Shown here: positions 1-64,000 of the stretch, in pieces
How positions within the stretch are numbered: position 1 is the stretch's first letter
Layout: the number at the start of each line of letters is the position of its first letter
Source: Sphaerisporangium rubeum
GTDB taxonomy: Bacteria > Actinomycetota > Actinomycetes > Streptosporangiales > Streptosporangiaceae
Direction of reading: 5' to 3'
Length of the DNA: 64,000 nt
Assembly: GCF_014207705.1 (NCBI RefSeq)
Contig: NZ_JACHIU010000001.1
Span: 3,216,501 to 3,280,500, forward strand
The notes under the pieces: generated by a model
What the model saw: only the letters and a program-made list of their open reading frames with translations
Told to the model about the DNA's origin: nothing
Database searches by the model: none
Translations under genes and position numbers: made by a program

Positions 1-338
1 GGGTTCGCCGTGAGGCCGGCGATGGGGGAGAGCGGTCCTGGTGAGGCGATCACCACGTCGGCGTCGCGTGCCAGGTCGGTGAGCAGGGGGAGGGCCGCGG
101 GGACGGTGACGTCGAGGGTGACGGCACGTTTTCCCGTGAACAAGTACGCGAACGGCAGTCCGTAGGCACTCGATGTGCCGGTGGGGAAAGGTGGCCGGCG
201 GCGCAGTTCGTGGCCTCCTGGGGGCTCGACGACCAGGACGTCGGCGCCGAGGCCGGCGAGCAGCCGGGTGCCGTAGGCGGTCAGCTCGCTCGCCAGGTCG
301 AGTACACGGATCCCCGTCAGCGGTGGCGTCGCGTCCAT
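1..338 (-). CDS. CaiB/BaiF class III CoA transferase, N-terminal part only
   Basis: The reading frame starts at the ATG complementary to 336-338 and runs off the window start, so only about 112 N-terminal residues are visible. They contain the family opening: a G-I-R-V-L-D-L segment near residue 9, then L-L-A-G-L-G-A-D-V-L-V-V-E-P-P-G-G-H around residues 26-43, and the T-G-K-R-A-V-T-L-D segment. Family members move CoA between acyl-CoAs and carboxylic acids, often activating a substrate for catabolism. The catalytic Asp lies beyond the window. It is divergent from the LLM oxidoreductase across a short AT-rich promoter region. The fold assignment is firm; the substrate is unknown. Confidence 0.85.
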   Translation of the reverse strand, partial: MDATPPLTGIRVLDLASELTAYGTRLLAGLGADVLVVEPPGGHELRRRPPFPTGTSSAYGLPFAYLFTGKRAVTLDVTVPAALPLLTDLARDADVVIASPGPLSPIAGLTAN

Positions 339-364
339 CGGCTACCTTCCGCAGGCAATGCTAG

Positions 365-382
365 GATATATTTAAAAATATC
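365..382. promoter_or_regulatory. AT-rich operator-like palindrome, site A
   Basis: GATATATTTAAAAATATC is an 18-bp near-perfect palindrome with arms GATAT and ATATC 8 bp apart. It sits in the 74-bp gap between the CoA transferase and the LLM oxidoreductase. It is one of eight related AT-rich elements in the promoters of this block. Confidence 0.5.
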
Positions 383-412
383 ACAGCATTCGCCGCGGCG
401 CCTGGAGGCAGG

Positions 413-1276
413 ATGAAGTTCGGACTGTCGTTGATGGGTCTGCGTCCCCGGTGGCACGGCACTGTCGCCAAGCACGCCGAAGACCTCGGGTTCGAGTCGG
501 TGTGGATGCCGGAGCACCTGATCCTCCCCGCGGAACTGCCGCCGACCTACCTGTACTCCGGCGACGGACGGGCCCCCATCGACCCCGGCACCCCGCTGTA
601 CGACCCCTGGGTGATGCTCGCCGGCGTGGCGAGCGTCACCAGCAGGATCCGCCTCGGGACCAACGTGTACGTCCTGCCGCTGCGCCACCCGCTCGTGACG
701 GCGCGCTCGGTCGTCAGCCTGGACCGGCTCTCCGGCGGCCGGGTCACGCTCGGGGCCGGTGTCGGCTGGCTGGCCGACGAGTACACCGCCGCGGGCCAGG
801 ACTTCCACACCAGAGGCAGCCGGATGGACGAGATCATCCCCCTGCTGCGCACCCTGTGGACGGCGAGGGAACCGGTCGAGCACCACGGCAGGCACTACCG
901 GTTCGGGCCGGTGGTCTTCTCGCCGAGGTCGCTGCAACGTCCCTGCATCCCCATCGAGATCGGCGGGACCAGCGCCGCCGCGCTGCGGCGCGCCGGACGC
1001 CTCGGGGACGGCTGGATCGAGCTCGGGTCGGAGAACCACGAGGAACTGGCCGGCCGGATCGCGGTGATCCGGACGGAACGGGCCGCCACCGGACGCGCGC
1101 ACCTGCCGTTCGAGATCACCTCGGGTGCCCCCGGGGACGCCACAGAGATCGAGGAACTCGCCGCGCTCGGGGTCACCCGGGTCGTCACCTCCTACCCGGC
1201 CGGCCTCGCGTCCTCCGTGGACGACGTGCTCGACTGGCTCGACGACTACTTCACGTCCGTCATGGCCAAGTGCTGA
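413..1276 (+). CDS. LLM class oxidoreductase, probable F420-dependent (TIGR03619-like)
   Basis: A 287-residue luciferase-like TIM barrel. It opens MKFGLSLMG, has W-M-P-E-H-L near residue 31, the strand R-I-R-L-G-T-N-V-Y-V-L-P-L-R-H-P around 79-94, and the segment L-D-R-L-S-G-G-R-V-T-L-G-A-G-V-G-W typical of actinobacterial F420-dependent enzymes. The ATG follows GGAGG by 4 bases. Such enzymes reduce or oxidise C-C or C-O bonds with F420 or FMN. The position next to a CoA transferase suggests a step in the same acid catabolism. F420 rather than FMN is inferred from the subfamily, not shown by a unique residue. Substrate unknown. Confidence 0.85.
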   Translation: MKFGLSLMGLRPRWHGTVAKHAEDLGFESVWMPEHLILPAELPPTYLYSGDGRAPIDPGTPLYDPWVMLAGVASVTSRIRLGTNVYVLPLRHPLVTARSVVSLDRLSGGRVTLGAGVGWLADEYTAAGQDFHTRGSRMDEIIPLLRTLWTAREPVEHHGRHYRFGPVVFSPRSLQRPCIPIEIGGTSAAALRRAGRLGDGWIELGSENHEELAGRIAVIRTERAATGRAHLPFEITSGAPGDATEIEELAALGVTRVVTSYPAGLASSVDDVLDWLDDYFTSVMAKC

Positions 1277-1304
1277 CCGGTCCGCCGACGCTCCGGCACT
1301 TCGC

Positions 1305-2588
1305 TCAGCGTGAGTCGACGCGGCACGCGAGGAGCAGCACGCAGGCGAGGCCGGAGCCGGCCGCCAGGAGGAGCAGCGGCGCGCGGTAGCCGTCGAGTAC
1401 GCCATGGAGGATCCCGAGCAGGACCGGCCCCCCGGCGGTGCCGCCGGTGGACACGAGGTTGAGCCGCGCGAACATGGGGTCGAAGCGTGGCAGGCCGTAC
1501 ACCGCCAGGGTGTGCAGCGGCATGAGCACCACGGCGTTGCCGACGGTCACGCCGAGGAGCGCCGCGCCGGCCACGAAAGCGGTCAGGCCGTCCGCGACGG
1601 CGGTGAGCACCAGCGACGCGGCCTGGAGCGCGGCGATGACCAGGCTGAACCGCAGCAGGCCGAGCCGGGCCGACACCGCGATCCCCGCGAGCCGGCCGCA
1701 GACGCTGGACACCGCCAGCGCGGTGAGCGCGAACTCGGCACCCTGGACGCCGCGGTCGTTCGCGATCGACAGCAGGTGGGTGATCGTCCCCACCTGGGAC
1801 AGCATGAGCAGGCCGAAGGCCACACTGACGACGGGGAACGTCCACGCGGGCCAGGTGGTGCCGTCCGCCGCGGCGGCCCGCGCCGCGCCGGTCGAGGCGA
1901 CCGGTGACCGGACGACCGGTGGCTCGCGTACCACGGCCGCGACGACGGCGACGACCGCGATGGTGAGGAGCCCGAGCAGGCCGGCGGCGGCCTCGAACCC
2001 GTACCGCTGGACGAGGAACACCGTTCCCGGCGGGACCAGGGCCCCACCCGCGGACATCCCGGTGGTGGCGATGGTGATCGCCTTCCCCGGTGCCGGATCG
2101 AACCAGCGTGCGATCAGCGACGTGCCGGGGACGACGGTCATCAGCGCGCCGGCGGCCCCCATGAGCGCGAACGCACCCCACAGCGCCGCCGCCGTGTCCG
2201 CACGACCGAGGAGGAACAACCCGGCCGCGGTCCCGGCCGCACCGACGAGCAGCATGGCGCGGACCCGCAGGCGCGGCAGCAGCCACGCGGCCGGTATCCC
2301 GCAGAGCCCGGCGACCACGAACGACGCCGTGGGCCCGAACGAGGCCGTGGTCAGGTCGAACCCCCGCTCGGTGGTGAGCGCGGTGATGTAGGCGGAGCTC
2401 GAGTAGAACCCGGCACCCGTGCTCACCGCCAGGACCACGAACACCCCGGCCACCGCGATCCAGCCCCGGACCCGCCGCCGCGCGTCCGCGAGCGCGGCGG
2501 CGTCCGCCGCGACGGCCGTGCCACGAACGGGGTCGTGGGTCGCGTCCGGATCGCAGGACACGTCGCGGGATGCCGGATCAGGTGTCAC
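1305..2588 (-). CDS. MFS transporter, 12-TM type
   Basis: A 427-residue membrane protein with about 12 hydrophobic segments in two halves separated by a polar Arg- and Thr-rich linker near residues 215-235. The first half contains A-W-L-L-P-R-L-R-V-R-A after TM2, matching the major facilitator loop 2-3 pattern loosely. It lies 31 bp downstream of a crotonase gene on the same strand, so it is probably the last gene of that transcript. Organisation and a lack of drug-exporter motifs favour uptake or export of a carboxylic acid linked to the pathway, but the substrate cannot be read from sequence. Confidence 0.8.
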   Translation of the reverse strand: MTPDPASRDVSCDPDATHDPVRGTAVAADAAALADARRRVRGWIAVAGVFVVLAVSTGAGFYSSSAYITALTTERGFDLTTASFGPTASFVVAGLCGIPAAWLLPRLRVRAMLLVGAAGTAAGLFLLGRADTAAALWGAFALMGAAGALMTVVPGTSLIARWFDPAPGKAITIATTGMSAGGALVPPGTVFLVQRYGFEAAAGLLGLLTIAVVAVVAAVVREPPVVRSPVASTGAARAAAADGTTWPAWTFPVVSVAFGLLMLSQVGTITHLLSIANDRGVQGAEFALTALAVSSVCGRLAGIAVSARLGLLRFSLVIAALQAASLVLTAVADGLTAFVAGAALLGVTVGNAVVLMPLHTLAVYGLPRFDPMFARLNLVSTGGTAGGPVLLGILHGVLDGYRAPLLLLAAGSGLACVLLLACRVDSR

Positions 2589-2619
2589 CGGAGTGGTCGG
2601 CCGGAGGTGTGCCTGCGGG

Positions 2620-3531
2620 TCACGACGACTCCGGTGCGCCGGAGGCGTCCATGACGGCGCGGCGTACCGGTGGGGCCTCGTTCCACGGGGTGACGCCGAA
2701 CTCGGGGGTGCCGGCCGCGTAGCCGCCGGTGCGTTCGGCCCAGTGGGAGTGGTTGAGCTGGTGGATGGTGAAGCAGGCGTTGAGCGCGTTGTGGAAGCCC
2801 ATGTTGTCGACGGTCTGGTTCACCGATTCCTTGATCATCAGTGCCGCCATGGTGTCGAGCCCCGCGACGCGGCGCGCGAACTCCAGGGTGCGCCGTTCCA
2901 GGTCGGCGGCGGGGAAGACCTTGCTCACCATGCCGAGCCGATGCGCCTCGACGGCGTCGATGGAGTCGCCGGTGAGCAGCAGTTCCTTGGCCTTGCGCGG
3001 CCCGAACTCCCACGGGTGGCCGAAGTACTCGACACCGCACATGCCGAGACGTGTGCCGACGACGTCGGCGAACTCGGTGTCCTCGGCGGCGACGATCAGG
3101 TCGCAGGCCCAGGCCAGCATGAGGCCGGCCGCGTAGACCTTGCCGTGCGTCTCGGCGATCGTGATCTTGCGCAGGTCGCGCCAGCGCAGGGTGGTGCGGA
3201 AGAAGTAGTGCCACTCCTGGAGCGCTCTGCCTTCGGCCGCGGGCCGCGTACCGCCGTTGACCCGCCTGCTCGGGTGCTGGCCGGGACCCTCGTTCCACTC
3301 CTCCTGGAAGAGCGATGACCCCATGTCATGGCCCGCGGAGAACATCGGCCCCGCGCCGCGCAGGACGACCACACGAACGGTGTCGTCGGCCTCGGCCGCG
3401 AGGAAGGCGTCGTCGAGCTCGACCAGCAGACCGCGGTTCTGCGCGTTGCGCGCCTTGGGGCGGTTCAGGGTGATCCGCGCGATCACGCCGTCGTCCAGGG
3501 TCTCGTACGTGATGTACCGGTAGCTCTCCAA
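2620..3531 (-). CDS. Enoyl-CoA hydratase/isomerase family protein lacking both catalytic Glu
   Basis: A crotonase-fold protein of 303 residues from the TTG at 3531, which has GGAGGGG 6 bases upstream; an in-frame GTG at 3546 overlaps that ribosome site and is less likely. The first oxyanion element F-S-A-G-H-D-M-G and the helix H-G-K-V-Y-A-A-G-L-M-L-A-W-A-C-D-L are clear. Aligned by eye to rat crotonase, Glu144 is Met and Glu164 is Val, so ordinary hydration is doubtful. Another crotonase reaction (isomerisation, C-C cleavage, decarboxylation) or a binding role is possible. A long insert around residues 75-105 follows the oxyanion loop. It is divergent from the thioesterase and upstream of the MFS gene. 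Confidence 0.85.
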   Translation of the reverse strand: MESYRYITYETLDDGVIARITLNRPKARNAQNRGLLVELDDAFLAAEADDTVRVVVLRGAGPMFSAGHDMGSSLFQEEWNEGPGQHPSRRVNGGTRPAAEGRALQEWHYFFRTTLRWRDLRKITIAETHGKVYAAGLMLAWACDLIVAAEDTEFADVVGTRLGMCGVEYFGHPWEFGPRKAKELLLTGDSIDAVEAHRLGMVSKVFPAADLERRTLEFARRVAGLDTMAALMIKESVNQTVDNMGFHNALNACFTIHQLNHSHWAERTGGYAAGTPEFGVTPWNEAPPVRRAVMDASGAPESS

Positions 3532-3557
3532 CGCGCACCCCTCCACACCCTTGTTTA

Positions 3558-3575
3558 TATATTTTTAAAACTATA
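3558..3575. promoter_or_regulatory. AT-rich operator-like element, site B
   Basis: TATATTTTTAAAACTATA lies in the 130-bp divergent gap between the crotonase and thioesterase genes. On the minus strand it reads TATAG-TTTTAAAA-ATATA, the same 5+8+5 layout as sites A and F. The surrounding 30 bp are almost pure A+T in otherwise very GC-rich DNA. Confidence 0.5.
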
Positions 3576-3661
3576 AAAAAGAGTATGGGCCGTCAAGACA
3601 GGCCCCGCGTCCGGCCCGGCCCGCACGGCCAGGCGCGCACCACCTCGCCACAGGAGCCGAG

Positions 3662-4540
3662 ATGAACGACCAGGCCGCCGTCCCGTCACCGCAGGAAGCC
3701 GGCGGCGCCTCGCTGCCGGCGGCGTTCACCCTGGAGCGCCTCGGCGACGGCCGGTACCGCGCACCCAACGTGCCGTCCGCGCACCGCCAGGTCGTCTTCG
3801 GCGGCCAGCTCCTCGGCCAGCTGGCCCTCGCCGCCGAGGACACGGCAGGCCGGCCCGCGCGTACGGTCCAGGCGCTGTTCGCCAGGCCCGGATCGGTGAC
3901 CGAGGAGACGACCTTCGCGACAGAGATCGTGCACGACGGACGGACCACCGGCAGCGTGACCGCACGGGCCGAGCAGCGAGGCCGCACCCTCTGCGTGGGC
4001 CAGGTCCTGCTGGACTCCGGCGACCCCGACGTCATCCGGCACGCGCGCGCCATGCCGGCCGTCCCCGGCCCGGACGAGGCCGAACCGGTGGACGCCGAGC
4101 CGGGTTCGCGGCTGCGGCTCGTCGGCGGCCGTGCTGTGCTGTCCGCCGAGCACACCGGGCCGGCCGAACTGCACGCGTGGGCCCGCTTCCCCTGCGCGCC
4201 GGACGGCGACGCGGGAACGCACCGCGCGCTGCTGTGCTGGTACACCGACGGCCTGCTGATCGGCACCGCGATGCGTCCCCACCGCCTCGGCCAGGAGATG
4301 GCCCACGAGACGGTGTCCACCGGCGTCCTCACCCACATGATCACGTTCCACGAGGAGTGCGACACCCGCGAATGGCTGCTCATCACCCAGACGAGCACCT
4401 ACGCCGGCAACGGCCGATGCCACGGCACCGGCGCGGTCTTCACCGCCGCCGGCACGCTGGTGGCGTCCTTCGCGCAGGACGGCATGATCCGCGCCTTCCC
4501 CGGCGGAACCCCGCGCGGCGACACGCGGACAGCGATGTGA
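3662..4540 (+). CDS. Acyl-CoA thioesterase, TesB-like double hotdog
   Basis: A 292-residue protein with two hotdog halves. The N-terminal half has H-R-Q-V-V-F-G-G-Q-L-L-G-Q (residues 41-53), the usual FGGQ helix of thioesterase II, and R-P-A-R-T-V-Q-A-L-F-A-R-P-G. The C-terminal half contains the W-L-L-I-T-Q-T-S-T-Y-A-G-N-G-R and G-T-G-A-V-F strands with the expected Gln-Thr/Ser pair. These enzymes hydrolyse acyl-CoA to acid and CoA, here perhaps recycling CoA or releasing a product. The start ATG has CACAGGAGCCGAG upstream. It is convergent with the next crotonase gene. Confidence 0.85.
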   Translation: MNDQAAVPSPQEAGGASLPAAFTLERLGDGRYRAPNVPSAHRQVVFGGQLLGQLALAAEDTAGRPARTVQALFARPGSVTEETTFATEIVHDGRTTGSVTARAEQRGRTLCVGQVLLDSGDPDVIRHARAMPAVPGPDEAEPVDAEPGSRLRLVGGRAVLSAEHTGPAELHAWARFPCAPDGDAGTHRALLCWYTDGLLIGTAMRPHRLGQEMAHETVSTGVLTHMITFHEECDTREWLLITQTSTYAGNGRCHGTGAVFTAAGTLVASFAQDGMIRAFPGGTPRGDTRTAM

Positions 4541-4654
4541 GAACGGCGCCGTGCGGCGAGGCAGAGGGGACTGCGCGTGCGGCGAGGCGCGGAGAGGACC
4601 GCGCCGCGCCGGTCCGCCGCCGGCCGGTCCCCGCCGGAGGGCCGGTCCGGAGAA

Positions 4655-5446
4655 TCAGTTCCCGGTGAAGATCGGCGGACGGCGTTCGCGCTTGGCCTGG
4701 ATGCCCTCATGCACGTCCGAGGTGGCCAGAGTCACCGGTTGCGCCAGCGCCTCCCACTGCAGCGACGCGGCCAGGCCGTGCGCGGACTGCTCAAGGCCCG
4801 CCTTGGTGAGGCGGGTCGCGATCGGGGCCGCGGTGGCGATCTGGGACGCGATCTTGAGCGAGTGGTCGAGGACGTCGTCGGCCACCCCGGTGATCAGACC
4901 CCAGGCCAGCGCCTCCTCGGGCAGCACCTCGCGGCCGGTGTAGAGCAGCTCGCGGGCCCTCGGCACGCCGACGGACTCCTGCAGCAGCCAGGTGGCCGCC
5001 ATGCCGCCGTGGGTCCCGAGGTAGATGAACGGCGCGCTGAACCTGGCGGACGTCGCGGCGTACCGCAGGTCGCAGGCGAGCGCCGCGCACAGGCCCGCGC
5101 CGACGGCCGGGCCGTTGATCGCGGCGATCACCGGGAACGGCAGGTCACGCGGGGACAACCAGGAGCGGTAGAACGGCAGCATGCGCTCGCGCATGCGGTC
5201 GGGGGTGGTCTCCTGGGAGGCCCCCTGGTCGAGCCAGGACAGGTCGGCTCCCGAGCAGAACGAGCTCCCCGCCCCGGTGACGACGAGCACACGCACCCCG
5301 TCGTCCTCGGCGACCTGCGCGATCGCGGCCGTCCACGCGGCCGTGACCTCGGCGGTCATGGCGTTGCGGACCTGCGGCCGGTTCAGCGTGATCAGGCGCA
5401 CGCCGGGTGCGGGCTCCTCAAGGAGGACGGCGTCGGTGGAGCTCAT
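4655..5446 (-). CDS. Second enoyl-CoA hydratase/isomerase family protein, atypical active site
   Basis: A 263-residue crotonase-fold protein. The start was placed at ATG 5446, which has GGAGGAG 6 bases upstream; a longer frame to 5530 has no ribosome site. L-N-R-P-Q-V-R-N-A-M opens the fold, S-S-F-C-S-G-A-D-L forms the first oxyanion element, and G-P-A-V-G-A-G-L-C-A-A-L-A-C-D the second. The positions of crotonase Glu144 and Glu164 appear to be Cys and Phe, so it should not be called a hydratase without proof. It is probably co-transcribed behind the carboxyltransferase and EthD-like genes (128-bp gap). Confidence 0.85.
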   Translation of the reverse strand: MSSTDAVLLEEPAPGVRLITLNRPQVRNAMTAEVTAAWTAAIAQVAEDDGVRVLVVTGAGSSFCSGADLSWLDQGASQETTPDRMRERMLPFYRSWLSPRDLPFPVIAAINGPAVGAGLCAALACDLRYAATSARFSAPFIYLGTHGGMAATWLLQESVGVPRARELLYTGREVLPEEALAWGLITGVADDVLDHSLKIASQIATAAPIATRLTKAGLEQSAHGLAASLQWEALAQPVTLATSDVHEGIQAKRERRPPIFTGN

Positions 5447-5573
5447 CCCCATCTCCTCCATCGGTGGCTGCGGCAGGCGTCCCGGCCGGCGCTCCGGCGC
5501 CGTGGGTGGGATCCGCGTCGATCCGCCCACTGTAGCGCCAGAGCACCGGTCCCTAGATCCGGTCGTGATGTGC

Positions 5574-5903
5574 TCACCGGCCGCCGAGCGGTTCGTACAG
5601 GGCCATCACCGGTGGCCTGCTGACGTCCATGGCGGGGCTCATGTCGAGCTCGCCGCCGGCCGCGGCCTTGTTGATGGCCTTCACCACCGCGGCGGGGTCG
5701 TCGGCCTCGATCTCGTAGACGGCGAGGTAACGCTCCGGCAGCGGCCGCCGGTCGGGGGACGCCTCGTACCGCGAGGCCCGCACGACGCCGGGCACGCGTT
5801 CGAGCAGCTGCGGGATGTGCACCTGGTCGTACCAGGAGTTGAAGTCGTCGTCCTGGCCGTCGACGGCGTTGGAGTGGACGAGAAGCAGTGCCTTGCGGGT
5901 CAT
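5574..5903 (-). CDS. Small EthD/dimeric alpha-beta barrel-like protein
   Basis: 109 residues from ATG 5903, which follows AAGGAG. It reads MTRKALLLVHSN, then D-D-D-F-N-S-W-Y-D-Q-V-H-I-P-Q-L-L, the W-Y-x2-x-H-I-P segment typical of the dimeric alpha/beta barrel (EthD/DUF4286-like) superfamily, and ends with Y-L-A-V-Y-E-I-E. Related proteins act as small isomerases or accessory subunits in aromatic and alkane degradation; no function can be fixed here. It starts 49 bp after the carboxyltransferase stop, on the same strand, which supports one operon. Confidence 0.75.
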   Translation of the reverse strand: MTRKALLLVHSNAVDGQDDDFNSWYDQVHIPQLLERVPGVVRASRYEASPDRRPLPERYLAVYEIEADDPAAVVKAINKAAAGGELDMSPAMDVSRPPVMALYEPLGGR

Positions 5904-5952
5904 CGGTGTCTCCTTGGGATCGGTGCGATGGGTGGGGGACGTGGGGGCCGGT

Positions 5953-7422
5953 TCAGCCGGCGGTGCGGAGCCAGACCTGGGTGGCGCGGTCGGAGCGCAC
6001 GTCGCGGTCGCCGGGTGCGGCGGTGTCGAACGCCGTGAGCACCGCGTCGCGTACGGCACGGACCGCGCGGGGGCCGGCGCCGGGGAGCAGGCCGTCGACG
6101 ATGCCGAGGCGCCGCAGGTCCGCGCCGGTGATCCGCATGGCGTCGGCCATCTCCCCGGCGCGGCTCGGGTCGCGGAACAGCACGACCGCCGCGGCCTCGG
6201 GGCCGATCACCGAGAACACCGCGTCGTCCAGCATGAACGCGCGGTCGGTGTAGCCGAGCGCGACCGCTCCGCCGCTGCCTCCCTCGCCGACGCACACCGA
6301 CACCGAGACGCTGCGGGTGCGGGCCAGGGCCTGGAGGGTCCGCGCGATCTCGGCCGCGATGCCGCCGGCCTCGGAGCGGGGTCCCGGTTCGGCGCCGGGG
6401 GTGTCGATGAGCGTCAGGATCGGCAGGCCGAGCTGGTCGGCCAGCGCGATGGCCCGCTGGGCCAGCCGGTAGTCGGCGGGTCCTGGACGGGCCGCGCCGT
6501 CGGCGCGCGCGTGCCGGTCCATGGCCACCACCACGGCGCGGCGTCCGCCGACGACGGCGAGCCCGGCCCTGATGACGGGGTCGGTGCCGTGCAGGTCGAC
6601 CCACGAGGAGCACAGCGCCGCGGCCCACTCCAAACCCGAGGGCCGCTTGCGGCTGCGCGCCTCGAGGAGGACCTGCCGGCCCGCGGCGGGTACGCCGCCG
6701 TCGCCGCGGTCCGGCAGGGGTACGGGGGGACGGCGCAGGTCCACGCGCAGCGGCCGTTCCCTGACGCCGAGCACCGCCTCCAGCCAGGCCGTCTCGTCCT
6801 CGCCGGTCACCACGGCGTCCACCAGCCCGGCCGCGTAGGCGGACTCGGCGGTGTGCGACGTCGGCGGCGGCGCCTGGCCGGTCACCTGTTCCACCACGCG
6901 TGGGCCACCGAACCCCATCACCGCGCCGGCGGAGGCGGCACGCAGGTCGGCCAGCGACCCCCAGGAGGCGTAGACGCCACCGGTGGTGGGGGAGCGGTAC
7001 ACCGCGGCGGTCAGCAGGCCGGCGTTGGCGTGCACGATGCGGGCCGAGGCGGTGCGGCCCATCTGGATGAGCGACACCATGCCTTCCTGGAGGCGCGCGC
7101 CGCCGGTGGCGATGAGCGCCACGACGGGGACGCGCAGGTCGGTGGCGCGGCGGAACGCGCGTGCGATCCGTTCCCCCGCGACGGCCCCCATGGTGCCGCC
7201 GAAGTTCTCGTACCTGCTCTCGATCAGGGCCGCGCGTGTGCCTCCGATCCGCACCAGGCCGGTCCGCACGGACTCGCCGGAGGTGCTTCCCAGCATGTCG
7301 GCGTACCCGGGGAAGCGAAGCGGGTCGGTGACGCGCAGCTCGGTGTCCCACCACGCGGAGACCTCGAACAGACGCGCCGCGCCGGCCACTTTGCCGTCCT
7401 CTTCGGTCCTGGTCACCTGCAC
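5953..7422 (-). CDS. Acyl-CoA carboxylase carboxyltransferase, AccD-like and AccA-like halves fused
   Basis: 489 residues with two crotonase-superfamily halves. The N half carries G-G-A-R-L-Q-E-G near residue 106 and lacks the Cys4 zinc ribbon of E. coli AccD. The C half has the AccA-type signatures L-I-D-T-P-G-A-E-P-G, V-G-E-G-G-S-G-G-A-V-A-L-G and V-F-S-V-I-G-P-E. The family transfers carboxyl groups between biotin carrier and acyl-CoA. No biotin carboxylase or carrier gene is in the window, so it must borrow a distant partner or act differently, for example as a decarboxylase-type subunit. It heads a likely operon with the EthD-like and crotonase genes. Confidence 0.85.
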   Translation of the reverse strand: MQVTRTEEDGKVAGAARLFEVSAWWDTELRVTDPLRFPGYADMLGSTSGESVRTGLVRIGGTRAALIESRYENFGGTMGAVAGERIARAFRRATDLRVPVVALIATGGARLQEGMVSLIQMGRTASARIVHANAGLLTAAVYRSPTTGGVYASWGSLADLRAASAGAVMGFGGPRVVEQVTGQAPPPTSHTAESAYAAGLVDAVVTGEDETAWLEAVLGVRERPLRVDLRRPPVPLPDRGDGGVPAAGRQVLLEARSRKRPSGLEWAAALCSSWVDLHGTDPVIRAGLAVVGGRRAVVVAMDRHARADGAARPGPADYRLAQRAIALADQLGLPILTLIDTPGAEPGPRSEAGGIAAEIARTLQALARTRSVSVSVCVGEGGSGGAVALGYTDRAFMLDDAVFSVIGPEAAAVVLFRDPSRAGEMADAMRITGADLRRLGIVDGLLPGAGPRAVRAVRDAVLTAFDTAAPGDRDVRSDRATQVWLRTAG

Positions 7423-7437
7423 CGTCCGAATAAGTTT

Positions 7438-7455
7438 GATAGAAATAAATCCATT
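7438..7455. promoter_or_regulatory. AT-rich operator-like element, site C
   Basis: GATAG-AAATAAAT-CCATT lies between the divergent carboxyltransferase and alpha/beta hydrolase genes. The left half-site is exact and the right one weak. It is 16 bp from one start codon and 26 bp from the other, so it could control both. Confidence 0.45.
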
Positions 7456-7480
7456 GAAACATAAGTGAGGGGAGGACTCG

Positions 7481-8158
7481 ATGTCCAGACCACCGGTGCT
7501 GCTGGTCCACGGACTGGCGTCGTCGTTCGAGCACGGCTGGCGCAGGACGGGGTGGGCCGACCTGCTGGCGGACGAGGGCCGGCGGGTCGTCCCGGTCGAT
7601 CTGCCGGGCCACGGCCAGGCGGGCCGGTCCGCCGACCCGGCCGACTACCGCGACGTGGAGGGTCACGTGTCCGCGGCCATGGCCGGCGACCCCGTGGTGG
7701 ACGCCGCCGGGTTCTCCGCCGGGGCCGCGATCCTGCTGCGCCTGCTCACCCGCGAGCCGGGCCGCTTCCGCCGCCTGGTGCTGATGGGGGTGGGGGACGG
7801 CGTCATGGAGGATCAGGACGTCGCCGCGCTCGCGGCGGTCATCGAGCAGGACACCGTCGACCCCGCCGACGTCACCTCGCGGCTCTTCCACCGGATGGCC
7901 CGCTCCGAGGGCAACGACCCCCGCGCGCTCGCCGCCTTCCTGCGGCGCGAGACCGGCCCTCTGGACGAGCGGCGGTTGCGCGAGGTGGACGTCCCCGTGC
8001 TGTTCCTGATCGGCGACCGCGACCCGGCGGGGCTTCCCGCGCGCCTCGCCGCCACGCTGCCACGCGCCGAGACACGGGTGCTGCCAGGCGCCGACCACTT
8101 CTCGACCTTGACCGACCCGCGCGGCATCCAGACCGCGCTGACCTTCCTGGAGGCCTGA
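7481..8158 (+). CDS. Alpha/beta-fold hydrolase
   Basis: 225 residues. H-G-L-A-S-S after the first strand forms the oxyanion region, the nucleophile elbow is G-F-S-A-G with Ser79, the acid is Asp181 in G-D-R-D-P and the base His206 in G-A-D-H-F. No signal peptide, so it is cytoplasmic. The ATG follows GAGGGGAGGACTCG. Members hydrolyse esters, thioesters or C-C bonds of ring-cleavage products. Its divergent pairing with the carboxyltransferase through site C suggests an early or side hydrolysis in the pathway. Specific substrate unknown. Confidence 0.85.
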   Translation: MSRPPVLLVHGLASSFEHGWRRTGWADLLADEGRRVVPVDLPGHGQAGRSADPADYRDVEGHVSAAMAGDPVVDAAGFSAGAAILLRLLTREPGRFRRLVLMGVGDGVMEDQDVAALAAVIEQDTVDPADVTSRLFHRMARSEGNDPRALAAFLRRETGPLDERRLREVDVPVLFLIGDRDPAGLPARLAATLPRAETRVLPGADHFSTLTDPRGIQTALTFLEA

Positions 8159-8166
8159 CCCCACCG

Positions 8167-8189
8167 CCCCCGTTCTCCCTGAGCGGGGG
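8167..8189. terminator. Hairpin between convergent genes
   Basis: CCCCCG and CGGGGG arms enclose 11 bases between the hydrolase stop and the aldehyde dehydrogenase stop. It could end transcripts from both sides. No T-tract follows, as is usual in very GC-rich actinomycetes. Confidence 0.4.
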
Positions 8190-8223
8190 TGACACCGTTT
8201 CCGCGACCCGCGGCCGGTGACGG

Positions 8224-9699
8224 TCAGATGCTGATGCCGACCAGCTTGGTCTCCAGGTACTCCAGCAGGCCTTCCTGCGCGCCTTCGCGGCCGAGGCCGC
8301 TCTCCTTGGCGCCGCCGAACGGCGCGGCGGCGGAGGTGGGGTTGATGTCGTTGACGCCGACCATCCCGAACCTGAGCGCCTCCGAGACGCGCAGGGCCCG
8401 GCCGAGGTCACGGGTGTAGATGTAGGACGCCAGGCCGTACCGGGTGTCGTTGGCCATCTCGATCACCTCGGCCTCGTCGTCGAACACGATGACGGGGGCG
8501 ATGGGGCCGAAGGTCTCCTCGCGGTAGATCTCCATCTCCGGGGTGACCTCGGTGAGGACGGTCGGCGCGTAGAAGTAGCCGCCGTCCACGTCGTCCCCGG
8601 TGAGCCGCGTGCCGCCGGCCATCACCTGGGCCCCCTTGGCCACCGCGTCGTCGACCTGGCGCGTCATGCGCCGGTAGGCGTCCTCGTCGATCAGCGGGCC
8701 GACCGTCACGCCGTCGGTGAAGCCCGAGCCGGCCCGCATCGCGGCGGCCCGGTCGCGCAGGGTCTCCACGAACCTGTCCTTGATCGACCGGTGCACGTAC
8801 AGGCGGTTGGGGCAGATGCACGCCTGGCCGGTGTTGAGGAACTTCACCAGCGACGCACCCTTGGCGGCGTGCACGGGGTCGGCGTCCTCGAAGACGATGA
8901 ACGGCGCGTGGCCGCCGAGTTCGAGTGAGACCCGCTTCATCTGGTCGGCCGCGCGGCGCGCGAGGAACTTGCCGACCTCCGTCGAGCCGGTGAACGTCAG
9001 CTTCCCGACGACGGGATCGGTCAGGAGCACCTCGCCGACCGGCGCGGGGTCCTCGCTGGTGACGAGGTTGGCGACTCCCGGCGGCAGCCCGGCCTCGTCG
9101 AGGATCCGGAACACCTCCACGGCGCACAGCGGGGTCTGCTCGGCGGGCTTGAGCACGATCGTGCAGCCGGCGGCCAGGGCCGGCGCCACCTTACGGGTGA
9201 TCATCGAAATAGGGTAGTTCCACGGCGTGATCGCGCCTACCACGCCGATCGGCTGGTGCATCACCATGAACCGCTGGTCGGCGCGGGCCGAGGGGATGGT
9301 CCTGCCGTACGCGCGCTTGCCCTCCTCGGCGAACCACAGCAGGAAGTCGGCGGCGTACCGCACCTCCGTGCGCGCCGCGCGCAGCGGCTTGCCCTGCTCG
9401 GTCGTCATCAGCTTCGCCAGGTCCTCGGCGCGTTCGAGCATCAAGGAGTGCGCACGGTAGAGGTAGGCGCTGCGGTCATAGGCGGTCCGCGCGGCCCAGC
9501 CGGGGAAGGCCGTCGCCGCCGCGGCCACCGCCGCCGTGGCGTCCCCGGCGCCACCGGCCGCCACCCGGCCGATCAGCGCGCCGCTCGCCGGGTCGCGCAC
9601 GTCGAACGTGCCGCCGGACGCGGCGTGCCGCCACTCGCCATCGATGTACAGCGACGCGACGTCGGAGGGTGCCTCCGCGCCTGGATTCGGGACAGTCAT
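8224..9699 (-). CDS. NAD(P)-dependent aldehyde dehydrogenase, succinate-semialdehyde dehydrogenase-like
   Basis: 491 residues from ATG 9699, chosen because GGAGGG lies 7 bases upstream; an ATG six codons earlier overlaps that site. It has the cofactor segment I-T-P-W-N-Y-P-I-S-M-I-T-R-K, K-P-A-E-Q-T-P, the catalytic Glu region L-E-L-G-G-H-A-P-F and catalytic Cys294 in T-G-Q-A-C-I-C-P-N-R. The pattern is closest to GabD-type semialdehyde dehydrogenases. It oxidises an aldehyde to the acid, probably feeding the CoA-dependent pathway or clearing a toxic aldehyde. It is divergent from etfBA, with operator-like sites D and E between them. Confidence 0.9.
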   Translation of the reverse strand: MTVPNPGAEAPSDVASLYIDGEWRHAASGGTFDVRDPASGALIGRVAAGGAGDATAAVAAAATAFPGWAARTAYDRSAYLYRAHSLMLERAEDLAKLMTTEQGKPLRAARTEVRYAADFLLWFAEEGKRAYGRTIPSARADQRFMVMHQPIGVVGAITPWNYPISMITRKVAPALAAGCTIVLKPAEQTPLCAVEVFRILDEAGLPPGVANLVTSEDPAPVGEVLLTDPVVGKLTFTGSTEVGKFLARRAADQMKRVSLELGGHAPFIVFEDADPVHAAKGASLVKFLNTGQACICPNRLYVHRSIKDRFVETLRDRAAAMRAGSGFTDGVTVGPLIDEDAYRRMTRQVDDAVAKGAQVMAGGTRLTGDDVDGGYFYAPTVLTEVTPEMEIYREETFGPIAPVIVFDDEAEVIEMANDTRYGLASYIYTRDLGRALRVSEALRFGMVGVNDINPTSAAAPFGGAKESGLGREGAQEGLLEYLETKLVGISI

Positions 9700-9733
9700 C
9701 GTCGTGCCCTCCGGCATCCGTAGCTCTCGTTTC

Positions 9734-9759
9734 GATAGTTTACTATGTGTCTAACTATC
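9734..9759. promoter_or_regulatory. Inverted-repeat operator-like element, site D
   Basis: GATAGTT (9734-9740) and AACTATC (9753-9759) form a perfect 7-bp inverted repeat with 12 bp between, and ATAGT-TT-ACTAT is nested inside. It lies 35-60 bp upstream of the aldehyde dehydrogenase start. TTTCGATAG at its left is shared with site E. Confidence 0.55.
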
Positions 9760-9790
9760 TTAGCGATGCCTCCGGGAGGTCCGCAGGACG

Positions 9791-9824
9791 TTGACCGGAC
9801 CTCTTTTATTTCGATAGATTTATC
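9791..9824 (+). promoter_or_regulatory. etfBA promoter with overlapping operator-like site E
   Basis: TTGACC (9791-9796) and TAGATT (9815-9820) make a plausible -35/-10 pair with an 18-bp spacer. The near-palindrome GATAGATTTATC (9813-9824), preceded by TTTC, covers the -10, so a bound protein would block RNA polymerase. Confidence 0.5.
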
Positions 9825-9905
9825 ATCATCAACTTGATCTTAGTGTCCGCAGGTCGTCCGGTCCCCCGGCCGCAGGCCCGCGCCGATGCGAAGGAGCGGA
9901 TCGTC

Positions 9906-10685
9906 GTGCTGAAAGTGGTCGTGCTCGTGAAGTACACCCCCGACCTGACGGGGACCGTGCGGTTCGCCGACGACGGCACCGTGGACCGCGACGCGGTGGA
10001 GGGCCAGCTCTCCGAGCTCGACGAGTACGCCGCCGAGCAGGCGCTGCGTATCTCGGAGAACGGCGGGGCCGAGGTCGTCTACGTCACCATGGGCCCCGCC
10101 GCCGCGGCCGGCGCGCTGCGCAAGGCGTTGTCCATGGGTGGCGACCGGGCGGTGCACGTCCTGGACGACGCGCTGCACGGGTCGGACGCGATCGCCACAT
10201 CGGCGGTGCTGGCCGAGGCGGTGCGCAAGGTGGGCCACGACCTGGTGGTCTGCGGCATGGCCTCGACCGACGCGGGGATGGGGGTGGTCCCCTCCATGGT
10301 GGCCGAGCGGCTCGGCGTCCCCCAGCTCACCTACGCGCGTGAGCTCACCCTCGCAGGCGACGAGGTCCGCATCGAACGCGAGACCGACGCCGCCGTGGAG
10401 ACCGTGGTCGCGCCGCTTCCCGCGCTGGTCAGCGTCACCGACCGCAGCGGGGACCCGAGGTACCCCTCCTTCAAGGGGATCATGGCCGCGAAGAAGAAGC
10501 CGGTCGAGACCTGGACGCTCGCCGACCTCGGCCCGGACACCGGCGGGACGGGCCTGTCCGCCGCACGCTCGGCGACCCGATCGATCACCGCCAGGCCACC
10601 CCGTCAGGCGGGCCCCCGCGTCACCGACGAAGGCGAGGGCCAGGTCGCGCTGGCCGACTTCCTCGCGTCGCGGAAATTCATCTGA
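9906..10685 (+). CDS. etfB: Electron transfer flavoprotein beta subunit
   Basis: 259 residues from GTG 9906, with AAGGAG 9 bases upstream; the open frame reaches back to 9834 without a ribosome site. It starts with [12 protein letters not shown], has [14 protein letters not shown] near residue 40, and the AMP-binding region [19 protein letters not shown]. The conserved I-M-A-A-K-K-K-P recognition loop lies near residue 195. With EtfA it carries electrons from acyl-CoA dehydrogenases to a membrane quinone reductase. It is the first gene of etfB-etfA-3-hydroxyacyl-CoA dehydrogenase. Confidence 0.95.
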
Positions 10686-10695
10686 AGGAGCCTCG

Positions 10696-11670
10696 ATGTC
10701 CCACGTTCTCGTTCTCGTCGACGCGGCCACCACGCCGGTGCGCAAGCCGGCGCTGGAACTGCTCACCCTGGCCCGCAGGTTCGGCACCCCCGCCGCCGTC
10801 GTCTTCGGCGCGGCGGAATCCGGGCTGGTCGAGCACCTCGGCCGGTTCGGCGCCGCCACGGTGTACGCCGTGGCGGACCCGGCCGTACACGATTACCTCG
10901 TGCTGCCGAAGGTCGAGGCGCTCACCGAGATCGCCGGCCGGATCGGTGACGGGCTCGGCGGCGTGCTGATCGGCGCGAGCCCCGAAGGCAAGGAGATCGC
11001 GGCCCGCCTGGCGCTGCGGCTCGGCTCCGGCATCATCACCGACGCCGTCGACGTCACCGTGGACGACGAGGGCACAGGCCCCGTCGCGTCGCAGTCGGTC
11101 TTCGCCGCCGCCTACACGGTGCGGTCGCAGGTCACGACGGGGCCACCGGTGATCGTGGTCAAGCCCAACGCGGTGACGCCGCAGGAGGAGCAGGTCACCC
11201 CCGAGGTCGTCAAGGTAGACGTCGCGTTCTCCGACCTCGCGCGCGCCGCGCGCATCACGTCCAGGACGGTACGGCAGGCCTCGGGACGTCCGGAGCTGAC
11301 CGACGCCTCGGTCGTGGTCTCCGGCGGCCGCGGCCTCGGCGGCGAGCAGGCGTTCGGCCTGATCGAGCGCCTGGCCGACCAGCTCGGCGGCGCCGTCGGC
11401 GCGTCCAGGGCCGCCGTGGACGCCGGGTGGTACCCCCACAGTCACCAGGTCGGCCAGACGGGGAAGACCGTGGCACCCCAGCTGTACGTCGCGGCGGGGA
11501 TCTCCGGCGCCATCCAGCACCGCGCCGGCATGCAGACCTCCAAGACCGTGGTCGTGGTCAACAAGGACCCCGAGGCACCCATCTTCGAGCTGGCCGACTT
11601 CGGCGTCGTGGGGGACCTGCACTCGGTGCTGCCGCGGCTCACCGACGAGATCGACCGCCGCCGGTCCTGA
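10696..11670 (+). CDS. etfA: Electron transfer flavoprotein alpha subunit
   Basis: 324 residues starting 10 bp after etfB behind GAAGGAG. The C-terminal FAD domain is complete: [11 protein letters not shown] near residue 202, [32 protein letters not shown] and [11 protein letters not shown]. The protein holds the single FAD of the ETF dimer. A dedicated etfBA pair in a catabolic cluster usually serves specific acyl-CoA dehydrogenases; none is in the window, so they may lie left of position 1. Confidence 0.95.
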
Positions 11671-11723
11671 CGGCCGGCGTGGAGCACAGCAGCCGGATCG
11701 GCACTGACGACAGGAGTGAGAGC

Positions 11724-12578
11724 GTGCAGATCAAGAGTGTCGGCGTGATCGGTCTCGGCACCATGGGGGCGGGGATCACGCAGGTCGCGGCCCACCACGG
11801 CCGTGAGGTGATCGGCGTGGAGCGCGACGAGGCGGCCGTCGAGGCCGCCTGGGGACGGGTGCGCGACGGGTACGCGCGCACGGCGGCCCGAGGCAAGATG
11901 ACCGAGGCGCAGGTCGAGGAGGCACTCGGCCGCATCACCATCGTCACCGACCTGGCCGCCGTCGCCGGCGCCGACCTGGTGGTGGACGCCGTGTTCGAGG
12001 ACGTCGAGCTCAAGCGGAACCTGCTCGGCGAGATCGACAAGCTCGTGCCGCAGGAGACGCTCATCGCCTCCAACACCTCCACGATCCCGCTGGTCATCCT
12101 GGCCGGCGCGACCAGCCGTCCCGAGCGCGTCGTGGGGCTGCACTTCTTCAACCCGGTGCCGGCCATGCGGCTGGTCGAGGTCATCAAGACCCCGGTGACC
12201 CTCGATGAGACGGTGGAGGCGCTGCGCCGCTTCGCCGTCGACCTAGGCAAGGACCCCGTCATCGTCAACGACGTGCCGGGTTTCGTGGGGAACCTGCTGA
12301 TCGTCCCCTACCTGCTGGACGCGATCCGGGCCCACGAGCGCGGCGTGGCCCCCATGGAGTCCATCGACGCCGTCATCAAGCTGGGGTTCAACCACCCTAT
12401 GGGCCCCTTCGCGCTCAGCGACCTGATCGGCCTGGACATCGTGCACGACATGGCCGCGTCGATGTACGAGGAGTACAAGGAGCCGAGGTACTTCCCGCCG
12501 ACCCTGCTCAAGCAGTACGTACGCCTCGGCTGGCTCGGCCGCAAGACCGGCCGCGGCTTCTACACCTACGAGACCTGA
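11724..12578 (+). CDS. 3-hydroxyacyl-CoA dehydrogenase (3-hydroxybutyryl-CoA type)
   Basis: 284 residues from GTG 11724 with AGGAG 7 bases upstream. The Rossmann motif is [10 protein letters not shown] near residue 8. A-S-N-T-S-T-I-P-L and [15 protein letters not shown] carry the catalytic region, with the His of H-F-F-N-P as the expected base. The C-terminal domain has N-D-V-P-G-F-V-G-N and ends K-T-G-R-G-F-Y-T-Y. It oxidises 3-hydroxyacyl-CoA to 3-ketoacyl-CoA with NAD. At 284 residues it is a single-function enzyme, not the multifunctional FadB form. It is third in the etfBA transcript. Confidence 0.92.
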
Positions 12579-12594
12579 CCCCCGCGTGACCCTC

Positions 12595-12630
12595 GGAGCC
12601 CGTGCCGCGCATCCACACGGCACGGGCTCC
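12595..12630 (+). terminator. Perfect 12-bp hairpin downstream of the dehydrogenase
   Basis: GGAGCCCGTGCC (12595-12606) pairs exactly with GGCACGGGCTCC (12619-12630) around a 12-base loop, 17 bp after the stop codon. It is likely the terminator of the etfBA-dehydrogenase transcript. Confidence 0.6.
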
Positions 12631-12690
12631 GGCGTGCCTGATCACACGGCACGGGCTCCGGCTGCCTGGTCACACGGCATGGCTCCGGCG
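12611..12690. repeat. Three degenerate tandem repeats of 22-30 bp
   Basis: Units at 12611-12640, 12641-12668 and 12669-12690 share the core CACACGGCACGGGCTCCGGC (the third has lost bases). Each copy repeats the right arm of the terminator hairpin, so the array may have grown by duplication of it. No spacer-repeat regularity as in CRISPR. Confidence 0.6.
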
Positions 12691-13015
12691 TGGCGGGCCG
12701 GCGCGATACGGGTTCGGCGTGGCGCATGCATGCGCGGTGCGGGCTTGGGTGTGCGGATTCACGTCGCACAGGCTTCGCTGTGCCGGTTCCGTGGATACGG
12801 GTTCCGGTGGTGAGGGAGGGCCGGAGGCGGTATGACCGCATGTCTGGCGGCGCTCGTTTCTCGCGGCGTACCGGTCACGTCTTTCGCGCCGAGCTTCTCG
12901 CGGTCTTTTCGGTGAACCGATAAATCCCTGCGAAAACGTGCGTTGCTATTCAGTCGGGCATTTCAGGGTCATCACACTGACAAAACCGATATATCCGGTA
13001 CAACGTGGACACGCC

Positions 13016-13047
13016 AAGGCCCCTCCCGCGGCGCGGAAGGGGCCCTT
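13016..13047 (-). terminator. Hairpin after the ABC substrate-binding protein gene
   Basis: AAGGCCCCTCCCGCG pairs with CGCGGAAGGGGCCCTT with one bulge and one mismatch. It lies 10 bp downstream of the stop codon of the minus-strand gene. Confidence 0.55.
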
Positions 13048-13057
13048 CGCTGTCGGC

Positions 13058-14215
13058 TCAGAAGTCGGACTCGATGTCCTCCGCGAGCTTCGCGAGCTCC
13101 GGCTTGCCGGCCGGCCACTTGATGATCGGGACGTCGTGGATGAGGTTGTGGTTCGCGTCGGCCTTGAGCTCGCCGCAGGCCCCCTCCAGCGTCGTCTGCT
13201 CGATCGCCGTGGCGACCTTCTGCGGCTCGGAGGAACCGGCCTTCTCGACGGCGGCCTTCAGCAGGTAGACCGCGTCGTAGTACCGAGGCGCGTTGGCGTC
13301 GGTGGGCTCCTCGTTGTACGTCTTGCGGTACAGGTCCATGAAGTGCTTGGAGCGCTCACCGGGAAGGACGTACGGCGCGCAGGAGGACACCGACAGGACC
13401 TTGTCGGTGAGCAGGTCCTTGGGGATGAGCCCGCGTGTCGCGGCGGCGCTGACCGAGAATGTCATGATCGGCAGGTCGACGTTGTTCTGCGCCGTCTGCT
13501 TGACGATCAGCGCGTCGGTCGTGGCGTACCCCCACTCCCAGATCGCGTCGCTCCCCTTGGCCGCGAGCACCGGTTCGGTCAGGTCGGTCACGGTCGGCGG
13601 GACCGCGCGCTCGGTCGTGGTCACCCCCTTCGCCTTGGCGTCGGCGATGATGGCCTGCGCACCCTCGGTGGGGGCCGCGTCCTGGGTGTGGATGATCGTC
13701 AGGTTCTTCACACCGAGGTCGCCGAAGAAGTACGAGTTGGCGGCCAGCGCGTACTGCGTGGTCGTCGGGCCGAGCCGGAAGGTCAGCTTGGTGCCGAGGG
13801 ACTCGGGGCTGGTGAGCTTGGCGAGCGTGCCGTGGATCACCGGCACCCCCGCCTTGTTGATGGCGTTCACGGACGCGCGCAGCCCGGAGGACACCCCGTA
13901 GCCGATCATGATCGACGGCTTGTACTCGATGGCGAGGTTGGTGGCGCGTACCGCCGCCTCCGGCGTGATGTTGGTGTCGAACTTCTTGTATTCGAGCTTC
14001 CTGCCGTTGATCCCGCCGGCCGCGTTGATCTCGTCGACCGCCAGCTTCAGGCTGTAGTCACCGGCCGTGAGGGCCTGTGGACCGGTGAGGATGTCCATGA
14101 AGGCGATCCTGATCGGGCCGGTCTCGGCCTCGCCGCTCTCGGCCGGTGCGCCGCAGCCGGCCAGAACGGCGCAGATCGCCAGGCCGGCGGCCAGATGACC
14201 GGTGGGCTTCTTCAT
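13058..14215 (-). CDS. ABC transporter substrate-binding lipoprotein, LivK/aromatic acid type
   Basis: 385 residues. A lipoprotein signal peptide ends with L-A-G-C, giving lipidated Cys21, so it is anchored outside the membrane. The type I periplasmic fold is shown by G-P-I-R-I-A-F-M-D-I-L-T-G-P, A-V-D-E-I-N-A-A-G-G-I-N-G-R-K-L near residue 60, and the C-terminal Y-Y-D-A-V-Y-L-L. Relatives bind branched-chain amino acids, amides or aromatic and alicyclic acids. Divergent linkage to livHMGF-like genes inside a CoA-catabolic block favours a carboxylic acid ligand. The start has a weak GAGGGAG site upstream. Confidence 0.9.
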   Translation of the reverse strand: MKKPTGHLAAGLAICAVLAGCGAPAESGEAETGPIRIAFMDILTGPQALTAGDYSLKLAVDEINAAGGINGRKLEYKKFDTNITPEAAVRATNLAIEYKPSIMIGYGVSSGLRASVNAINKAGVPVIHGTLAKLTSPESLGTKLTFRLGPTTTQYALAANSYFFGDLGVKNLTIIHTQDAAPTEGAQAIIADAKAKGVTTTERAVPPTVTDLTEPVLAAKGSDAIWEWGYATTDALIVKQTAQNNVDLPIMTFSVSAAATRGLIPKDLLTDKVLSVSSCAPYVLPGERSKHFMDLYRKTYNEEPTDANAPRYYDAVYLLKAAVEKAGSSEPQKVATAIEQTTLEGACGELKADANHNLIHDVPIIKWPAGKPELAKLAEDIESDF

Positions 14216-14307
14216 CCGGTGACTCCCTCGGTACAGGTCCAGGTGCGACCTGGGTGGTGCGGTTGCCGCTGCTAGGGGGAACCTAGCCGCCTCCCGGCAA
14301 GTGGGTC

Positions 14308-14325
14308 AATAGATTTATAACTATA
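14308..14325. promoter_or_regulatory. AT-rich operator-like element, site F
   Basis: AATAG-ATTTATAA-CTATA is an imperfect palindrome with the 5+8+5 layout, about 93 bp upstream of the substrate-binding protein start. AT-rich sequence GAAATATAT continues to the right. Confidence 0.5.
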
Positions 14326-14459
14326 GAAATATATGCGTGATCCGCCGGTGCGGGACCGGTCCCTGTGGCCTGCTCGGGGAGGTCCTACGCGTGTGCGCAC
14401 GATGGAGTCCCTGGTCGCGACCCCTGCGGTGGCGACCGGCAAGTTCTAAGTGAAAGTTA

Positions 14460-14488
14460 TTGACCTATCGAACTATTAACGCTAGCGT
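14460..14488 (+). promoter_or_regulatory. livHMGF-type promoter with operator-like site G in its spacer
   Basis: TTGACC (14460-14465), a 17-bp spacer and TAGCGT (14483-14488) form the clearest promoter of the block. CTATCGAACTATTAAC (14465-14480) fills the spacer; its complement contains TTCGATAG as in sites D and E. This is a classic repressor position. Confidence 0.55.
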
Positions 14489-14530
14489 AACCGCACTGAA
14501 AGCCGTGCGCCAGACCTAGTGGGGTGATAC

Positions 14531-15403
14531 GTGGACCGCTTCGTCTCGATCCTGGCCAGCGGAATAACGTCGGGAGCCATCTACGCCTTGATCGCGCTGG
14601 GCATCGTCCTGCTCCAGAACGCGACCGGCGTCATCAACTTCGCTCAGGGTGACCTGCTGACACTCGGCGCCTACATCGGCTCCTTCTGGGTCGTGAGCAT
14701 GGGCTTCGGGCAGTTGCCGATGTACGTCGTGGTGCTCGCGGCGCTCTTCGCCGTCGGGGTGCTGATGGAACGGGTCGGCTACGCGCCGCTGAGGAATCGG
14801 TCCCCCCTGACGATCGTCATCTCGACGTTCGCGCTGGGACTGGCGCTCCGCGCGGTGATCCTCCTCTGGCAGGGCAGCGACCCCAAGAACCTTCCCTCAC
14901 CCGCGGGGGAGAACACGCTCAACGTGGCCGGCGCGGCGGTGCCGTACCAGTCCCTCATCACCATCGTCGTCACGGTGATCGTGGGGGGCCTGCTCTTCCT
15001 GGCCTTCCAGCGCTCGGCGCTCGGCCGCCAGGTCCGCGCGCTGGCCGCCGACCGTGAGGCGGCCCTGCTGCAAGGCGTCAGGGTCAAGCGGTTGTCGCCG
15101 GTGGTCTTCGGCCTGTCGGCGGCGCTCGCCGGCCTCGCCGGGGTGCTGGTGGCGCCGATCGTCTCGATCACCCCGACCCTGGGCTTCGGCCTGCTGCTGA
15201 GCGCCTTCGCCGCGGTCATCCTCGGCGGGGAGCGCCTCGGGGGAGTGGCCTTCGCGGCGATGCTCGTGGCGATGGCCCAGGCCCTGCTCGGCGCCTACCT
15301 CTCCCCGGGTTTCATCGACGCCTATCCCTTCCTGATCCTCGTCGTCGTGCTGGCCCTTCGCCCGCAAGGCCTAGTCCGGATGGTGAGCGGTGTCCGTTTC
15401 TAG
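14531..15403 (+). CDS. Branched-chain-type ABC transporter permease, LivH-like
   Basis: 290 residues, hydrophobic throughout with about 8 membrane spans. It begins with GTG and the family-typical I-L-A-S-G-I-T-S-G-A-I-Y-A-L-I-A-L-G-I and has G-V-I-N-F-A-Q-G-D-L-L-T-L-G-A-Y near residue 36, then L-S-A-F-A-A-V-I-L-G-G near the C-terminus, the EAA-like loop contacting the ATPases. First gene of a five-gene set; its end overlaps the next permease by 14 bp, a sign of translational coupling. Confidence 0.92.
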   Translation: MDRFVSILASGITSGAIYALIALGIVLLQNATGVINFAQGDLLTLGAYIGSFWVVSMGFGQLPMYVVVLAALFAVGVLMERVGYAPLRNRSPLTIVISTFALGLALRAVILLWQGSDPKNLPSPAGENTLNVAGAAVPYQSLITIVVTVIVGGLLFLAFQRSALGRQVRALAADREAALLQGVRVKRLSPVVFGLSAALAGLAGVLVAPIVSITPTLGFGLLLSAFAAVILGGERLGGVAFAAMLVAMAQALLGAYLSPGFIDAYPFLILVVVLALRPQGLVRMVSGVRF

Positions 15404-16421
15404 AGTCGTCTCCGAGGACCGCGTCCCCACCGCCGGCGGCGCCACCGCCGCGGTCCCGCCACCCCCGGCCTACACCGCGCACCCGCTGCGCTTCCTCGCG
15501 ATCTTGACCGTCGCCGCGTTGATCGTGCCGTTCCTGGCCGGTGAGAGCGCCTACTCCACCGATCTGCTGAACACGGCCCTGATCCACTCGATCCTGGTGC
15601 TCGGCTTCTACTGGTGCTTCAGCCTCGGCGGACGCTTCACCTTCGGGGTGTTCGCCATGTACGCCACGGGGGCCTACATCTCGGTGTGGGCCGGCAACCA
15701 CCTCGGCGGGTTCTGGGCCGGGCTGCTGGTGGCCGTGCTCGCGACAGGTGCGCTCGGCTGCCTCATGCAGCTGGTGTTCGCGCGGACCGCGCTCATCTTC
15801 TTCGCCATCGTCACGATGGCGATCGGCGGGCTCCTGATCATCGTCTTCCGTGAGTGGACGTCGTTCACCGGCGGCTACGAGGGCCTGTCCGAGATCGCCA
15901 CACCGTCGATCCTGGGCCTTCCGCTGGACACGGCGGAATCCCGGTACTACCTGATCCTCGGCATCCTCGTGCTGTTCCTGCTGGCCACCGCGCTGTTCCT
16001 GCGGTCACCCGCGGCACGCGACCTGCGGATGGCCAAGGACAAGGGCCCGGTGGCGGCGGTCGCCGGACTGCGGCCCAAGCATCTGCAGCTCGCCGCCTTC
16101 GGCGTCGGCTCGGCGATGCAGGGAGCCGCGGGCTCGCTGTACGCGCACAACTCCGGATACTTCAGCCTCGAAGCGTTCAACATCGACATCTCGCTCCTCG
16201 TGCTCCTGATGCTGCTCCTCGGCGGCATGAACTCGATGTACGGCCCGGTGATCGGCGCGGTGGTGCTGGTCTACCTGCCGGAACTGCTGCGCGGCGTGCA
16301 GGACTACGCGGACTTCATCTACGGCGTGGCGGTCCTCGTGATCGTCGTCGCGTTCCCGTCCGGGATCGCCGGGCTCAGGCAAACCGTCGAACGGAGGCTG
16401 CGCCGTGCTGGCAGCGCGTGA
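15390..16421 (+). CDS. Branched-chain-type ABC transporter permease, LivM-like
   Basis: 343 residues from GTG 15390, inside the end of the LivH-like gene. A polar 30-residue N-terminus precedes about 9 spans. It carries S-L-G-G-R-F-T-F-G-V-F-A-M-Y-A-T-G-A-Y and the LivM-type loop A-A-R-D-L-R-M-A-K-D-K-G-P-V-A-A-V-A-G-L, followed by L-L-L-G-G-M-N-S-M-Y-G-P-V-I-G-A. It forms the translocation pore with the LivH-like protein. It overlaps the following ATPase gene by 17 bp. Confidence 0.92.
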   Translation: MSVSRVVSEDRVPTAGGATAAVPPPPAYTAHPLRFLAILTVAALIVPFLAGESAYSTDLLNTALIHSILVLGFYWCFSLGGRFTFGVFAMYATGAYISVWAGNHLGGFWAGLLVAVLATGALGCLMQLVFARTALIFFAIVTMAIGGLLIIVFREWTSFTGGYEGLSEIATPSILGLPLDTAESRYYLILGILVLFLLATALFLRSPAARDLRMAKDKGPVAAVAGLRPKHLQLAAFGVGSAMQGAAGSLYAHNSGYFSLEAFNIDISLLVLLMLLLGGMNSMYGPVIGAVVLVYLPELLRGVQDYADFIYGVAVLVIVVAFPSGIAGLRQTVERRLRRAGSA

Positions 16422-17169
16422 CATCCGGGTGCGCTTCGGCGGCGTGGTCGCCGTCGACAAGGTCTCGCTCACCGTGCGGGACCAGGAGATCGTCGGCCTC
16501 ATCGGACCGAACGGCTCAGGCAAGTCCACGTTCATCAACGCGCTCACCGGCCTGGTCCCGGCGGAGGGCAGCGTGGAGGTCGACGGCAAACCCGTCACCC
16601 TCGGCAGGCCCGGCGCGGTGGCGCGCATGGGGGTGCTGCGCACCTTCCAGACCCCGCAGGTGCACGACGAGCTGACCTGCCTGGAGAACGTCCTGGTCGG
16701 GTTGCCGGAATGGAACCTGCGCACGCTCGGGGCCGCCTGGCTGCGCCGGCCCTCGATGATGCGGGCCGAGCGCGGCAGGTGGCGCGGCGCGTACGAGGCA
16801 CTGGAGTTCACCGGGCTGGCCGACCGGGCCTCGGCCCAGGCGGGGGAGCTGTCCTACGGCGAGCGCCGCCGGCTCGAACTGGCCAGGGTCTACCTCGGCA
16901 AGCCGGCGACGTTGCTGCTCGACGAACCCGCGGCCGGGCTCAACCAGGTCGAGTCCCAGAACCTCGTGCGGCTGCTGACCGAGTGGCGCGACGCCGGCGG
17001 ACCGGCACTGCTCCTGGTCGAGCACAAGATCGACTTCCTGGAGGAGCTGTGCCATCGCATGATCGTCCTGGAGCTCGGCAAACAGATCGCGGCCGGGGAA
17101 CCGGCCGAGGTCTGGGCCGACCCGCGCGTCATGGACGCCTATCTCGGATCGGTGGTCATCGATGCTTGA
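16405..17169 (+). CDS. ABC transporter ATPase, LivG-like
   Basis: 254 residues from GTG 16405. Walker A G-P-N-G-S-G-K-S-T near residue 33, signature L-S-Y-G-E-R-R-R-L-E-L-A-R, Walker B L-L-L-D-E-P-A-A-G-L-N and switch His in V-E-H-K-I-D-F. The C-terminal Y-L-G-S segment is typical of the LivG branch. It powers the importer together with the LivF-like ATPase. It overlaps its neighbours at both ends (17 and 8 bp). Confidence 0.93.
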   Translation: MLAARDIRVRFGGVVAVDKVSLTVRDQEIVGLIGPNGSGKSTFINALTGLVPAEGSVEVDGKPVTLGRPGAVARMGVLRTFQTPQVHDELTCLENVLVGLPEWNLRTLGAAWLRRPSMMRAERGRWRGAYEALEFTGLADRASAQAGELSYGERRRLELARVYLGKPATLLLDEPAAGLNQVESQNLVRLLTEWRDAGGPALLLVEHKIDFLEELCHRMIVLELGKQIAAGEPAEVWADPRVMDAYLGSVVIDA

Positions 17170-17950
17170 GCTGAAGGACCTGCGGGTCGCCTACGGCCAC
17201 ACGCAGGCGGTGGACGGCATCGGCCTCACCGTGGGCCCGGGGGAGGCGGTGGCCCTGCTCGGCGCCAACGGCGCCGGCAAGACCTCCACCCTGAGGGCGA
17301 TCTCGCGGCTCCTGCCGAGCGACGGCGAGCTCACGTTCGACGGCGCCGACGTGTCCCGGCTCGCGCCGGAGGAGCTCGCGCGCCGCGGACTCGTCCACGT
17401 GCCGGAGGGCCGCCGCGTGTTCGCCAGCCTGACCGTGCACGACAACCTCCTGGTCGGCAGGACCGCGCAGGCCCGCCGCGACGCGCTGTTCTCACCGGAC
17501 GACGTGTACGACCTGTTCCCCGCGCTCGTGCCGCTGCGCAAGCGGCACGGCTGGGCCCTTTCGGGTGGCGAGCAGCAGATGGTCGCGATCGGCCGCGGCC
17601 TGCTGGCCTCCCCCCGGCTGCTGATGCTCGACGAGCCGTCGCTCGGGCTCGCGCCGATCGTCGTCAAGGCGGTGTACCAGGCGCTCGCCGAGATCAAGCA
17701 GCGGGTCTCGATCCTGCTGGTCGAGCAGAACGCCACCCTCGCGCTGACCCTGTGCGACCGCGGCTACGTCCTGCTGTCCGGCCGGGTGGTGCTGTCGGGG
17801 GCCGCCGCGGAGCTCGGCGACCGTGAGGCCCTGCTCGACTCCTACCTCGGCCACGGCGGCGGCGCGGCCGGCGACAGTGACGACGGTACGACCGAAGGCG
17901 ACCACAGGACCGTGGCCGACCCGGACGCGGCGGACGCCACGACCCGGTGA
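17162..17950 (+). CDS. ABC transporter ATPase, LivF-like
   Basis: 262 residues. Walker A G-A-N-G-A-G-K-T-S-T, signature L-S-G-G-E-Q-Q-M-V-A-I-G-R, Walker B L-L-M-L-D-E-P-S-L-G-L-A-P and switch region V-E-Q-N-A. The LivF marker H-V-P-E-G-R-R-V-F is present near residue 80. After the usual end (Y-L-G-H) there is an acidic, Asp/Thr-rich tail of about 30 residues not needed by the family. It completes the importer; the VOC gene follows after 84 bp. Confidence 0.93.
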   Translation: MLELKDLRVAYGHTQAVDGIGLTVGPGEAVALLGANGAGKTSTLRAISRLLPSDGELTFDGADVSRLAPEELARRGLVHVPEGRRVFASLTVHDNLLVGRTAQARRDALFSPDDVYDLFPALVPLRKRHGWALSGGEQQMVAIGRGLLASPRLLMLDEPSLGLAPIVVKAVYQALAEIKQRVSILLVEQNATLALTLCDRGYVLLSGRVVLSGAAAELGDREALLDSYLGHGGGAAGDSDDGTTEGDHRTVADPDAADATTR

Positions 17951-18034
17951 CGGCGGCGGCACGGCACAACGACCTGGTGACGCGACGACCCGGCGGGCTC
18001 GTCACTCGCAGCAAGAGTCCAGTGAGGAGGAGCA

Positions 18035-18973
18035 GTGCGCAAGCAAGTCCAGAAGACAGGTGACTTCGGCATCGGCCTGATGATCCACTCGGTGCACATG
18101 ACCGATGACGTGCCGGCCCTGAACAAGTTCTACGAGGAGGTGTTCGGCGGCCTGGTCTTCATGGGGGTCGACGAGCCCAACTGGCTGGAGGTCGAGGACC
18201 GCTGGGCCGGGCTGATCATGATCAGCGACCTCTGCATCGAGACGATGGCCCCGAACGTCCCGGTCGACCCGGCCAAGCCGGTCGGGAAGTTCTACACCAA
18301 GTACGGCAAGCACCTGCACTCGGTCGGCTACAAGGTGGACGACCTGGTGGGCCTCGGCAACCGCCTGATCGAGCAGGGGGTGTACATCGGGGCACCCGGC
18401 GGCGGCAAGATCCAGGAGATGGACCCCTCGACGGTCTACTTCTACCCGAGCCCCCGCGACATGTTCGGCCTGATGGCCGAGCTGTGCGCGATCGACATGC
18501 CGGACGACCCCCGTGACCTGGCCACCTGGTCCTCCCAGATGAAGATGTGGGAGCACGGTCATCCGCTCACCATCAAGCGCCTGGCGTACATCACCCTCGG
18601 GGTCAAGGACCTCGACGCGGCGGTGGACACCTACGTTAACAAGATCCAGGCCGTCCCGGTGTCCAAGGGTGTCGACGACGAGGCCAGGGCCCGGTACGAG
18701 ATCGTGCAGCTCGGCGACTGCCTGCTCCAGATCGCGCAGCCCCTGGAGGCCGACGGCGACCTCGGCAGGCACGTGGCGCGGTGGGGCAACATGATCTACG
18801 GCATCACCTTCAAGGTCGCCGACCTCGACTCCGCCGAGAGCTGGCTGGCCCGCAAGGGAGTGCGGACCACGCGGGTCAGGCCGACCATGCTGGCCGCCGA
18901 CCCCGAGGACTGCTTCGGCGCGCCGTACTTCTTCACCACCGAGAGCATCGACAACGACCCGTACGAGTCCTGA
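18035..18973 (+). CDS. Two-domain VOC (glyoxalase/extradiol dioxygenase fold) protein
   Basis: 312 residues from GTG 18035 behind GAGGAGGAG. Two VOC domains, about residues 14-155 and 182-305. The first keeps possible metal ligands: His in I-H-S-V-H-M-T-D, His in H-L-H-S-V-G-Y and Glu in G-L-M-A-E-L. The second has Y-I-T-L-G-V-K-D-L-D and lacks an obvious His at the first ligand position. The fold covers dioxygenases, epimerases (methylmalonyl-CoA) and glyoxalases. Being directly downstream of the importer suggests it works on the imported compound or a CoA derivative. Reaction unknown. Confidence 0.8.
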   Translation: MRKQVQKTGDFGIGLMIHSVHMTDDVPALNKFYEEVFGGLVFMGVDEPNWLEVEDRWAGLIMISDLCIETMAPNVPVDPAKPVGKFYTKYGKHLHSVGYKVDDLVGLGNRLIEQGVYIGAPGGGKIQEMDPSTVYFYPSPRDMFGLMAELCAIDMPDDPRDLATWSSQMKMWEHGHPLTIKRLAYITLGVKDLDAAVDTYVNKIQAVPVSKGVDDEARARYEIVQLGDCLLQIAQPLEADGDLGRHVARWGNMIYGITFKVADLDSAESWLARKGVRTTRVRPTMLAADPEDCFGAPYFFTTESIDNDPYES

Positions 18974-18982
18974 GCCGGCGGG

Positions 18983-20383
18983 GTGCCGGCAGACGGGGCG
19001 TCCGCCGCCGAGGGGGGTGGCGGACGCCGCGGCGGTCCTGTCGCCGTCCTGGCGTTCTGCGGGATGACCGTCGCGTTCATGCAGACGATCATCGTCCCGG
19101 TCCTGCCCCGGCTGCCGTCCCTGCTCGGAGTCTCGCCGGAGGCGGTGTCCTGGCTGGTCACCTCGACACTGCTGTCCGGCGCGGTCGGCGCGCCGCTGTT
19201 CGGCCGCCTCGGCGACATGTACGGCAAGCGGCTGATGCTCGTGGTCGCGATGACGTCGCTGGTGGCGGGGTCGGCGCTCGCCGCCGCCGGCGGCACCTTC
19301 GGCTCGGTCCTCACCGGCAGGGTCCTGCAGGGCCTGTCGATGGCCGTGATCCCGCTCGGCATCAGCGTCATGCGCGACCACCTGCCGCAGGACCGGATCG
19401 GGACGGCCGTCGGCTTCATGAGCTCCACCCTCGGCGTGGGTGCGGCGATCGGCATGCCGGTGTCGGCGCTCGTCGTCCAGTACACCGGCTGGCGCACCCT
19501 GTTCGCCGGCGCCACGGCGCTCGGGCTCCTGTGCCTCCTGCTGATCGTCACACTCGTCCCCGGTGCCGGGCCGCGGTCCGGCGGACGGTTCGACGCCGCA
19601 GGAGCCGCCGGCCTGACGGTCGCGCTGCTGTGCCTGCTGACCGCCGTCTCCCACGGAGGGGAGTGGGGCTGGGCCAGCCCGCCGACGGTCGGGCTGTTCG
19701 CCGTCGCCTTCGCGGTGGCGCCGCTGTGGGGCCTGCACCAGTTACGGGTGCACCGGCCGCTGGTCGACCTGCGGATCTCCGCGCGCAGACCGGTCCTGCT
19801 GACCAACGTCGCCGCGATCCTGGTCGGCTTCGCCATGTACGCGGGTTTCCTCGTCACGTCCTTCCTCCTGCAGGCCCCGGTCGCCACCGGGTACGGCCAG
19901 GGGGCCTCGCTGGTGACGTCCGGCCTGCTGACGATGCCGGGGGGAATGGCGATGGTCCTGTTCTCGCGGGTGTCCGCTCGCCTGTCCGACCGGCGCGGCC
20001 CGCGGTTCTCCCTGGTGACGGGGGCCGTCCTCATGGCGGCGTCGTACGCCTTCTACGCCGTCGCGCACCAGCGCGTCTGGCAGGTCGTGCTCGGCGCGAC
20101 GCTGGTGTCCATCGGCACGGCGCTGGCGTACTCGGCCATGCCGTCCCTCATCATGCGGTCGGTGCCGGTCACCGAGACCGCGTCCGCCAACAGCGTCAAC
20201 GCGCTGATGCGCTCGGTCGGCACGTCGTCGTGCAGCGCGGTCGTCGGCGCGCTGCTGTCCGGCATGACCATGACGATCGGCGCCGACGTGGTGCCGAGGG
20301 GCCAGGCGTTCGTGCTGGTCTTCCTGATCGCGGGCCTGTCCGCGCTCGGCGGCGCCGTGGTCGCGCTGCGCATTCCCTCGTGA
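18983..20383 (+). CDS. MFS transporter, DHA2/EmrB-like
   Basis: 466 residues with about 13-14 spans. It starts at GTG 18983, only 9 bp after the VOC stop, with a weak GGCGGG site. The loop G-R-L-G-D-M-Y-G-K-R-L-M after TM2 matches the MFS signature, and L-T-G-R-V-L-Q-G-L-S-M-A-V-I-P-L-G follows, as in drug:H+ antiporter-2 proteins. The first 35 residues are Gly-rich and polar, and the true start could be Met48. It may export a toxic intermediate or excess substrate. It ends the importer transcript. Confidence 0.85.
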   Translation: MPADGASAAEGGGGRRGGPVAVLAFCGMTVAFMQTIIVPVLPRLPSLLGVSPEAVSWLVTSTLLSGAVGAPLFGRLGDMYGKRLMLVVAMTSLVAGSALAAAGGTFGSVLTGRVLQGLSMAVIPLGISVMRDHLPQDRIGTAVGFMSSTLGVGAAIGMPVSALVVQYTGWRTLFAGATALGLLCLLLIVTLVPGAGPRSGGRFDAAGAAGLTVALLCLLTAVSHGGEWGWASPPTVGLFAVAFAVAPLWGLHQLRVHRPLVDLRISARRPVLLTNVAAILVGFAMYAGFLVTSFLLQAPVATGYGQGASLVTSGLLTMPGGMAMVLFSRVSARLSDRRGPRFSLVTGAVLMAASYAFYAVAHQRVWQVVLGATLVSIGTALAYSAMPSLIMRSVPVTETASANSVNALMRSVGTSSCSAVVGALLSGMTMTIGADVVPRGQAFVLVFLIAGLSALGGAVVALRIPS

Positions 20384-20425
20384 CGGACGTGGCCGGGGAA
20401 CGGCATTTCATATAAGGTTTTGCAA

Positions 20426-20437
20426 ATATCGAAATAT
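20426..20437. promoter_or_regulatory. AT-rich operator-like element, site H
   Basis: ATATCGAAATAT lies 19-30 bp upstream of the Fe-S oxidoreductase start in a 40-bp AT-rich island. Its complement reads ATATTTCGATAT and shares TTTCGATA with sites D and E. Confidence 0.45.
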
Positions 20438-20455
20438 GTGAGAAGGGAGAAGACA

Positions 20456-22606
20456 GTGCTCTGGACGGCCATCGTGGGCCTCATCGGGACCCTTGTCGCT
20501 CTGGCCCTCGTCGCGCGCCGGGTGCTGTTCCTCTACCGCCTCGCCATGAGCGGTCAGCCGGCGCCTGAGCGGGTGGCGTACGCCAGGCGGAACGCCGGTG
20601 CGGAGCTGAAGGCGCAGCTGGTGGAGGTGTTCGGTCAGCGCAAGCTGCTGAAGTGGACGCCGTCGGGTGTGGCGCATTTCGTGGTGTTCTGGGCTTTTGT
20701 GATCCTGGCGACGGTGTACCTGGAGGCGTATGGCGCGTTGATCCAGGGTGCGGTGACCGGGACGCCGGACTTCCACATCCCGCTGGTCGGCACGTGGCCG
20801 GTGCTGGGGTTCGCGCAGGACCTCATCGCGGTGGCGTGTGTGGCCGGTCTGGCGGCGTTCGCCGTGATCCGGGTCCAGAACGCGCCGAGGAAGCTGGGCC
20901 GTGCGTCGCGGTTCAGCGGGTCGCATCTGGGTGGTGCGTGGCTGATCCTGTTCATGATCTTCAATGTGATCTGGACGTTGTTCCTGTTCCGGGGTGCGGC
21001 GATCAACACCGGGAACTTCCCCTACGACAGCGGCGCGTTCGCCTCCCAGGGTGTGGCGGCGCTGCTGCGGCCTTTGGGGGAGGGTGCCAACGAGGTGCTG
21101 GAGCCGGTAGGGCTGCTGCTGCACCTGGGGGTGATGCTGGTGTTCTTGGTGATCGTGGTGAACTCCAAGCACCTGCACATCTTCACCGCGCCGCTGAACG
21201 TGCTGTTCTCCCGCCGTCCCGACGGTCTCGGCGCGGTCCCTCAGATGCGCAGCAACGGCGAGGTGCTGGACTTCGAGGAGGCCGACCCCGACACCGATGT
21301 GTTCGGCCGGGGGACGCTGCAGGACACCACGTTCAAGGGGTTCTTGGACTTCTACACCTGTACCGAGTGCGGCCGGTGCCAGTCGCAGTGCCCGGCCTGG
21401 AACACCGGCAAGCCGTTGTCGCCGAAGATGCTCATCCTGGACCAGCGCGACCACGCCTTCGCCATCGCCCCCTACCTGCTGGCGTCCGAGGCCGAACGGG
21501 AGGACCTGCCGCAGGACGTGCTCGCGCTGGCCGGTAAGCCGCTGGTCGGGGAGCAGGGGGTGATCCACCCTGATGTGCTGTGGTCGTGCACCAACTGTGG
21601 TGCGTGTGTGGAGCAGTGCCCGGTCGACATCGAGCACATCGATCACATCATCGACATGCGCCGCTACCAGGTCATGATCGAATCCAGCTTCCCCTCCGAG
21701 GCCGGGGTGATGCTGAAGAACCTGGAGAACAAGGGGAACCCGTGGGGGGTGCCGGAGGTCAAGCGGGCCGAGTGGATCGAGGAACTGGCCTCCCGGCAGG
21801 TGGATCCGATCGAGGTCACCCTGATCGAGGACACCGTCCCCGACGGCATGGAGTACCTGTTCTGGGTCGGCTGCGCCGGCGCGCTGGAGGACCGCGCGAA
21901 GAAGACCACCAAGGCGGTGGCCGAACTGCTGCACATGGCCGGGGTCCGGTACGGGGTGCTGGGGCCGATGGAGGCCTGCACCGGCGACCCGGCGCGGCGG
22001 CTCGGCATGGAGTTCGTGTTCGACATGCTGGCCCGGCAGAACATCGAGACCCTCAACGAGGCCGGTGTCACCACGATCGTGGCGACCTGCCCGCATTGCT
22101 TCAACACCCTGGCCAACGAGTACCCGCAGCTCGGCGGGACGTATGAGGTGGTGCATCACACGCAGCTGCTGGCCAAGCTCGTCGAGGAGGGCCGCCTGAC
22201 GCCGGTCACCCCGATCGAGGAGAAGATCACCTACCACGACCCGTGTTTCCTGGGCCGGCACAACAAGGTGTACACCCAGCCGCGCGACATCATGGCCAAG
22301 GTCCCCGGCGTCACCACCCAGGAGATGCACCGCTGCAAGGACCGCGGGTTCTGCTGCGGCGCCGGCGGCGCACGCATGTGGATGGAAGAACGCATCGGCA
22401 AACGCATCAACACCGAACGCGTCGACGAGGCCCTGACCACCGACCCCGACCGCGTGTCCACCGCCTGCCCCTTCTGCCTGGTCATGCTCGGCGACGCCAT
22501 CAACGAGAAGAAGAACACCGGCGAAGCCAAACCCACCCTCGACGTCGTCGACGTCGCACAACTTCTAGTGACCTCGGTGAAGGGTGAGCGCGCACCCACG
22601 GCCTGA
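20456..22606 (+). CDS. etfD: EtfD-like membrane Fe-S oxidoreductase (ETF:menaquinone reductase candidate)
   Basis: 716 residues from GTG 20456, with AAGGGAG upstream; the frame extends to 20420 but without a ribosome site. Six or so N-terminal membrane spans (1-250) are followed by two 4Fe-4S motifs, Cys302-305-308-312 and Cys378-381-384-388, and two CCG domains, the second with F-C-C-G-A-G-G-A. This is the architecture of mycobacterial Rv0338c (EtfD), genetically tied to EtfBA and beta-oxidation. It should pass electrons from EtfBA to menaquinone. Codons in its first half use G-ending and T-containing triplets more than neighbours do. Confidence 0.85.
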   Translation: MLWTAIVGLIGTLVALALVARRVLFLYRLAMSGQPAPERVAYARRNAGAELKAQLVEVFGQRKLLKWTPSGVAHFVVFWAFVILATVYLEAYGALIQGAVTGTPDFHIPLVGTWPVLGFAQDLIAVACVAGLAAFAVIRVQNAPRKLGRASRFSGSHLGGAWLILFMIFNVIWTLFLFRGAAINTGNFPYDSGAFASQGVAALLRPLGEGANEVLEPVGLLLHLGVMLVFLVIVVNSKHLHIFTAPLNVLFSRRPDGLGAVPQMRSNGEVLDFEEADPDTDVFGRGTLQDTTFKGFLDFYTCTECGRCQSQCPAWNTGKPLSPKMLILDQRDHAFAIAPYLLASEAEREDLPQDVLALAGKPLVGEQGVIHPDVLWSCTNCGACVEQCPVDIEHIDHIIDMRRYQVMIESSFPSEAGVMLKNLENKGNPWGVPEVKRAEWIEELASRQVDPIEVTLIEDTVPDGMEYLFWVGCAGALEDRAKKTTKAVAELLHMAGVRYGVLGPMEACTGDPARRLGMEFVFDMLARQNIETLNEAGVTTIVATCPHCFNTLANEYPQLGGTYEVVHHTQLLAKLVEEGRLTPVTPIEEKITYHDPCFLGRHNKVYTQPRDIMAKVPGVTTQEMHRCKDRGFCCGAGGARMWMEERIGKRINTERVDEALTTDPDRVSTACPFCLVMLGDAINEKKNTGEAKPTLDVVDVAQLLVTSVKGERAPTA

Positions 22607-22755
22607 CCGGCAAGCCGGGCCGGGGGTCGGTGGCGTGCGCGGTGCGGCCGTCCCTGGACTACTGCGTCCGTGGTCTCCTTGCGTCGTCGGTCTCCTCCGT
22701 CTCCCCCCGGTGAGCGTGGGATACTGACCGCTGCACCGCGGGGACGGAGGAGAGT

Positions 22756-23340
22756 GTGAGAGTCGGCCGGGCCGAGCTGGAGTCCTTCCGTGGCGGCACC
22801 CTGCCGGACCTCCTCGGGCCGAAGGTGCGGCTGCTGTTCGCCGGCATCAACCCCGGGCTGCGGACCGTCGCCGTCCAGACGCACTTCGGCCGGCCGGGGA
22901 ACCGGTTCTACCCCGCGCTGTACCGGGCCGGCATCGTGGACCGGCTGATCGACGTGACCGACGGCATCTCCGCCGCCGACACCGAGCACCTGAAGGCGCA
23001 AGGCATCGGCATCACCAACATCGTGCCGGTCGCCACCGCGCGGGCCGACGAGCTGACCACCGAGGAACTCGTGGCCGGAGGCGAGGCGCTCGCCGAACGG
23101 GTCCGGCTGGTCAAGCCGGACGTCGTGGCGATCCTCGGCGTCACCGCCTACCGCGCCGCGTTCCGCCGGCCGAAGGCCGTCGCCGGCCGGCAACCCGAGG
23201 ACATCGGCGGCGTACCGTTGTGGGTGGCCCCGAACCCCAGCGGGCTGAACGCGCACGAGACCGCCGCCAGCCTGGCCGAGGCCTACCGCGAGGTGGCCCT
23301 CGCCGCAGGCGTCCCGCTGTTCCCGCCACCTGAGGTCTGA
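22756..23340 (+). CDS. mug: Mismatch-specific uracil/thymine-DNA glycosylase, Mug family
   Basis: 194 residues from GTG 22756, close behind GGACGGAGGAGAGT. The family motifs are present: F-A-G-I-N-P-G-L near residue 35 (Asn of the catalytic GINPG loop), N-R-F-Y-P-A-L-Y, and the substrate loop N-P-S-G-L-N-A-H. It removes uracil or thymine from G:U and G:T mismatches. GATACT at 22710 may be the -10 of its own promoter. It is not functionally linked to the catabolic block upstream. Confidence 0.9.
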   Translation: MRVGRAELESFRGGTLPDLLGPKVRLLFAGINPGLRTVAVQTHFGRPGNRFYPALYRAGIVDRLIDVTDGISAADTEHLKAQGIGITNIVPVATARADELTTEELVAGGEALAERVRLVKPDVVAILGVTAYRAAFRRPKAVAGRQPEDIGGVPLWVAPNPSGLNAHETAASLAEAYREVALAAGVPLFPPPEV

Positions 23341-23399
23341 ACACCGGCGTGGCCTCGCGCCAATCGCGTTGCGATACGTGACGGCCGGTGGTTATGGTG

Positions 23400-23640
23400 T
23401 GCCGCAACGCGTTGACGGAGACGAGTAGCCGTCGGGCCGGGCAGGTCGGAGAGAGCCGCCGGGAGTTGCGAAGGCGGCCCTGCCCCCGCCGGTGAAGACC
23501 CTCCCGAGTGCGGGGAGGAACGGCCGCCGGCCCAATGCCCCGCCGGCCGGCCCCCGTCACCGGGCCATCGAGGCCGCCGGCCATGCGTCCGGCGGCGAAA
23601 GTGCGGTGGCACCGCGAGTTCCCTTCTCGCCCGCACTCCC
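23400..23640 (+). ncRNA. T-box riboswitch, tRNA-Asp type
   Basis: Stem I shows the 5' S-turn strand AGTA (in GACGAGTAG), a distal arm with GGGCAGG/CCTGCCC and GCCGCC/GGCGGC helices holding AGAGA and GCGAAG, and the 3' S-turn GAA followed by specifier GAC at 23497-23499. The antisequestrator is exact: GTGCGG (23601-23606) pairs CCGCAC (23631-23636), a 7-base bulge TGGCACC (23607-23613), and GCGAG pairs CTCGC. TGGC pairs with a GCCA tRNA end, that is discriminator G73, as in tRNA-Asp. It lies just upstream of the aspartyl-tRNA synthetase gene. Confidence 0.9.
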
Positions 23641-23667
23641 AAGGGATCACCACTCACTGGCAAGAGG
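23623..23667 (+). promoter_or_regulatory. Possible Shine-Dalgarno sequestering helix of the T-box
   Basis: CTTCTCGCC (23623-23631), the 3' strand of the antisequestrator, can pair with GGCAAGAGG (23659-23667), which contains the ribosome site AAGAGG. Seven Watson-Crick pairs, one G-U and one mismatch result. This predicts translational control: uncharged tRNA-Asp would free the ribosome site. Confidence 0.5.
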
Positions 23668-23673
23668 TTTGTG

Positions 23674-25005
23674 ATGATCTCCACGTCCACGACCGTTCCC
23701 GCCACCCGCCGGGTGCTCGCCGCCGAGCTTCCCGGTCTGATCGGCGCACAGGTCACCCTCCAGGGCTGGCTGCACCGCAGGCGAGGCCTGAAATCCGTCG
23801 TCTTCCTCGTGCTGCGCGACCGGTCCGGCCTCGCGCAGGCCGTGTTCACCGGGCCCGGCGCCATGGCGGCGGCCGCAAGGCATCCGGAGGAGACGGTCCT
23901 CCAGGTCACCGGCACGGTGACCGGCAACCCGCAGGCCCCCGGCGGCGCCGAGCTGACGTCCCCGTCGGTGACGGCACTGTCCGGCCCCGCCGAGCCGCCA
24001 CCGTTCGACCTGTACCGGCCCACGGTGGCGGCGTCCCTGCCGACGGTGCTCGACCACGCGCCGGTCGCGCTGCGCCACCCGGTGCTCCGCGCGCCGCACG
24101 TGATCTCGGCCGCCTCGGTGGCCGGGTTCCGCGCGGCGCTGGACGGGCTCGGGTTCACCGAGATCCACACCCCCAAGATCGTGGCCTCGGCCACCGAGTC
24201 AGGCGCCGGGGTGTTCGCCGTCGACTGGTTCGGCGACCGGGCCTACCTGGCGCAGTCGCCGCAGTTCTTCAAGCAGGCCATGGTCGGGGTGTTCGAACGC
24301 GTCTACGAGGTCGGCCCGGTGTTCCGCGCCGAGCCCCACGACACCGCGCGCCACCTCGCGCAGTACACCTCCCTCGACGCCGAACTCGGGTTCGTCGCCG
24401 ACCACAGGGACGTGATGGCCGTGCTGCGCGACGTGCTCGCCGGCATGACGGATGCCGTACGCCGGCGGGCCGGTGACGCGTGCGCACTGCTCGGCGCCGA
24501 GGTGCCGGACGTGCCGGAACGCATCCCCGAGATCCACTTCACCCGCGCGCAGGACCTCCTCGCCGCGCACACCGGCGACGACCCCCGTGGCGAACCCGAC
24601 CTCGCGCCGGCGCACGAGCGGTGGCTGTCGGAATGGGCCCTGCGCGAGCACGGCAGCGAGTTCCTGTTCGTCACCGGCTACCCCATGGCGAAACGACCCT
24701 TCTACACCCACCCCGACCCCGCGAGCCCCGCGCACTCCAACAGCTTCGACCTGCTGTTCCGCGGCCTCGAACTCGTCACGGGAGGCCAGCGTCTCCACCG
24801 TCACGAGGACTACCTGGCCGCGCTGGCCGGCCGTGGCGAGCCGCCGGCCCCCTACACCGGCTACCTCGCCACGTTCCGCCACGGCATGCCTCCGCACGGC
24901 GGCTTCGCCATCGGCCTGGAACGCTGGACGTCCCGCCTGATCGGGGCGGCCAACATCAGGACCGCCACCCTGTTCCCCCGCGACCTGCACCGCCTCACCC
25001 CCTGA
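23674..25005 (+). CDS. aspS: Aspartate--tRNA ligase, archaeal/non-discriminating type
   Basis: 443 residues from ATG 23674 (GTG 23671 is in frame directly before). The OB-fold anticodon domain (about 10-110) has V-T-L-Q-G-W-L-H-R-R-R-G. The class II core carries motif 2 F-R-A-E-P-H-D-T-A-R-H-L-A-Q-Y and motif 3 G-L-E-R-W-T-S-R-L-I near the end, closing I-R-T-A-T-L-F-P-R-D. It lacks the bacterial GAD insertion, and its length fits the archaeal AspRS branch. It charges tRNA-Asp (perhaps tRNA-Asn too) and is probably a second enzyme beside a bacterial AspS elsewhere. The Asp T-box upstream would raise expression when charged tRNA-Asp is scarce. Confidence 0.88.
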   Translation: MISTSTTVPATRRVLAAELPGLIGAQVTLQGWLHRRRGLKSVVFLVLRDRSGLAQAVFTGPGAMAAAARHPEETVLQVTGTVTGNPQAPGGAELTSPSVTALSGPAEPPPFDLYRPTVAASLPTVLDHAPVALRHPVLRAPHVISAASVAGFRAALDGLGFTEIHTPKIVASATESGAGVFAVDWFGDRAYLAQSPQFFKQAMVGVFERVYEVGPVFRAEPHDTARHLAQYTSLDAELGFVADHRDVMAVLRDVLAGMTDAVRRRAGDACALLGAEVPDVPERIPEIHFTRAQDLLAAHTGDDPRGEPDLAPAHERWLSEWALREHGSEFLFVTGYPMAKRPFYTHPDPASPAHSNSFDLLFRGLELVTGGQRLHRHEDYLAALAGRGEPPAPYTGYLATFRHGMPPHGGFAIGLERWTSRLIGAANIRTATLFPRDLHRLTP

Positions 25006-25025
25006 CCTGCTGCCTGAGCGGTACT

Positions 25026-25060
25026 CGCGCCGCGGACGTCCCCGGGACGTCCGCGGCGCG
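25026..25060 (+). terminator. Perfect 17-bp inverted repeat after the AspRS gene
   Basis: Arms 25026-25042 and 25044-25060 are exact complements around one central base (core ACGTCCCCGGGACGT). It is 20 bp downstream of the synthetase stop codon and is very likely its terminator. Confidence 0.65.
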
Positions 25061-25288
25061 TGGCGACGGTGCGCCGCCGCGGGCACCGTGCCGGTTCTGG
25101 GGTGGAAACGGAAGAGAACGGGGCCGTTCGTGTTCCGTGGCCGATTTCCCGGCGCGGGATTTTATTTATTTGACAAGTAAAAGAACTCGTGTTCCTCGGG
25201 AGCGGCGATCGCCGGACGTGTGCCGCCTTTTGCCCGTTCCCTGGAACCGTGGTGCCTGCCGCGCGGGACGGATGTGAAGCGGCGCCGC

Positions 25289-25307
25289 CTGTCATCGATG
25301 ATGACAG
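25289..25307. promoter_or_regulatory. Small inverted repeat, possible operator
   Basis: CTGTCATC and GATGACAG are exact 8-bp arms separated by GAT. It lies about 75 bp beyond the 3' end of the ArsR-like gene, not in an obvious promoter, so its role is unclear. Confidence 0.3.
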
Positions 25308-25383
25308 CGTTCACGGCCGCATAATTGCCTGCCGGTCGCGGTCCTTCTCTCCGCGTGCACAATGGGCCGGGGCGTGAAAGCGG

Positions 25384-26388
25384 TCAGCCGGTCAGCGGTG
25401 CCGTGAGCCGGCCCTCGAGCAGGGCTGTTCCGAGCGGCGAGACGGAGTGCAGCACGGCGGCGCCGTCCCTGCGGGTGGTGATGAGGCCGGCCTCGCGCAG
25501 CACGCCGGTGTGGCGGCTGATGGACGCCGGGGAGGTGCGCAGGCGGCGGGCCAGCTCGGTGGTGGTGGCGCCGTCGCCGAGCGCGTCGAGCACGGCGGCG
25601 CGGGTGCGGCCGAGCAGCGCGGCGAGCCCCTGGGGGTCGGCGGCGGCAGGGGCGAAGCGGTGCCGCCGCTCGATGGGGTAGATGAGCACCGGGGGCAGCA
25701 CGGGGTCGGCCAGCGAGATCGGCACCCGCTGGCAGAAGTACGACGGCACCAGCCGCAGCCCCCGTCCGCCGAGCCGCAGGTCGCGGTCCACGTCGTAGTT
25801 GACCTCCAGCACCGGCGGCACCCACCGCATCAAGGGCCGCAGCCCGGCGAGCAGCCCCTCCACCCCGCCGCCGAGCAGGTCGTGAGCTCGCTGCGCTCGG
25901 TCGGCCGCGACCGCGCCGTGGACGACCGCGTGGTACGGCGTGATCGCCGCCTCGTGGTAGTCGCGCAGCGCGTGGCCCACGGCGGTCAGCACGGCGGTGT
26001 CGCCGTCGGCCAGCGGCCGGGCCCACGCCGGCAGGTCGTGGTGGCGGCCGAGCCGCGCCAGCTCCGCACGCAGGCGGCGCCGCGGCGTGGACAGCAGCGC
26101 CTCGATGCCGTGCTCCAGCCCTGCTTCGGACTCCGAAGGGGTGAGGAAGTCGGGGAAGTACGGCCCCGGCGGCACCAGCGTGTCCAGCAGGCGTGCTCCG
26201 GGCCGCATGCGCGCGAGCCGCGCCGGATGCGCGCGCAACTGGCCGAGCCAGGGCCGGAACAGCGGTTGCGGTCCGGTCTCCCGCAGCCGGAAGCGGCTCA
26301 GCACCACCTCCCACAACGGGTCGGGTGCCGCGGCGACCGTGGTGCGCGCCAGGTCGTCGGCGGTGAAGTGGATACGCAGTGTCCCCAT
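25384..26388 (-). CDS. ArsR-like winged-helix regulator with long N-terminal domain (DUF5937-like)
   Basis: 334 residues from ATG 26388, with GGGGGAACG upstream; the frame extends 18 codons further without support. The N-terminal 240 residues form an uncharacterised domain starting G-T-L-R-I-H-F-T-A-D-D-L-A-R-T-T-V-A. The C-terminal 85 residues are an ArsR-type wHTH: R-T-R-A-A-V-L-D-A-L-G-D-G-A-T-T-T-E-L-A-R-R-L, then S-P-A-S-I-S-R-H, then G-L-I-T-T-R-R-D-G. No Cys metal site is evident. A transcription regulator with unknown signal and target, common in actinomycetes. Confidence 0.8.
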   Translation of the reverse strand: MGTLRIHFTADDLARTTVAAAPDPLWEVVLSRFRLRETGPQPLFRPWLGQLRAHPARLARMRPGARLLDTLVPPGPYFPDFLTPSESEAGLEHGIEALLSTPRRRLRAELARLGRHHDLPAWARPLADGDTAVLTAVGHALRDYHEAAITPYHAVVHGAVAADRAQRAHDLLGGGVEGLLAGLRPLMRWVPPVLEVNYDVDRDLRLGGRGLRLVPSYFCQRVPISLADPVLPPVLIYPIERRHRFAPAAADPQGLAALLGRTRAAVLDALGDGATTTELARRLRTSPASISRHTGVLREAGLITTRRDGAAVLHSVSPLGTALLEGRLTAPLTG

Positions 26389-26694
26389 CGTTCCCCCGTG
26401 GGATGTCGCTGCGGTCGTCACGCCTGTTTCCCCTTCCTTCATTCTGGCGTAACATGCCGAAAATCGCGGACACGGAACTTCGGCGGGGGTTTTTCCCGGG
26501 ATTCAGACAGCCGTTGAAACGTTCCATTTCGTGCAGTGGCACTGGATGGCCGCGCGTGTGTCCGCGGTGTCACCAGGAGGTTTCCGCGGAGGCGTAAAAC
26601 AGGTTCCTTCACGGCTCGTCACACTGGAAGATGGAAGCGTTCGGGGGCGGTTCGGCGGATTATTCCGTGACGGCCGGACAAAGCGGTTGACGCG
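26389..26694. other. 306-bp divergent promoter gap
   Basis: It separates the ArsR-like and AraC-family genes. A slightly AT-richer part around 26443-26545 probably holds both promoters. I see no confident -35/-10 pair, repeat or riboswitch. Confidence 0.4.
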
Positions 26695-27783
26695 ATGTCA
26701 GGGGACCGTGGCGCGGAACGGGGGTCCGCGTCACGGTCACCCGCTCCCGGTCCGGTCGCGACTCAGGAGAGGGCATTGCTGGACACTTCCTTGGTTCGGC
26801 TCGACGACGTGCCTGTCGAGGAGCGGTTCGACTTCTGGTGGGAGGCCGTCGCGAAGTCCGTGGTCTCGGTGGACGCCGTCAGCGAGCAGGCGTCCGACTT
26901 CTGGGCCGAGATGCTCATGGTCGATCTCGGTGTGGCTCGCCTGTCCCGGGTGCGGTGCGCGCCGTTCGAGGCGCGGCGCACCACCCGCATGATCCGCAGG
27001 TCCGACCCGGGCCTGTACCAGCTCTCCCTCACCGTCCGCGGCCGGTCCGGCATCCGGCAGCTGCGCAGGGAGACCGCGCTCGGCCCGGGTGACCTGATGC
27101 TGTACGACACCTCCCGTCCGTTCCACGCCATGTCCTGGCCGCCGCACCGAGGCGCCGCCGAGGACGAGAGGAACGTCAGCGACGGGCTGATCCTCCAGTT
27201 CCCCCACAGCGCGCTCGGCCTGCCGCGGTCCGCCGTCGAACGGCTGCTGGCCGTCCGCATCCCGGGCCGTGACGGGGTCGGCGCGCTGCTGCGCACCATG
27301 CTGTGGCAGCTCGTCTCACGGTTCCGGAATCCGACCCCCGCCGACACCGTGCGGGTGTCCGGCATCGTGCTCGACCTCGTCACGGCCGTGCTGGCGCACG
27401 AGCTCGAGGCCGAGTCCGCGCCGGCGCTGCGTGACGCCGACCAGGTACTGGTCCTGCGCATGCAGGCGTTCATCGAGGAGCGGCTCGACGACCCGGCCCT
27501 GACCCCCGCCGTCGTGGCGGCCGCTCATCACGTCTCCCTGCGCCACCTGCACAAGCTGTTCGCGTCGCAGGCTCTCACCGTGGCCGGATGGATCCGCAGG
27601 CGCCGGCTGGAACGCTGCCGCCGCGACCTGTCGGACCCGCTGCTCGACGCCATGCCGATCCGTGCCGTCGCCGCGCGCTGGGGCTTCCCGAGCGACTCGC
27701 ACTTCAACCGGGTCTTCAGCGCCACCTTCGGGGAACCCCCCGCAGCGTTCCGCCGCCGCAGCCGCGCACCCGAGGCCCGCTGA
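26695..27783 (+). CDS. AraC-family transcriptional regulator
   Basis: 362 residues. The N-terminal cupin-like half (about 35-215) has P-V-E-E-R-F-D-F-W-W-E-A-V and L-G-P-G-D-L-M-L-Y-D-T-S-R-P-F, the pattern of AraC_binding_2 domains. The C-terminal HTH pair (about 250-355) has H-H-V-S-L-R-H-L-H-K-L-F and A-R-W-G-F-P-S-D-S-H-F-N-R-V-F, ending P-P-A-A-F-R-R. ATG 26695 has no strong ribosome site; TTG 26776 is a possible alternative. Effector and targets unknown; the TauE/SafE gene lies convergently downstream. Confidence 0.88.
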   Translation: MSGDRGAERGSASRSPAPGPVATQERALLDTSLVRLDDVPVEERFDFWWEAVAKSVVSVDAVSEQASDFWAEMLMVDLGVARLSRVRCAPFEARRTTRMIRRSDPGLYQLSLTVRGRSGIRQLRRETALGPGDLMLYDTSRPFHAMSWPPHRGAAEDERNVSDGLILQFPHSALGLPRSAVERLLAVRIPGRDGVGALLRTMLWQLVSRFRNPTPADTVRVSGIVLDLVTAVLAHELEAESAPALRDADQVLVLRMQAFIEERLDDPALTPAVVAAAHHVSLRHLHKLFASQALTVAGWIRRRRLERCRRDLSDPLLDAMPIRAVAARWGFPSDSHFNRVFSATFGEPPAAFRRRSRAPEAR

Positions 27784-27837
27784 CCCATGGACCCGGCATC
27801 CACGGAGCGGTCGCCGGCGGCCGGGCCGGCGACCGCC

Positions 27838-28863
27838 TCACCCGCGGCGGTCGTCCGGCCCCTCGGTGACCGCCTGACCCCCGGCCGCACCGGTCGTGCC
27901 GGTCGCGCCGTCCCCGTTCCCGGCGGCACGCGACCACGGCACCGCCGGCAGGCCGTGCCGCACCCGCAGGAAGGACCAGAACAGCGGCGCGGCGAGCAGC
28001 ACCCCGAACAGGATCCACACGGTGGCCGTGTTGCCGACGCCGAACATCTTCAGCGCCGAGGCCAGCAGCACGAAGGCGAGGATCCGGCGGATCAGCCCTC
28101 CCGGCGCGCGCGAGGAGACACGCGACCCGATGTACACCCCGGGGATCGACCCGGCCAGCAGAGCGGCCGTGACGGAGAGCTGGAAGTCGCCGAAGAGCAC
28201 ATGACCGATCGCCGCCGACATCACCAGCGGCACCGCCTGCACCAGGTCGGTGCCGACGAGCTGGTTGGCCTTCAGCGCCGGGTACAGCGCGAGCAGCGCC
28301 ACGATGATCAGGGAACCCGACCCGACGGACGTCATGCCGACCACCAGGCCGCCGATCGCGCCGACCAGCGCCGTCGGCAGCGGACGCACGGCCACGGCCG
28401 GCATGCGGACCGAGGCGGGCTCCCCGGGCCCGGCGGTACGCCGGCCGGTCTCCGTGGTGCGTCCCTCGGCCCGGTCGCGCAGCGCGAGGTAGCCGCGCAC
28501 GGACAGCCCGCCGGCCGCGATGAGCAGCGCGACGCCGAGCGCGGCCTTGATGACGGCCTGCACGTCCTCGCCGTCGCCGAGTGCCCTGGCCACGAGCACC
28601 CCGGCGAACGCCGCGGGCACCGATCCGGCGCACAACCATCCCACCAGCCGCATGTCCACCGTGCCGCGCCGCAGGTGCACCGCTCCGCCGATGGGTTTCA
28701 TGACGGCGGCGGCGACCAGGTCGCTCGACACCGCGGCCAGCGGCGGCACCCCGAAGAAGGTCACGAGCATGGGGGTCATCAGCGCGCCACCCCCCATGCC
28801 GGTGAGCCCGACCACGATCGCCACGAGGAAGGAACCGGCCGCCATGGTGAAGTCGAAATCCAC
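27838..28863 (-). CDS. TauE/SafE family membrane permease
   Basis: 341 residues with about 8 spans in two repeats, each opening with a Gly-rich helix: G-L-T-G-M-G-G-G-A-L-M-T-P near residue 20 and G-M-T-S-V-G-S-G-S-L near residue 170. Family members export sulfite, sulfonates or organic acids. The C-terminal 30 residues are a Gly/Asp-rich cytoplasmic tail. The GTG start has no ribosome site, so the mRNA may be leaderless or nearly so. Confidence 0.85.
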   Translation of the reverse strand: MDFDFTMAAGSFLVAIVVGLTGMGGGALMTPMLVTFFGVPPLAAVSSDLVAAAVMKPIGGAVHLRRGTVDMRLVGWLCAGSVPAAFAGVLVARALGDGEDVQAVIKAALGVALLIAAGGLSVRGYLALRDRAEGRTTETGRRTAGPGEPASVRMPAVAVRPLPTALVGAIGGLVVGMTSVGSGSLIIVALLALYPALKANQLVGTDLVQAVPLVMSAAIGHVLFGDFQLSVTAALLAGSIPGVYIGSRVSSRAPGGLIRRILAFVLLASALKMFGVGNTATVWILFGVLLAAPLFWSFLRVRHGLPAVPWSRAAGNGDGATGTTGAAGGQAVTEGPDDRRG

Positions 28864-28871
28864 CCGTACAA

Positions 28872-28885
28872 CCTATTGGTATAGG
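28872..28885. promoter_or_regulatory. CCTAT-TGGT-ATAGG inverted repeat upstream of TauE/SafE gene
   Basis: A perfect 5-bp inverted repeat with a 4-bp centre, 9-22 bp before the GTG start of the permease. Position and form suit an operator. The likeness to CsoR/CstR-type sites of sulfur permeases is an inference. Confidence 0.4.
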
Positions 28886-28949
28886 GAGTTATCTCGGTCA
28901 CCGTCCCCTCTGCCGGTTCCACCGGCCTCCGTCCCAGGGAGGCGGTCCC

Positions 28950-29756
28950 ATGGCCGCTGACCGGCTCCGTCCGGTGCCGGACGAGATCGACATCAGCGTG
29001 CCGCACTCGGCGCGCATCTGGAACTACTGGCTCGGCGGCAAGGACCACTACCCGGTGGACCGGGAGGCCGGCGACGCGTACGCGCGGGTCTTCCCCGGAA
29101 TCGTCGCGATCGCGCGCGCTCAGCGGTACTTCCTCGCCAGAGCCGTGCGGTACCTCGCGGCGGAGGCGGGGGTGCGGCAGTTCCTCGACGTCGGGACCGG
29201 GCTGCCGACACGGGACAACACCCACGAGGTGGCGCAGCGGGCCGCGCCGGACGCGCGGGTCCTGTACGTCGACAACGATCCGCTGGTGCTGGCGCACGCG
29301 CGCGCACTGCTCACCGGCACACCGGAAGGCGCCACCAGCTACGTGGACGCCGACCTGCGCGACCCCGGCCACATCCTGAAGGCCGCGGCCGAGACGCTCG
29401 ACCTGCGCGAGCCGGTCGCGCTCATGCTGCTCGGCGTGCTCGGCCACCTGCCGGACCACGACCAGGCGCGCGACGTCGTGCGCGAGCTGATGGACGGGCT
29501 GGCACCCGGCAGCCACCTGGTGGTGGCCGACAGCACCGACACCGACGAGGCGTTCCTGCGGGCCCAGCGCCGCTACAACGAGGGAGGCTCGGCGCCGTAC
29601 GTCCTGCGCTCACGTGAGCGGATCACCGCCTTCTTCGACGGGCTGGACCTCGTGCCACCCGGCGTGGTCGTGCTGTCACGCTGGCGGCCCGATGTCGGGA
29701 CGCCGGAGCCGCACGAGGAGGAGCACGAGGTCTGCGGGGTGGGACGCAAGCCCTGA
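28950..29756 (+). CDS. SAM-dependent methyltransferase, DUF574 (Methyltransf_19)
   Basis: 268 residues opening with the family pattern I-D-I-S-V-P-H-S-A-R-I-W-N-Y-W-L-G-G-K-D-H-Y near residue 12. SAM motif I is F-L-D-V-G-T-G-L-P-T, and V-L-Y-V-D-N-D-P-L-V-L-A-H-A-R provides the acidic residue for SAM. These proteins are numerous in actinomycetes and often sit next to XRE-DUF5753 regulators, as here. The ATG follows GGAGGCGGTCCC. Substrate unknown. Confidence 0.9.
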   Translation: MAADRLRPVPDEIDISVPHSARIWNYWLGGKDHYPVDREAGDAYARVFPGIVAIARAQRYFLARAVRYLAAEAGVRQFLDVGTGLPTRDNTHEVAQRAAPDARVLYVDNDPLVLAHARALLTGTPEGATSYVDADLRDPGHILKAAAETLDLREPVALMLLGVLGHLPDHDQARDVVRELMDGLAPGSHLVVADSTDTDEAFLRAQRRYNEGGSAPYVLRSRERITAFFDGLDLVPPGVVVLSRWRPDVGTPEPHEEEHEVCGVGRKP

Positions 29757-29870
29757 CCCGGGACGAGGGTGCGATGACGCCGGTCCGGTACCGGCAGGCT
29801 GCCGGGTGTGCTGAAATTAGGGTCTTGTGACGGCACGCTGTTTGGGCTTTGATCGTACCGGAGAGTGATC

Positions 29871-30773
29871 ATGAGCACCGTTCGGCCCGAAGGCGACATC
29901 GACGAGGACAGGATCCAGGACCAGCGGCCGTCGGGCCCCACGGTTCTGCGCATGGTCGTCGGCGGAGAGCTGCGCCGCCTGCGCGAGGCGTGCGACATCA
30001 GCCGCGGCGAGGCGGGGTACCACATCCGCGCCTCCGACACCAAGATCAGCCGCATGGAGCTCGGCCGCACCGGGTTCAAGATCCGTGACGTCGCCGACCT
30101 GCTCACCCTGTACGGGGTGACCGGCACGGCCGAGCGCGACACCCTGCTCACGCTGGCCGAGGAGGCCAACCATCCCGGCTGGTGGAGCGCCTACGGCGAC
30201 GCCGTGCCGTCGTGGTTCGAGCCGTACCTCGGGCTGGAGCAGGCCGCGAGCGTGATCCGCTCGTGGGAGGTGCAGTTCGTCCCCGGCCTGCTCCAGACCG
30301 AGGCCTACGCGCGCGCGGTCGCCGGTCTCGCGCGCGGCCTGTCGGAGGAGGACGTCGAGCGCCGGGTGGCGTTGCGCATGCGGCGGCAGGAGATCCTGAC
30401 CCGTCCCCGTCCGGTCAAGCTGTGGGCCGTGCTCGACGAGGGTGCGCTGCGCCGGCCGGTCGGCGGCCGCGCGGTGATGCGGGCCCAGATCGCGCACCTG
30501 ATCGACATGGCGGCGCTGCCGAACGTCACGCTCCAGCTCATGCCGTTCAGCCGTGGCGGCCACGCGGCGGCCGGCGGCCCCATCACCATCCTGCGCATGG
30601 CCGAGGACCTCCTGCCGGACGTCGTGTACCTGGAGCAGCTCCACAGCGCGATCTACCCCGACAAGCCCGCCGACATCGACCTGTACTGGGACGTGATGAA
30701 CCGCCTGAGCGTCGAGGCCGAGCCGGTGGACGTCACCCTGGGCAGCCTGCGGAGCATCCTCGACGAGACCTGA
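29871..30773 (+). CDS. XRE-family regulator with DUF5753 domain
   Basis: 300 residues from ATG 29871 behind GGAGAGTGATC. The N-terminal helix-turn-helix covers about residues 30-85 (L-R-R-L-R-E-A-C-D-I-S-R-G-E-A, then D-T-K-I-S-R-M-E-L-G-R). The DUF5753 domain follows with S-W-E-V-Q-F-V-P-G-L-L-Q-T-E-A-Y and V-V-Y-L-E-Q-L near the end. These regulators normally come with a small DUF397 gene immediately downstream; none is visible here. Likely a developmental or antibiotic-type regulator. Confidence 0.9.
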   Translation: MSTVRPEGDIDEDRIQDQRPSGPTVLRMVVGGELRRLREACDISRGEAGYHIRASDTKISRMELGRTGFKIRDVADLLTLYGVTGTAERDTLLTLAEEANHPGWWSAYGDAVPSWFEPYLGLEQAASVIRSWEVQFVPGLLQTEAYARAVAGLARGLSEEDVERRVALRMRRQEILTRPRPVKLWAVLDEGALRRPVGGRAVMRAQIAHLIDMAALPNVTLQLMPFSRGGHAAAGGPITILRMAEDLLPDVVYLEQLHSAIYPDKPADIDLYWDVMNRLSVEAEPVDVTLGSLRSILDET

Positions 30774-31085
30774 GCGAAGCGCGGCGGGGGTTCCGGCGGT
30801 AAGAGATCCCCTTGGCCGCGCAAAGGGATGGTCAACGGGTTCGACCTGCGGGAACGTACGCGTCTTGGCGTCGTCACCTGGGTGTGACACAACCCCCCAT
30901 TCCTCACGTTGGTGCCATAACTTGATGAAATGGACAGCGATCGACTTCTCGGTGACCTTCTCCGCTCCAGACGTGTGGCGACCCTCCGGGACGCAGCCCC
31001 GCCGATCCATGCGGGCTGTCGCGCACGGACGGTGAGCCACGCCTCGGCATGGGGTTCCCCCGACTGCGGACCTGAGAGGTGAGCG
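30774..31085. other. 312-bp gap before the histidine kinase
   Basis: A terminator-like hairpin (ATCCCCTT at 30806-30813 with AAAGGGAT at 30822-30829, one mismatch) follows the regulator gene. An AT-richer part near 30890-30935 probably contains the kinase promoter. No DUF397-like frame exists in it. Confidence 0.5.
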
Positions 31086-32474
31086 GTGCGGAAAGCGCTT
31101 ACCCTCCGAATCCCCCGGCCGGTCTCCATCCGGGCCCGCTACACGGTCGCCGCCGTCGTCACCAGTCTCGTCGTGCTGGTCTCGCTCGGCGTGTGCCTGG
31201 ACGCCGTGATCCGCTACAAGGCCGTGGTGGACACCTTCGAGGCGACCAAGAGCGTGGCGAGCCAGTGGAGCGCGGCGGCGCGCGCCGGTCACGTACCGCG
31301 GGTGATCCCCGCGGTGGGGCCGGTCGATCTGATCCAGGTGGTGGACGACCACGGCCGGGTCACCCACGCCAGCGAGGCGGCGCGGGACGCCGAGCCGCTC
31401 AGCTCCGTACGGCCCCCCGCCGAGGACCGTTTCACCGAGGTGACGGTCTGTCCCGCGGCGATCGGGTGCGTGATGGCCATGGCCATCCGCGTCACCCCCG
31501 CGATGGACTCCCCGGTGGTCTATGCCGGGCTCCGTACCCCCGCCGTCCTCGCCTCCGGACACCTGGAGGCGGCCATCGGCGGCGGTGTGCTGCTGCTCAC
31601 CGCGCTCGCGGCGTGGGTCGCGTGGGTGCTGGTCGGCCGCACGCTGACCCCCGTGGCGGCCATCAGGGCACGCATGGCGCAGATCACCGGCAGCGACCTG
31701 AGCCTGCGGGTCCCCGTCCCACCCGGCGAGGACGAACTCGCTCTGCTGGCGCACACCGCGAACGAGACCCTGGACCGCCTTGAGGACGCGCTGTCCCACC
31801 AGCGCCGCTTCGCCTCCGACGCCTCCCACGAACTGCGCACCCCGATCGCCGGCCTGCGCCTGCGGCTGGAGGAGGCCCTGCTGCACCCGTCCGAGGTCGA
31901 TCCCCGTGACTCCATCACCGCGGCGCTCGCCACGGTGGACCACATGGAGGCCGTCGTGGACGACCTGCTGGTGCTGGCCCGCCTCCGCGCGGGGGACACG
32001 GTCTCCGGCGAGCCGTTCGACCTCGCCACCCTGATCGCCGAGGTGGTGGGGGACCTCGCGGGGGGAGTGCCGGTACGGGTGAACGTGCTGGACCACGTGC
32101 ACGTGCGCGGCTCACGGGTCCAGGTGTCGCGCGTCCTGCGGAACCTGATCGTCAACGCACGGCGGCACGCCGAGTGCCAGGTGACGGTGACGGTCGACGA
32201 GCGCGACGGCGTGGCGAAGGTGGAGGTCGCCGACGACGGCGCGGGCATCGCTCCGGGTGACCGCGAGCGGGTGTTCCAGCGGTTCGTGCGCCTGGCGGAC
32301 GGACGCCGCCGCGACCCGGGTGGCACCGGCCTCGGCCTCGCCATCTCCCGCGAGATCGCCGAGGCCCACGGCGGCAGCCTTCGGGTGGAGGATTCCGCGC
32401 GCGGCGCACGCTTCGTCCTGCGTCTCGACGCCGCCTACGTGGCGGCGGACATGTCCGCATCACTTGCCAGTTAG
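31086..32474 (+). CDS. Sensor histidine kinase, orphan
   Basis: 462 residues from GTG 31086 with GAGAGG upstream. Two membrane spans (about 18-45 and 160-185) flank an extracellular sensor of about 115 residues. HAMP follows, then the H-box F-A-S-D-A-S-H-E-L-R-T-P with His248, N-box N-L-I-V-N-A-R-R-H-A, G1 V-A-D-D-G-A-G-I and G2 G-T-G-L-G-L-A-I. All catalytic elements look intact. No response regulator gene is adjacent. The next gene is a ferric-siderophore reductase, so a link to iron is possible but unproven. Confidence 0.92.
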   Translation: MRKALTLRIPRPVSIRARYTVAAVVTSLVVLVSLGVCLDAVIRYKAVVDTFEATKSVASQWSAAARAGHVPRVIPAVGPVDLIQVVDDHGRVTHASEAARDAEPLSSVRPPAEDRFTEVTVCPAAIGCVMAMAIRVTPAMDSPVVYAGLRTPAVLASGHLEAAIGGGVLLLTALAAWVAWVLVGRTLTPVAAIRARMAQITGSDLSLRVPVPPGEDELALLAHTANETLDRLEDALSHQRRFASDASHELRTPIAGLRLRLEEALLHPSEVDPRDSITAALATVDHMEAVVDDLLVLARLRAGDTVSGEPFDLATLIAEVVGDLAGGVPVRVNVLDHVHVRGSRVQVSRVLRNLIVNARRHAECQVTVTVDERDGVAKVEVADDGAGIAPGDRERVFQRFVRLADGRRRDPGGTGLGLAISREIAEAHGGSLRVEDSARGARFVLRLDAAYVAADMSASLAS

Positions 32475-32489
32475 GTAAGGCAAAGCTAA
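32471..32489 (+). promoter_or_regulatory. IdeR/DtxR iron box
   Basis: TTAGGTAAGGCAAAGCTAA matches 16 of 19 positions of the IdeR/DtxR consensus TTAGGTTAGGCTAACCTAA. It overlaps the stop codon of the kinase gene and lies 39-57 bp upstream of the siderophore-interacting protein. Iron-loaded IdeR bound here should repress that gene. Confidence 0.8.
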
Positions 32490-32527
32490 GTTTCTGAGGA
32501 GTCCCCGATCCGACGGAAGGTCCTCAG

Positions 32528-33529
32528 ATGACCATAGGCGCCGGCCTCGGCCTGTCAGGAGGGTCCCTTGCCGCCCTTGCCGGCACGCGGCACCACGAGG
32601 ATCACCTCGGCGCGGCCGGCGTTCCCGCCTACCGGCCCTTCCACGTGCGGGTGGAGCGGGTGACGCGTCTCACGCCGAGCTTCGTCCGCGTCACGTTCGG
32701 CGGCGACGACCTGTGCTGTCTCGCCGCCGGCGGATCCGACCAGAGGATCAAGCTGGTGTTCCCCGACCGCGACGGCGGCTACGCGACCTTCCCCGCCGGG
32801 GAGGACTGGTGGGAGCCCTGGCGCGCGCTGCCGCCTGAGCGGCGCAACCCGGTGCGCACCTACACCGCGCGCGCGGTGCGGCCCCGGCGGCGGGAACTCG
32901 ACGTGGACTTCGCTCTGCACGGTGACGGCGGCCCCGCCTCCCGGTGGGTGCTCGGCGCCGGCCGCGGCGCGCCACTGCTGGTCATCGGACCCGACTCGCG
33001 GCACGCGGGGCCGACGGCCGGCGCGGAGTGGTCGCCGCCGCGCGGAGCTGCGCGCCTGCTCGCCGCCGGCGACGAGACGGCCGCCCCCGCGCTGTCCGCC
33101 ATCGCCGAGGCGCTGCCCGAGGGCCTGGACGCTCGTGTCCTGATCGAGGTGCCGGACCCCGCGGACGCCATGCCTCTCGACGTGCCGCGCGGCGTACGGG
33201 TCACGTGGCTGCCGCGCCGCGGGGCACGGCACGGGGACCTGCTGGTCCCCGCCGTCCGCGCGGCGGCACGCGCGCTGCGCGCGGGGAGGGCCGCCGCGGT
33301 CCCCGCCGAGGTGGCCGACCTGCCGCCGCGTCCGGGGGCCGGGGATGACGAGCCCCTTTGGGAGGTGCCGGGGGAGAGGGCCGCGGACGACGGCTTCTAC
33401 GCGTGGCTCGCGGGGGAGGCCGGCGTGGTGAAGACCCTGCGCCGTCACCTGGTGGGGGAACTCGGGGTGGACCGGCGGTCGGTGGCGTTCATGGGCTACT
33501 GGCGCCTCGGGAGACCCGAGATCGACTGA
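32528..33529 (+). CDS. Siderophore-interacting protein (ferric-siderophore reductase, FAD-dependent)
   Basis: 333 residues. The FAD motif R-T-Y-T-A-R is at about residue 116, the nucleotide-binding region A-G-D-E-T-A-A-P-A near 180, and the C-terminal Y-A-W-L-A-G-E-A and M-G-Y-W-R-L-G close the fold. Such enzymes reduce ferric siderophores with NAD(P)H inside the cell to release iron. The first 30 residues are low-complexity and extra. Iron-dependent control by the upstream box fits the function. No siderophore uptake genes are adjacent. Confidence 0.93.
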   Translation: MTIGAGLGLSGGSLAALAGTRHHEDHLGAAGVPAYRPFHVRVERVTRLTPSFVRVTFGGDDLCCLAAGGSDQRIKLVFPDRDGGYATFPAGEDWWEPWRALPPERRNPVRTYTARAVRPRRRELDVDFALHGDGGPASRWVLGAGRGAPLLVIGPDSRHAGPTAGAEWSPPRGAARLLAAGDETAAPALSAIAEALPEGLDARVLIEVPDPADAMPLDVPRGVRVTWLPRRGARHGDLLVPAVRAAARALRAGRAAAVPAEVADLPPRPGAGDDEPLWEVPGERAADDGFYAWLAGEAGVVKTLRRHLVGELGVDRRSVAFMGYWRLGRPEID

Positions 33530-33674
33530 GCTCCGGAGGCCGCCGGACGCGAACCGACGACCGGGGTGTGGCGAATGCCGTACGGCGGCGCGGACACGAC
33601 CGTCCGCCTGTCTGGATATAAGCGCTGATCAGCCGAAATATTGCATCAGCCCTCGGTGGCGGCGTTCTCCGCAG

Positions 33675-33680
33675 GGGTAT
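33675..33680 (+). promoter_or_regulatory. GGGTAT, possible stress sigma-factor -10
   Basis: GGGTAT lies 48 bp before the SPW gene. It matches the -10 of actinobacterial SigB-like promoters, though the -35 (GTT near 33660) is weak. Confidence 0.3.
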
Positions 33681-33728
33681 GGGACGAATCAATCCGTTCC
33701 CGGAGCACGTCGGAAAGGCGGTGAGGTC

Positions 33729-34157
33729 ATGACCAGACCGACCGGCCTGGACACGCACCCCGACATCCTCGAGATGCGGGCCAAGTACGAGCGGGCGAGC
33801 TGGAGCGCCGGCGCGCAGGCGATCGACGGGCTGACGCTTCTCGCCGGGCTGTACCTCGCGATCTCGCCGTGGGTGGCCGGGTTCTTCGGCCTGCAGCGGA
33901 TCACGGTGAGCAACCTGGTCACCGGCCTGTTCCTCGCGGCCCTCGGCGTGGGCTTCGCCTCGGCGTACGGCCGTACCTACGGGCTGACGTGGCTCGCCCC
34001 TGTGCTCGGGGTGTGGGCCATCGTGTCCCCCTGGATCCTGCGGTCGGCGACGACCTCGACGCTCTGGAACAACATTGTCACCGGTGCCGTCATCCTGCTG
34101 CTCGGCCTCGGCGCGATGGCGGTGGGAAGCCGTCCGGCGAGGATGCCGATGCGGTGA
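33729..34157 (+). CDS. SPW repeat membrane protein
   Basis: 142 residues with four spans. The two SPW repeats are visible as L-A-I-S-P-W-V-A-G-F near residue 51 and A-I-V-S-P-W-I-L near residue 97. Function of the family is unknown; members are frequent in actinobacterial stress loci. ATG 33729 follows GGAAAGGCGGTGAGGTC. It probably leads an operon with the holin-like and DUF3618 genes. Confidence 0.88.
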   Translation: MTRPTGLDTHPDILEMRAKYERASWSAGAQAIDGLTLLAGLYLAISPWVAGFFGLQRITVSNLVTGLFLAALGVGFASAYGRTYGLTWLAPVLGVWAIVSPWILRSATTSTLWNNIVTGAVILLLGLGAMAVGSRPARMPMR

Positions 34158-34229
34158 CACGCGCGCGTTTTCCGTTAGCCGGCCGCCGCGTGGGGCACGC
34201 GGGTGGTACAGCCCGAAGAAAGGTGTGCC

Positions 34230-34655
34230 ATGACAACCCTCAACGAACGGGAGAACGCGGCGAACCCGTACTCATCGCTCAGCACCGGAGAACTCGTCAA
34301 GCAGATGTCGGAGGACGTGTCGCGGCTGGTGCGCGACGAGATCCGGCTCGCCGCGCTGGAACTGTCCCGCAAGGGCAAGCGGGCCGGTCTCGGCGCCGGC
34401 ATGTTCGGCGGAGCGGGAGTGCTCGCCCTCTACGGCGGTGGCGCGCTGATCGCCGCCGTCATCCTCGCGCTGGCCCTGGTCGTGCCGGGGTGGCTGGCGG
34501 CACTGATCGTCGGCGCCGTCCTGCTGCTGCTGGCCGGCGTGCTCGGGCTCGGCGGCAAGCGCCAGGTGTCCAAGGCCACGCCGCCACTTCCCACGCAGAC
34601 CATCGAGAGCATCAAGGCGGACCTGGACGCCGTCAAGCAGGGGGCACACCGATGA
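34230..34655 (+). CDS. Actinobacterial holin-X-like (Phage_holin_3_6) membrane protein
   Basis: 141 residues from ATG 34230 with GAAAGGTG upstream. A polar N-terminus (S-T-G-E-L-V-K-Q-M-S-E-D-V-S-R-L-V-R-D-E-I-R as charged helix) precedes two membrane spans (about 62-85 and 90-110). The family is named for phage holins but is common as a chromosomal protein next to DUF3618 genes, so lysis is not implied. Its stop overlaps the next start (ATGA). Confidence 0.85.
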   Translation: MTTLNERENAANPYSSLSTGELVKQMSEDVSRLVRDEIRLAALELSRKGKRAGLGAGMFGGAGVLALYGGGALIAAVILALALVVPGWLAALIVGAVLLLLAGVLGLGGKRQVSKATPPLPTQTIESIKADLDAVKQGAHR

Positions 34656-35353
34656 CCGAGATCGATCCCGCAGGGAAGGCGCACCACCCCACCGCCGGCG
34701 AGGTGGGTCTGCACCGCCAGGAACCCGGCACGGCGACCCCCGAGTCCGCAGGCCCGTCCCTGAACGTCCCCCGCACCCAGGCGCCGCACAAGCCGTACGT
34801 CAAGCCCGTGGTGAGCCACGGCCCGAGCGGCGACCCCCTGGCGGGACTGTCCGGTCCCGTCGGCGGGACGGACACCCGTCCGCAGACGGCGGATGTCGCC
34901 GAGGAGACGGCGCACCCCGTGCACCGTTCCGAGGAGGAACGGCTGCGCGACGAGATCGCGCAGACCCGAGAGGACCTCGGCCGCACGGTGGAGGCACTGG
35001 CCGGCAAGGCCGACATCAAGTCACGCGCGCGTGAGACGTTCGAGCGCACCCGCACGAAGGTGGCAGGCGCGGGGAACCGGGCCCGCAGCCAGACCGCGGT
35101 GGCCGCGCGCCGCCGGGCCGCCGATGTCGCCGAACGCCTGCGCGGCGCACCCGTCACCACCCGCCGCCTCGGCGGCAGGCGGCTGGACGGCCCGGACGCC
35201 GCAGGCGACCAGGACGGGACGCTCGCCGAGCGCGTGCTCGCTCAGGCGGAACGCCACCCGACGGTCCTGATCGCCGCCGGCGCCACCACCATGGCGGCGG
35301 CGGCCCTGACCATGTTGACCCGCCGCAACCCGCCGCGCGCACGCCGCCGCTGA
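34652..35353 (+). CDS. DUF3618 domain protein
   Basis: 233 residues, coupled to the previous gene by a 4-bp overlap. The first 90 residues are a Pro/Gly/His-rich low-complexity region. DUF3618 starts near residue 93: R-S-E-E-E-R-L-R-D-E-I-A-Q-T-R-E-D-L-G-R-T-V-E-A-L with a following basic helix, and one span lies near residue 210 (V-L-I-A-A-G-A-T-T-M-A-A-A-A-L). Basic C-terminal tail. Probably a membrane-associated stress or envelope protein; the extended N-terminus is unusual for the family. Confidence 0.85.
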   Translation: MTEIDPAGKAHHPTAGEVGLHRQEPGTATPESAGPSLNVPRTQAPHKPYVKPVVSHGPSGDPLAGLSGPVGGTDTRPQTADVAEETAHPVHRSEEERLRDEIAQTREDLGRTVEALAGKADIKSRARETFERTRTKVAGAGNRARSQTAVAARRRAADVAERLRGAPVTTRRLGGRRLDGPDAAGDQDGTLAERVLAQAERHPTVLIAAGATTMAAAALTMLTRRNPPRARRR

Positions 35354-35387
35354 CGCCGCCGGTCCTGTGACCGGTCGCTTCGGCCGG

Positions 35388-35753
35388 TCACAGGAGGCGG
35401 GCCAGCAACATGCCGCAGCCTCCGGCCACCAGACCGGCGGCCACGCTGCCGGCCGCGTTGAGCACGGCGAGCAGCCGCGCGCCGGTCTCGGCCAGGCGCA
35501 GGGTCTCGTACCCGAACGTCGAATAGGTGGTGAGCGCGCCGCACAGGCCGGTGCCGAGCACCGCCATGAGCGTGTCCCCCGCCGGTAACGCGGCGAGGAA
35601 GCCCAGCAGCGCGGAACCGGCGACGTTCACGGTGAGGGTGCCCCACGGGAACACCGATCCGGTGCGGGCCTGCACCGCGCGGTCCGCGAGGTACCGCATC
35701 GGGGCCCCGGCGGCGGCGCCGGCCGCCACGAGCAGCGCGGTCGCGGCGCTCAC
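35388..35753 (-). CDS. crcB: Fluoride channel CrcB/FluC, second subunit
   Basis: 121 residues from GTG 35753 behind GGAGGAACC. Four spans and the family signature [12 protein letters not shown] near residue 75, with N-V-A-G-S near 45. FluC proteins work as antiparallel dimers that expel fluoride. Two different crcB genes flanking a DUF190 gene suggest a heterodimer. Its start overlaps the DUF190 stop (GTGA). Confidence 0.92.
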
Positions 35754-36097
35754 GGTTCCTCCGCCTCGCGGCCGGCGTACCGGATCACCTCCACCGGGTC
35801 GAGCACCACCAGGCCCTCGGTGACGAGTTCGTCCAGGCGCGGCAGGAACGCGCGGATGCGCTCCTCGGTGTCGATCAGCACGACCGCGACCGGCAGGTCC
35901 TGCGACAGGGACAGGATGCGGGTGGTGTGGATGCGCGACGACGCGCCGTACCCCTCGATCCCCCTGAGCACCGTGGCACCCGCGAGCCCGTCCTCCCGGG
36001 CCCGGCGCACGATCTCGTGGTAGAGCGGACCATGACGCCACTGGTCGCTCTCGCCGATCAGGACGGTCAGGCGTGCGGCGGGGCCGTGGAGCTTCAC
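35750..36097 (-). CDS. DUF190 family protein
   Basis: 115 residues from GTG 36097 with GGAGTCGCC upstream. PII-like ferredoxin fold with [17 protein letters not shown] and the loop [15 protein letters not shown] near residue 45. DUF190 proteins are regularly encoded with crcB and are thought to bind a ligand and modulate the channel; this is inference. It overlaps both crcB neighbours by 4 bp. Confidence 0.9.
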
Positions 36098-36507
36098 GGC
36101 GACTCCTTCCGGCGGCGGCCGACGGCCGCGCGCGTCACGGCGGCCCCCGCGTGGACGGCGGCGAGGGCCGCGAGGAGGGTGCCGGCCAGGTAGGCCGCCG
36201 CCACGGCGGGGGCTCCCGCGGTGAGCGTGCGGCCGATGTCCACGACGTACCCGGAGAAAGTGGTGAACCCACCGAGCACACCGATGCCGAGGAACGGACG
36301 TACGAGAGGGTGCGGACGGGTCGCCTCGGTGATCACCACCATCAGGACCCCGATCAGCAGGCACCCGGTCACGTTGATCACGAAGGTCGTCCACGGGAAC
36401 CCGCCGGGGGCCACGGGGAACGCCACCCCGAGGCCGTAGCGCGCGAGGGTTCCCACGACCCCGCCGGCCGAGATCACCGCGACGGTGCTCAGGCCGCCGG
36501 CGGGCAC
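36094..36507 (-). CDS. crcB: Fluoride channel CrcB/FluC, first subunit
   Basis: 137 residues from GTG 36507. Four spans, with [10 protein letters not shown] near residue 15, N-V-T-G-C near 45 and the pore signature G-G-F-T-T-F-S-G-Y near 78. The basic C-terminus runs on for about 15 residues. It starts one base after the NAD kinase stop (TGA-G-GTG), so it is surely translated from the same mRNA. No fluoride riboswitch was recognised upstream of the operon. Confidence 0.92.
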
Positions 36508-36508
36508 C

Positions 36509-37372
36509 TCAGTCGACCTCGGCGCTGCCGCTGACCCTCAGTTTGCGGCGCGCGCGCTCGTAGAAGGTGGTCGTGCCGAGGCGGACCACGCGGCCCGCGC
36601 CGCGTACGGCGCGGACGCTGACACGGTCTCCCGCCGTCAGCCGGCCCGCGACCGTGCCGTCCACCTCCACGGCGAGCCCGCCGCTCGCCGGCAGCAGGTC
36701 GAGGTCCACCTCCTCGTCGGCCGAGAGCACCAGCGCGCGGTTGAACGACGAGTGCGCGGCCGCGGGGACCACGAGGAAGCCCTCGACAAGCGGGGACACC
36801 AGCGGTCCCCCGGCGGAGAAGTTGTAGGCGGTCGAACCGGTGGACGTGGCGACGATCACCGCGTCGGCGGCGTAACGGACGAACGGGTTGCCCCCCACCG
36901 AGATGGCCACCGCGGCCATCCGGTCACCGGGGATGCGGGCGAGCGCGATGTCGTTGAACGCCGTGACGGTGTGCCCCCCGGGCAGCGTGGCGCGCACCGC
37001 CATGCGCGGCTCGACGGTGAACTCGTGGTTGTCGATGGCCGACAGCGCCGGAGGGAGCTCGCCGACGTCGATCTCGGCGAGGAAGCCCAGCTTGCCGAGG
37101 TTCACCCCGAGCACCGGAGTGGTGCGGCCGTACACCAGGCGCATGGTGCGCAGCATCGTGCCGTCCCCGCCGAGGCTGACCAGCAGGTCGGCCCGCTCCA
37201 CGAGGGTCGCCGGATCGACGGCCACCGCGCTGCAGTGAATGCGGCCCACCTCGTCCGGCAGGCCGAGCACCGTGCCGTCCCGGGTGGCGGCCCACTTGAC
37301 GATCGTGTCGATGGCCTCTTCGGAGTCGCGCGCCGGGTGCAGGACCAGCCCGACGGTTGTGACCATGCCCAT
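36509..37372 (-). CDS. nadK: NAD kinase
   Basis: 287 residues if ATG 37372 is used; ATG 37366 and 37432 are alternatives and none has a strong ribosome site. The signature L-V-S-L-G-G-D-G-T-M-L-R is near residue 70, G-V-N-L-G-K-L-G-F-L-A-E near 90, and the catalytic/binding segment A-T-S-T-G-S-T-A-Y-N-F-S-A-G-G near 175. It phosphorylates NAD to NADP. The usual actinobacterial partner genes (recN, tlyA) are absent; here it leads an operon with crcB genes. It may be a second NAD kinase. Confidence 0.93.
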   Translation of the reverse strand: MGMVTTVGLVLHPARDSEEAIDTIVKWAATRDGTVLGLPDEVGRIHCSAVAVDPATLVERADLLVSLGGDGTMLRTMRLVYGRTTPVLGVNLGKLGFLAEIDVGELPPALSAIDNHEFTVEPRMAVRATLPGGHTVTAFNDIALARIPGDRMAAVAISVGGNPFVRYAADAVIVATSTGSTAYNFSAGGPLVSPLVEGFLVVPAAAHSSFNRALVLSADEEVDLDLLPASGGLAVEVDGTVAGRLTAGDRVSVRAVRGAGRVVRLGTTTFYERARRKLRVSGSAEVD

Positions 37373-37765
37373 GACGCCAACTGTACGGCCCGCGTCGTGC
37401 GCGTCCTCGCGGGTGCGTCCCGTCCGTGGCATGGTGACGAGGGGACACCGGAGGGCCGAGTGGCGCCGGTGCCGTCTCTCCCGGTCCGGCTGGACGTGAC
37501 AACGCAGCCGGGGCCGCCGGAATCTGTAGTCACCACTATCTTCCGGCCCCGCCGGTATATGGTCCTGACACGCGAATCGGTGTCCGGGTGCGGCCAGCGG
37601 TTGGATGCCGCGCTGGTAGGTGCCGATAAAGGTTGCCTGGCCCCCGATTCAGTGGATAGTCACGATGCCGGGCCCGGCAATGCGGCATGCTGTTCCACAC
37701 GTGGGAACCGACCGATGGCGGGTATATTCTTGGTGAGTCAAACTATGCTCCCGAAAGGAGTGGAG
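37373..37765. other. 393-bp divergent region between nadK and lsr2
   Basis: No gene is supported in it. TTGCCT (37633-37638) and GATAGT (37655-37660), 16 bp apart, are a possible lsr2 promoter, and TATATT at 37723 a second -10. The left part, next to nadK, shows no fluoride riboswitch or clear promoter. Confidence 0.4.
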
Positions 37766-38098
37766 ATGGCGACACAGATCCAGACGCTACTCATCGACGA
37801 CCTCGAAGGCGGTGAAGCAAAAGAGACGGTCCAGTTCGCGATTGACGGGACCAGCTACGAGATCGACCTGAACGACAAAAACGCCAGGAATCTGCGGGAG
37901 GCCCTTTCGCCTTTCGTCTCCAGCGCTCGCAAGGCCGATCACGGCCAGGCCCGTGGCCGTAAGCGCGGCGCGGCCCAGCGTCCGGCGCGCGACAAAAGCT
38001 CCGAGATCAGGGCATGGGCCAAGGCCCACGGCCTGAACGTCAGCGAGCGAGGCAGGATCGCCTCCCACATCGTCGCCCAGTACGAAGCGGCGCAGTGA
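37766..38098 (+). CDS. lsr2: Lsr2 nucleoid-associated protein
   Basis: 110 residues from ATG 37766 with AAAGGAG upstream. The N-terminal dimer domain reads T-L-L-I-D-D-L-E-G-G-E-A-K-E-T-V-Q-F and T-S-Y-E-I-D-L-N-D-K-N-A. A basic linker (R-G-R-K-R-G-A-A-Q-R) joins the DNA-binding domain, with I-R-A-W-A-K-A-H-G and the minor-groove R-G-R-I motif near residue 95. It bridges AT-rich DNA and silences acquired genes, which makes the AT-rich promoters of the catabolic block possible targets. Confidence 0.97.
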   Translation: MATQIQTLLIDDLEGGEAKETVQFAIDGTSYEIDLNDKNARNLREALSPFVSSARKADHGQARGRKRGAAQRPARDKSSEIRAWAKAHGLNVSERGRIASHIVAQYEAAQ

Positions 38099-38972
38099 AT
38101 GTTTAACCCGTCCCGCCTGGATTAGTCGCCCCGGCGAGCACGAGCGTCTCTTCGGCCCGCATCGGCGGGCCGCTCTCGTGGAGGCTGTGCTCGCATCGGG
38201 GATGCCGGCGGGACGGGGCGGCGGCCACCGGCCCCGCGCATCCGCTCTGGCCTGCGTCGATCCCCGCCTTCCCGGCGGGGCGGCCACGGCGGGCCGGTTC
38301 GGGTGGCTAGTGCTGACTTCAGAGAATTTGTTAGCTTGACCCCTATTCATTGCTCCATCCGAGGCTTAGGCGTCACGCCGGCCCGGCCGCGGGAGCAGGG
38401 GGAAATCCCGGCGCCTGGTCTCATCATCGGCACGTGATTCCGGTGATTGGGACTCCGTGCCCGCGCCGGCTCGCGCGGGCCACCGGGCTTCCGCGACGCC
38501 GCCGAGCCCTGTCAGGGTGTATGCGGGAACTTCCCGGGCTGCCAATGAGTAAAACGGTGTCACCCGGACGTGGCCGCGGCGCTCCTGCCGCGCTATTATC
38601 CGCCTCCAGGGCCCCGCCGGCCGCCGCCGCGACGGCTCCACGCCGTCCCTCCGCGCGGCTCGGCGCACCGCCGGCGGCCAATGTAATGACCACGGCGGGC
38701 CGTGAAAGTCTCAGGCAATTCTCAGGTCCGGGCCCAATCGACCCCGTCGCGCCGCCTCACGCTCCCCGTCCCATTCGGCCCTCCCACGCCTCCCGGCAAT
38801 GCGGGTAACTCGTGGCCGGATAAGGCAATCCCCGGGGGTGCGATCGTTTCCCGGCCCGCTCCGACGTTCTGTAGTTGATATACGGAGGGGTCTTTTTGTC
38901 ACCTTCTGTAAGCAACGTATGGCGCAATGTCGTGATTTCTTGTGCCACTGGAGATGGACGGCGGGCCGCGCC
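38099..38972. other. 874-bp region without a convincing gene
   Basis: Open frames here have no ribosome sites and poor codon patterns. The left part holds the lsr2 terminator. Lower-GC patches occur at 38318-38355 (containing TTGACC) and 38868-38945. GGGTGT and the later GTGTCACCCGG near 38520-38570 could fold locally. A small RNA or a decayed gene is possible. Confidence 0.5.
38139..38180 (+). terminator. Hairpin downstream of lsr2
   Basis: CGGCCCGC (38153-38160) pairs GCGGGCCG (38165-38172) around a 4-base loop, and an outer CACGAG (38139-38144) pairs CTCGTG (38175-38180). It starts 41 bp after the lsr2 stop. Confidence 0.6.
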
Positions 38973-39425
38973 TCAGATGGTGATCCACTCCGTGACCAGG
39001 GTCAGGCCGCCGACCCGGCAGCGGAGGCTGAACGGCCCCGCCGCCACGTGGTCGCACGAGAACCGCCCCATCGCGTCGGCGGTCACGGTGACCGGCCGGC
39101 GTCCCCGCACCTCCACCTCCGCCGTCCCCGGCGGCATCACCTGACCGACGACCCTGGCGCCGTCGGCGGACACCGTGATCTCCACGTCCACGCCGGCCTC
39201 CCCGGTGCGGAAGGCCGCCACCCGCGGTCCGTCGTCGCCGCGTACCGTCCCCGCGCCGTCCAGTGAGTCGAACGCGAGCGCGGCCAGTTCGTCGTCCATG
39301 GTGCGCACCGTGAAGGCGTCCACGGCGGCCTGGAGCAGCTCAGGCGGCACCGGGTCGAGCACCGCCGCCGCCTCACGCAGCTCTCGTTCGAGAGCGTCGT
39401 CCGGCCCGGTGCCAGGGGGGGTCAC
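38973..39425 (-). CDS. Small two-part protein coupled to a sigma factor
   Basis: 150 residues from GTG 39425 with GAGGGGACTC upstream; its start overlaps the sigma factor stop by 4 bp (GTGA). The first 60 residues are helical and acidic (L-R-E-A-A-A-V-L-D-P-V-P-P-E-L-L, then D-D-E-L-A-A-L-A-F-D-S). The rest looks like a small beta-sandwich, with V-E-V-R-G-R-R-P-V-T-V-T-A-D and G-R-F-S-C-D, as in carboxypeptidase-regulatory-like domains. No membrane span. Translational coupling suggests that it controls the sigma factor or is a target recognition part of the protease locus. I know no assigned function. Confidence 0.75.
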   Translation of the reverse strand: MTPPGTGPDDALERELREAAAVLDPVPPELLQAAVDAFTVRTMDDELAALAFDSLDGAGTVRGDDGPRVAAFRTGEAGVDVEITVSADGARVVGQVMPPGTAEVEVRGRRPVTVTADAMGRFSCDHVAAGPFSLRCRVGGLTLVTEWITI

Positions 39426-39997
39426 GAGTCCCCTCGCTCCACGAGCAGGGCACGCAGGCGCCGCAGGCAGCGCAGCCGGGTGGGGCCGATGCTTCCCACC
39501 GGGACGCCGAGCGCGGCCGACACCTCCTGGTACTGCGGCGGCGGCGTGGCCATGAGGACGCGCAGCAGCCGCCTGCAGGTGTCGCTCAGCTCCTCGAACG
39601 CCGACCACAGCCGCCGCACCCGTTCGCCGTGGTCGGCGGCGTCCTCCGCGTGGAGCACGGCGTCCTCCGGCGTGCCGTCCGCCGACGGCCCGTCGAGCAC
39701 CCACGGATCGCCGACCGGGGACTCCCTGCGAGCCATCCTGATGATCTTCAGGGACTCGTGCCTGGCCGTGGTCGCGAGCCACGACCCGACCTTCTCCGGC
39801 TCACGGATCCGGGTGAGGTGCTGCGCGAGCCGGAACCACGTCGTCTGGAACACCTCGTGCCCGTCGGCGTCGGACAGCCCGTGCGCGCGCGCGACCGACC
39901 ACACCAGCGGAGCGAGCCGCTCGACGAGCGCCTTCCATGCGGCGGCGTCACCCTCGGCCGCGGCACGGAAGAGGGCACCGATGGCGTCACGATCCAC
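39422..39997 (-). CDS. Sigma-70 family (ECF-like) RNA polymerase sigma factor
   Basis: 191 residues from GTG 39997, with AGAAGGA about 9 bases upstream; ATG 40027 is an in-frame alternative. Region 2 (about 5-85): L-F-R-A-A-A-E-G-D-A-A-A-W-K-A-L-V, then D-G-H-E-V-F-Q-T-T-W-F-R-L. Region 4 (about 125-185): Y-Q-E-V-S-A-A-L-G-V-P-V-G-S-I-G-P-T-R-L-R-C-L-R-R-L. It would direct transcription of a specific regulon. It is tightly linked to the small protein downstream and lies 75 bp from the S8 protease gene on the same strand. Confidence 0.9.
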   Translation of the reverse strand: MDRDAIGALFRAAAEGDAAAWKALVERLAPLVWSVARAHGLSDADGHEVFQTTWFRLAQHLTRIREPEKVGSWLATTARHESLKIIRMARRESPVGDPWVLDGPSADGTPEDAVLHAEDAADHGERVRRLWSAFEELSDTCRRLLRVLMATPPPQYQEVSAALGVPVGSIGPTRLRCLRRLRALLVERGDS

Positions 39998-40071
39998 GCG
40001 GACGATCCTTCTGGTGGGGATCATCATCGTACGCCGTCCACGACCCGCGCGACCCGCCGGCGGCGCGGCGG

Positions 40072-41652
40072 TCACACGTGCGGCAGCGGTGTCACCGGGA
40101 CCGGGTTCCAGCCGGACGGCCGCAGCGCGCGGACCGGCACACCGCGCACCGTCGCGCCGTACGCCTGGAGCCGCATCAGATCCTTCGCGGCGGCCCTCGG
40201 GTCGCGCTCCCCGGTCGTCACCATGTGGTCGGCGATCATCGCCGCGACGATCGGCGTGGAGAACGAGGTGCCGCTCCACTTGGCCCTGCCGGTGAACGCC
40301 GCCTGGTCCGCGACCTGTGGCGATTCGCTCAGCGCGCCGACCCTGGCGGGGAAGCCGCAGGTGCAGTCGTACAGGAAAGGAGCGTCGTAGGACGCCAGGT
40401 AGCGGCAGCGCTCGAACGTCGAGTGCTGGTACCGGTACGGCTGCGGGCCGTCGGCCCCGAGGAACGCGCCGACCAGCCGCTCCCCGGGTGCGTACACCCG
40501 CACCCACTCGCCGTGATCGGTGAAACAGGCGCCTTCCCTGCCGTCCACCCGCAGCGCACCCACCGACACCACTCCGTCGTTCTCCGCGGGGTACCGCGCG
40601 GCGGCGGCCGGCCAGAAAGGGGCGTCACTGCCGTTGTTCCCCGCCGCCGCCACCAGCAGGGTGCCGGGATGGTCCTTCAAGGCGTCCAGGAACCACTCCA
40701 AGCCCATGAGCGGCGTGAACAGCCCGTTGGCCGCGCCGGCCGACAGGCTGATGATGTCGGGCCAGCCGGGCTCCAGCGCCGCAAGGAGCCGCTTGGCGAA
40801 CTCCTCCTCCAGGACGCAGCCCGCGGGGGTCATCTTGTTGGACACCGTCACCCGCGTGTGCGGCGCCACCGCCTGGACCAGCCCCGCGATGAACGTGCCG
40901 TGGCCGACGTACTCACGCACGAACCCCGCCGGGTCGTGGGTGGGTGGCGGCCTGAGTCCGCTGCCGCCGGTGCCGGGAACTCCGGGGAACAGGGGACCAC
41001 CAGGGCTCAACGGGCCGGCGCCGGGGACGAAGGGGCCGCCGGGGACCGGCGGAAGGGTGCGGTGCTCGGCGGCGCGGGGGTCCATCTCGTCGGCCGGCGC
41101 CGGCGGCACGACACCTCTCATCCAGGGGTGCATGGTGTGCAGGTCCTTGACGACACCGGTGTCGATCACGAGCACCGTCACCGGTGGCCGGTCCTCCCCG
41201 GCCGCGGCCGGGGCCGCCCGCACGGCGGGGTGGAAGTCCTCCCACGTCGCCTCCGGCTCGTCGGCAGGACAGGAGTTCACCCCGCCGGGGGTGATGGTCA
41301 CCAGGTGGTTCCTGCTGGCGAGCTGCCGGCCGGCCCGGCCGTGCAGGCGTTCCAGGTCCCGCAGCGCGCCGACCACCCCGCCGTCGGGTGTGGTGGCGGT
41401 GTCCGGCGAGGCGACCGGGACCCGCAGCAGGCCGGAGGCCGGCCGGACCTCGGGGAGCCGGACCGGCTCACCCCGCCGTCCGCCGGTCGCGTTGAGCTCG
41501 TCCACCACCACGCCGGCCTCCTCGGCGCGGATCAGGAGGTAACCGCTCTCGTAGGCGTAGAAGGGGATCTCACCCGGCGGGCCGCCGACGAGCGTCGTCC
41601 CCATCGCCTCGGCGATGAACCGCAGCTGCTCATGGAATCGGTCGGGTGCCAT
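40072..41652 (-). CDS. Intracellular S8 (subtilisin-like) serine protease
   Basis: 526 residues without a signal peptide or prodomain of secreted type, so probably cytoplasmic. The triad is Asp164 in V-I-D-T-G-V, His251 in V-G-H-G-T-F-I-A-G and Ser463 in G-T-S-F-S-T-P-I-V-A-A, with oxyanion Asn in A-A-G-N-N-G. A Pro/Gly-rich insert of about 40 residues lies between Asp and His, and a Cys-containing insert (residues about 395-430) precedes Ser. The N-terminal 130 residues are an extra domain. It sits between a sigma factor and a divergent CHAT protease, suggesting a joint proteolytic system. Confidence 0.88.
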   Translation of the reverse strand: MAPDRFHEQLRFIAEAMGTTLVGGPPGEIPFYAYESGYLLIRAEEAGVVVDELNATGGRRGEPVRLPEVRPASGLLRVPVASPDTATTPDGGVVGALRDLERLHGRAGRQLASRNHLVTITPGGVNSCPADEPEATWEDFHPAVRAAPAAAGEDRPPVTVLVIDTGVVKDLHTMHPWMRGVVPPAPADEMDPRAAEHRTLPPVPGGPFVPGAGPLSPGGPLFPGVPGTGGSGLRPPPTHDPAGFVREYVGHGTFIAGLVQAVAPHTRVTVSNKMTPAGCVLEEEFAKRLLAALEPGWPDIISLSAGAANGLFTPLMGLEWFLDALKDHPGTLLVAAAGNNGSDAPFWPAAAARYPAENDGVVSVGALRVDGREGACFTDHGEWVRVYAPGERLVGAFLGADGPQPYRYQHSTFERCRYLASYDAPFLYDCTCGFPARVGALSESPQVADQAAFTGRAKWSGTSFSTPIVAAMIADHMVTTGERDPRAAAKDLMRLQAYGATVRGVPVRALRPSGWNPVPVTPLPHV

Positions 41653-41784
41653 CGGGGCTCCTCACAGGGTGGCCGGTCTCGCCGGACAAGAGTCACGTGC
41701 GGCCGGGCTGATACATCCCTGACCGATCGCGGACAACAGGAAACGACGTGGACGCCCCGAGACCCCACGTTTAGCATCTGGACC

Positions 41785-44430
41785 GTGGAGGGGGGAAGCG
41801 CTCCCGGTGATCCAGGGCCGCCGGGACCGGAAGACCTGCTGTCCCTGGTGTTCGCGCGTCCCGAAGAGGCCGTGGCAGGCGCTCGCGCGCTGCTCGGCGC
41901 GGCCCCCGCGCCGCACACCGCCTCGGTGGCCCATCAGGTGATCGGCATCTGGGAGCGCGACTTCGGCGACCTCACCGTCGCGCTCGGCCACCTGCGCCGG
42001 GCCCGCGCGCTGGCCCGGCGGTCCGGCTCGGCCGACCGGGAGGCCGACGCGCTCGCCGCGCTCGGTGTCGCCGTCGTCCACGCGGGCCACACCGGCCGGG
42101 GCCTCGCGTACCTGAACGCCGGGGTGACGCGGGGGAGCGGCCTCACCTCGGCACGGGTACGGTTCCGGCGCGCCAGGATCCTGTGGGTGCTCGGCCGGCA
42201 CCGCGAGGCCCTGGACGATCTGCGGCCCGCGATCCCGGTGCTGCGCGAGGCGGACGACACGATCTGGACGGCACGCGCGCTCACGCTGCGCGGCCTGCTC
42301 CACCTGGCGTCCGGCGCCACCGAGCAGGCCGACCTGGACTTCGCCGCCGCCGAGCACCTGTGGGAACGCACCGACCAGGACCACGACCGCGCTGTCGCGG
42401 TGTGGAACCGCGGGGTGGCGGCCTTCCTCGCGGGGGACCTGCCGGCCGCGCTGCGCCACTACGACGACGCGGCCCGGCGGTTCGAGACGCTCGGCACACC
42501 GGGGTACGGCCTGACGCTCGACCGGTGCTTCGCGCTGCTGGCCGCCGGTCTCGCCGAGGAGGCCCGGCACGAGGCCGACCGCGCGGCGGCGCTCCTGGAA
42601 CACACCCGCGGTCAGAGCACCACCAAGGCCGAGCTGATACTGGTGGCCGCGCGGGCCGCGACGGCGGCCCGCGACCCGCAGGCCGCGAGCGCGCGGGCCC
42701 TCATCGCGATCCGGCTGTTCGTCAGCCAGCGCCGCGGCTGGTGGGAGGCCCACGCGCGGCTCGTGCTCCACCAGGCGCGCCACGCCGCCGGCCGCACGTC
42801 GGGCCGTCAGGTGCGGGACGTCGCCGAGCTCGCCGTCCGCCTGCGGGACCTCGGCTCCCCGGAGGCCGTGCAGGCGTCCCTGCTGGCGGGCCGGGTCGCG
42901 CTCGCCTTCGGCTGGGCCGAGGACGCCGACAAGCATCTGGCCGAGGCCGCACGCGGCAGGCTGCGCGGCCCCGCGCAGGCCCGCGTCGCCGGATGGCTGG
43001 CGCACGCGCTGCGCGCGCAGGCCACGGGACGCCGCGCGGCGGTGTTCGCCGCCTGCCGCCGCGGGCTGGACGTGCTGGACGAGCACCGGCTCACCCTCGG
43101 CGCGGCCGAGCTGCGCGCGCGGGCCACCGCGCAGGGTGCCGAACTGGCCGCGCTCGCGCAGGAGGCGGCGCTGGCGTCGGGTGACCCGCGCAGGCTGCTG
43201 GTGTGGAGCGAGCGGTGGCGGGCCACCGCGCTCGCCGTGCCGCCGGTCCGGCCGCCGGACGACCCGGCGCTGCTGCGCGACACCGCCGCCTACCGCGAGG
43301 TCACCGGCCGGCTGGAGACGGCCCGTTCCACCGGCCGTCCCGCACCCGCGCTGGAGCGCGAGCACCGGCGGCTGGAGCGCGCCATCCGGGCCCGCACGCT
43401 GCGGGCCCGCGGTCCCGGCACGGGGGAGAGCCTCCGGTTCGACCCGCGCGCGCTGCTCGACCGGCTCGGTGACCGGCGCCTGGTCGAGATCACCGACGTC
43501 GGCGGAGTGGCGCGGGTCCTGGTGTGCGGCGCGGGAAAGGTGCGGGTGTTCACGGCGGGCCGCACCGCCGGCCTGGCCGCCGAGGTCGGCCACCTGCGCG
43601 CCGGGCTGCGGCGGCTGGCGTACCGGACGGCGGCCGGGTTCGCGGCGGAACGGCTCGCCGTGGTCGAGGCCGGGACGCGCCTCCTGCAGGAGACGCTGCT
43701 CGGCCCGGCCGTGCGCCACCTCGGGACGGGGCCGCTGCTGATCGTCCCGCCGGGGAGGCTGCACGGGGTGCCGTGGGCCGCGCTCCCCGCGCTGCGCGAC
43801 CGGGTGGTCGGTGTGTCACCATCGGCGGGTGCGTGGCTGCGCGCCGGTGACGTCGTGCCGCCGGACGCCGCCGACGGCGCCGGGGTGGTGCTCGTCCGTG
43901 GGCCGGGGCTCGCCGGCGGCGGGGCCGAGGTGCCGTCCCTGGCGGCGCGGTACGGCGGCGCGTCCGTGCTCGGCGACGGCGCGGCCACCGTCGCCGCCGT
44001 GCTCAAGGCCATCGACGGCAGCCTGCTCGCGCACATCGCGGCGCACGGCACGTTCCGCGCCGACAGCCCGATGTTCTCCGCGCTGCGTATGGACGACGGA
44101 CGGCTGACGGTGCACGACCTGGAACGCCTCGGCCGCGCGCCGTACCGGATCGTGCTGTCGGCGTGCGACTCGGGGTGGCTGGAGCCGGTCGGCGCCGACG
44201 AGCTGCTCGGCCTCGCCGCCGCGTTGCTGCCGCTCGGCACCGCGGGGATCGCGGCCAGCCTGGTCCCGGTGGACGACGAGGCGGCCGCCGCGTTGTCGGT
44301 GGCGCTGCACGACGGCCTGCGCGCCGGCCTCGGCACGGCCGAGGCGCTGCGCGACGCGCGCCGCGCGCTGCCCGACGACCCCCCGCACCGTGCCGCCGCT
44401 TGGTCGTTCACCGCCATCGGCGCCGCCTGA
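41785..44430 (+). CDS. TPR-CHAT caspase-like protease
   Basis: 881 residues from GTG 41785, the first start compatible with the divergent S8 gene; GGAGGGG lies inside the start region, so translation may be leaderless. Residues about 20-480 are helical TPR-like repeats (A-L-G-H-L-R-R-A-R-A-L-A-R-R, L-Y-N-A-G type). The C-terminal 300 residues form a CHAT domain with P-P-G-R-L-H-G-V-P-W, catalytic His754 in I-A-A-H-G-T-F and Cys794 in L-S-A-C-D-S-G, and G-L-A-A-A-L-L-P-L-G-T-A-G. CHAT proteases act in bacterial conflict and death pathways after activation through the helical sensor. Confidence 0.88.
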   Translation: MEGGSAPGDPGPPGPEDLLSLVFARPEEAVAGARALLGAAPAPHTASVAHQVIGIWERDFGDLTVALGHLRRARALARRSGSADREADALAALGVAVVHAGHTGRGLAYLNAGVTRGSGLTSARVRFRRARILWVLGRHREALDDLRPAIPVLREADDTIWTARALTLRGLLHLASGATEQADLDFAAAEHLWERTDQDHDRAVAVWNRGVAAFLAGDLPAALRHYDDAARRFETLGTPGYGLTLDRCFALLAAGLAEEARHEADRAAALLEHTRGQSTTKAELILVAARAATAARDPQAASARALIAIRLFVSQRRGWWEAHARLVLHQARHAAGRTSGRQVRDVAELAVRLRDLGSPEAVQASLLAGRVALAFGWAEDADKHLAEAARGRLRGPAQARVAGWLAHALRAQATGRRAAVFAACRRGLDVLDEHRLTLGAAELRARATAQGAELAALAQEAALASGDPRRLLVWSERWRATALAVPPVRPPDDPALLRDTAAYREVTGRLETARSTGRPAPALEREHRRLERAIRARTLRARGPGTGESLRFDPRALLDRLGDRRLVEITDVGGVARVLVCGAGKVRVFTAGRTAGLAAEVGHLRAGLRRLAYRTAAGFAAERLAVVEAGTRLLQETLLGPAVRHLGTGPLLIVPPGRLHGVPWAALPALRDRVVGVSPSAGAWLRAGDVVPPDAADGAGVVLVRGPGLAGGGAEVPSLAARYGGASVLGDGAATVAAVLKAIDGSLLAHIAAHGTFRADSPMFSALRMDDGRLTVHDLERLGRAPYRIVLSACDSGWLEPVGADELLGLAAALLPLGTAGIAASLVPVDDEAAAALSVALHDGLRAGLGTAEALRDARRALPDDPPHRAAAWSFTAIGAA

Positions 44431-44565
44431 GCAGTTCCCGTCGGCGGTGCCGCCTGAGCCGTTCCCCGCCGTTCAAGGTCGCCGGTAATTAGGTAGCGGG
44501 GTACTCATGCGCGGACGGCGCCGCGTCCCCAGCCTGGTCGGTACGCCAGACCACGGAGGGGACCC

Positions 44566-45690
44566 ATGACATCGGCCGGCGACGACCACGACGACTACGA
44601 CGCACACCAGATCGGCCCGCACTGCGCGTCGCCGCCGCAGTCCGTGCCCGCGGAGGCCGCCGCCGTCAGCGGCGTCCGGCTCGCGGCACTGATCAGCGGC
44701 CGGCTCAAGTGGCTGAACGGCACCGTGCTGCACTACTACTTCTTCGACAAGGAGGAGGACGGCTCGACCGTCACCCTGGCCGACGGCGGCACCGCGTTCG
44801 TGTCCTGGGTGGGGGACCAGACGCAGCGCGCCGCCGTGCGCGCCGCCTTCGAGCAGTGGAAGAGCCTCGGCATCGGGCTGGAGTTCGCCGAGGTGACCGA
44901 CCGCGCCGAGGCCGAGATCAGGATCGGCTTCATGCGCGGTGACGGTTCGTGGTCCTACCTCGGCCGCGACGCGCTCGGCATCCCCATCGGGGAGCGCACC
45001 GTGAACTACGGCTGGCGGCTGGACACCCCGCACGGCCGTACCACCGCGCTGCACGAGATCGGCCACGTCATCGGCATGCCGCATGAGCACCAGAGCCCGT
45101 TCTCCGGCCTGGTGTGGGACGAGGAGGCGGTCTACCGGGAGTTCTCGGGTCCGCCGAACAGCTGGTCGCGGCCGAAGATCTTCCACAACATCCTGCGCAA
45201 GCTCGACGCCTCAGAGGTGGACGGCTCACTGTTCGACTACCGATCGGTCATGGAGTACGCCTTCGGGCCCGGCCTGATCCTGGAACCCGAGGAGTTCCGC
45301 CGCGGCCTGGTCCCCCCGGGAGGGCTCTCCGCGGCCGACGAGGAGTTCGCGCGCCGCTGGTACCCCGGCCTCGCGCCGGCCGGCCCGCCGCGGCTCGCGG
45401 CGTTCACCTCGATGCCGCTCGGGCTGGCCCCCGGCCGGCAGGCCGACTACCTGATCATCCCCGAGGGCACCCGCGACTACACCGTGGCGACCTTCGGGGA
45501 CAGTGACACCGTGCTCGGCCTGTTCGAGGAGATCGACGGCGAGCCGCGGTACGTGCGGGCCGACGACGACGCCGGGACCGAGCGCAACTCCACGGTGACC
45601 GCGCGGCTGGTCAAGGGACGCCGCTACATCGCCAGGGTGCGGCTGTACTCCACGAGGGGGTCGGGTCAGACCGCGATCATGTACTGGTGA
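44566..45690 (+). CDS. Zinc metalloprotease, astacin/matrixin-like (HExxHxxGxxH)
   Basis: 374 residues from ATG 44566 behind GGAGGGGACCC. The zinc site H-E-I-G-H-V-I-G-M-P-H-E-H covers residues 163-175, and V-M-E-Y-A about 55 residues later supplies the Met-turn. The N-terminal part has A-A-F-E-Q-W-K-S-L-G-I-G-L-E-F, the usual prelude in M10/M12/M57 enzymes. A C-terminal beta domain (about 285-374) resembles pre-peptidase C-terminal domains. No signal peptide is seen, which is odd for the family. It follows the CHAT gene by 135 bp on the same strand and looks like a third arm of the locus. Confidence 0.85.
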   Translation: MTSAGDDHDDYDAHQIGPHCASPPQSVPAEAAAVSGVRLAALISGRLKWLNGTVLHYYFFDKEEDGSTVTLADGGTAFVSWVGDQTQRAAVRAAFEQWKSLGIGLEFAEVTDRAEAEIRIGFMRGDGSWSYLGRDALGIPIGERTVNYGWRLDTPHGRTTALHEIGHVIGMPHEHQSPFSGLVWDEEAVYREFSGPPNSWSRPKIFHNILRKLDASEVDGSLFDYRSVMEYAFGPGLILEPEEFRRGLVPPGGLSAADEEFARRWYPGLAPAGPPRLAAFTSMPLGLAPGRQADYLIIPEGTRDYTVATFGDSDTVLGLFEEIDGEPRYVRADDDAGTERNSTVTARLVKGRRYIARVRLYSTRGSGQTAIMYW

Positions 45691-45811
45691 CGGCCCGCCG
45701 GCGGCATGCGGCGTGTCAACTCCTTCTCAAGAGCGCGGCACCCGAGGTAAGCCCAGGTGGGGGGTGGGTAGCCATCGGAGCAGTCGCGGGTGTCACGCGG
45801 GGGGAGAGGCG

Positions 45812-46312
45812 ATGAGACGTGTAGGTGCCGGGCCGGTCCTGCTCAGAGGGCTGCGCGGGGTGCTCCTCGTGGGGCTGCTCGGGATGATCGGAGGCGGCGC
45901 GATGCGCTGGTTCTCCACGCGGCGCACCCGGACGGGGACCGGCGGCGCCGCGTCCCGGTGGTTCGTGGTGACCATCTACCGGCGGCCCGAGGAGGTCGTG
46001 CCGGGAGGACGGCTGCCTGAGCCGCTGGCGCGGTTCGGCGACAGCATCGAGTTCCAGGTGCGCGAGGCCCCCGGCGGCCGGGGCACCGAGCTCGCCGTCC
46101 GGCCGCTCACCCCGCCGGCCGGCGGGGTCGACCAGGTCCTCGCGCGGCTCGGCGGACAGCAGACGCGCCTCGCCCTGCGCCGTGCGCTGCGTGAGGCCAA
46201 GTGCCTGGCCGAGACCGGCGAGGTGCTGCGGGCCGAGCCGCCGCGGCCGCGGCCGGCCCCCGTCGACAAGGCGACGGACGAGGCGTTCGAGCGTGCCGGC
46301 AGGCGGCCATGA
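45812..46312 (+). CDS. Conserved hypothetical protein with N-terminal membrane anchor
   Basis: 166 residues from ATG 45812 with GGGGAGAGG upstream. One span at about residues 15-32 (G-V-L-L-V-G-L-L-G-M-I-G-G-G), then a globular part with R-W-F-V-V-T-I-Y-R-R-P-E-E-V near residue 48. Its W-F-V-V-T-I-Y start of a beta strand and later L-A-R-L-G-G-Q-Q-T-R-L-A-L-R-R-A-L-R helix recall small SRPBCC-like proteins, but I cannot assign it. It is coupled to the alcohol dehydrogenase gene by an ATGA overlap. Confidence 0.7.
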   Translation: MRRVGAGPVLLRGLRGVLLVGLLGMIGGGAMRWFSTRRTRTGTGGAASRWFVVTIYRRPEEVVPGGRLPEPLARFGDSIEFQVREAPGGRGTELAVRPLTPPAGGVDQVLARLGGQQTRLALRRALREAKCLAETGEVLRAEPPRPRPAPVDKATDEAFERAGRRP

Positions 46313-47472
46313 GAGCGCTGTGCTGGCAGGGGGTGAACGAGCTGTCGGTCGAGCGGGTGCCGGACCCGGTGATCGTCAACGCGCAGGACGCCATCGTCAA
46401 GGTCGGGCTCACCACCACCTGCGGTTCCGACCTGCACCTGATCGACGGGTACATCCCCGCGATGCGCGCCGGCGACGTCATCGGCCACGAGTTCCTCGGC
46501 GAGATCGTCGAGGTCGGCTCGCAGGTGCGCAGGCACCGCGTGGGGGACAGGGTCGTGGTGTCCTCGATCATCGGGTGCGGCCGGTGCTGGCAGTGCGAGA
46601 GCGGCATGTGGTCGCTGTGCGAGAACAGCAACCTCAAACCCGGCGTCACCGAGATGGCGTGGGGCGGGGACACGGCCGGCATCTTCGGCCACTCGCACGC
46701 CATGGGGGGCTTCCGCGGCAGCCACGCCGAGTACGTCCGCGTGCCGTTCGCCGACCACGGGGCCTTCACCGTCCCCGACGGGGTGGACGACATGAACGCG
46801 CTGTTCGCCTCGGACGCCGCGCCGACCGGGTGGATGGGGGCCGAGCTCGGCGGGGTGAAGCCCGGTGACGTGGTGGCCGTGTGGGGCTGCGGCGCGGTCG
46901 GCCAGATGGCGGCCTGCGCGGCGGTGCTGCTCGGCGCCGACCGGGTCATCGCGATCGACAGGCTTCCCGAGCGCCTGGCCATGGCCGAGCACCACATCGG
47001 GATCGAGACGATCGACTACTCCCGCACCGACGTCGTCGCCGAGCTCACCGAACGCACCGGCGGCCGGGGCCCCGACGTGTGCGTCGAGGCGGTCGGCATG
47101 GAGGCCGACGTCTCCGGCCTGTACGGCAAGGTGAGGAAGCGGGCCATGATGGGGGAGCGGCCCACGGCCGTGCGTGAGGCGATCCACGCGTGCCGCAAGG
47201 GCGGGTCGGTGTTCGTCCTCGGCGTGTTCGCCGGCACGGTGGACCGGTTCCCCCTCGGCGCCATGATGAACAAGGGGCTCACCGTGCGCGGCGCGCAGCA
47301 GCACGGCCAGCGGTACATCCCGCGTCTGCTCGACCTCATCGGCCGCGGCGAGCTGCGCACCAGCCACCTGGCGACCCACACCATGCCGCTGACCGAGGGC
47401 CCGCGCGGGTACGACCTGTTCAAGCACAAGAAGGACGGCTGCGTCCGCGCCGTCTTCCGGCCCTGGGCCTGA
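46309..47472 (+). CDS. Zinc-dependent alcohol dehydrogenase (MDR, formaldehyde dehydrogenase-like)
   Basis: 387 residues. Catalytic zinc ligands lie in T-C-G-S-D-L-H near residue 38 and G-H-E-F-L-G-E near 60; the structural zinc loop is G-C-G-R-C-W-Q-C-E-S-G-M-W-S-L-C. The NAD motif is V-W-G-C-G-A-V-G-Q near residue 185, followed by I-A-I-D-R for NAD preference. The inserted loop with A-G-I-F-G-H-S-H-A-M-G-G is typical of glutathione-independent formaldehyde dehydrogenase-like enzymes. Substrate unknown. It is probably co-translated with the small membrane protein before it. Confidence 0.9.
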   Translation: MRALCWQGVNELSVERVPDPVIVNAQDAIVKVGLTTTCGSDLHLIDGYIPAMRAGDVIGHEFLGEIVEVGSQVRRHRVGDRVVVSSIIGCGRCWQCESGMWSLCENSNLKPGVTEMAWGGDTAGIFGHSHAMGGFRGSHAEYVRVPFADHGAFTVPDGVDDMNALFASDAAPTGWMGAELGGVKPGDVVAVWGCGAVGQMAACAAVLLGADRVIAIDRLPERLAMAEHHIGIETIDYSRTDVVAELTERTGGRGPDVCVEAVGMEADVSGLYGKVRKRAMMGERPTAVREAIHACRKGGSVFVLGVFAGTVDRFPLGAMMNKGLTVRGAQQHGQRYIPRLLDLIGRGELRTSHLATHTMPLTEGPRGYDLFKHKKDGCVRAVFRPWA

Positions 47473-47489
47473 CCGTCCGGCCCCGCCGT

Positions 47490-47516
47490 GCCGTCCGGCT
47501 CATCCGGCCGGACGGC
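47490..47516. terminator. Hairpin between convergent genes
   Basis: GCCGTCCGGC (47490-47499) pairs exactly with GCCGGACGGC (47507-47516). It lies between the alcohol dehydrogenase stop and the HspR-like gene, overlapping the 3' end of the latter, and may stop both transcripts. Confidence 0.55.
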
Positions 47517-47844
47517 GGCCGGCCGCGGGGTCGGCGCCGTGGCGGCGCAGCAGGGCACGCATGTGCTCCAGCTCGTCCTGCAGCTCCTTGACCTGCTGTT
47601 CCAGCTCAAGGACACGGCGGATGGCGATCAGCGTCATGCCTTCGTCCGACAGCTCCACGACGTACTGGACGAGGGTGATGTCGGCACGCGAGTAGCGGCG
47701 CTGGCCGCCTGGCGAGCGGTGCGGCCGTACCACCTCGAACTCGTCGAGGCGGCGCAGGAAGGCCTGCTGCACGCGCAGCATGTCGGCGACCTGGCCGAGG
47801 GAGTACAGCGGCGCGTAGTGGTCGTCGATCGGCAGCCGGGCCAT
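47500..47844 (-). CDS. hspR: MerR/HspR-family heat-shock regulator
   Basis: 114 residues. The winged HTH begins Y-S-L-G-Q-V-A-D-M-L-R-V-Q-Q-A-F-L-R-R-L-D-E-F and continues V-V-R-P-H-R-S-P-G-G-Q-R-R-Y-S, the HspR/MerR pattern. A coiled-coil helix (L-E-L-E-Q-Q-V-K-E-L-Q-D-E-L-E-H) ends the protein. It follows the Hsp20 gene on the same strand by 77 bp, so it likely represses its own operon. It could also be called a general MerR regulator; no HAIR element (CTTGAGT-N7-ACTCAAG) was found upstream. Confidence 0.85.
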   Translation of the reverse strand: MARLPIDDHYAPLYSLGQVADMLRVQQAFLRRLDEFEVVRPHRSPGGQRRYSRADITLVQYVVELSDEGMTLIAIRRVLELEQQVKELQDELEHMRALLRRHGADPAAGRRPAG

Positions 47845-47921
47845 GCGTGCCTCCAGGTGACGGCGGGCCGGCGCCGCCGTCCGGCGGCACCGGCCCGGTG
47901 CCTCGTGCGGGATGCGTCCCG

Positions 47922-48368
47922 TCAGGCGCGGAGCGCCTTGGGGTCGCCGCCGCGCTGGATCTCGACCTTGCGCGGCTTGGCCTTCTCCAGGACCGGGATG
48001 CGGACCTGGAGCACCCCATTGTGGTACGCCGCGTCGACGCGCTCGCTGTCGAGGTGCTCCGACAGGTAGACCCTGCGGGTGAACGTGCCCATGACGCGCT
48101 CGCGCACGAACACGCGGTCGTCCTCGCCGAGCTCCTCCTCACGGCGCGCGCTGACCGAGAGCACGCCGCGGTCCACGGTGACCTCGATGGACTCGGGGTC
48201 GATGCCGGGCAGGTCGAAGCGGAGCAGGACGTCGTCCTTGCGGCGCACCCCGTCCAGCGGCATGACGCCGTTCGCGCCACCCTCGCCGCGGGTGAACGCC
48301 TGGCGCGTCAGCCGGTCGAACTGCCGCTCGAACTCCTGGACGAAGGGGTCGATCGACGTGAGCAACAT
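47922..48368 (-). CDS. Hsp20/alpha-crystallin small heat-shock protein
   Basis: 148 residues. The alpha-crystallin domain (about 40-135) has D-D-V-L-L-R-F-D-L-P-G-I-D-P-E-S-I-E-V-T-V, L-S-V-S-A-R-R-E-E-E and the late A-A-Y-H-N-G-V-L-Q-V-R-I-P-V motif. It holds unfolding proteins as an ATP-independent chaperone. First gene of an operon with the HspR-like regulator; its promoter lies 72-100 bp upstream. Confidence 0.95.
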   Translation of the reverse strand: MLLTSIDPFVQEFERQFDRLTRQAFTRGEGGANGVMPLDGVRRKDDVLLRFDLPGIDPESIEVTVDRGVLSVSARREEELGEDDRVFVRERVMGTFTRRVYLSEHLDSERVDAAYHNGVLQVRIPVLEKAKPRKVEIQRGGDPKALRA

Positions 48369-48430
48369 CTCCGGATCCTCCTCGCTGATCGGTGGCTTCG
48401 CTGATCGCTGGCTTTCAGTAAAGCTCCAAC

Positions 48431-48468
48431 TACAGCTGTATGTTAACTCTCTCTTCGGCAGTAGGCAA
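48431..48468 (-). promoter_or_regulatory. hsp20 promoter with palindromic operator candidate
   Basis: On the minus strand TTGCCT (48468-48463) and TAACAT (48445-48440) are a -35/-10 pair with a 17-bp spacer. The exact palindrome TACAGCTGTA (48431-48440) adjoins the -10 and covers the expected start point, a good place for a repressor such as the HspR-like protein. Confidence 0.5.
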
Positions 48469-48554
48469 CTCCTCTTTCTGATGGGAGGTCATGTCGCTGA
48501 CGGCGCGATCGGGGAATGCCTCACCTGAGGCACCTGCAACGGGAGGTGGTCGGC

Positions 48555-49199
48555 ATGCGCGTCGGTGACGTCATGGGACAGGTCGCCATCGCGGTCGGAC
48601 GGGACACGCCGTTCGCGGACCTGGTGGAGACGATGCGCCGGTTCAAGGTCGGCGCGCTCGCCGTGGTCGACCGGCAGCGCAGGCCCGTCGGCGTGGTCCG
48701 CGCCGACGACCTGCTGCTGCGGGACACCGGCCTCGCCGGGCCGCGCGAGCCGGGCCGGGACGAGCACGGCGAGCAGGCGACCGCCTCCGGCCTCATGACC
48801 AGCCCCGCGGTCACCGTGACCGCGGGCAGCGGCGTCAGGGAGGCGGCCCGGATCATGCACGACAGGGGAATCCGGCAGATCCCCGTGGTGGACGACGTCA
48901 CCGGCCGGCTCGTCGGCATCGTCGACCAGGCCGACCTGCTGAAGGTCTTCATCCGGTCCCCGGCCGGCCTCGACGCCGAGATCGCCGGCGTCGTCCGCGG
49001 AGCGGGTGTGCTCCCCGGCACGCTGTCCGCCGCCGCCTGCCACGGCACCGTGACCCTCGACGGCCACGTTCCCCGCCGCTCGCAGGCGGTCCGCGTCACT
49101 GAAGGCGTCCGCGCGCTGGACGGCGTCACCGAGGTCCGCTCGCACCTGACCTACGAGCACGACGACCTGTCCCCGGCACCCCCGCGGATCGCCATCTGA
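48555..49199 (+). CDS. CBS-pair protein with C-terminal BON domain
   Basis: 214 residues from ATG 48555 with GGGAGG 8 bases upstream. Two CBS motifs, about residues 6-60 (V-G-D-V-M-G-Q-V-A-I-A-V-G) and 80-135 (A-S-G-L-M-T-S-P-A-V-T-V), the second with G-I-R-Q-I-P-V-V-D and L-V-G-I-V-D. A BON domain (about 140-205) follows, with G-T-V-T-L-D-G-H-V. CBS pairs bind adenine nucleotides and BON domains bind lipids or membranes. A likely stress or energy sensor beside hsp20 and a universal stress protein. Confidence 0.9.
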   Translation: MRVGDVMGQVAIAVGRDTPFADLVETMRRFKVGALAVVDRQRRPVGVVRADDLLLRDTGLAGPREPGRDEHGEQATASGLMTSPAVTVTAGSGVREAARIMHDRGIRQIPVVDDVTGRLVGIVDQADLLKVFIRSPAGLDAEIAGVVRGAGVLPGTLSAAACHGTVTLDGHVPRRSQAVRVTEGVRALDGVTEVRSHLTYEHDDLSPAPPRIAI

Positions 49200-49280
49200 C
49201 GCGGTCCCCCACGCGATCGCCGGCTGTCGTCGTCAGACGGCTCTTCCCGGGGCATAACTCCTGGTGAGGGAGGGGATCGC

Positions 49281-50138
49281 GTGGCGGCACAGATCGTGGT
49301 CGGAGTGAACGGCTCGGCCTCGGACGCGGCGGCCGTGGACTGGGCGGCGGACGACGCCGCGCGCAGGGACGCGCACCTGAAGATCGTGCACGTCCACGAG
49401 CCGTGGTCGTACGAGTTCCCGCTGAAACCGGCGCCGGGGTCGCGCGACAGCCACACGTCCTACTGGCGCTCGGCGCTGGCCGCCGCCGCGAAACGCGTGC
49501 GCACCCGCACTCCCGGCACCGACGTGAGCGTCGCACTGATCACCGGCGCCGTCACCGAACGCCTCACCACCGAGTCCGAGCACGCCGACGAACTCGTCCT
49601 CGGCGGCGAGGGACGCGGCGGCCTCGCCGCGCTGCTCCTCGGCTCGGTGGGCCGCGCCGTCACCTGCCGCGCGCACGCGCCGGTCGTCGTCGTCCGCCGG
49701 CCCCGCGCCACCGCGCACGACCGCGTCGTGGTCGGCTTCGACGGCTCACCGGCGTCGGAGGCCGCACTCGCCTACGCCGCGGACCAGGCCCTGCGGCGCG
49801 GTGCGTCCTTGCGCGTCATCCACGTGCGCTCACCCCTGCGGCGCGCCTCCGCGCCGCAGGTCGCCGAGACCCTCCGCGAGCGCCTGGAGGCATGGCGTGC
49901 CGCGCACCCCGGCCTGCGCATCACCGCGCGATCCCTGCGAGGCCACCCCGCACTCACGCTCATCCAGGCGTCCCACCACGGCGATCTGCTGGTGATCGGC
50001 ACCCACACCAAGACCGGCCACGCGCACCTCGGCTCGGTGGCGCACCACGTGCTGCACCGCTCCGACTGCCCCGTGGCCGTGATCCACCCCGGCCACGGAC
50101 CCGGGACGGCCGGCGGAGGCGAACCGGGTCAGGCGTGA
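49281..50138 (+). CDS. Universal stress protein, tandem Usp domains
   Basis: 285 residues from GTG 49281 behind GAGGGAGGGG. Domain 1 (1-137) opens I-V-V-G-V-N-G-S-A-S-D and has V-L-G-G-E-G-R-G-G-L-A-A-L-L-L-G-S-V; domain 2 (about 145-280) opens V-V-V-G-F-D-G-S-P-A-S-E and has V-I-G-T-H-T-K-T-G-H-A-H-L-G-S-V. Both keep the G-2x-G-9x-G ATP-binding pattern, approximately in the second. A dormancy or stress factor; its 3' end overlaps the DUF1876 gene tail by 10 bp. Confidence 0.93.
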   Translation: MAAQIVVGVNGSASDAAAVDWAADDAARRDAHLKIVHVHEPWSYEFPLKPAPGSRDSHTSYWRSALAAAAKRVRTRTPGTDVSVALITGAVTERLTTESEHADELVLGGEGRGGLAALLLGSVGRAVTCRAHAPVVVVRRPRATAHDRVVVGFDGSPASEAALAYAADQALRRGASLRVIHVRSPLRRASAPQVAETLRERLEAWRAAHPGLRITARSLRGHPALTLIQASHHGDLLVIGTHTKTGHAHLGSVAHHVLHRSDCPVAVIHPGHGPGTAGGGEPGQA

Positions 50139-50389
50139 CCACCGGCCATCTGCGCGACGTCCTCGGCGGCGTCACCGGAGAGCTTGGACGACAGGTCGGC
50201 CAGCGCGCGTGCGGCGGCCAGCTCGTCGCCGATCTCGGGGACCGGGTGGTCCACCGGGTTGCGGCGCGCGTGACCGAGGCTCTCGTGCCGCTCGCCGGTG
50301 TCGGTGAGCAGAACGGCACGGGCGACGGTGCGGTCGTCGTTGTCGTCCTCGGTTATGTGGATCTCCACGACCCATTCCTTGGCGTGCAT
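50129..50389 (-). CDS. DUF1876 domain protein
   Basis: 86 residues from ATG 50389 with AGGAGGTGC upstream. W-V-V-E-I-H-I-T-E-D-D-N-D-D-R-T-V-A-R-A opens the dsRBD-like fold, then H-E-S-L-G-H-A-R-R-N-P and P-E-I-G-D-E-L-A-A-A-R-A-L. Small stress-associated family of unknown function in actinobacteria. Confidence 0.88.
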   Translation of the reverse strand: MHAKEWVVEIHITEDDNDDRTVARAVLLTDTGERHESLGHARRNPVDHPVPEIGDELAAARALADLSSKLSGDAAEDVAQMAGGHA

Positions 50390-50420
50390 GCTGCACCTCC
50401 TCCTGCTCGCCTCCAGTCTC

Positions 50421-52010
50421 TCACCCGGCGTCCTGCGCGGCCCGCAGGGATGCGGCGACCTGCGCGGGAAGCTCGGCGAGGCGGTGCGCGGGGAGCTCCA
50501 AGGGGGTGGCGTCCCCGGCCCAGGGAGCGGCCTCGGCGACGACGGCCCGCGCCTGGCGTTTGGTCAGGCCCTGGTGCGCCTTGATGAGGGCCTCGCGCCA
50601 GGTGTTGGCGAGCTTGCCGTGCGCGTTGTCCAGGACGCGCCGCAGCACCAGGGCCGCCGGATCCCGCGGCTCGGCACGCCGTACCGCGTCGATCCCCGTG
50701 CCGGTCACGGTGAGGTCGTAGACCGCCGACAGCGGGCCGCCGGCGGCGACCAGAGCGGGCCACAGGTCACCGTCGCGGGCCTCGCGCACGGCGGCGAGCA
50801 CCCGCACGTGCGCGGCGCGGCAGGCCAGCAGCAGACGGGGCACCGCCGGTCCGAGACCGGGGGGGACGGCAACGGCGACCCGGCCGGGGGAGGAGGCGTA
50901 GGGCTTGGCCAGCCACACGGAAAGGCGGACCCTCGGGGTGCCGGGCAGCAGGTCGGCGGGCCAGTCACCCACCAGGACGCCGGGGGTGAACCCGCCGGTG
51001 AACGCCGCGCCGGCCGCCGCCTGGTGGGACTCGACCGACTGGGGGCCGTGGGTGTAGATCGCGGTGGCGAAACGCGCGGCCCGGGTCGCGGCGGCGGGAC
51101 GGGACCTCGTGGTGGGACGCAGGACGTACAGGTCGGCGGCCGAGCCGATGGCCTCGGCCCCGAAGTACCGGTTGAAGTCGGGGTACATCGCCTCGGTGAC
51201 CAGGTTGAGGTCGTGCAGCGCCGACTGCACCTTGAAGGCCAGCATGGGGCTGCGCTCACCGGCGCCGTACGCGAGGAGCACGCGCGCGGTGCCGATGTCA
51301 CCGACGGCTTCCACGGCCCTGGCGGCGAACAGGCCGATCCCCTCGGGGGTGTACGGCGGGTCGGTGACCACCAGGTCGGCCTGCTCGCGCACCGAGGCGG
51401 GGAGCCCGAGACGCAGGTCGGCCCACCGGGTGCGGACCGTCAGGCCCGCCTCGCCGGCCCGCGCCGCGATGTACGCGAGCACGCGCTCGTCGACGTCCAC
51501 CACCGTCACCTCGGCCTCGGGGTGCAGCATCGCCACGGCGAGCGACGTCAGATCGTGGTCGCCGAGGCACAGGACACGCGCGCCGGGCAGCCGGAACCGC
51601 GCGCCGAGCAGCAGCGCGCGGGACACCACGGTCTGCGGGGTCGCCGACACATGGTCGAGCGCCTGCCGGCCGCGCGGCGCCTCGGCGATCAGCGCGGCCA
51701 TGCGCGCCACCACGTCGCCGTACCCGCCGAGCAGGTGATCGACCGGGCCCGCGGGCCCGGCGTCCGGCGGATCGCTCAGATCGCGGTACGCCGCGGCCTT
51801 GTCCGGCGGCAGCCGGAAGCGGTCACCCGACCGCTCAAGGTCCAGCTCACGCAACAGGGCCTCGACACCGCGCCGCGAGGTCGCCGTGGCCCGCACCAGC
51901 TCGGCGAGCGTCCACCACGAGCCGTCCGACAGCAACCCGATCGCCGCGCGCAGCCGCCGCGCGTCCACCCCTGCCTCGGCCAGCAGCTTGCCCGCACCCT
52001 CCGACTCCAC
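50421..52010 (-). CDS. BpsA-like aminopropyltransferase (branched polyamine synthase family)
   Basis: 529 residues. An N-terminal winged helix (about 15-75) is followed by a Rossmann methyltransferase-like core with V-L-C-L-G-D-H-D-L-T-S-L-A near residue 145, V-T-V-V-D-V-D-E-R-V-L and catalytic-type T-D-P-P-Y-T-P-E-G. This matches N4-bis(aminopropyl)spermidine synthase proteins. The C-terminal 230 residues are an additional, degenerate half not present in the about 350-residue archaeal enzymes. Branched polyamines are known from thermophiles; in actinomycetes the product is uncertain. ATG 52010 lacks a clear ribosome site. Confidence 0.8.
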   Translation of the reverse strand: MESEGAGKLLAEAGVDARRLRAAIGLLSDGSWWTLAELVRATATSRRGVEALLRELDLERSGDRFRLPPDKAAAYRDLSDPPDAGPAGPVDHLLGGYGDVVARMAALIAEAPRGRQALDHVSATPQTVVSRALLLGARFRLPGARVLCLGDHDLTSLAVAMLHPEAEVTVVDVDERVLAYIAARAGEAGLTVRTRWADLRLGLPASVREQADLVVTDPPYTPEGIGLFAARAVEAVGDIGTARVLLAYGAGERSPMLAFKVQSALHDLNLVTEAMYPDFNRYFGAEAIGSAADLYVLRPTTRSRPAAATRAARFATAIYTHGPQSVESHQAAAGAAFTGGFTPGVLVGDWPADLLPGTPRVRLSVWLAKPYASSPGRVAVAVPPGLGPAVPRLLLACRAAHVRVLAAVREARDGDLWPALVAAGGPLSAVYDLTVTGTGIDAVRRAEPRDPAALVLRRVLDNAHGKLANTWREALIKAHQGLTKRQARAVVAEAAPWAGDATPLELPAHRLAELPAQVAASLRAAQDAG

Positions 52011-52209
52011 CGGGCAACCCTACCGGCGGCGAAGGCACGTCACGATCCGGCGGCCGGGCCCGGTTCCGGCGTTTCCGGGTACGCGACGGCGGCGCGGCGT
52101 GACTAAAATCCTCGAGGGTGCGCCACGGAGCGTACGCGAGAGGTCGCACGGCGTGCCGGGGGGTGGGGCCGTGGCGCCGCGAGGAGCGCGAGAAGGCTGG
52201 GGGACGGTC

Positions 52210-52815
52210 GTGCTGCACGGTGTTGACGTGTCCAACTGGCAGGGGGCGGTCGACTGGGCCGGGCACGCCGGCGACGGTGTCGGCTTCGGGTTCGCCAAGG
52301 CCAGCGAAGGCACCGGGTTCACCGACAAGTGGTTCGCACGCAACTGGGCCGCGATGCGGGAGAACTGGCTGGTCTGCGGCGCCTACCACTTCGGCCACCC
52401 CAAGTCCGACCCGGTGGACCAGGCGCGGCACTTCCTCGACGTGGTGGACGCCGCGGGGGGTCTGCGGCGTGGCGACCTGATCGCGCTGGACCTGGAACGG
52501 TCGGGGCATCTGCCGCCGCGCGAGGTGTCGGCGTTCGCCAGGCGGTGGTGCAAGGTCATCTCGCTCGTCACCGGGGTCCGGCCGGTGATCTACACGTTCC
52601 TCGCCTTCGCCAGGAAGGGGAACTGCCAGGGCCTGCAGGACCACCCGCTGTGGATCGCCGCGCCGAGCCACCCGAAGGGCCGTCCCGTGGTCCCCGCGCC
52701 GTGGCGGCGCTGGACCATCCACCAGTACGCGCACGGCTCCACCGACCGCAACGTCTTCCGCGGCACCCGCGCCGAGCTCGCCGCGCTCGGCTACCAGCCG
52801 CGCCGCCTGACCTGA
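52210..52815 (+). CDS. Glycoside hydrolase family 25 lysozyme-like protein
   Basis: 201 residues from GTG 52210 behind [21 protein letters not shown] starts the barrel with its first catalytic-site Asp; [15 protein letters not shown] and C-G-A-Y-H-F-G-H-P follow; L-I-A-L-D-L-E carries the second acid pair. No signal peptide is visible, so the protein would need another export route or act inside. Family members cut peptidoglycan beta-1,4 bonds. It is the gene before thrS. Confidence 0.85.
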
Positions 52816-52931
52816 CCGTGGTGCGCGGCCCGGCCGCGCCTGACGAGATCTCCTGGCGAGATAACGGGAGGCGATTCGGCGGTACCATCGGGCACGATGA
52901 TGGGAAAGCCCTTCTAGACCTTGGAGTGACC

Positions 52932-54899
52932 GTGCCCGCCGCCCTCGAAATACGCATCACCCTCGCCGGAGCCGAGCGTGTGGTGGCGGCGGGGACGACG
53001 GCCGGCGAGGCGCTCGGTGCCGACGGCCGCACCGTCGTCGCGGCCCGCGTCAACGGTGAGCCGCGCGACCTCGCGAGCGAGGTCGCCGACGGCGACGTCG
53101 TCGAGCCCATCGACATCGCCTCCCCCGAGGGCCGGTCCATCCTGCGCCACTCCACCGCGCACGTCATGGCCCAGGCCGTCCAGGAGCTGTTCCCCGAGGC
53201 CAGGCTCGGCATCGGCCCCCCCGTCGAGAACGGCTTCTACTACGACTTCGACGTCGCGCGGCCGTTCACCCCCGACGACCTCAAGCGCGTCGAGAAGCGC
53301 ATGCGCGAGATCGTCAAGCAGGGCCAGCTGTTCTCCCGCCGTCCCGTCTCCGACGAGGACGCGCGCGCCGAGCTCGCCGCCGAGCCGTACAAGCTGGAGC
53401 TGATCGGACTCAAGGGTGGCGCCGCCGACGAGGAGAGCGTCGAGGTGGGTGGGGGTCAGCTCACCATCTACGACAACCTCGACCCCTCCTCCGGCGAGCT
53501 GTGCTGGAAGGACCTGTGCCGCGGGCCGCACGTGCCGTCCACCCGGGTCATCCCGGCGTTCAAGCTCATGCGCTCCGGCGGCGCCTACTGGCGGGGCAGC
53601 GAGAAGAACCCTCAGCTCCAGCGCATCTACGGCACCGCGTGGGAGTCCCGCGACAAGCAGGACGAGTACCTCCACCTGCTGGCCGAGGCCGAGAAGCGCG
53701 ACCACCGCAAGCTCGGCGCCGAGCTCGACCTGTTCTCCTTCCCCACCGAGCTCGGCTCGGGTCTCGCGGTGTTCCACCCCAAGGGGGGTGTGGTGCGCCG
53801 CGTCATGGAGGACTACTCGCGCCGCCGCCACGAGGAGGCGGGGTACTCGTTCGTCAACACCCCGCACATCACCAAGGAGAACCTCTTCCAGCTCTCCGGG
53901 CACCTCGGCTGGTACGCCGACGGCATGTTCCCCCCCATGGAGCTCGAAGGCGCGCGCTACTACCTCAAGCCGATGAACTGCCCCATGCACAACCTGATCT
54001 TCAGGTCGCGGGGCCGGTCCTACCGTGAGCTGCCGCTGCGGCTGTTCGAGTTCGGCAGCGTGTACCGCTACGAGAAGTCCGGCGTGGTGCACGGCCTGAC
54101 CCGCGTGCGCGGCATGACCCAGGACGACGCGCACATCTACTGCACTCGCGACCAGATGCAGGACGAGCTCAAGAGCCTGCTGCGGTTCGTGCTCGGCCTG
54201 CTGCGCGACTACGGCCTCGACGACTTCTACCTGGAGCTGTCGACCCGCGACCCCGACAAGTCCATCGGCACCGACGAGGTGTGGGCCGAGGCCACCGAGG
54301 CGCTGCGGGCCGCCGCCGAGTCCGAGAAGCTCGACCTGGTGCTCGACGAGGGCGGCGCGGCGTTCTACGGGCCCAAGATCTCGGTGCAGGTCAAGGACGC
54401 CATCGGCCGGAGCTGGCAGATGTCGACCATCCAGGTCGACCTCAACCTGCCTGAGCTGTTCGAGCTGGAGTTCCAGGGTGACGACGGCGCGCGGCAGCGG
54501 CCCGTCATGATCCACCGGGCCCTGTTCGGTTCGGTCGAGCGATTCTTCGGCGTGCTGGTCGAGCACTACGCCGGCGCGTTCCCTCCCTGGCTCGCCCCCG
54601 TGCAGGTCGTCGGCATCCCGATCTCCGACGCGCACGTGACCTACCTCCAGGACGTGGCCGAGCGGTTGCGCGCGCGTGGCATCCGGGTCGAGATCGACGC
54701 CTCGGCCGACCGCATGCAGAAGAAGATCCGCAACGCGCAGAAGTCCAAGGTCCCGTTCATGCTGCTGGCCGGCGACGACGACGTGTCCCACGGCGCGGTG
54801 TCGTTCCGCTACCGCAGCGGCGAGCAGAAGAACGGCGTCGCCGTGGCCGACGCCGTCGCCGAGATCGTCGACGCCGTGGAACGCCGCATCCAGGTCTGA
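52932..54899 (+). CDS. thrS: Threonine--tRNA ligase
   Basis: 655 residues from GTG 52932 with TTGGAGTGACC upstream. Domains in order: a TGS domain (1-60, weakly kept), the editing domain with H-S-T-A-H-V-M-A near residue 73 and C-R-G-P-H-V-P-S-T, the class II core with motif 2 around [11 protein letters not shown] and zinc-ligand Cys in M-N-C-P-M-H, and the HGTP anticodon domain (about 555-650). It charges tRNA-Thr. Head of the thrS-HIT-pgsA-patA-pimA neighbourhood of mycolic and sporoactinomycetes. No T-box upstream. Confidence 0.97.
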
Positions 54900-54986
54900 C
54901 CGGTCCTGGTCCGCACGGACCATATGGGGTCGTGCCGGCCCCACGCGTCACCGTCCTCGGACAGGGGTACGGCTGTGCGGGGCCGT

Positions 54987-55051
54987 GGCACCGTCCCTGC
55001 AAGGGACGTGCCGTTGCGCCGAGCCGTGGCACCGTCCCCTGGGGCGGTGCC
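54987..55051 (+). terminator. Two tandem hairpins after thrS
   Basis: GGCACCGTCCCT-GCA-AGGGACGTGCC (54987-55012) and GGCACCGTCCCC-TG-GGGCGGTGCC (55028-55051) each fold with at most one bulge. The shared GCCGTGGCACCGTCCC shows they arose by duplication. Confidence 0.55.
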
Positions 55052-55067
55052 GCGTGGCCCGCCGTCC

Positions 55068-55073
55068 TATGCT
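55068..55073 (+). promoter_or_regulatory. TATGCT, -10 of a probable leaderless HIT transcript
   Basis: TATGCT ends 7 bp before ATG 55081 and no ribosome site is present, so transcription would start at or near the start codon. The -35 is poor. Confidence 0.35.
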
Positions 55074-55080
55074 GCATGGC

Positions 55081-55623
55081 ATGCAGGAGTCGATCGAGCA
55101 GTCAGGCGCGGGGGATCCCGACAACTTCCAGCGGCTGTGGACGCCGCACCGCATGGCGTACATCAAGGGTGAGGGCAAGCCCACGGGCACCGGCCCGGGG
55201 GAGGGGTGCCCCTTCTGTGCCATACCCAAGATGTCCGACCAGGACGGCCTGACCGTCGCACGCGGCTCCTCGGTGTACGCCGTGCTGAACCTCTATCCCT
55301 ACAACTCCGGCCACCTGATGGTCTGCCCCTACCGCCACGTGGCCGACTACGGCGACCTCGACGAGCCGGAGACCGCCGAACTGGCCGACTTCACCAAGCG
55401 GGCCATGTTCTGCCTGCGCAAGGCCAGCGGAGCCCAGGGGTTCAACATCGGCATGAACCAGGGCCACGTGGCCGGCGCCGGCATAGCGGGTCACCTGCAC
55501 CAGCACGTGGTCCCCCGGTGGGGCGGCGACACCAACTTCATGCCGATCGTCGGCCACACCAGGGTCCTGCCCCAGCTCCTCAAGGACACCAGAGAGATGC
55601 TCGCCGGCGCCTGGCCCACCTGA
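55081..55623 (+). CDS. HIT-domain protein, AP4A phosphorylase-like (Rv2613c-type)
   Basis: 180 residues from ATG 55081 (ATG 55069 is in frame upstream). C-P-F-C near residue 43 and the histidine triad H-L-H-Q-H-V-V with His138, His140 and His142. The order thrS-HIT matches mycobacteria, where the HIT protein degrades diadenosine tetraphosphate, a by-product of aminoacyl-tRNA synthetases. This gives the context a functional logic. Cytoplasmic. Confidence 0.93.
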   Translation: MQESIEQSGAGDPDNFQRLWTPHRMAYIKGEGKPTGTGPGEGCPFCAIPKMSDQDGLTVARGSSVYAVLNLYPYNSGHLMVCPYRHVADYGDLDEPETAELADFTKRAMFCLRKASGAQGFNIGMNQGHVAGAGIAGHLHQHVVPRWGGDTNFMPIVGHTRVLPQLLKDTREMLAGAWPT

Positions 55624-55699
55624 GCGGCGCGCGGTACCGGCTCGATCCCGCGCCGGTACCGGATGGCCCTGTGCCGCCGTACCGGCCCCGTCTCCGGTC

Positions 55700-57937
55700 T
55701 CAGCCGACCGCCGGGGACCGTCCCGGTGAGGTGGCGACCGGCTGGAGGACCGCCGGGTCCCGCGTGGCGGGGGCCGTGCCGAGGGCACGTACGCCGGCGG
55801 CGAGCACCAGGGGGACGGTCAGGGCCAAGGCCATGGACAGCACGGCGGCGCCGGAGTCGTTGACGAGCATGCCGACGACGCCGCTGACCAAAGCGCCGAT
55901 CAGACCGGCCTTCAGCATGGGGGCCCGTTCGAACACCGCCGGCAGCAGGCCCGCGCTGGCCGCGCCGGGCCGCAGCACGGCGAAGACGAGGAACGCCAGG
56001 GCCGCGATGACGATCGGCATCAGGTTGGGGGACAGCAGCGTGCTCAGCATGGCCGCGAGCTTGCGGCCGATCACCGGCAGGAACGTGCCGTCGATCACCT
56101 GGCCGGCGAACCGGCCGAGGTGGGTCTGGGCCGCCGGTGGCCGCAGGTGGTCGAGGAACGCGACCCCCATCACCACGACGCCGCCGGCGACGCAGAACGC
56201 GCCGAGCCTCACCACCGAGACCCGCTTGCCCGCCACCAGGAGAGCCGCCACCGCGATGCCGGGCACGAACGCGATCACGCCGCCGAAGTCGCTGCCGACC
56301 CCCGGCCAGCCGTCCAGGATCATCGCGAACCCGCCGAGCCCCGCGACCAGCGCCACCGCGGCCGTGCGGTGTCCCGAGCGCACCAGCCCGTCGGCGGCCA
56401 CGGTGGTCAGCAGCAGCACAGCCGTGGCGAGCAGCGCGAACGGGATGTTGCCGAGGCCGTAGTAGCGCGCGCCGACCACCCCGGTGTACCCCATGAGGCT
56501 GTTGAGCTGCAACGGCGTGCCGGTCAGCAGGTCCGCCAGCAGCACGGCCGCCGTCACCGCGGCCACCACGGCGGACGCGCCGAGCACCCCGGCCGCGCCG
56601 GGCCGCCGCCGCAGGCGGCCCCACAGGGCCGGGACGGCGAACGCGGCGCCGGTGAGCGCGGCGGCGCACAGCGCGATGCCGCTCAGCATCGCCGCGGCCG
56701 GCGCGGGTGCGCGGTCCCACGGCGTGAGGTTGACGAGGTAGGTGGACACCGGCACCGACGCGAGCGCCAGCGCGGCGACCCTGATGGCGCCGAGCCCGCG
56801 CCGCCGCCGCAGCAGCAGGAACGCGACCACGTAGAACAGCACCTGGAGCACGGCCAGCGTGGTGAAGAACGCGCCGCCGGCCACCCGCACGCTCTGTCCC
56901 GCGACGTCGGCGCGGCGCAGCGCGTCCGCGGCGGCGTCCAGGGTGGTGGCCCGGCCGGCGCGCCACGACCCGCCGATCACCGTGGCCGGCACGGCGACGC
57001 CGGCCCCTTCCAGCATGGTGGCCGTGACGTCCGGGAGGATCACCATGTCGTCGCGGCGCGTGGACGCGGCCCCGAGGAAGAGCCCCGCCGCCGCGCCGGT
57101 GCCCTCGCGCCACATCGCCACCCGCAGATGCGGGTCCGCGCCGTGGTCGGACAGCCCGGCGACCAGGACGTCCGCGCCGGGAGGCAGCTCGGCCAGCACG
57201 GTGCCGACGGTCGCGTCGGCGGCACGCACGGCCTGCTCGCGCTCGCCGGGACCGAGCTTCTCCGGCAGCGCGGACATCAGCTCGCCGTCGAGGTAAGGCC
57301 GGATCAGGTCGTCGACGTCCACCGCGACGAGGGGGCACGCGGACCAGTCGGCCAGCTCGGCCGGCGTCTCGGCGTACCGGTCCACCCGGCCCTCGCGGTC
57401 GGCGAGCGCGAGCACCGCGCCGCGTCCGACCGCCGTGGTGCACCGGCCCGCGGCGTGCGCGGCCTCGCCGAGCGTGCCGGCGTACGCCGCGTCGCGCACC
57501 GTCCACAGCCAGCCGAAGTGCGCGATCCGTGCGCCGCCGCCGGTGCGTTCGAACCGTGGCGGCGGCCCGCAGCGCGACCCCACCGAGGACCGCACCCCCG
57601 CCGACACAGTCAGCCACCCGTCGTAGGGGCAGGTGACGCGGCCCACCGTGCGCACCGACAGCGACCCGGTGGCGCCGCCGCCGGCCAGCCGCCACAGGTT
57701 GGGGGTGCCGGTGGGAGACACGTCTCCCCAGTGCAGCCCCGGTACGCCGATCAGCACCACCGGCGCGGCGGCCGACCCCGTGGCCGACTCCGTGGCCGAC
57801 CCCATGGCCGACTCCGTGGCCGACCTCATGGCCGATCCCGCGGCCGGCGCGGCGCTCGCCGCCGCGGCGGGGACACCGGCCGGTCCTGCCAGAACCCCCG
57901 CGAAGACCGCGGCCACCGCGACCAGAACCCGCCTCAC
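55700..57937 (-). CDS. Large membrane protein with N-terminal alkaline-phosphatase-like domain
   Basis: 745 residues from GTG 57937, with AGGAGG 6 bases upstream. A signal peptide (1-35) is followed by a Ser/Ala-rich tetrapeptide repeat (about 33-56). The outer domain (about 58-310) has V-V-L-I-G-V-P-G-L-H-W-G-D and L-S-D-H-G-A-D-P, weak echoes of phosphodiesterase metal sites. Some 11-12 membrane spans follow. The protein type is conserved in actinomycetes next to lipid or cell-wall genes, but no reaction is known. It is convergent with the HIT gene. Confidence 0.75.
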   Translation of the reverse strand: MRRVLVAVAAVFAGVLAGPAGVPAAAASAAPAAGSAMRSATESAMGSATESATGSAAAPVVLIGVPGLHWGDVSPTGTPNLWRLAGGGATGSLSVRTVGRVTCPYDGWLTVSAGVRSSVGSRCGPPPRFERTGGGARIAHFGWLWTVRDAAYAGTLGEAAHAAGRCTTAVGRGAVLALADREGRVDRYAETPAELADWSACPLVAVDVDDLIRPYLDGELMSALPEKLGPGEREQAVRAADATVGTVLAELPPGADVLVAGLSDHGADPHLRVAMWREGTGAAAGLFLGAASTRRDDMVILPDVTATMLEGAGVAVPATVIGGSWRAGRATTLDAAADALRRADVAGQSVRVAGGAFFTTLAVLQVLFYVVAFLLLRRRRGLGAIRVAALALASVPVSTYLVNLTPWDRAPAPAAAMLSGIALCAAALTGAAFAVPALWGRLRRRPGAAGVLGASAVVAAVTAAVLLADLLTGTPLQLNSLMGYTGVVGARYYGLGNIPFALLATAVLLLTTVAADGLVRSGHRTAAVALVAGLGGFAMILDGWPGVGSDFGGVIAFVPGIAVAALLVAGKRVSVVRLGAFCVAGGVVVMGVAFLDHLRPPAAQTHLGRFAGQVIDGTFLPVIGRKLAAMLSTLLSPNLMPIVIAALAFLVFAVLRPGAASAGLLPAVFERAPMLKAGLIGALVSGVVGMLVNDSGAAVLSMALALTVPLVLAAGVRALGTAPATRDPAVLQPVATSPGRSPAVG
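57771..57842. repeat. Six tandem 12-bp repeats inside the membrane protein gene
   Basis: Units GCCGACYCCRTG repeat six times without gaps, the last diverged. They encode G/E-S-A-T/M tetrapeptides just behind the signal peptide. Being a multiple of 3, the copy number may vary without breaking the frame. Confidence 0.8.
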
Positions 57938-58121
57938 CAATGACCTCCTGCGACCTGACCACCGCGAATCCCTGGAACCGTACGGGAAACCGCGGCGGCC
58001 GGTCCAGGAAACCCCGATGAACACCTTCAGAACCCGGTCCCGGCCGCACGGGGCCGCTCAGGGAAAGGCCGCGACACGTGGCCGGACGCGACCTCAAGGC
58101 GCGCGCGGCGGTTCCGAGGAC

Positions 58122-59699
58122 TCAGGGAAGGGTCGCCACCGCGGGGGAGCCCTCGTTGCCGAGGCGGTCCACGGCGGTCACCAGGTAGACGCCGGGCTGC
58201 TTGACGCTCACGGCGGACCCCAGGGGGGAGGGGAGCAGCGTCACGAGGTTGCGGGGGTCGATGGTGGCGCACGGCGCGGAGGCGGGGTCGGTGACGCGGT
58301 ACACGGCGTACGAGCGCGCTCCGGGGACCGGGTTCCACGACAGCGTGCCGGCCGACAGCCTCAGCCCCGTGGGGGGGACCGGGCCCTTGCCGCCGCGTGC
58401 CGCCATCAGCGGCAGCAGCGCGGGCTTGGCGTAGTGGTCCTCGGCGATGAGGTCGAGGACGCTCAGGGGGTTCCTCAGCAGCTGCGTGGCACTGAAGTAG
58501 ACGTCACCCCCCACCTCGGGCCGCTTGCGGTTGAGAGTGAGATGAGCGGGAAGCTCGCCGCGCCTGGTCCACGCGGGGGTGTCCTTGGTGCCGACGCGGT
58601 AGAGCGCCTGGCCGATGTACAGGTGGACGCCGGTGCCCTTGACCTGGTCGGCCCACCACGGCAGCAGCTTGGCGTAGTCGGCGACGGCGAAGCCGCGCGG
58701 CCAGTACAGCTGCGGCATGACGTAGTCGACGGAGCCGGCCTTGATCCAGGCCCGCGCGTCGGAGTAGATCGCGTCGTACGCCGACAGGCCCTTGGTGTCG
58801 GACCCGGCGGGGTCGTCGGACTTGTTGCGCCAGATGCCGAACGGGCTGACGCCGAACTTCACGTACGGCTTGGCGGCGTGCACCGCCTGGCCGACCTCGG
58901 CGATCAGCTTGTTGACGTTGTCGCGGCGCCAGGCGGCCAGCGACCTGCCTTTGCCGTACTTTGTAAAGGCGGCCTTGTCGGAGAACGGCACCCCCGCCAC
59001 CGGATAGGGGTAGAAGTAGTCGTCGAAGTGCACGCCGTCCACGTCGTACCGCCGCACCACGTCATCGACGATCTTGACGGTGTGCTGCCGCACCTCCGGC
59101 AGCCCCGGGTTGTAGTACGCCTTGCCTTGATATTTCACGACCCACGACGGGTGCTGCCGCGCCGGGTGCGACGCCGGCAGCTTCGACAGGTCCGCGGTGG
59201 CGGCGGCGCGGTACGGGTTGAACCACGCGTGGAACTCCAGGCCGCGCTTGTGCGCCTCGTCGATGAGGAACGGCAGCGGGTCCCACCCGGGGTTCTTCCC
59301 CGGTGTGCCGGTGAGCCACTGCGACCAGGGCTCGTGCGGCGAGGCGTACAGCGCGTCCGAGGCCGGCCGCACCTGCACGAACACCGCGTTGAGGTTGCGG
59401 CGCGCGGCGGTGTCGAGGATCTTGACGTACTCCGCGCGCTGCTTCTCCTGGGTGAGCCCCGGCTTGGTGGGCCAGTCGAGGTTGTGCACGGTCGCGATCC
59501 AGACGCCGCGGAGCTGCCGCTTGGCGGGCATGTCGCTCACCTGGCAGGCCCCGCGGGCCGCGGCGGTGGCGGCTTGGCGAGCCGCCGGGACGGACTCGCC
59601 GTCCGCCGGCGCCGGCCGGTGGCCGAAGGTGTAGGCGACGCCTGTGGTGGCCACCGCCAGACCGGCGGCGGCGAGCAAGGGCCGAAGTCCGTTTCGCAT
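58122..59699 (-). CDS. GHL10 (DUF187) family glycoside hydrolase, secreted
   Basis: 525 residues. A signal peptide or anchor (1-25: R-P-L-L-A-A-A-G-L-A-V-A-T-T-G) leads to R-G-V-W-I-A-T-V-H-N-L-D-W-P near residue 64, V-F-V-Q-V-R-P-A-S-D-A-L-Y, W-F-N-P-Y-R and D-G-V-H-F-D-D-Y-F-Y-P-Y, all hallmarks of DUF187 proteins such as YngK. A C-terminal fibronectin-like domain (about 440-525) follows. Probably acts on cell-wall or extracellular glycans. Its gene lies 422 bp... upstream of the membrane protein start, with 184 bp between them, on the same strand. Confidence 0.88.
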   Translation of the reverse strand: MRNGLRPLLAAAGLAVATTGVAYTFGHRPAPADGESVPAARQAATAAARGACQVSDMPAKRQLRGVWIATVHNLDWPTKPGLTQEKQRAEYVKILDTAARRNLNAVFVQVRPASDALYASPHEPWSQWLTGTPGKNPGWDPLPFLIDEAHKRGLEFHAWFNPYRAAATADLSKLPASHPARQHPSWVVKYQGKAYYNPGLPEVRQHTVKIVDDVVRRYDVDGVHFDDYFYPYPVAGVPFSDKAAFTKYGKGRSLAAWRRDNVNKLIAEVGQAVHAAKPYVKFGVSPFGIWRNKSDDPAGSDTKGLSAYDAIYSDARAWIKAGSVDYVMPQLYWPRGFAVADYAKLLPWWADQVKGTGVHLYIGQALYRVGTKDTPAWTRRGELPAHLTLNRKRPEVGGDVYFSATQLLRNPLSVLDLIAEDHYAKPALLPLMAARGGKGPVPPTGLRLSAGTLSWNPVPGARSYAVYRVTDPASAPCATIDPRNLVTLLPSPLGSAVSVKQPGVYLVTAVDRLGNEGSPAVATLP

Positions 59700-59900
59700 G
59701 GGACCTCAGTCTGGCACCGGCAAAGGAATGGTAAGGCCGAATAACCGAAATCGTTTCGTGATGTCAATGTTACTTTCGTGGCCGTTGTGACTAGGGAGAC
59801 CCATGGTGTGGCCATCCCGCCTCCGCCGGGCCGCGCCGGCCGGTACGGTGACCGGCCGGCGGGACCCGTCCGCACCTGGAGCGGGACGGCCGGTCGAGCG

Positions 59901-59943
59901 CACCTTCCGGCACCGGATCCTGGGAAACCGGTGCCGGAAGGTG
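59901..59943 (-). terminator. Perfect 16-bp hairpin after the EF-G-like gene
   Basis: CACCTTCCGGCACCGG (59901-59916) and CCGGTGCCGGAAGGTG (59928-59943) are exact complements with an 11-base loop, 5 bp beyond the stop codon of the minus-strand gene. It is the strongest hairpin in the window. Confidence 0.75.
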
Positions 59944-59948
59944 ACATG

Positions 59949-62198
59949 TCAGTCCCCCGAGGTCCTGATCTTCTCCGCGAGATGGGACGGCAGCGGCTCG
60001 TACCGCAGGAAGGACCGGCTGAAGGTCCCCGTGCCGTGCGACATGGAGCGCAGGTCGATGGCGTACCGGGTGATCTCCAGCTCCGGCACCTCGGCCCGCA
60101 CCAGCGTGCGGCCGACGCCGACCGGCTCGGTGCCGAGCACCCGGCCGCGCCGCGACGACAGGTCCGACATCACCGCGCCGACGTGCTCGTCCTCCACCAG
60201 CACCGACACCTCGTCCACCGGCTCCAGCAGCAGCGCCGGCACCTTGGCCGCGGCCTCCTTCAGCGCGAGCTGGCCCGCGATCTGGAAGGCCATGTCGGAG
60301 GAGTCCACCGAGTGCGCCTTGCCGTCGTACAGCGTCACCCGGATGTCGACCACGGGGTACCCGGCGAGGACGCCGCGCTCCATCTGCGCGCGCACGCCTT
60401 TCTCCACCGAGGGGATGAACTGTCTCGGCACCACGCCGCCGACGATCTTGTCCACGAACTCGAGCCCGCCGCCGGACGGCAGCGGCTCCACCTCGACGTG
60501 GCAGATGGCGTACTGTCCGTGGCCGCCGGTCTGCTTGACGTTGCGGCCCATGCCCTGCGCCTTGCCGCCGAACGTCTCACGCAGCGGCACCCGCAGCTCG
60601 ATGCGCTCCACCTCGACCCCGTGCCGCCGGGACAGGTGGTCCAGCAGCAGGTCGGCGTGCGCCTCACCCATGCACCACAGCACGAGCTGCCGTGTCTCGG
60701 GGTTGTTCTCCAGCCGCAGCGTCGGGTCCTCGGCGACGAGCCGGCCGAGCGCCTGCGACAGCTTGTCCTCGTCGGCCTTCGACTTGGCCCTGATGGCGAC
60801 CGGCAGCAACGGCTCCGGCATCGTCCAGGAGGTCACCAGCAGCGGGTTGTCCTTGTCGGACAGGGTGTCGCCGGTCTCGGCCCTGCCGAGCTTGGCGACC
60901 GCGCAGATGTCGCCGGCGACGCACTTGGCCGTGGTGCGCTGGCTCTTGCCGAGCGGTGAGGACAGCGAGCCGATGCGCTCGTCCAGGTCGTGGTCCTCGT
61001 GGCCGCGGTCGGCGAGGCCGTGGCCCGACACGTGCACCGTCATGTCGGGCCGCAGGGTGCCGGAGAAGACGCGCACGAGGCTGATGCGGCCTACGTACGG
61101 GTCGCTGGTGGTCTTGACGATCTCGGCGACGAGAGGGCCGTCGGGGTCGCAGGTCAGCCCGGTCGCGGGCCGGCCGTCGATGGTCGTGATCTCCGGCAGG
61201 GGGTGCTCCATCGGCGAGGGGAAGCCCTGCGTGATGATCTCCAGCAGTTCCTGCATGCCGACGACGGGCCCGGACCCCGGCGCGGCGCAGGTGGCGAGCA
61301 GGGGATAGAAGCCGCCGCGCGCGACCGCCTTCTCCAGGTCCTCGATGAGGATCTTGGCGTCGATCTCCTCACCGGAGAGGTAGCGGTCCATGAGGGACTC
61401 GTCCTCGCTCTCCTGGATGATCCCCTCGATGAGCGAACCCCGGTAGGTGTCGATCTGGTCCTGGTAGGCGGGACCGGGGTCGTTCTCGCTGCGGCCGCCG
61501 GTCGCGTAGTTGAAGAACTTCTGCGACAGCAGCCCGATCAGGCCGTTCACGTGCCCGTTGGTCACCACAGGCAGGTACAGCGGAGCGACGCCGTCGCCGA
61601 AGACGTCCTGGCAGGTGGCCACCACGTCGTCGAAGTCGGCGCGCTGGTGGTCGATCTTGGTGACCACCACGGCGCGGGGCATGCCGACCGCCGCGCACTC
61701 CTCCCAGAGCATGCGCGTCAGGCCGTCCACGCCTTCGGCCGCCGACACGACGAACAGCGCCGCGTCCGCCGCGCGCAGGCCGGCCCGCAGGTCGCCGACG
61801 AAGTCCGCGTACCCCGGGGTGTCGAGCAGGTTGATCTTGATGCCGTTGTGGACGAGCGGCGCGACGCACAGATTGACCGAGCGCTGCTGCCGCACCTCCA
61901 CCTCGTCGAAGTCGCAGACCGTGGAGCCGTCCTCGACGCGACCCGCGCGCTGGATGGTCCCTGTAGCGGCCAGCAGAGCCTCGGCCAACGTCGTCTTCCC
62001 GGCTCCGGAATGGCCGACCAGCACGACATTGCGCACCGCGTCCGGCCGGTCGGCCGAGGGTGCTCTGCCCGCGGCTCCCGAAGTGTGGCCCGTGTTCCTG
62101 TCCGGCACGTCGCCTCCCGCGTCTCGCCGTGAGATGCGGCCGCGCGCGGCCACATCGTCCGCCGCCGCGCCCGCCGCCCCCGATAGAGCGCGGTGCAT
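59949..62198 (-). CDS. fusA2: Elongation factor G-like GTPase (FusA2/EF-G-2 type)
   Basis: 749 residues from ATG 62198; the frame goes on to 62336 but the ATG follows GGAGGTAAAGGCTGTA. A 45-residue polar N-terminus precedes the G domain with G1 G-H-S-G-A-G-K-T-T, G3 D-T-P-G-Y-A-D-F and G4 T-K-I-D. The canonical switch I R-G-I-T is replaced (R-Q-Q-R-S-V-N-L-C). Domains II-V follow, with G-G-H-G-Q-Y and S-M-S-H-G-T-G near the end. The family resembles mycobacterial FusA2 and may not translocate; ribosome rescue or stress roles are suggested. Confidence 0.9.
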   Translation of the reverse strand: MHRALSGAAGAAADDVAARGRISRRDAGGDVPDRNTGHTSGAAGRAPSADRPDAVRNVVLVGHSGAGKTTLAEALLAATGTIQRAGRVEDGSTVCDFDEVEVRQQRSVNLCVAPLVHNGIKINLLDTPGYADFVGDLRAGLRAADAALFVVSAAEGVDGLTRMLWEECAAVGMPRAVVVTKIDHQRADFDDVVATCQDVFGDGVAPLYLPVVTNGHVNGLIGLLSQKFFNYATGGRSENDPGPAYQDQIDTYRGSLIEGIIQESEDESLMDRYLSGEEIDAKILIEDLEKAVARGGFYPLLATCAAPGSGPVVGMQELLEIITQGFPSPMEHPLPEITTIDGRPATGLTCDPDGPLVAEIVKTTSDPYVGRISLVRVFSGTLRPDMTVHVSGHGLADRGHEDHDLDERIGSLSSPLGKSQRTTAKCVAGDICAVAKLGRAETGDTLSDKDNPLLVTSWTMPEPLLPVAIRAKSKADEDKLSQALGRLVAEDPTLRLENNPETRQLVLWCMGEAHADLLLDHLSRRHGVEVERIELRVPLRETFGGKAQGMGRNVKQTGGHGQYAICHVEVEPLPSGGGLEFVDKIVGGVVPRQFIPSVEKGVRAQMERGVLAGYPVVDIRVTLYDGKAHSVDSSDMAFQIAGQLALKEAAAKVPALLLEPVDEVSVLVEDEHVGAVMSDLSSRRGRVLGTEPVGVGRTLVRAEVPELEITRYAIDLRSMSHGTGTFSRSFLRYEPLPSHLAEKIRTSGD

Positions 62199-62385
62199 TA
62201 CAGCCTTTACCTCCGCCGCGCGGATCACAAGAGGCGAAAGGCAAAAGTGCTGAGCGACGAGGAACCGGCCACGGAAACGGCCGGTCCCTGTCGGTCCCGT
62301 CGCCCTTCCCTTACCCGTTGACCGGTTCCATCGCACCAGGTGGCCGCCGCGGCGGCCCGTCAGCGCGTCCGGCCGCGCGGTGGCC

Positions 62386-62391
62386 TACGAT
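62386..62391 (+). promoter_or_regulatory. TACGAT, -10 of a probable leaderless pgsA transcript
   Basis: TACGAT ends 9 bp before ATG 62401 and no ribosome site separates them, which fits a leaderless mRNA. A -35 is not obvious. Confidence 0.35.
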
Positions 62392-62400
62392 CAAAGCGCG

Positions 62401-63000
62401 ATGTTGAAGCTCCTGCGTCCCGCCGTCACCCGCGTGCTGACCCCGATCGGCCGGGCGCTGGCCCGGCGCGGCGTCAGCCCCGACGTCATCACCGCGATCG
62501 GCACGCTCGGCGTCGCCGTGAGCGCACTGGTCCTCTACCCCCTCGGCCAGCTGTGGTGGGGGTCGGTGGCCGTCGCGGTGTTCGCGCTCGCCGACCTGCT
62601 GGACGGCGTGCTGGCCCGCATGCTCGGCCCCGGCAGCACATGGGGGGCCTTCCTCGACTCCACCCTCGACCGCGTCGGCGACGCCGCGATCTTCTCCGGC
62701 CTGATCCTGTACTTCATGGGCACCGGCGAGCGGCTGCTCGCGGGGGTCGCGCTGTTCTGCCTGGTCGCGGGGGCCGTGGTGTCGTATGCCAAGGCCAGGG
62801 CCGAAGGGCTCGGGCTGACCTGCGACGTCGGGCTGGCCGAGCGGTCCGAGCGGCTGATGGTGGTGCTGGTGGCGGTCGGGCTGTCCGGGCTCGGCGTGCC
62901 GTACATCCTGCCGGCGGGGCTGTGGCTGCTCGCCGCGGCCAGCGCGTTCACCGCCGGGCAGCGAATCCTTCACGTCTACCGTCAGACGGTGCCAACATGA
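62401..63000 (+). CDS. pgsA: CDP-alcohol phosphatidyltransferase (phosphatidylinositol phosphate synthase)
   Basis: 199 residues from ATG 62401. Six spans and the full family motif D-L-L-D-G-V-L-A-R with G-A-F-L-D-S-T-L-D-R following (D-G-x2-A-R-x8-G-x3-D-x3-D). It joins inositol phosphate to CDP-diacylglycerol. As in mycobacteria (pgsA1), it is directly followed by the PIM acyltransferase and PimA genes, supporting phosphatidylinositol rather than phosphatidylglycerol synthesis. Confidence 0.92.
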   Translation: MLKLLRPAVTRVLTPIGRALARRGVSPDVITAIGTLGVAVSALVLYPLGQLWWGSVAVAVFALADLLDGVLARMLGPGSTWGAFLDSTLDRVGDAAIFSGLILYFMGTGERLLAGVALFCLVAGAVVSYAKARAEGLGLTCDVGLAERSERLMVVLVAVGLSGLGVPYILPAGLWLLAAASAFTAGQRILHVYRQTVPT

Positions 63001-63077
63001 ACGTAAGACCGTGACGCCGTCGCGTCACCGATCGCCTCACCGTCCCTTCCACCTCGTCTCCCGGGGGTGACCTCGCG

Positions 63078-63980
63078 TTGTCCGACAGGCTCGTGGCCTG
63101 GGCCTACCACCTCGGCTGGGTGCTCGTGCCCAAGCTGCCCGAGCGGCTGGTCGCCTGGGCCTTCCGGTTCATCGCCGACGCGCTGTGGCGGCGGCGCGGC
63201 CGGTCCGTCCTGCGTCTGGAGTCCAACCTCGCACGGGTCACCGGCAAGGACGCCGGCGACCCGTCCGTACGCGACCTCAGCAGGGCCGGGCTGCGGTCCT
63301 ACTTCCGCTACTGGATGGAGGCGCTGCGCCTGCCGGTCATCGGCAAGGAACGCATCCTGACCGGCACCCGCGACATCGGCGGTCAGCAGATCTTCGACGC
63401 GGTGGACAGCGGACGCGGCATCGTGCTGGCCCTGCCCCACATGGGCAACTGGGACCTCGCGGGGGCCTGGCTCGTCCACAAGGGCTACCCGTTCACGACG
63501 GTCATGGAGCGGCTCAAGCCCGAGTCGCTGTTCGACCGGTTCGTGGCGTTCCGCGAGAGCCTCGGCATGGAGGTCCTGCCGCTCACCGCCAAAGGCGGCG
63601 GCACCGCGCACGCCTTCGGTGTGCTCGCGCGGCGGCTGCGCTCGGGCAAGGCCGTGTGCCTGCCGGCCGAGCGCGACCTCACCGAGCGCGGCGTGCAGGT
63701 CGACTTCTTCGGCGCCGCGACCCGCATGGTCGCCGGGCCCGCGCTGCTGTCCCTGCAGACCGGCGCGCCGCTGCACCCGGCCGGCATCTGGTTCGACGGC
63801 GACGGCTGGTTCATCAAGATCCACCCCGAGATCCCCATCCCCGCCGAGGGCTCACGTCAGGAGAAGATCGCCGTCATGACGCAGGCCATGGCTCGCGCCT
63901 TCGAGGAGAGCATCGCCGAGCACCCCGAGGACTGGCACATGCTCCAGCGCATCTGGCTCGACGACCTGGACCCGCGGTGA
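63078..63980 (+). CDS. patA: Phosphatidylinositol mannoside acyltransferase, PatA-like
   Basis: 300 residues from TTG 63078 with GGGGGTGACC upstream. LpxL/HtrB superfamily with the catalytic H-x4-D motif H-M-G-N-W-D (His121, Asp126), preceded by I-V-L-A-L-P. The conserved L-P-A-E-R-D-L-T and F-F-G segments follow. It acylates the mannose of PIMs on the inner face of the membrane. Located between pgsA and the pimA start. Confidence 0.92.
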   Translation: MSDRLVAWAYHLGWVLVPKLPERLVAWAFRFIADALWRRRGRSVLRLESNLARVTGKDAGDPSVRDLSRAGLRSYFRYWMEALRLPVIGKERILTGTRDIGGQQIFDAVDSGRGIVLALPHMGNWDLAGAWLVHKGYPFTTVMERLKPESLFDRFVAFRESLGMEVLPLTAKGGGTAHAFGVLARRLRSGKAVCLPAERDLTERGVQVDFFGAATRMVAGPALLSLQTGAPLHPAGIWFDGDGWFIKIHPEIPIPAEGSRQEKIAVMTQAMARAFEESIAEHPEDWHMLQRIWLDDLDPR

Positions 63981-63987
63981 TCGCGCC

Positions 63988-64000
63988 ATGAGAGTGGGCA
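63988..64000 (+). CDS. pimA: Start of the next gene, probably PimA glycosyltransferase
   Basis: ATG 63988 begins M-R-V-G, 7 bp after the patA stop, and runs off the window. The name rests on gene order and on the M-R-x-G opening of PimA proteins, not on visible domains. Confidence 0.45.

Follow-up and report, generated by a model that had tools for sequence, protein, structure and literature searches.

How might an ECF sigma factor be connected to a small two-part protein and to the proteases encoded beside it? The question is raised by a locus in the window, the 64,000-nucleotide stretch of Sphaerisporangium rubeum DNA that was analysed as a whole (Table 1). Here the S8, sigma and small-protein genes form a single row, and the CHAT gene is divergent. 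A sequence-only reading of this DNA had described the sigma factor as coupled to the small protein, and the GTG start of the small gene does overlap the sigma stop, as GTGA. The catalytic residues named in that reading were numbered correctly, with D164/H251/S463 of S8, H754/C794 of CHAT and HEIGH all in place. The sigma factor matches TIGR02937 (E 9.1e-18, residues 29-192) and Sigma70_r2 (E 4.7e-11). Maximum Kyte-Doolittle hydropathy over 19 N-terminal residues, a crude measure and not a signal-peptide predictor, ranges from 0.55 to 1.24 across the five proteins. By these low values none of the five has an evident signal peptide or membrane anchor, in line with the earlier description of S8 and CHAT as intracellular-looking. 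A 700-aa open frame on the reverse strand (41662-43764), opposite the CHAT gene, was taken to be antisense. By eye, neighbours in the window include NAD kinase, CrcB-like, Hsp20-like, and CBS and Usp-like genes.

Table 1. Features of the locus (window coordinates)
Feature	Position	Strand	Description
Small two-part protein	38973-39425	-	150 aa, GTG start
Arg62 codon, small-protein linker	39240..39242	-	Candidate cleavage or anchor residue
ECF sigma factor, regions 2 and 4	39422-40024	-	200 aa; alternative ATG at 40027
S8 (subtilisin-like) protease	40072-41652	-	526 aa, Peptidase_S8 E 4.5e-15
Bipartite element TGTATCA-N14-GACTCT	41689..41715	-	Upstream of S8-sigma-small row; candidate promoter or operator
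Putative leaderless-type CHAT promoter	41749..41784	+	TGGACG-N17-TAGCAT, 7 bases, GTG start; read from sequence
TPR-CHAT caspase-like protease	41785-44430	+	881 aa, CHAT E 1.1e-30, H754/C794
HExxH protein, AbsR1-related, metzincin-like	44566-45690	+	374 aa

The locus resembles two known arrangements, those of ECF54 and of SCO6992-SCO6997; what is new is the small-protein hub and its linker arginine. The ECF54 account in PMC8999054 describes an ECF sigma factor, found mainly in Actinobacteria, with a conserved subtilase, CHAT and 'carboxypeptidase' domain proteins as neighbours, and names no recognised anti-sigma factor. In gene neighbourhood the window is alike, its ECF sigma factor likewise lying beside subtilase and CHAT genes. 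Judging from that account, its 'carboxypeptidase' member is probably our small protein, which has a regulatory-like part and no enzyme domain. Gene order also matches the locus to the absR1/absR2 region of S. coelicolor (SCO6992-SCO6997); parts of this region have an effect on antibiotic production (PMC2936110, PMC9705864). SCO6992 is published as AbsR1, SCO6993 as a LuxR-type protein, SCO6995 as a putative intracellular serine protease and SCO6996 as a sigma factor; gene order suggests that SCO6994 is the CHAT protein and SCO6997 the small protein. Three Streptomyces-type loci that we examined have the order small, sigma, S8, CHAT, LuxR-type regulator, AbsR1, whereas the window has no LuxR gene between CHAT and AbsR1.

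Conservation of the module

The sequence-only reading had offered co-occurrence of all five genes as a check. This is strong for sigma, small, S8 and CHAT; the HExxH gene is present in only 10 of 296 class-level genomes. In the same genomes, the CHAT subfamily was found in 101 and the small protein in 99, with both in 97, CHAT alone in four and the small protein alone in two. Each occurs in 51 genera, 49 of them common to both. Because the CHAT profile used here (alignment A4, consisting of 64 of 77 full-length CHAT references plus the window protein) was built mainly from small-centred loci and is to that extent circular, a second count is safer. This used a narrower, A1-based profile gathered via S8 matches rather than via the small protein, and gave 84 genomes with both, 2 with CHAT only, 15 with the small protein only and 195 with neither. 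The Fisher values for these counts carry no correction for relatedness other than the genus tally.

Gene neighbourhoods were compared at 60 small-centred loci of the class, picked to spread over genera and not at random, and in 28 of the 30 positive genomes from other classes (G715 and G755 were left out). CHAT is present at 47 of the 60 class loci, excluding the L204 match, which is a TPR/NB-ARC protein. Genomes with the small gene and no CHAT match are G126 and G290 in the class and G671, G772 and G775 outside it; some of these assemblies are incomplete (G772 is 96% complete).

Some families carry the locus in two parts: sigma and small stay together, and S8 and CHAT form a second pair at another place in the genome. 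The small and CHAT genes lie far apart on one contig in three class genomes (G099, G164, G213) and one of another class (G534). Nineteen of the CHAT genes fetched have no small gene in their stretch. Each of them adjoins S8 (at L227, a piece at the contig end), divergently in 18 cases and on the same strand at L231. Conversely, small and sigma genes lack a nearby protease at 10/60 class and 9/32 other-class small-centred loci, or at 6/43 and 7/23 when only loci flanked by 6 kb or more on each side are considered. We scanned seven such loci (L184, L186, L189, L199, L201, L204, L208) for replacement effectors and found no protease among their 17 neighbour proteins, which include a GNAT/CoA-ligase protein, DUF5998, a phosphodiesterase, thymidine kinase, GyrA and glycosyltransferases. 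Six of the seven genomes carry a subfamily CHAT elsewhere; none was found in G126, the genome of L201. These data show that sigma, small, S8 and CHAT are a conserved module composed of two separable pairs.

The catalytic residues of both proteases are also conserved. The S8 triad is identical in 140/140 aligned sequences passing the length and score filter, and H754/C794 are kept in 65/65 sequences of A4 and in 92/92 outside it. The seven CHAT genes of the window's genome offer a control within one genome: in the 20 kb around the gene, three have a match to sigma, small or S8 and four have none.

The small protein and its linker arginine

The small protein consists of an N-terminal part, helical by appearance, a linker containing Arg62, and a C-terminal part weakly resembling CarboxypepD_reg. 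In the window protein this last match (E 0.001) does not reach the Pfam cut-off; it is seen weakly (E<=0.1) in 46/79 family members. No known anti-sigma domain in Pfam was matched by the small proteins at E<=0.1, and a profile search of solved structures gave NOMO2 as the best hit (E 0.0014), with no single stretch passing.

Arginine occupies the linker position in 81/81 aligned members, with indels flanking it on both sides. For this alignment (A3), 80 loci were picked, and the count comprises 79 aligned members plus L178 and L179, which had been left out and were later checked, each having the arginine. The motif [VLATIM]R[GSADT] occurs in 75/79 linkers, compared to a mean of 22.7 and a maximum of 36 after shuffling. 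Among other classes, 33/35 small proteins have arginine in this column, the exceptions being L260 and L261, the second of which has MRG nearby. We propose that Arg62 is a cleavage or anchor residue; alternatively, it could be structural or contact sigma. Known Craspases cut at non-conserved, non-Arg sites, namely A|S, L|D and M|K (PMC11106740), and therefore a conserved arginine at P1 is not predicted by analogy to Craspase.

Sigma is the small protein's usual neighbour. A sigma match at E<1e-30 lies near the small gene at 58/60 class and 28/32 other-class small-centred loci, the four without a close match being L236, L237, L247 and L258. In 48/84 sigma-small pairs, the small gene has an available start codon that shares 4 bases or 1 base with the sigma stop. 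No natural sigma-small fusion, which would have argued for contact, was seen in the loci checked; L086 comes partway, with a fragment of sigma in the shared frame. Links to the proteases are seen as well. Small and S8 genes occur without sigma at L029, L051, L198 and, near a contig start, L167, and at L253 and L254 the small gene is multiplied together with CHAT and S8, with one sigma gene seen. The small protein is thus a hub between sigma and the proteases. Since sigma-less loci retain the small gene, it cannot be an anti-sigma factor only. By analogy, we propose that it is a soluble anti-sigma-like adaptor and protease substrate, and that it is the missing anti-sigma-like partner of the ECF54-type sigma factor.

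Possible modes of proteolytic control

Our preferred reading, to which we assign a probability of roughly 40%, is that sigma, small, S8 and CHAT together act as a sigma-factor switch in the cytoplasm under the control of proteolysis, in which CHAT would cut the small protein and so free sigma. The small protein would bind and hold the ECF sigma factor, and the TPR-CHAT protease would sense a signal via its TPR part. CHAT would then cut the small protein at linker Arg62, between its two parts, and the released sigma factor would drive transcription of its targets, among them perhaps the S8-sigma-small row to which it belongs. S8 would act in this pathway as its second intracellular protease; it may remove the product of the cut, or it may either activate CHAT or restrain it. 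AbsR1 would serve as a lineage-specific output or co-regulator rather than as a third protease, as the SCO6992 literature suggests.

We infer the binding, cutting and signal steps from the Csx29/Csx30/CASP-sigma system, for which PMC10028731 describes Csx29 cutting Csx30 and thereby relieving Csx30 inhibition of CASP-sigma. Like the type III-E CRISPR Craspase locus, the window combines a TPR-CHAT protease having catalytic His and Cys, an ECF sigma factor and a two-part partner. It differs in its additional S8 protease. Moreover, the window CHAT does not score as Csx29 (NF041237, E 0.0035, 16.3 bits versus a cut-off of 300), and its partner is set apart from Csx30 by length (150 versus 565 aa). 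A stronger version of the analogy, which we put forward as speculative, is that about one-third of the sampled actinobacterial class genomes carry a CRISPR-free Craspase counterpart: CHAT would sense an intracellular signal, cut a soluble anti-sigma adaptor at the arginine that almost all members share and so free an ECF sigma factor, with S8 acting as the second stage. If true, type III-E CRISPR borrowed an older sigma-release switch and put it under RNA guidance. ECF54-type sigma factors are listed as proteolysis-controlled with neither partner nor mechanism, and the small protein, Arg62 and the two pairs supply a testable scheme for them. Such a scheme would also place the antibiotic-regulating absR1 region of Streptomyces in a molecular setting, and the CHAT-sigma wiring known from type III-E CRISPR would become a more general bacterial signalling principle.

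Could the target of proteolysis instead be sigma? Starting from the conservation of carboxypeptidase, subtilase and CHAT around ECF54, section 3.3 of PMC8999054 proposes that this sigma factor works with no anti-sigma factor; S8 and/or CHAT would degrade sigma itself and keep the system off. The common row of S8, sigma and small in the window fits such an arrangement. However, the small protein would then have nothing to do, even though sigma has no partner more constant and the small gene is multiplied along with the proteases at L253 and L254. The conserved linker arginine is not explained either, and we consider this proposal unlikely. Another possibility is that the small protein serves S8 first of all, as its substrate, inhibitor or adaptor, with sigma merely controlling expression of the protease pair. 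The same shared row and the four loci where small lies beside S8 without sigma are consistent with this. Yet some sigma-small pairs stand apart from both proteases, with the S8-CHAT pair at another place in the genome, and these speak for a direct link between sigma and the small protein. We rate the S8-centred explanation as somewhat more doubtful still.

The remaining alternatives come from the sequence-only reading, which saw in the five genes a three-protease cascade and a candidate conflict system. A cascade would need the HExxH enzyme to be a true protease, and in the window protein HEIGH does extend to a full metzincin motif, HExxHxxGxxHE, plus SVMEY (Met-turn). The HExxH gene also adjoins the module in 70/80 CHAT-centred loci, these being the best 80 of 375 relatives and not independent (75/80 are titled Streptomyces). 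Against this stand its rarity in the class, replacement of the catalytic Glu by Gln in 12/70 aligned relatives, and the published finding that recombinant SCO6992, which belongs to this family, showed no protease activity when assayed (PMC9705864). The window protein matches NF050131 (BGluronaseAbsR1) over nearly its full length (E 1.4e-162). Because its 540.8 bits fall short of the 650 cut-off, it is an AbsR1 homologue and not a certified equivalog; the proteins beside the module at L047 and L081 reach 699.8 and 716.3. Protease activity is not established for the HExxH protein and is doubtful; its gene is an accessory one, probably regulatory. On the AbsR1 data we rejected the cascade as the main reading, and regard it as highly improbable. 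Phage defence, in which CHAT would sense infection and activate S8 for a death or defence response, is suggested by the defence role of TPR-CHAT relatives (Csx29/Craspase, as described in PMC10028731) and by patchy presence, in 28/101 genomes of one genus (g46, taken to be Streptomyces) and 7/11 of the window's genus. Our searches brought it no support. The PADLOC matches are weak or generic, with no strong match to known defence found: the best are IetS (E 4.6e-7, 25 residues), a generic subtilase (6e-6, residues 149-480) and BovA (0.0014, part of CHAT), and sigma, small and HExxH have no match at E<=0.1. The window S8 shares its domain with the IetS-type anti-phage peptidase, but the match is confined to residues 458-484 around the active Ser (23.3 bits versus an NCBIfam cut-off of 900) and there is no ATPase among the five window genes. 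Neither small nor S8, the two proteins searched, matched any of 50,697 phage records, the CHAT profile had no match in a viral-contig scan, and CHAT appears in just two plasmid-collection records, one of them 11.85 Mb long. The window neighbours are not defence genes, and the S. coelicolor counterparts affect antibiotic production. We regard a defence role as improbable, although less so than the cascade.

Promoter-like elements

Two candidate elements lie between the S8 and CHAT genes. The pattern TGTATC-N15-SNCTCT, derived from the S8 side, has one occurrence in the 7.5 Mb genome. As a marker of a sigma regulon the S8-promoter element gave two window matches with two mismatches, which is chance level, and no motif common to the sigma and S8 upstream regions was seen by eye in split loci of family f21. 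The TGATAC core is present in 91/116 S8-CHAT intergenic regions (mostly related Streptomyces loci), compared to a mononucleotide-shuffled mean of 1.6. On the CHAT side, the pattern TAnnAT-N4-9-start precedes the gene in 30/50 diverse loci (a count with no shuffle control), and the stricter TCTA[AG]CAT is found in 20/116 intergenic regions versus a shuffled mean of 0.2; the CHAT promoter may be of the housekeeping type.

Gene content and recurrence of the module

The host genome is complete, 7.5 Mb long and high in GC, and the window occupies G000:C1:3216501-3280500 within it. A sequence-only reading of this DNA had proposed that a sigma factor, a small protein and three proteases act together, with all catalytic residues intact. 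The active-site residues named there are present in the window proteins and are kept across aligned relatives.

Features of the window (window positions)
Feature	Position	Strand	Remark
Actinobacterial Holin-X family protein	34203-34655		PF07332, E 3.9e-40
Small protein	38973-39425	-	last of the minus-strand row; GTGA overlap with sigma
ECF sigma	39422-40024/7	-	follows S8 in the minus-strand row
S8 protease	40072-41652	-	first of the minus-strand row S8, sigma, small
TPR-CHAT protease	41785-44430	+	divergent from the S8-sigma-small row
HExxH protein	44566-45690	+	after TPR-CHAT on the plus strand

Co-occurrence was assessed in four sets of loci. In the first, 13 of the 60 relatives searched, host genome included, gave S8 matches at E<=1e-20, which led to 13 loci besides the window; CHAT is present in 13/13, the small protein in 11/13 and sigma in 10/13, and L035, one of the loci with a gene missing, lies at a contig end. 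The second takes the best 80 of 375 relatives as CHAT-centred loci, all in named genomes; with 75 of them titled Streptomyces, they are not independent. Here S8 and CHAT each occur in 80/80, the small protein in 77/80 and sigma in 76/80, and 67/80 loci show the arrangement small-, sigma-, S8-, CHAT+, HExxH+. For the third sample, a small-protein profile matched 99 of 296 class genomes and 51 of 115 genera. Sixty small-protein-centred loci across these genera contain sigma (58/60), CHAT (47/60, a 48th being a false match that was taken out) and S8 (38/60). Across the phylum, the small protein was found in 41/396 genomes, 11 of them from the window's class, and 32 out-of-class loci contain sigma (30/32, 28 at E<1e-30), CHAT (19/32) and S8 (17/32). 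Sigma, small protein, S8 and CHAT recur together in all four samples, as the proposal of a joint system predicted. The HExxH gene, included in that proposal as a fifth member, is not a regular companion: it occurs in 1/13 loci of the first sample and 1/60 of the third, and in 70/80 of the mostly Streptomyces second sample.

The host genome holds three copies of the four-gene module, one in the window. The second (L024, G000:C1:5906000-5925900) and third (L041, G000:C1:2307000-2326900) differ in gene order, and the S8 match of L024 has one internal TGA as reported. Module partners were not found within the surrounding 20 kb of four other host CHAT genes (L037-L040), which encode large proteins with open frames of 1071 to 1302 aa.

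Sigma-small and S8-CHAT pairs in split loci

Where a sigma-small locus has no CHAT or S8 nearby, the same genome mostly has CHAT elsewhere. With the narrower CHAT profile, 86 of 296 class genomes were matched, and 84 of these also have the small protein. The wider profile, for which CHAT counts are partly circular, matched 101/296: 97 genomes share CHAT and small protein, 4 have CHAT only, 2 the small protein only and 193 neither; by genus, CHAT and small protein are each found in 51/115, with 49 in common. One genome counted as CHAT-only (G103) does have a small gene adjoining its S8-CHAT pair (L226). In 12 out-of-class genomes the small-protein locus is cut or contains no CHAT: 9 of these carry CHAT elsewhere, and no such CHAT was found elsewhere in the other three (G671, G772 and G775).

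Each of the 19 fetched CHAT stretches that lack a small gene has S8 next to CHAT (in L227 just a fragment of S8, at a contig end), with 18 pairs divergent and 1 on the same strand (L231). In the full set of annotated loci, 127 have their nearest S8 and CHAT genes in divergent orientation; the two share a strand in 31, converge in 2 and are separated by >2.5 kb in 3. Some split-locus assemblies are fragmentary, so the splits are not all proven. Wide separation on a single long contig, either of the two pairs or of the small gene and CHAT, is seen in G099, G164, G213 and G534. Based on the split loci, the co-presence counts and the orientations, the four genes form two tight pairs, sigma-small and S8-CHAT, which share genomes without needing adjacency. 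Simple linkage does not account for the joint presence of separated pairs, and shared ancestry can inflate the counts.

In four loci of split-system genomes (L184, L189, L204 and L208), the sigma-small pair sits among housekeeping genes. Neighbours in L184 and L208 include GNAT/CoA-ligase and phosphodiesterase genes, with DUF5998 in L208; those in L189 and L204 are of similar size.

The small protein, expression signals and related systems

The small protein accompanies sigma with no proteases nearby in 10/60 class and 9/32 out-of-class loci, and S8 without sigma in L029, L051, L198 and L167 (near a contig start). In two out-of-class loci, L253 (about 6.7-17.3 kb) and L254 (about 4.3-15.4 kb), small, CHAT and S8 genes are multiplied beside one sigma gene, as arrays that each contain 2 or 3 small, 2 CHAT and 2 S8 genes. 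These arrangements place the small protein in a hub position between sigma and the proteases.

Its N-terminal part carries the motifs DPVP and D-x-ELA-x-L-x-x-DS, the middle is an indel-rich linker, and the C-terminal part is weakly similar to carboxypeptidase regulatory-like domains. Only two columns are invariant among the 79 aligned members, R62 and G120. R62 lies in the linker, where insertions flank it in 36 rows on one side and 35 on the other, although a free-gap aligner can favour such a column. The motif [VLATIM]R[GSADT] is found in 75/79 linkers, compared to means of 22.7 (max 36) after shuffling and 20.3 (max 32) in random segments. It also occurs in 72/72 small proteins outside the alignment (mostly Streptomyces), at any position between residues 43 and 72 of the matched segment. 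Arginine occupies the R62 column in both members picked and then left out of the alignment (L178, L179) and in 33/35 proteins from other classes. A fixed residue in a loop of free length resembles a protease recognition site, and R62 may be one; it may instead be a contact residue.

A TAGCAT-type element stops 7 bases upstream of the CHAT GTG (window 41749-41784), which suggests that CHAT is expressed leaderless from a housekeeping-type promoter; similar elements precede the CHAT start in 30 of 50 diverse loci, split ones among them. Upstream of the S8-sigma-small row lies TGTATCA-N14-GACTCT, a pattern found once in the host genome; our guess is that this could be the sigma factor's own promoter.

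Our literature search for this gene combination found, as the closest work, a review (PMC8999054) and the Craspase papers. The review describes ECF54 sigma factors whose gene neighbourhoods encode carboxypeptidase, subtilase and CHAT proteins, and for which proteolytic control without an anti-sigma factor has been proposed (PMC8999054). The locus accordingly belongs to a known kind. Added here are a partner for sigma in the form of the small protein, the evidence from split pairs, the arginine, the AbsR1 correction and a Craspase-like scheme, modelled on PMC10028731 and drawing also on PMC11106740.

The AbsR1-related protein and the S. coelicolor counterpart

The HExxH protein is related to AbsR1 (NF050131, E 1.4e-162, score under cut-off). 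Its gene is found in 10/296 class genomes, all with CHAT, and lies within about 6 kb of CHAT in 8/10, about 34 kb away in G095 and on a separate contig in G272. The catalytic Glu is replaced by Gln in 12 of 70 aligned relatives. These HQxxH proteins (L055, L060, L061, L084, L090, L091, L100, L111, L116, L120, L122, L123) have lost the catalytic base and retain the zinc ligands.

E. coli possesses its own beta-glucuronidase. In published work the S. coelicolor protein SCO6992 was made in E. coli, the authors present a vector control, and the purified MBP fusion had beta-glucuronidase activity and no protease activity; the gene increased antibiotic production (PMC9705864).

In L047 and L081 (titled Streptomyces) and L155 (genus g46), a gene with AAA_16 and a LuxR-type HTH lies between CHAT and AbsR1 in the opposite direction, a position matching that of SCO6993, which adjoins SCO6992 (PMC9628970). 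SCO6996 is described as a sigma factor (PMC9739823). The gene order fits SCO6992-SCO6997, and we infer that CHAT is SCO6994 and the small protein SCO6997. SCO6992 is listed among the genes whose expression differs most from one mycelial stage to another, with table values of 1.5, 4.7 and 5.8 (PMC3610822). These S. coelicolor data favour a role in development or antibiotic control over one in phage defence.

Because CHAT genes of g46 are about 90% identical to those of named Streptomyces, we take g46 to be Streptomyces. The module CHAT is found in 28/101 g46 genomes and is therefore optional in this genus.
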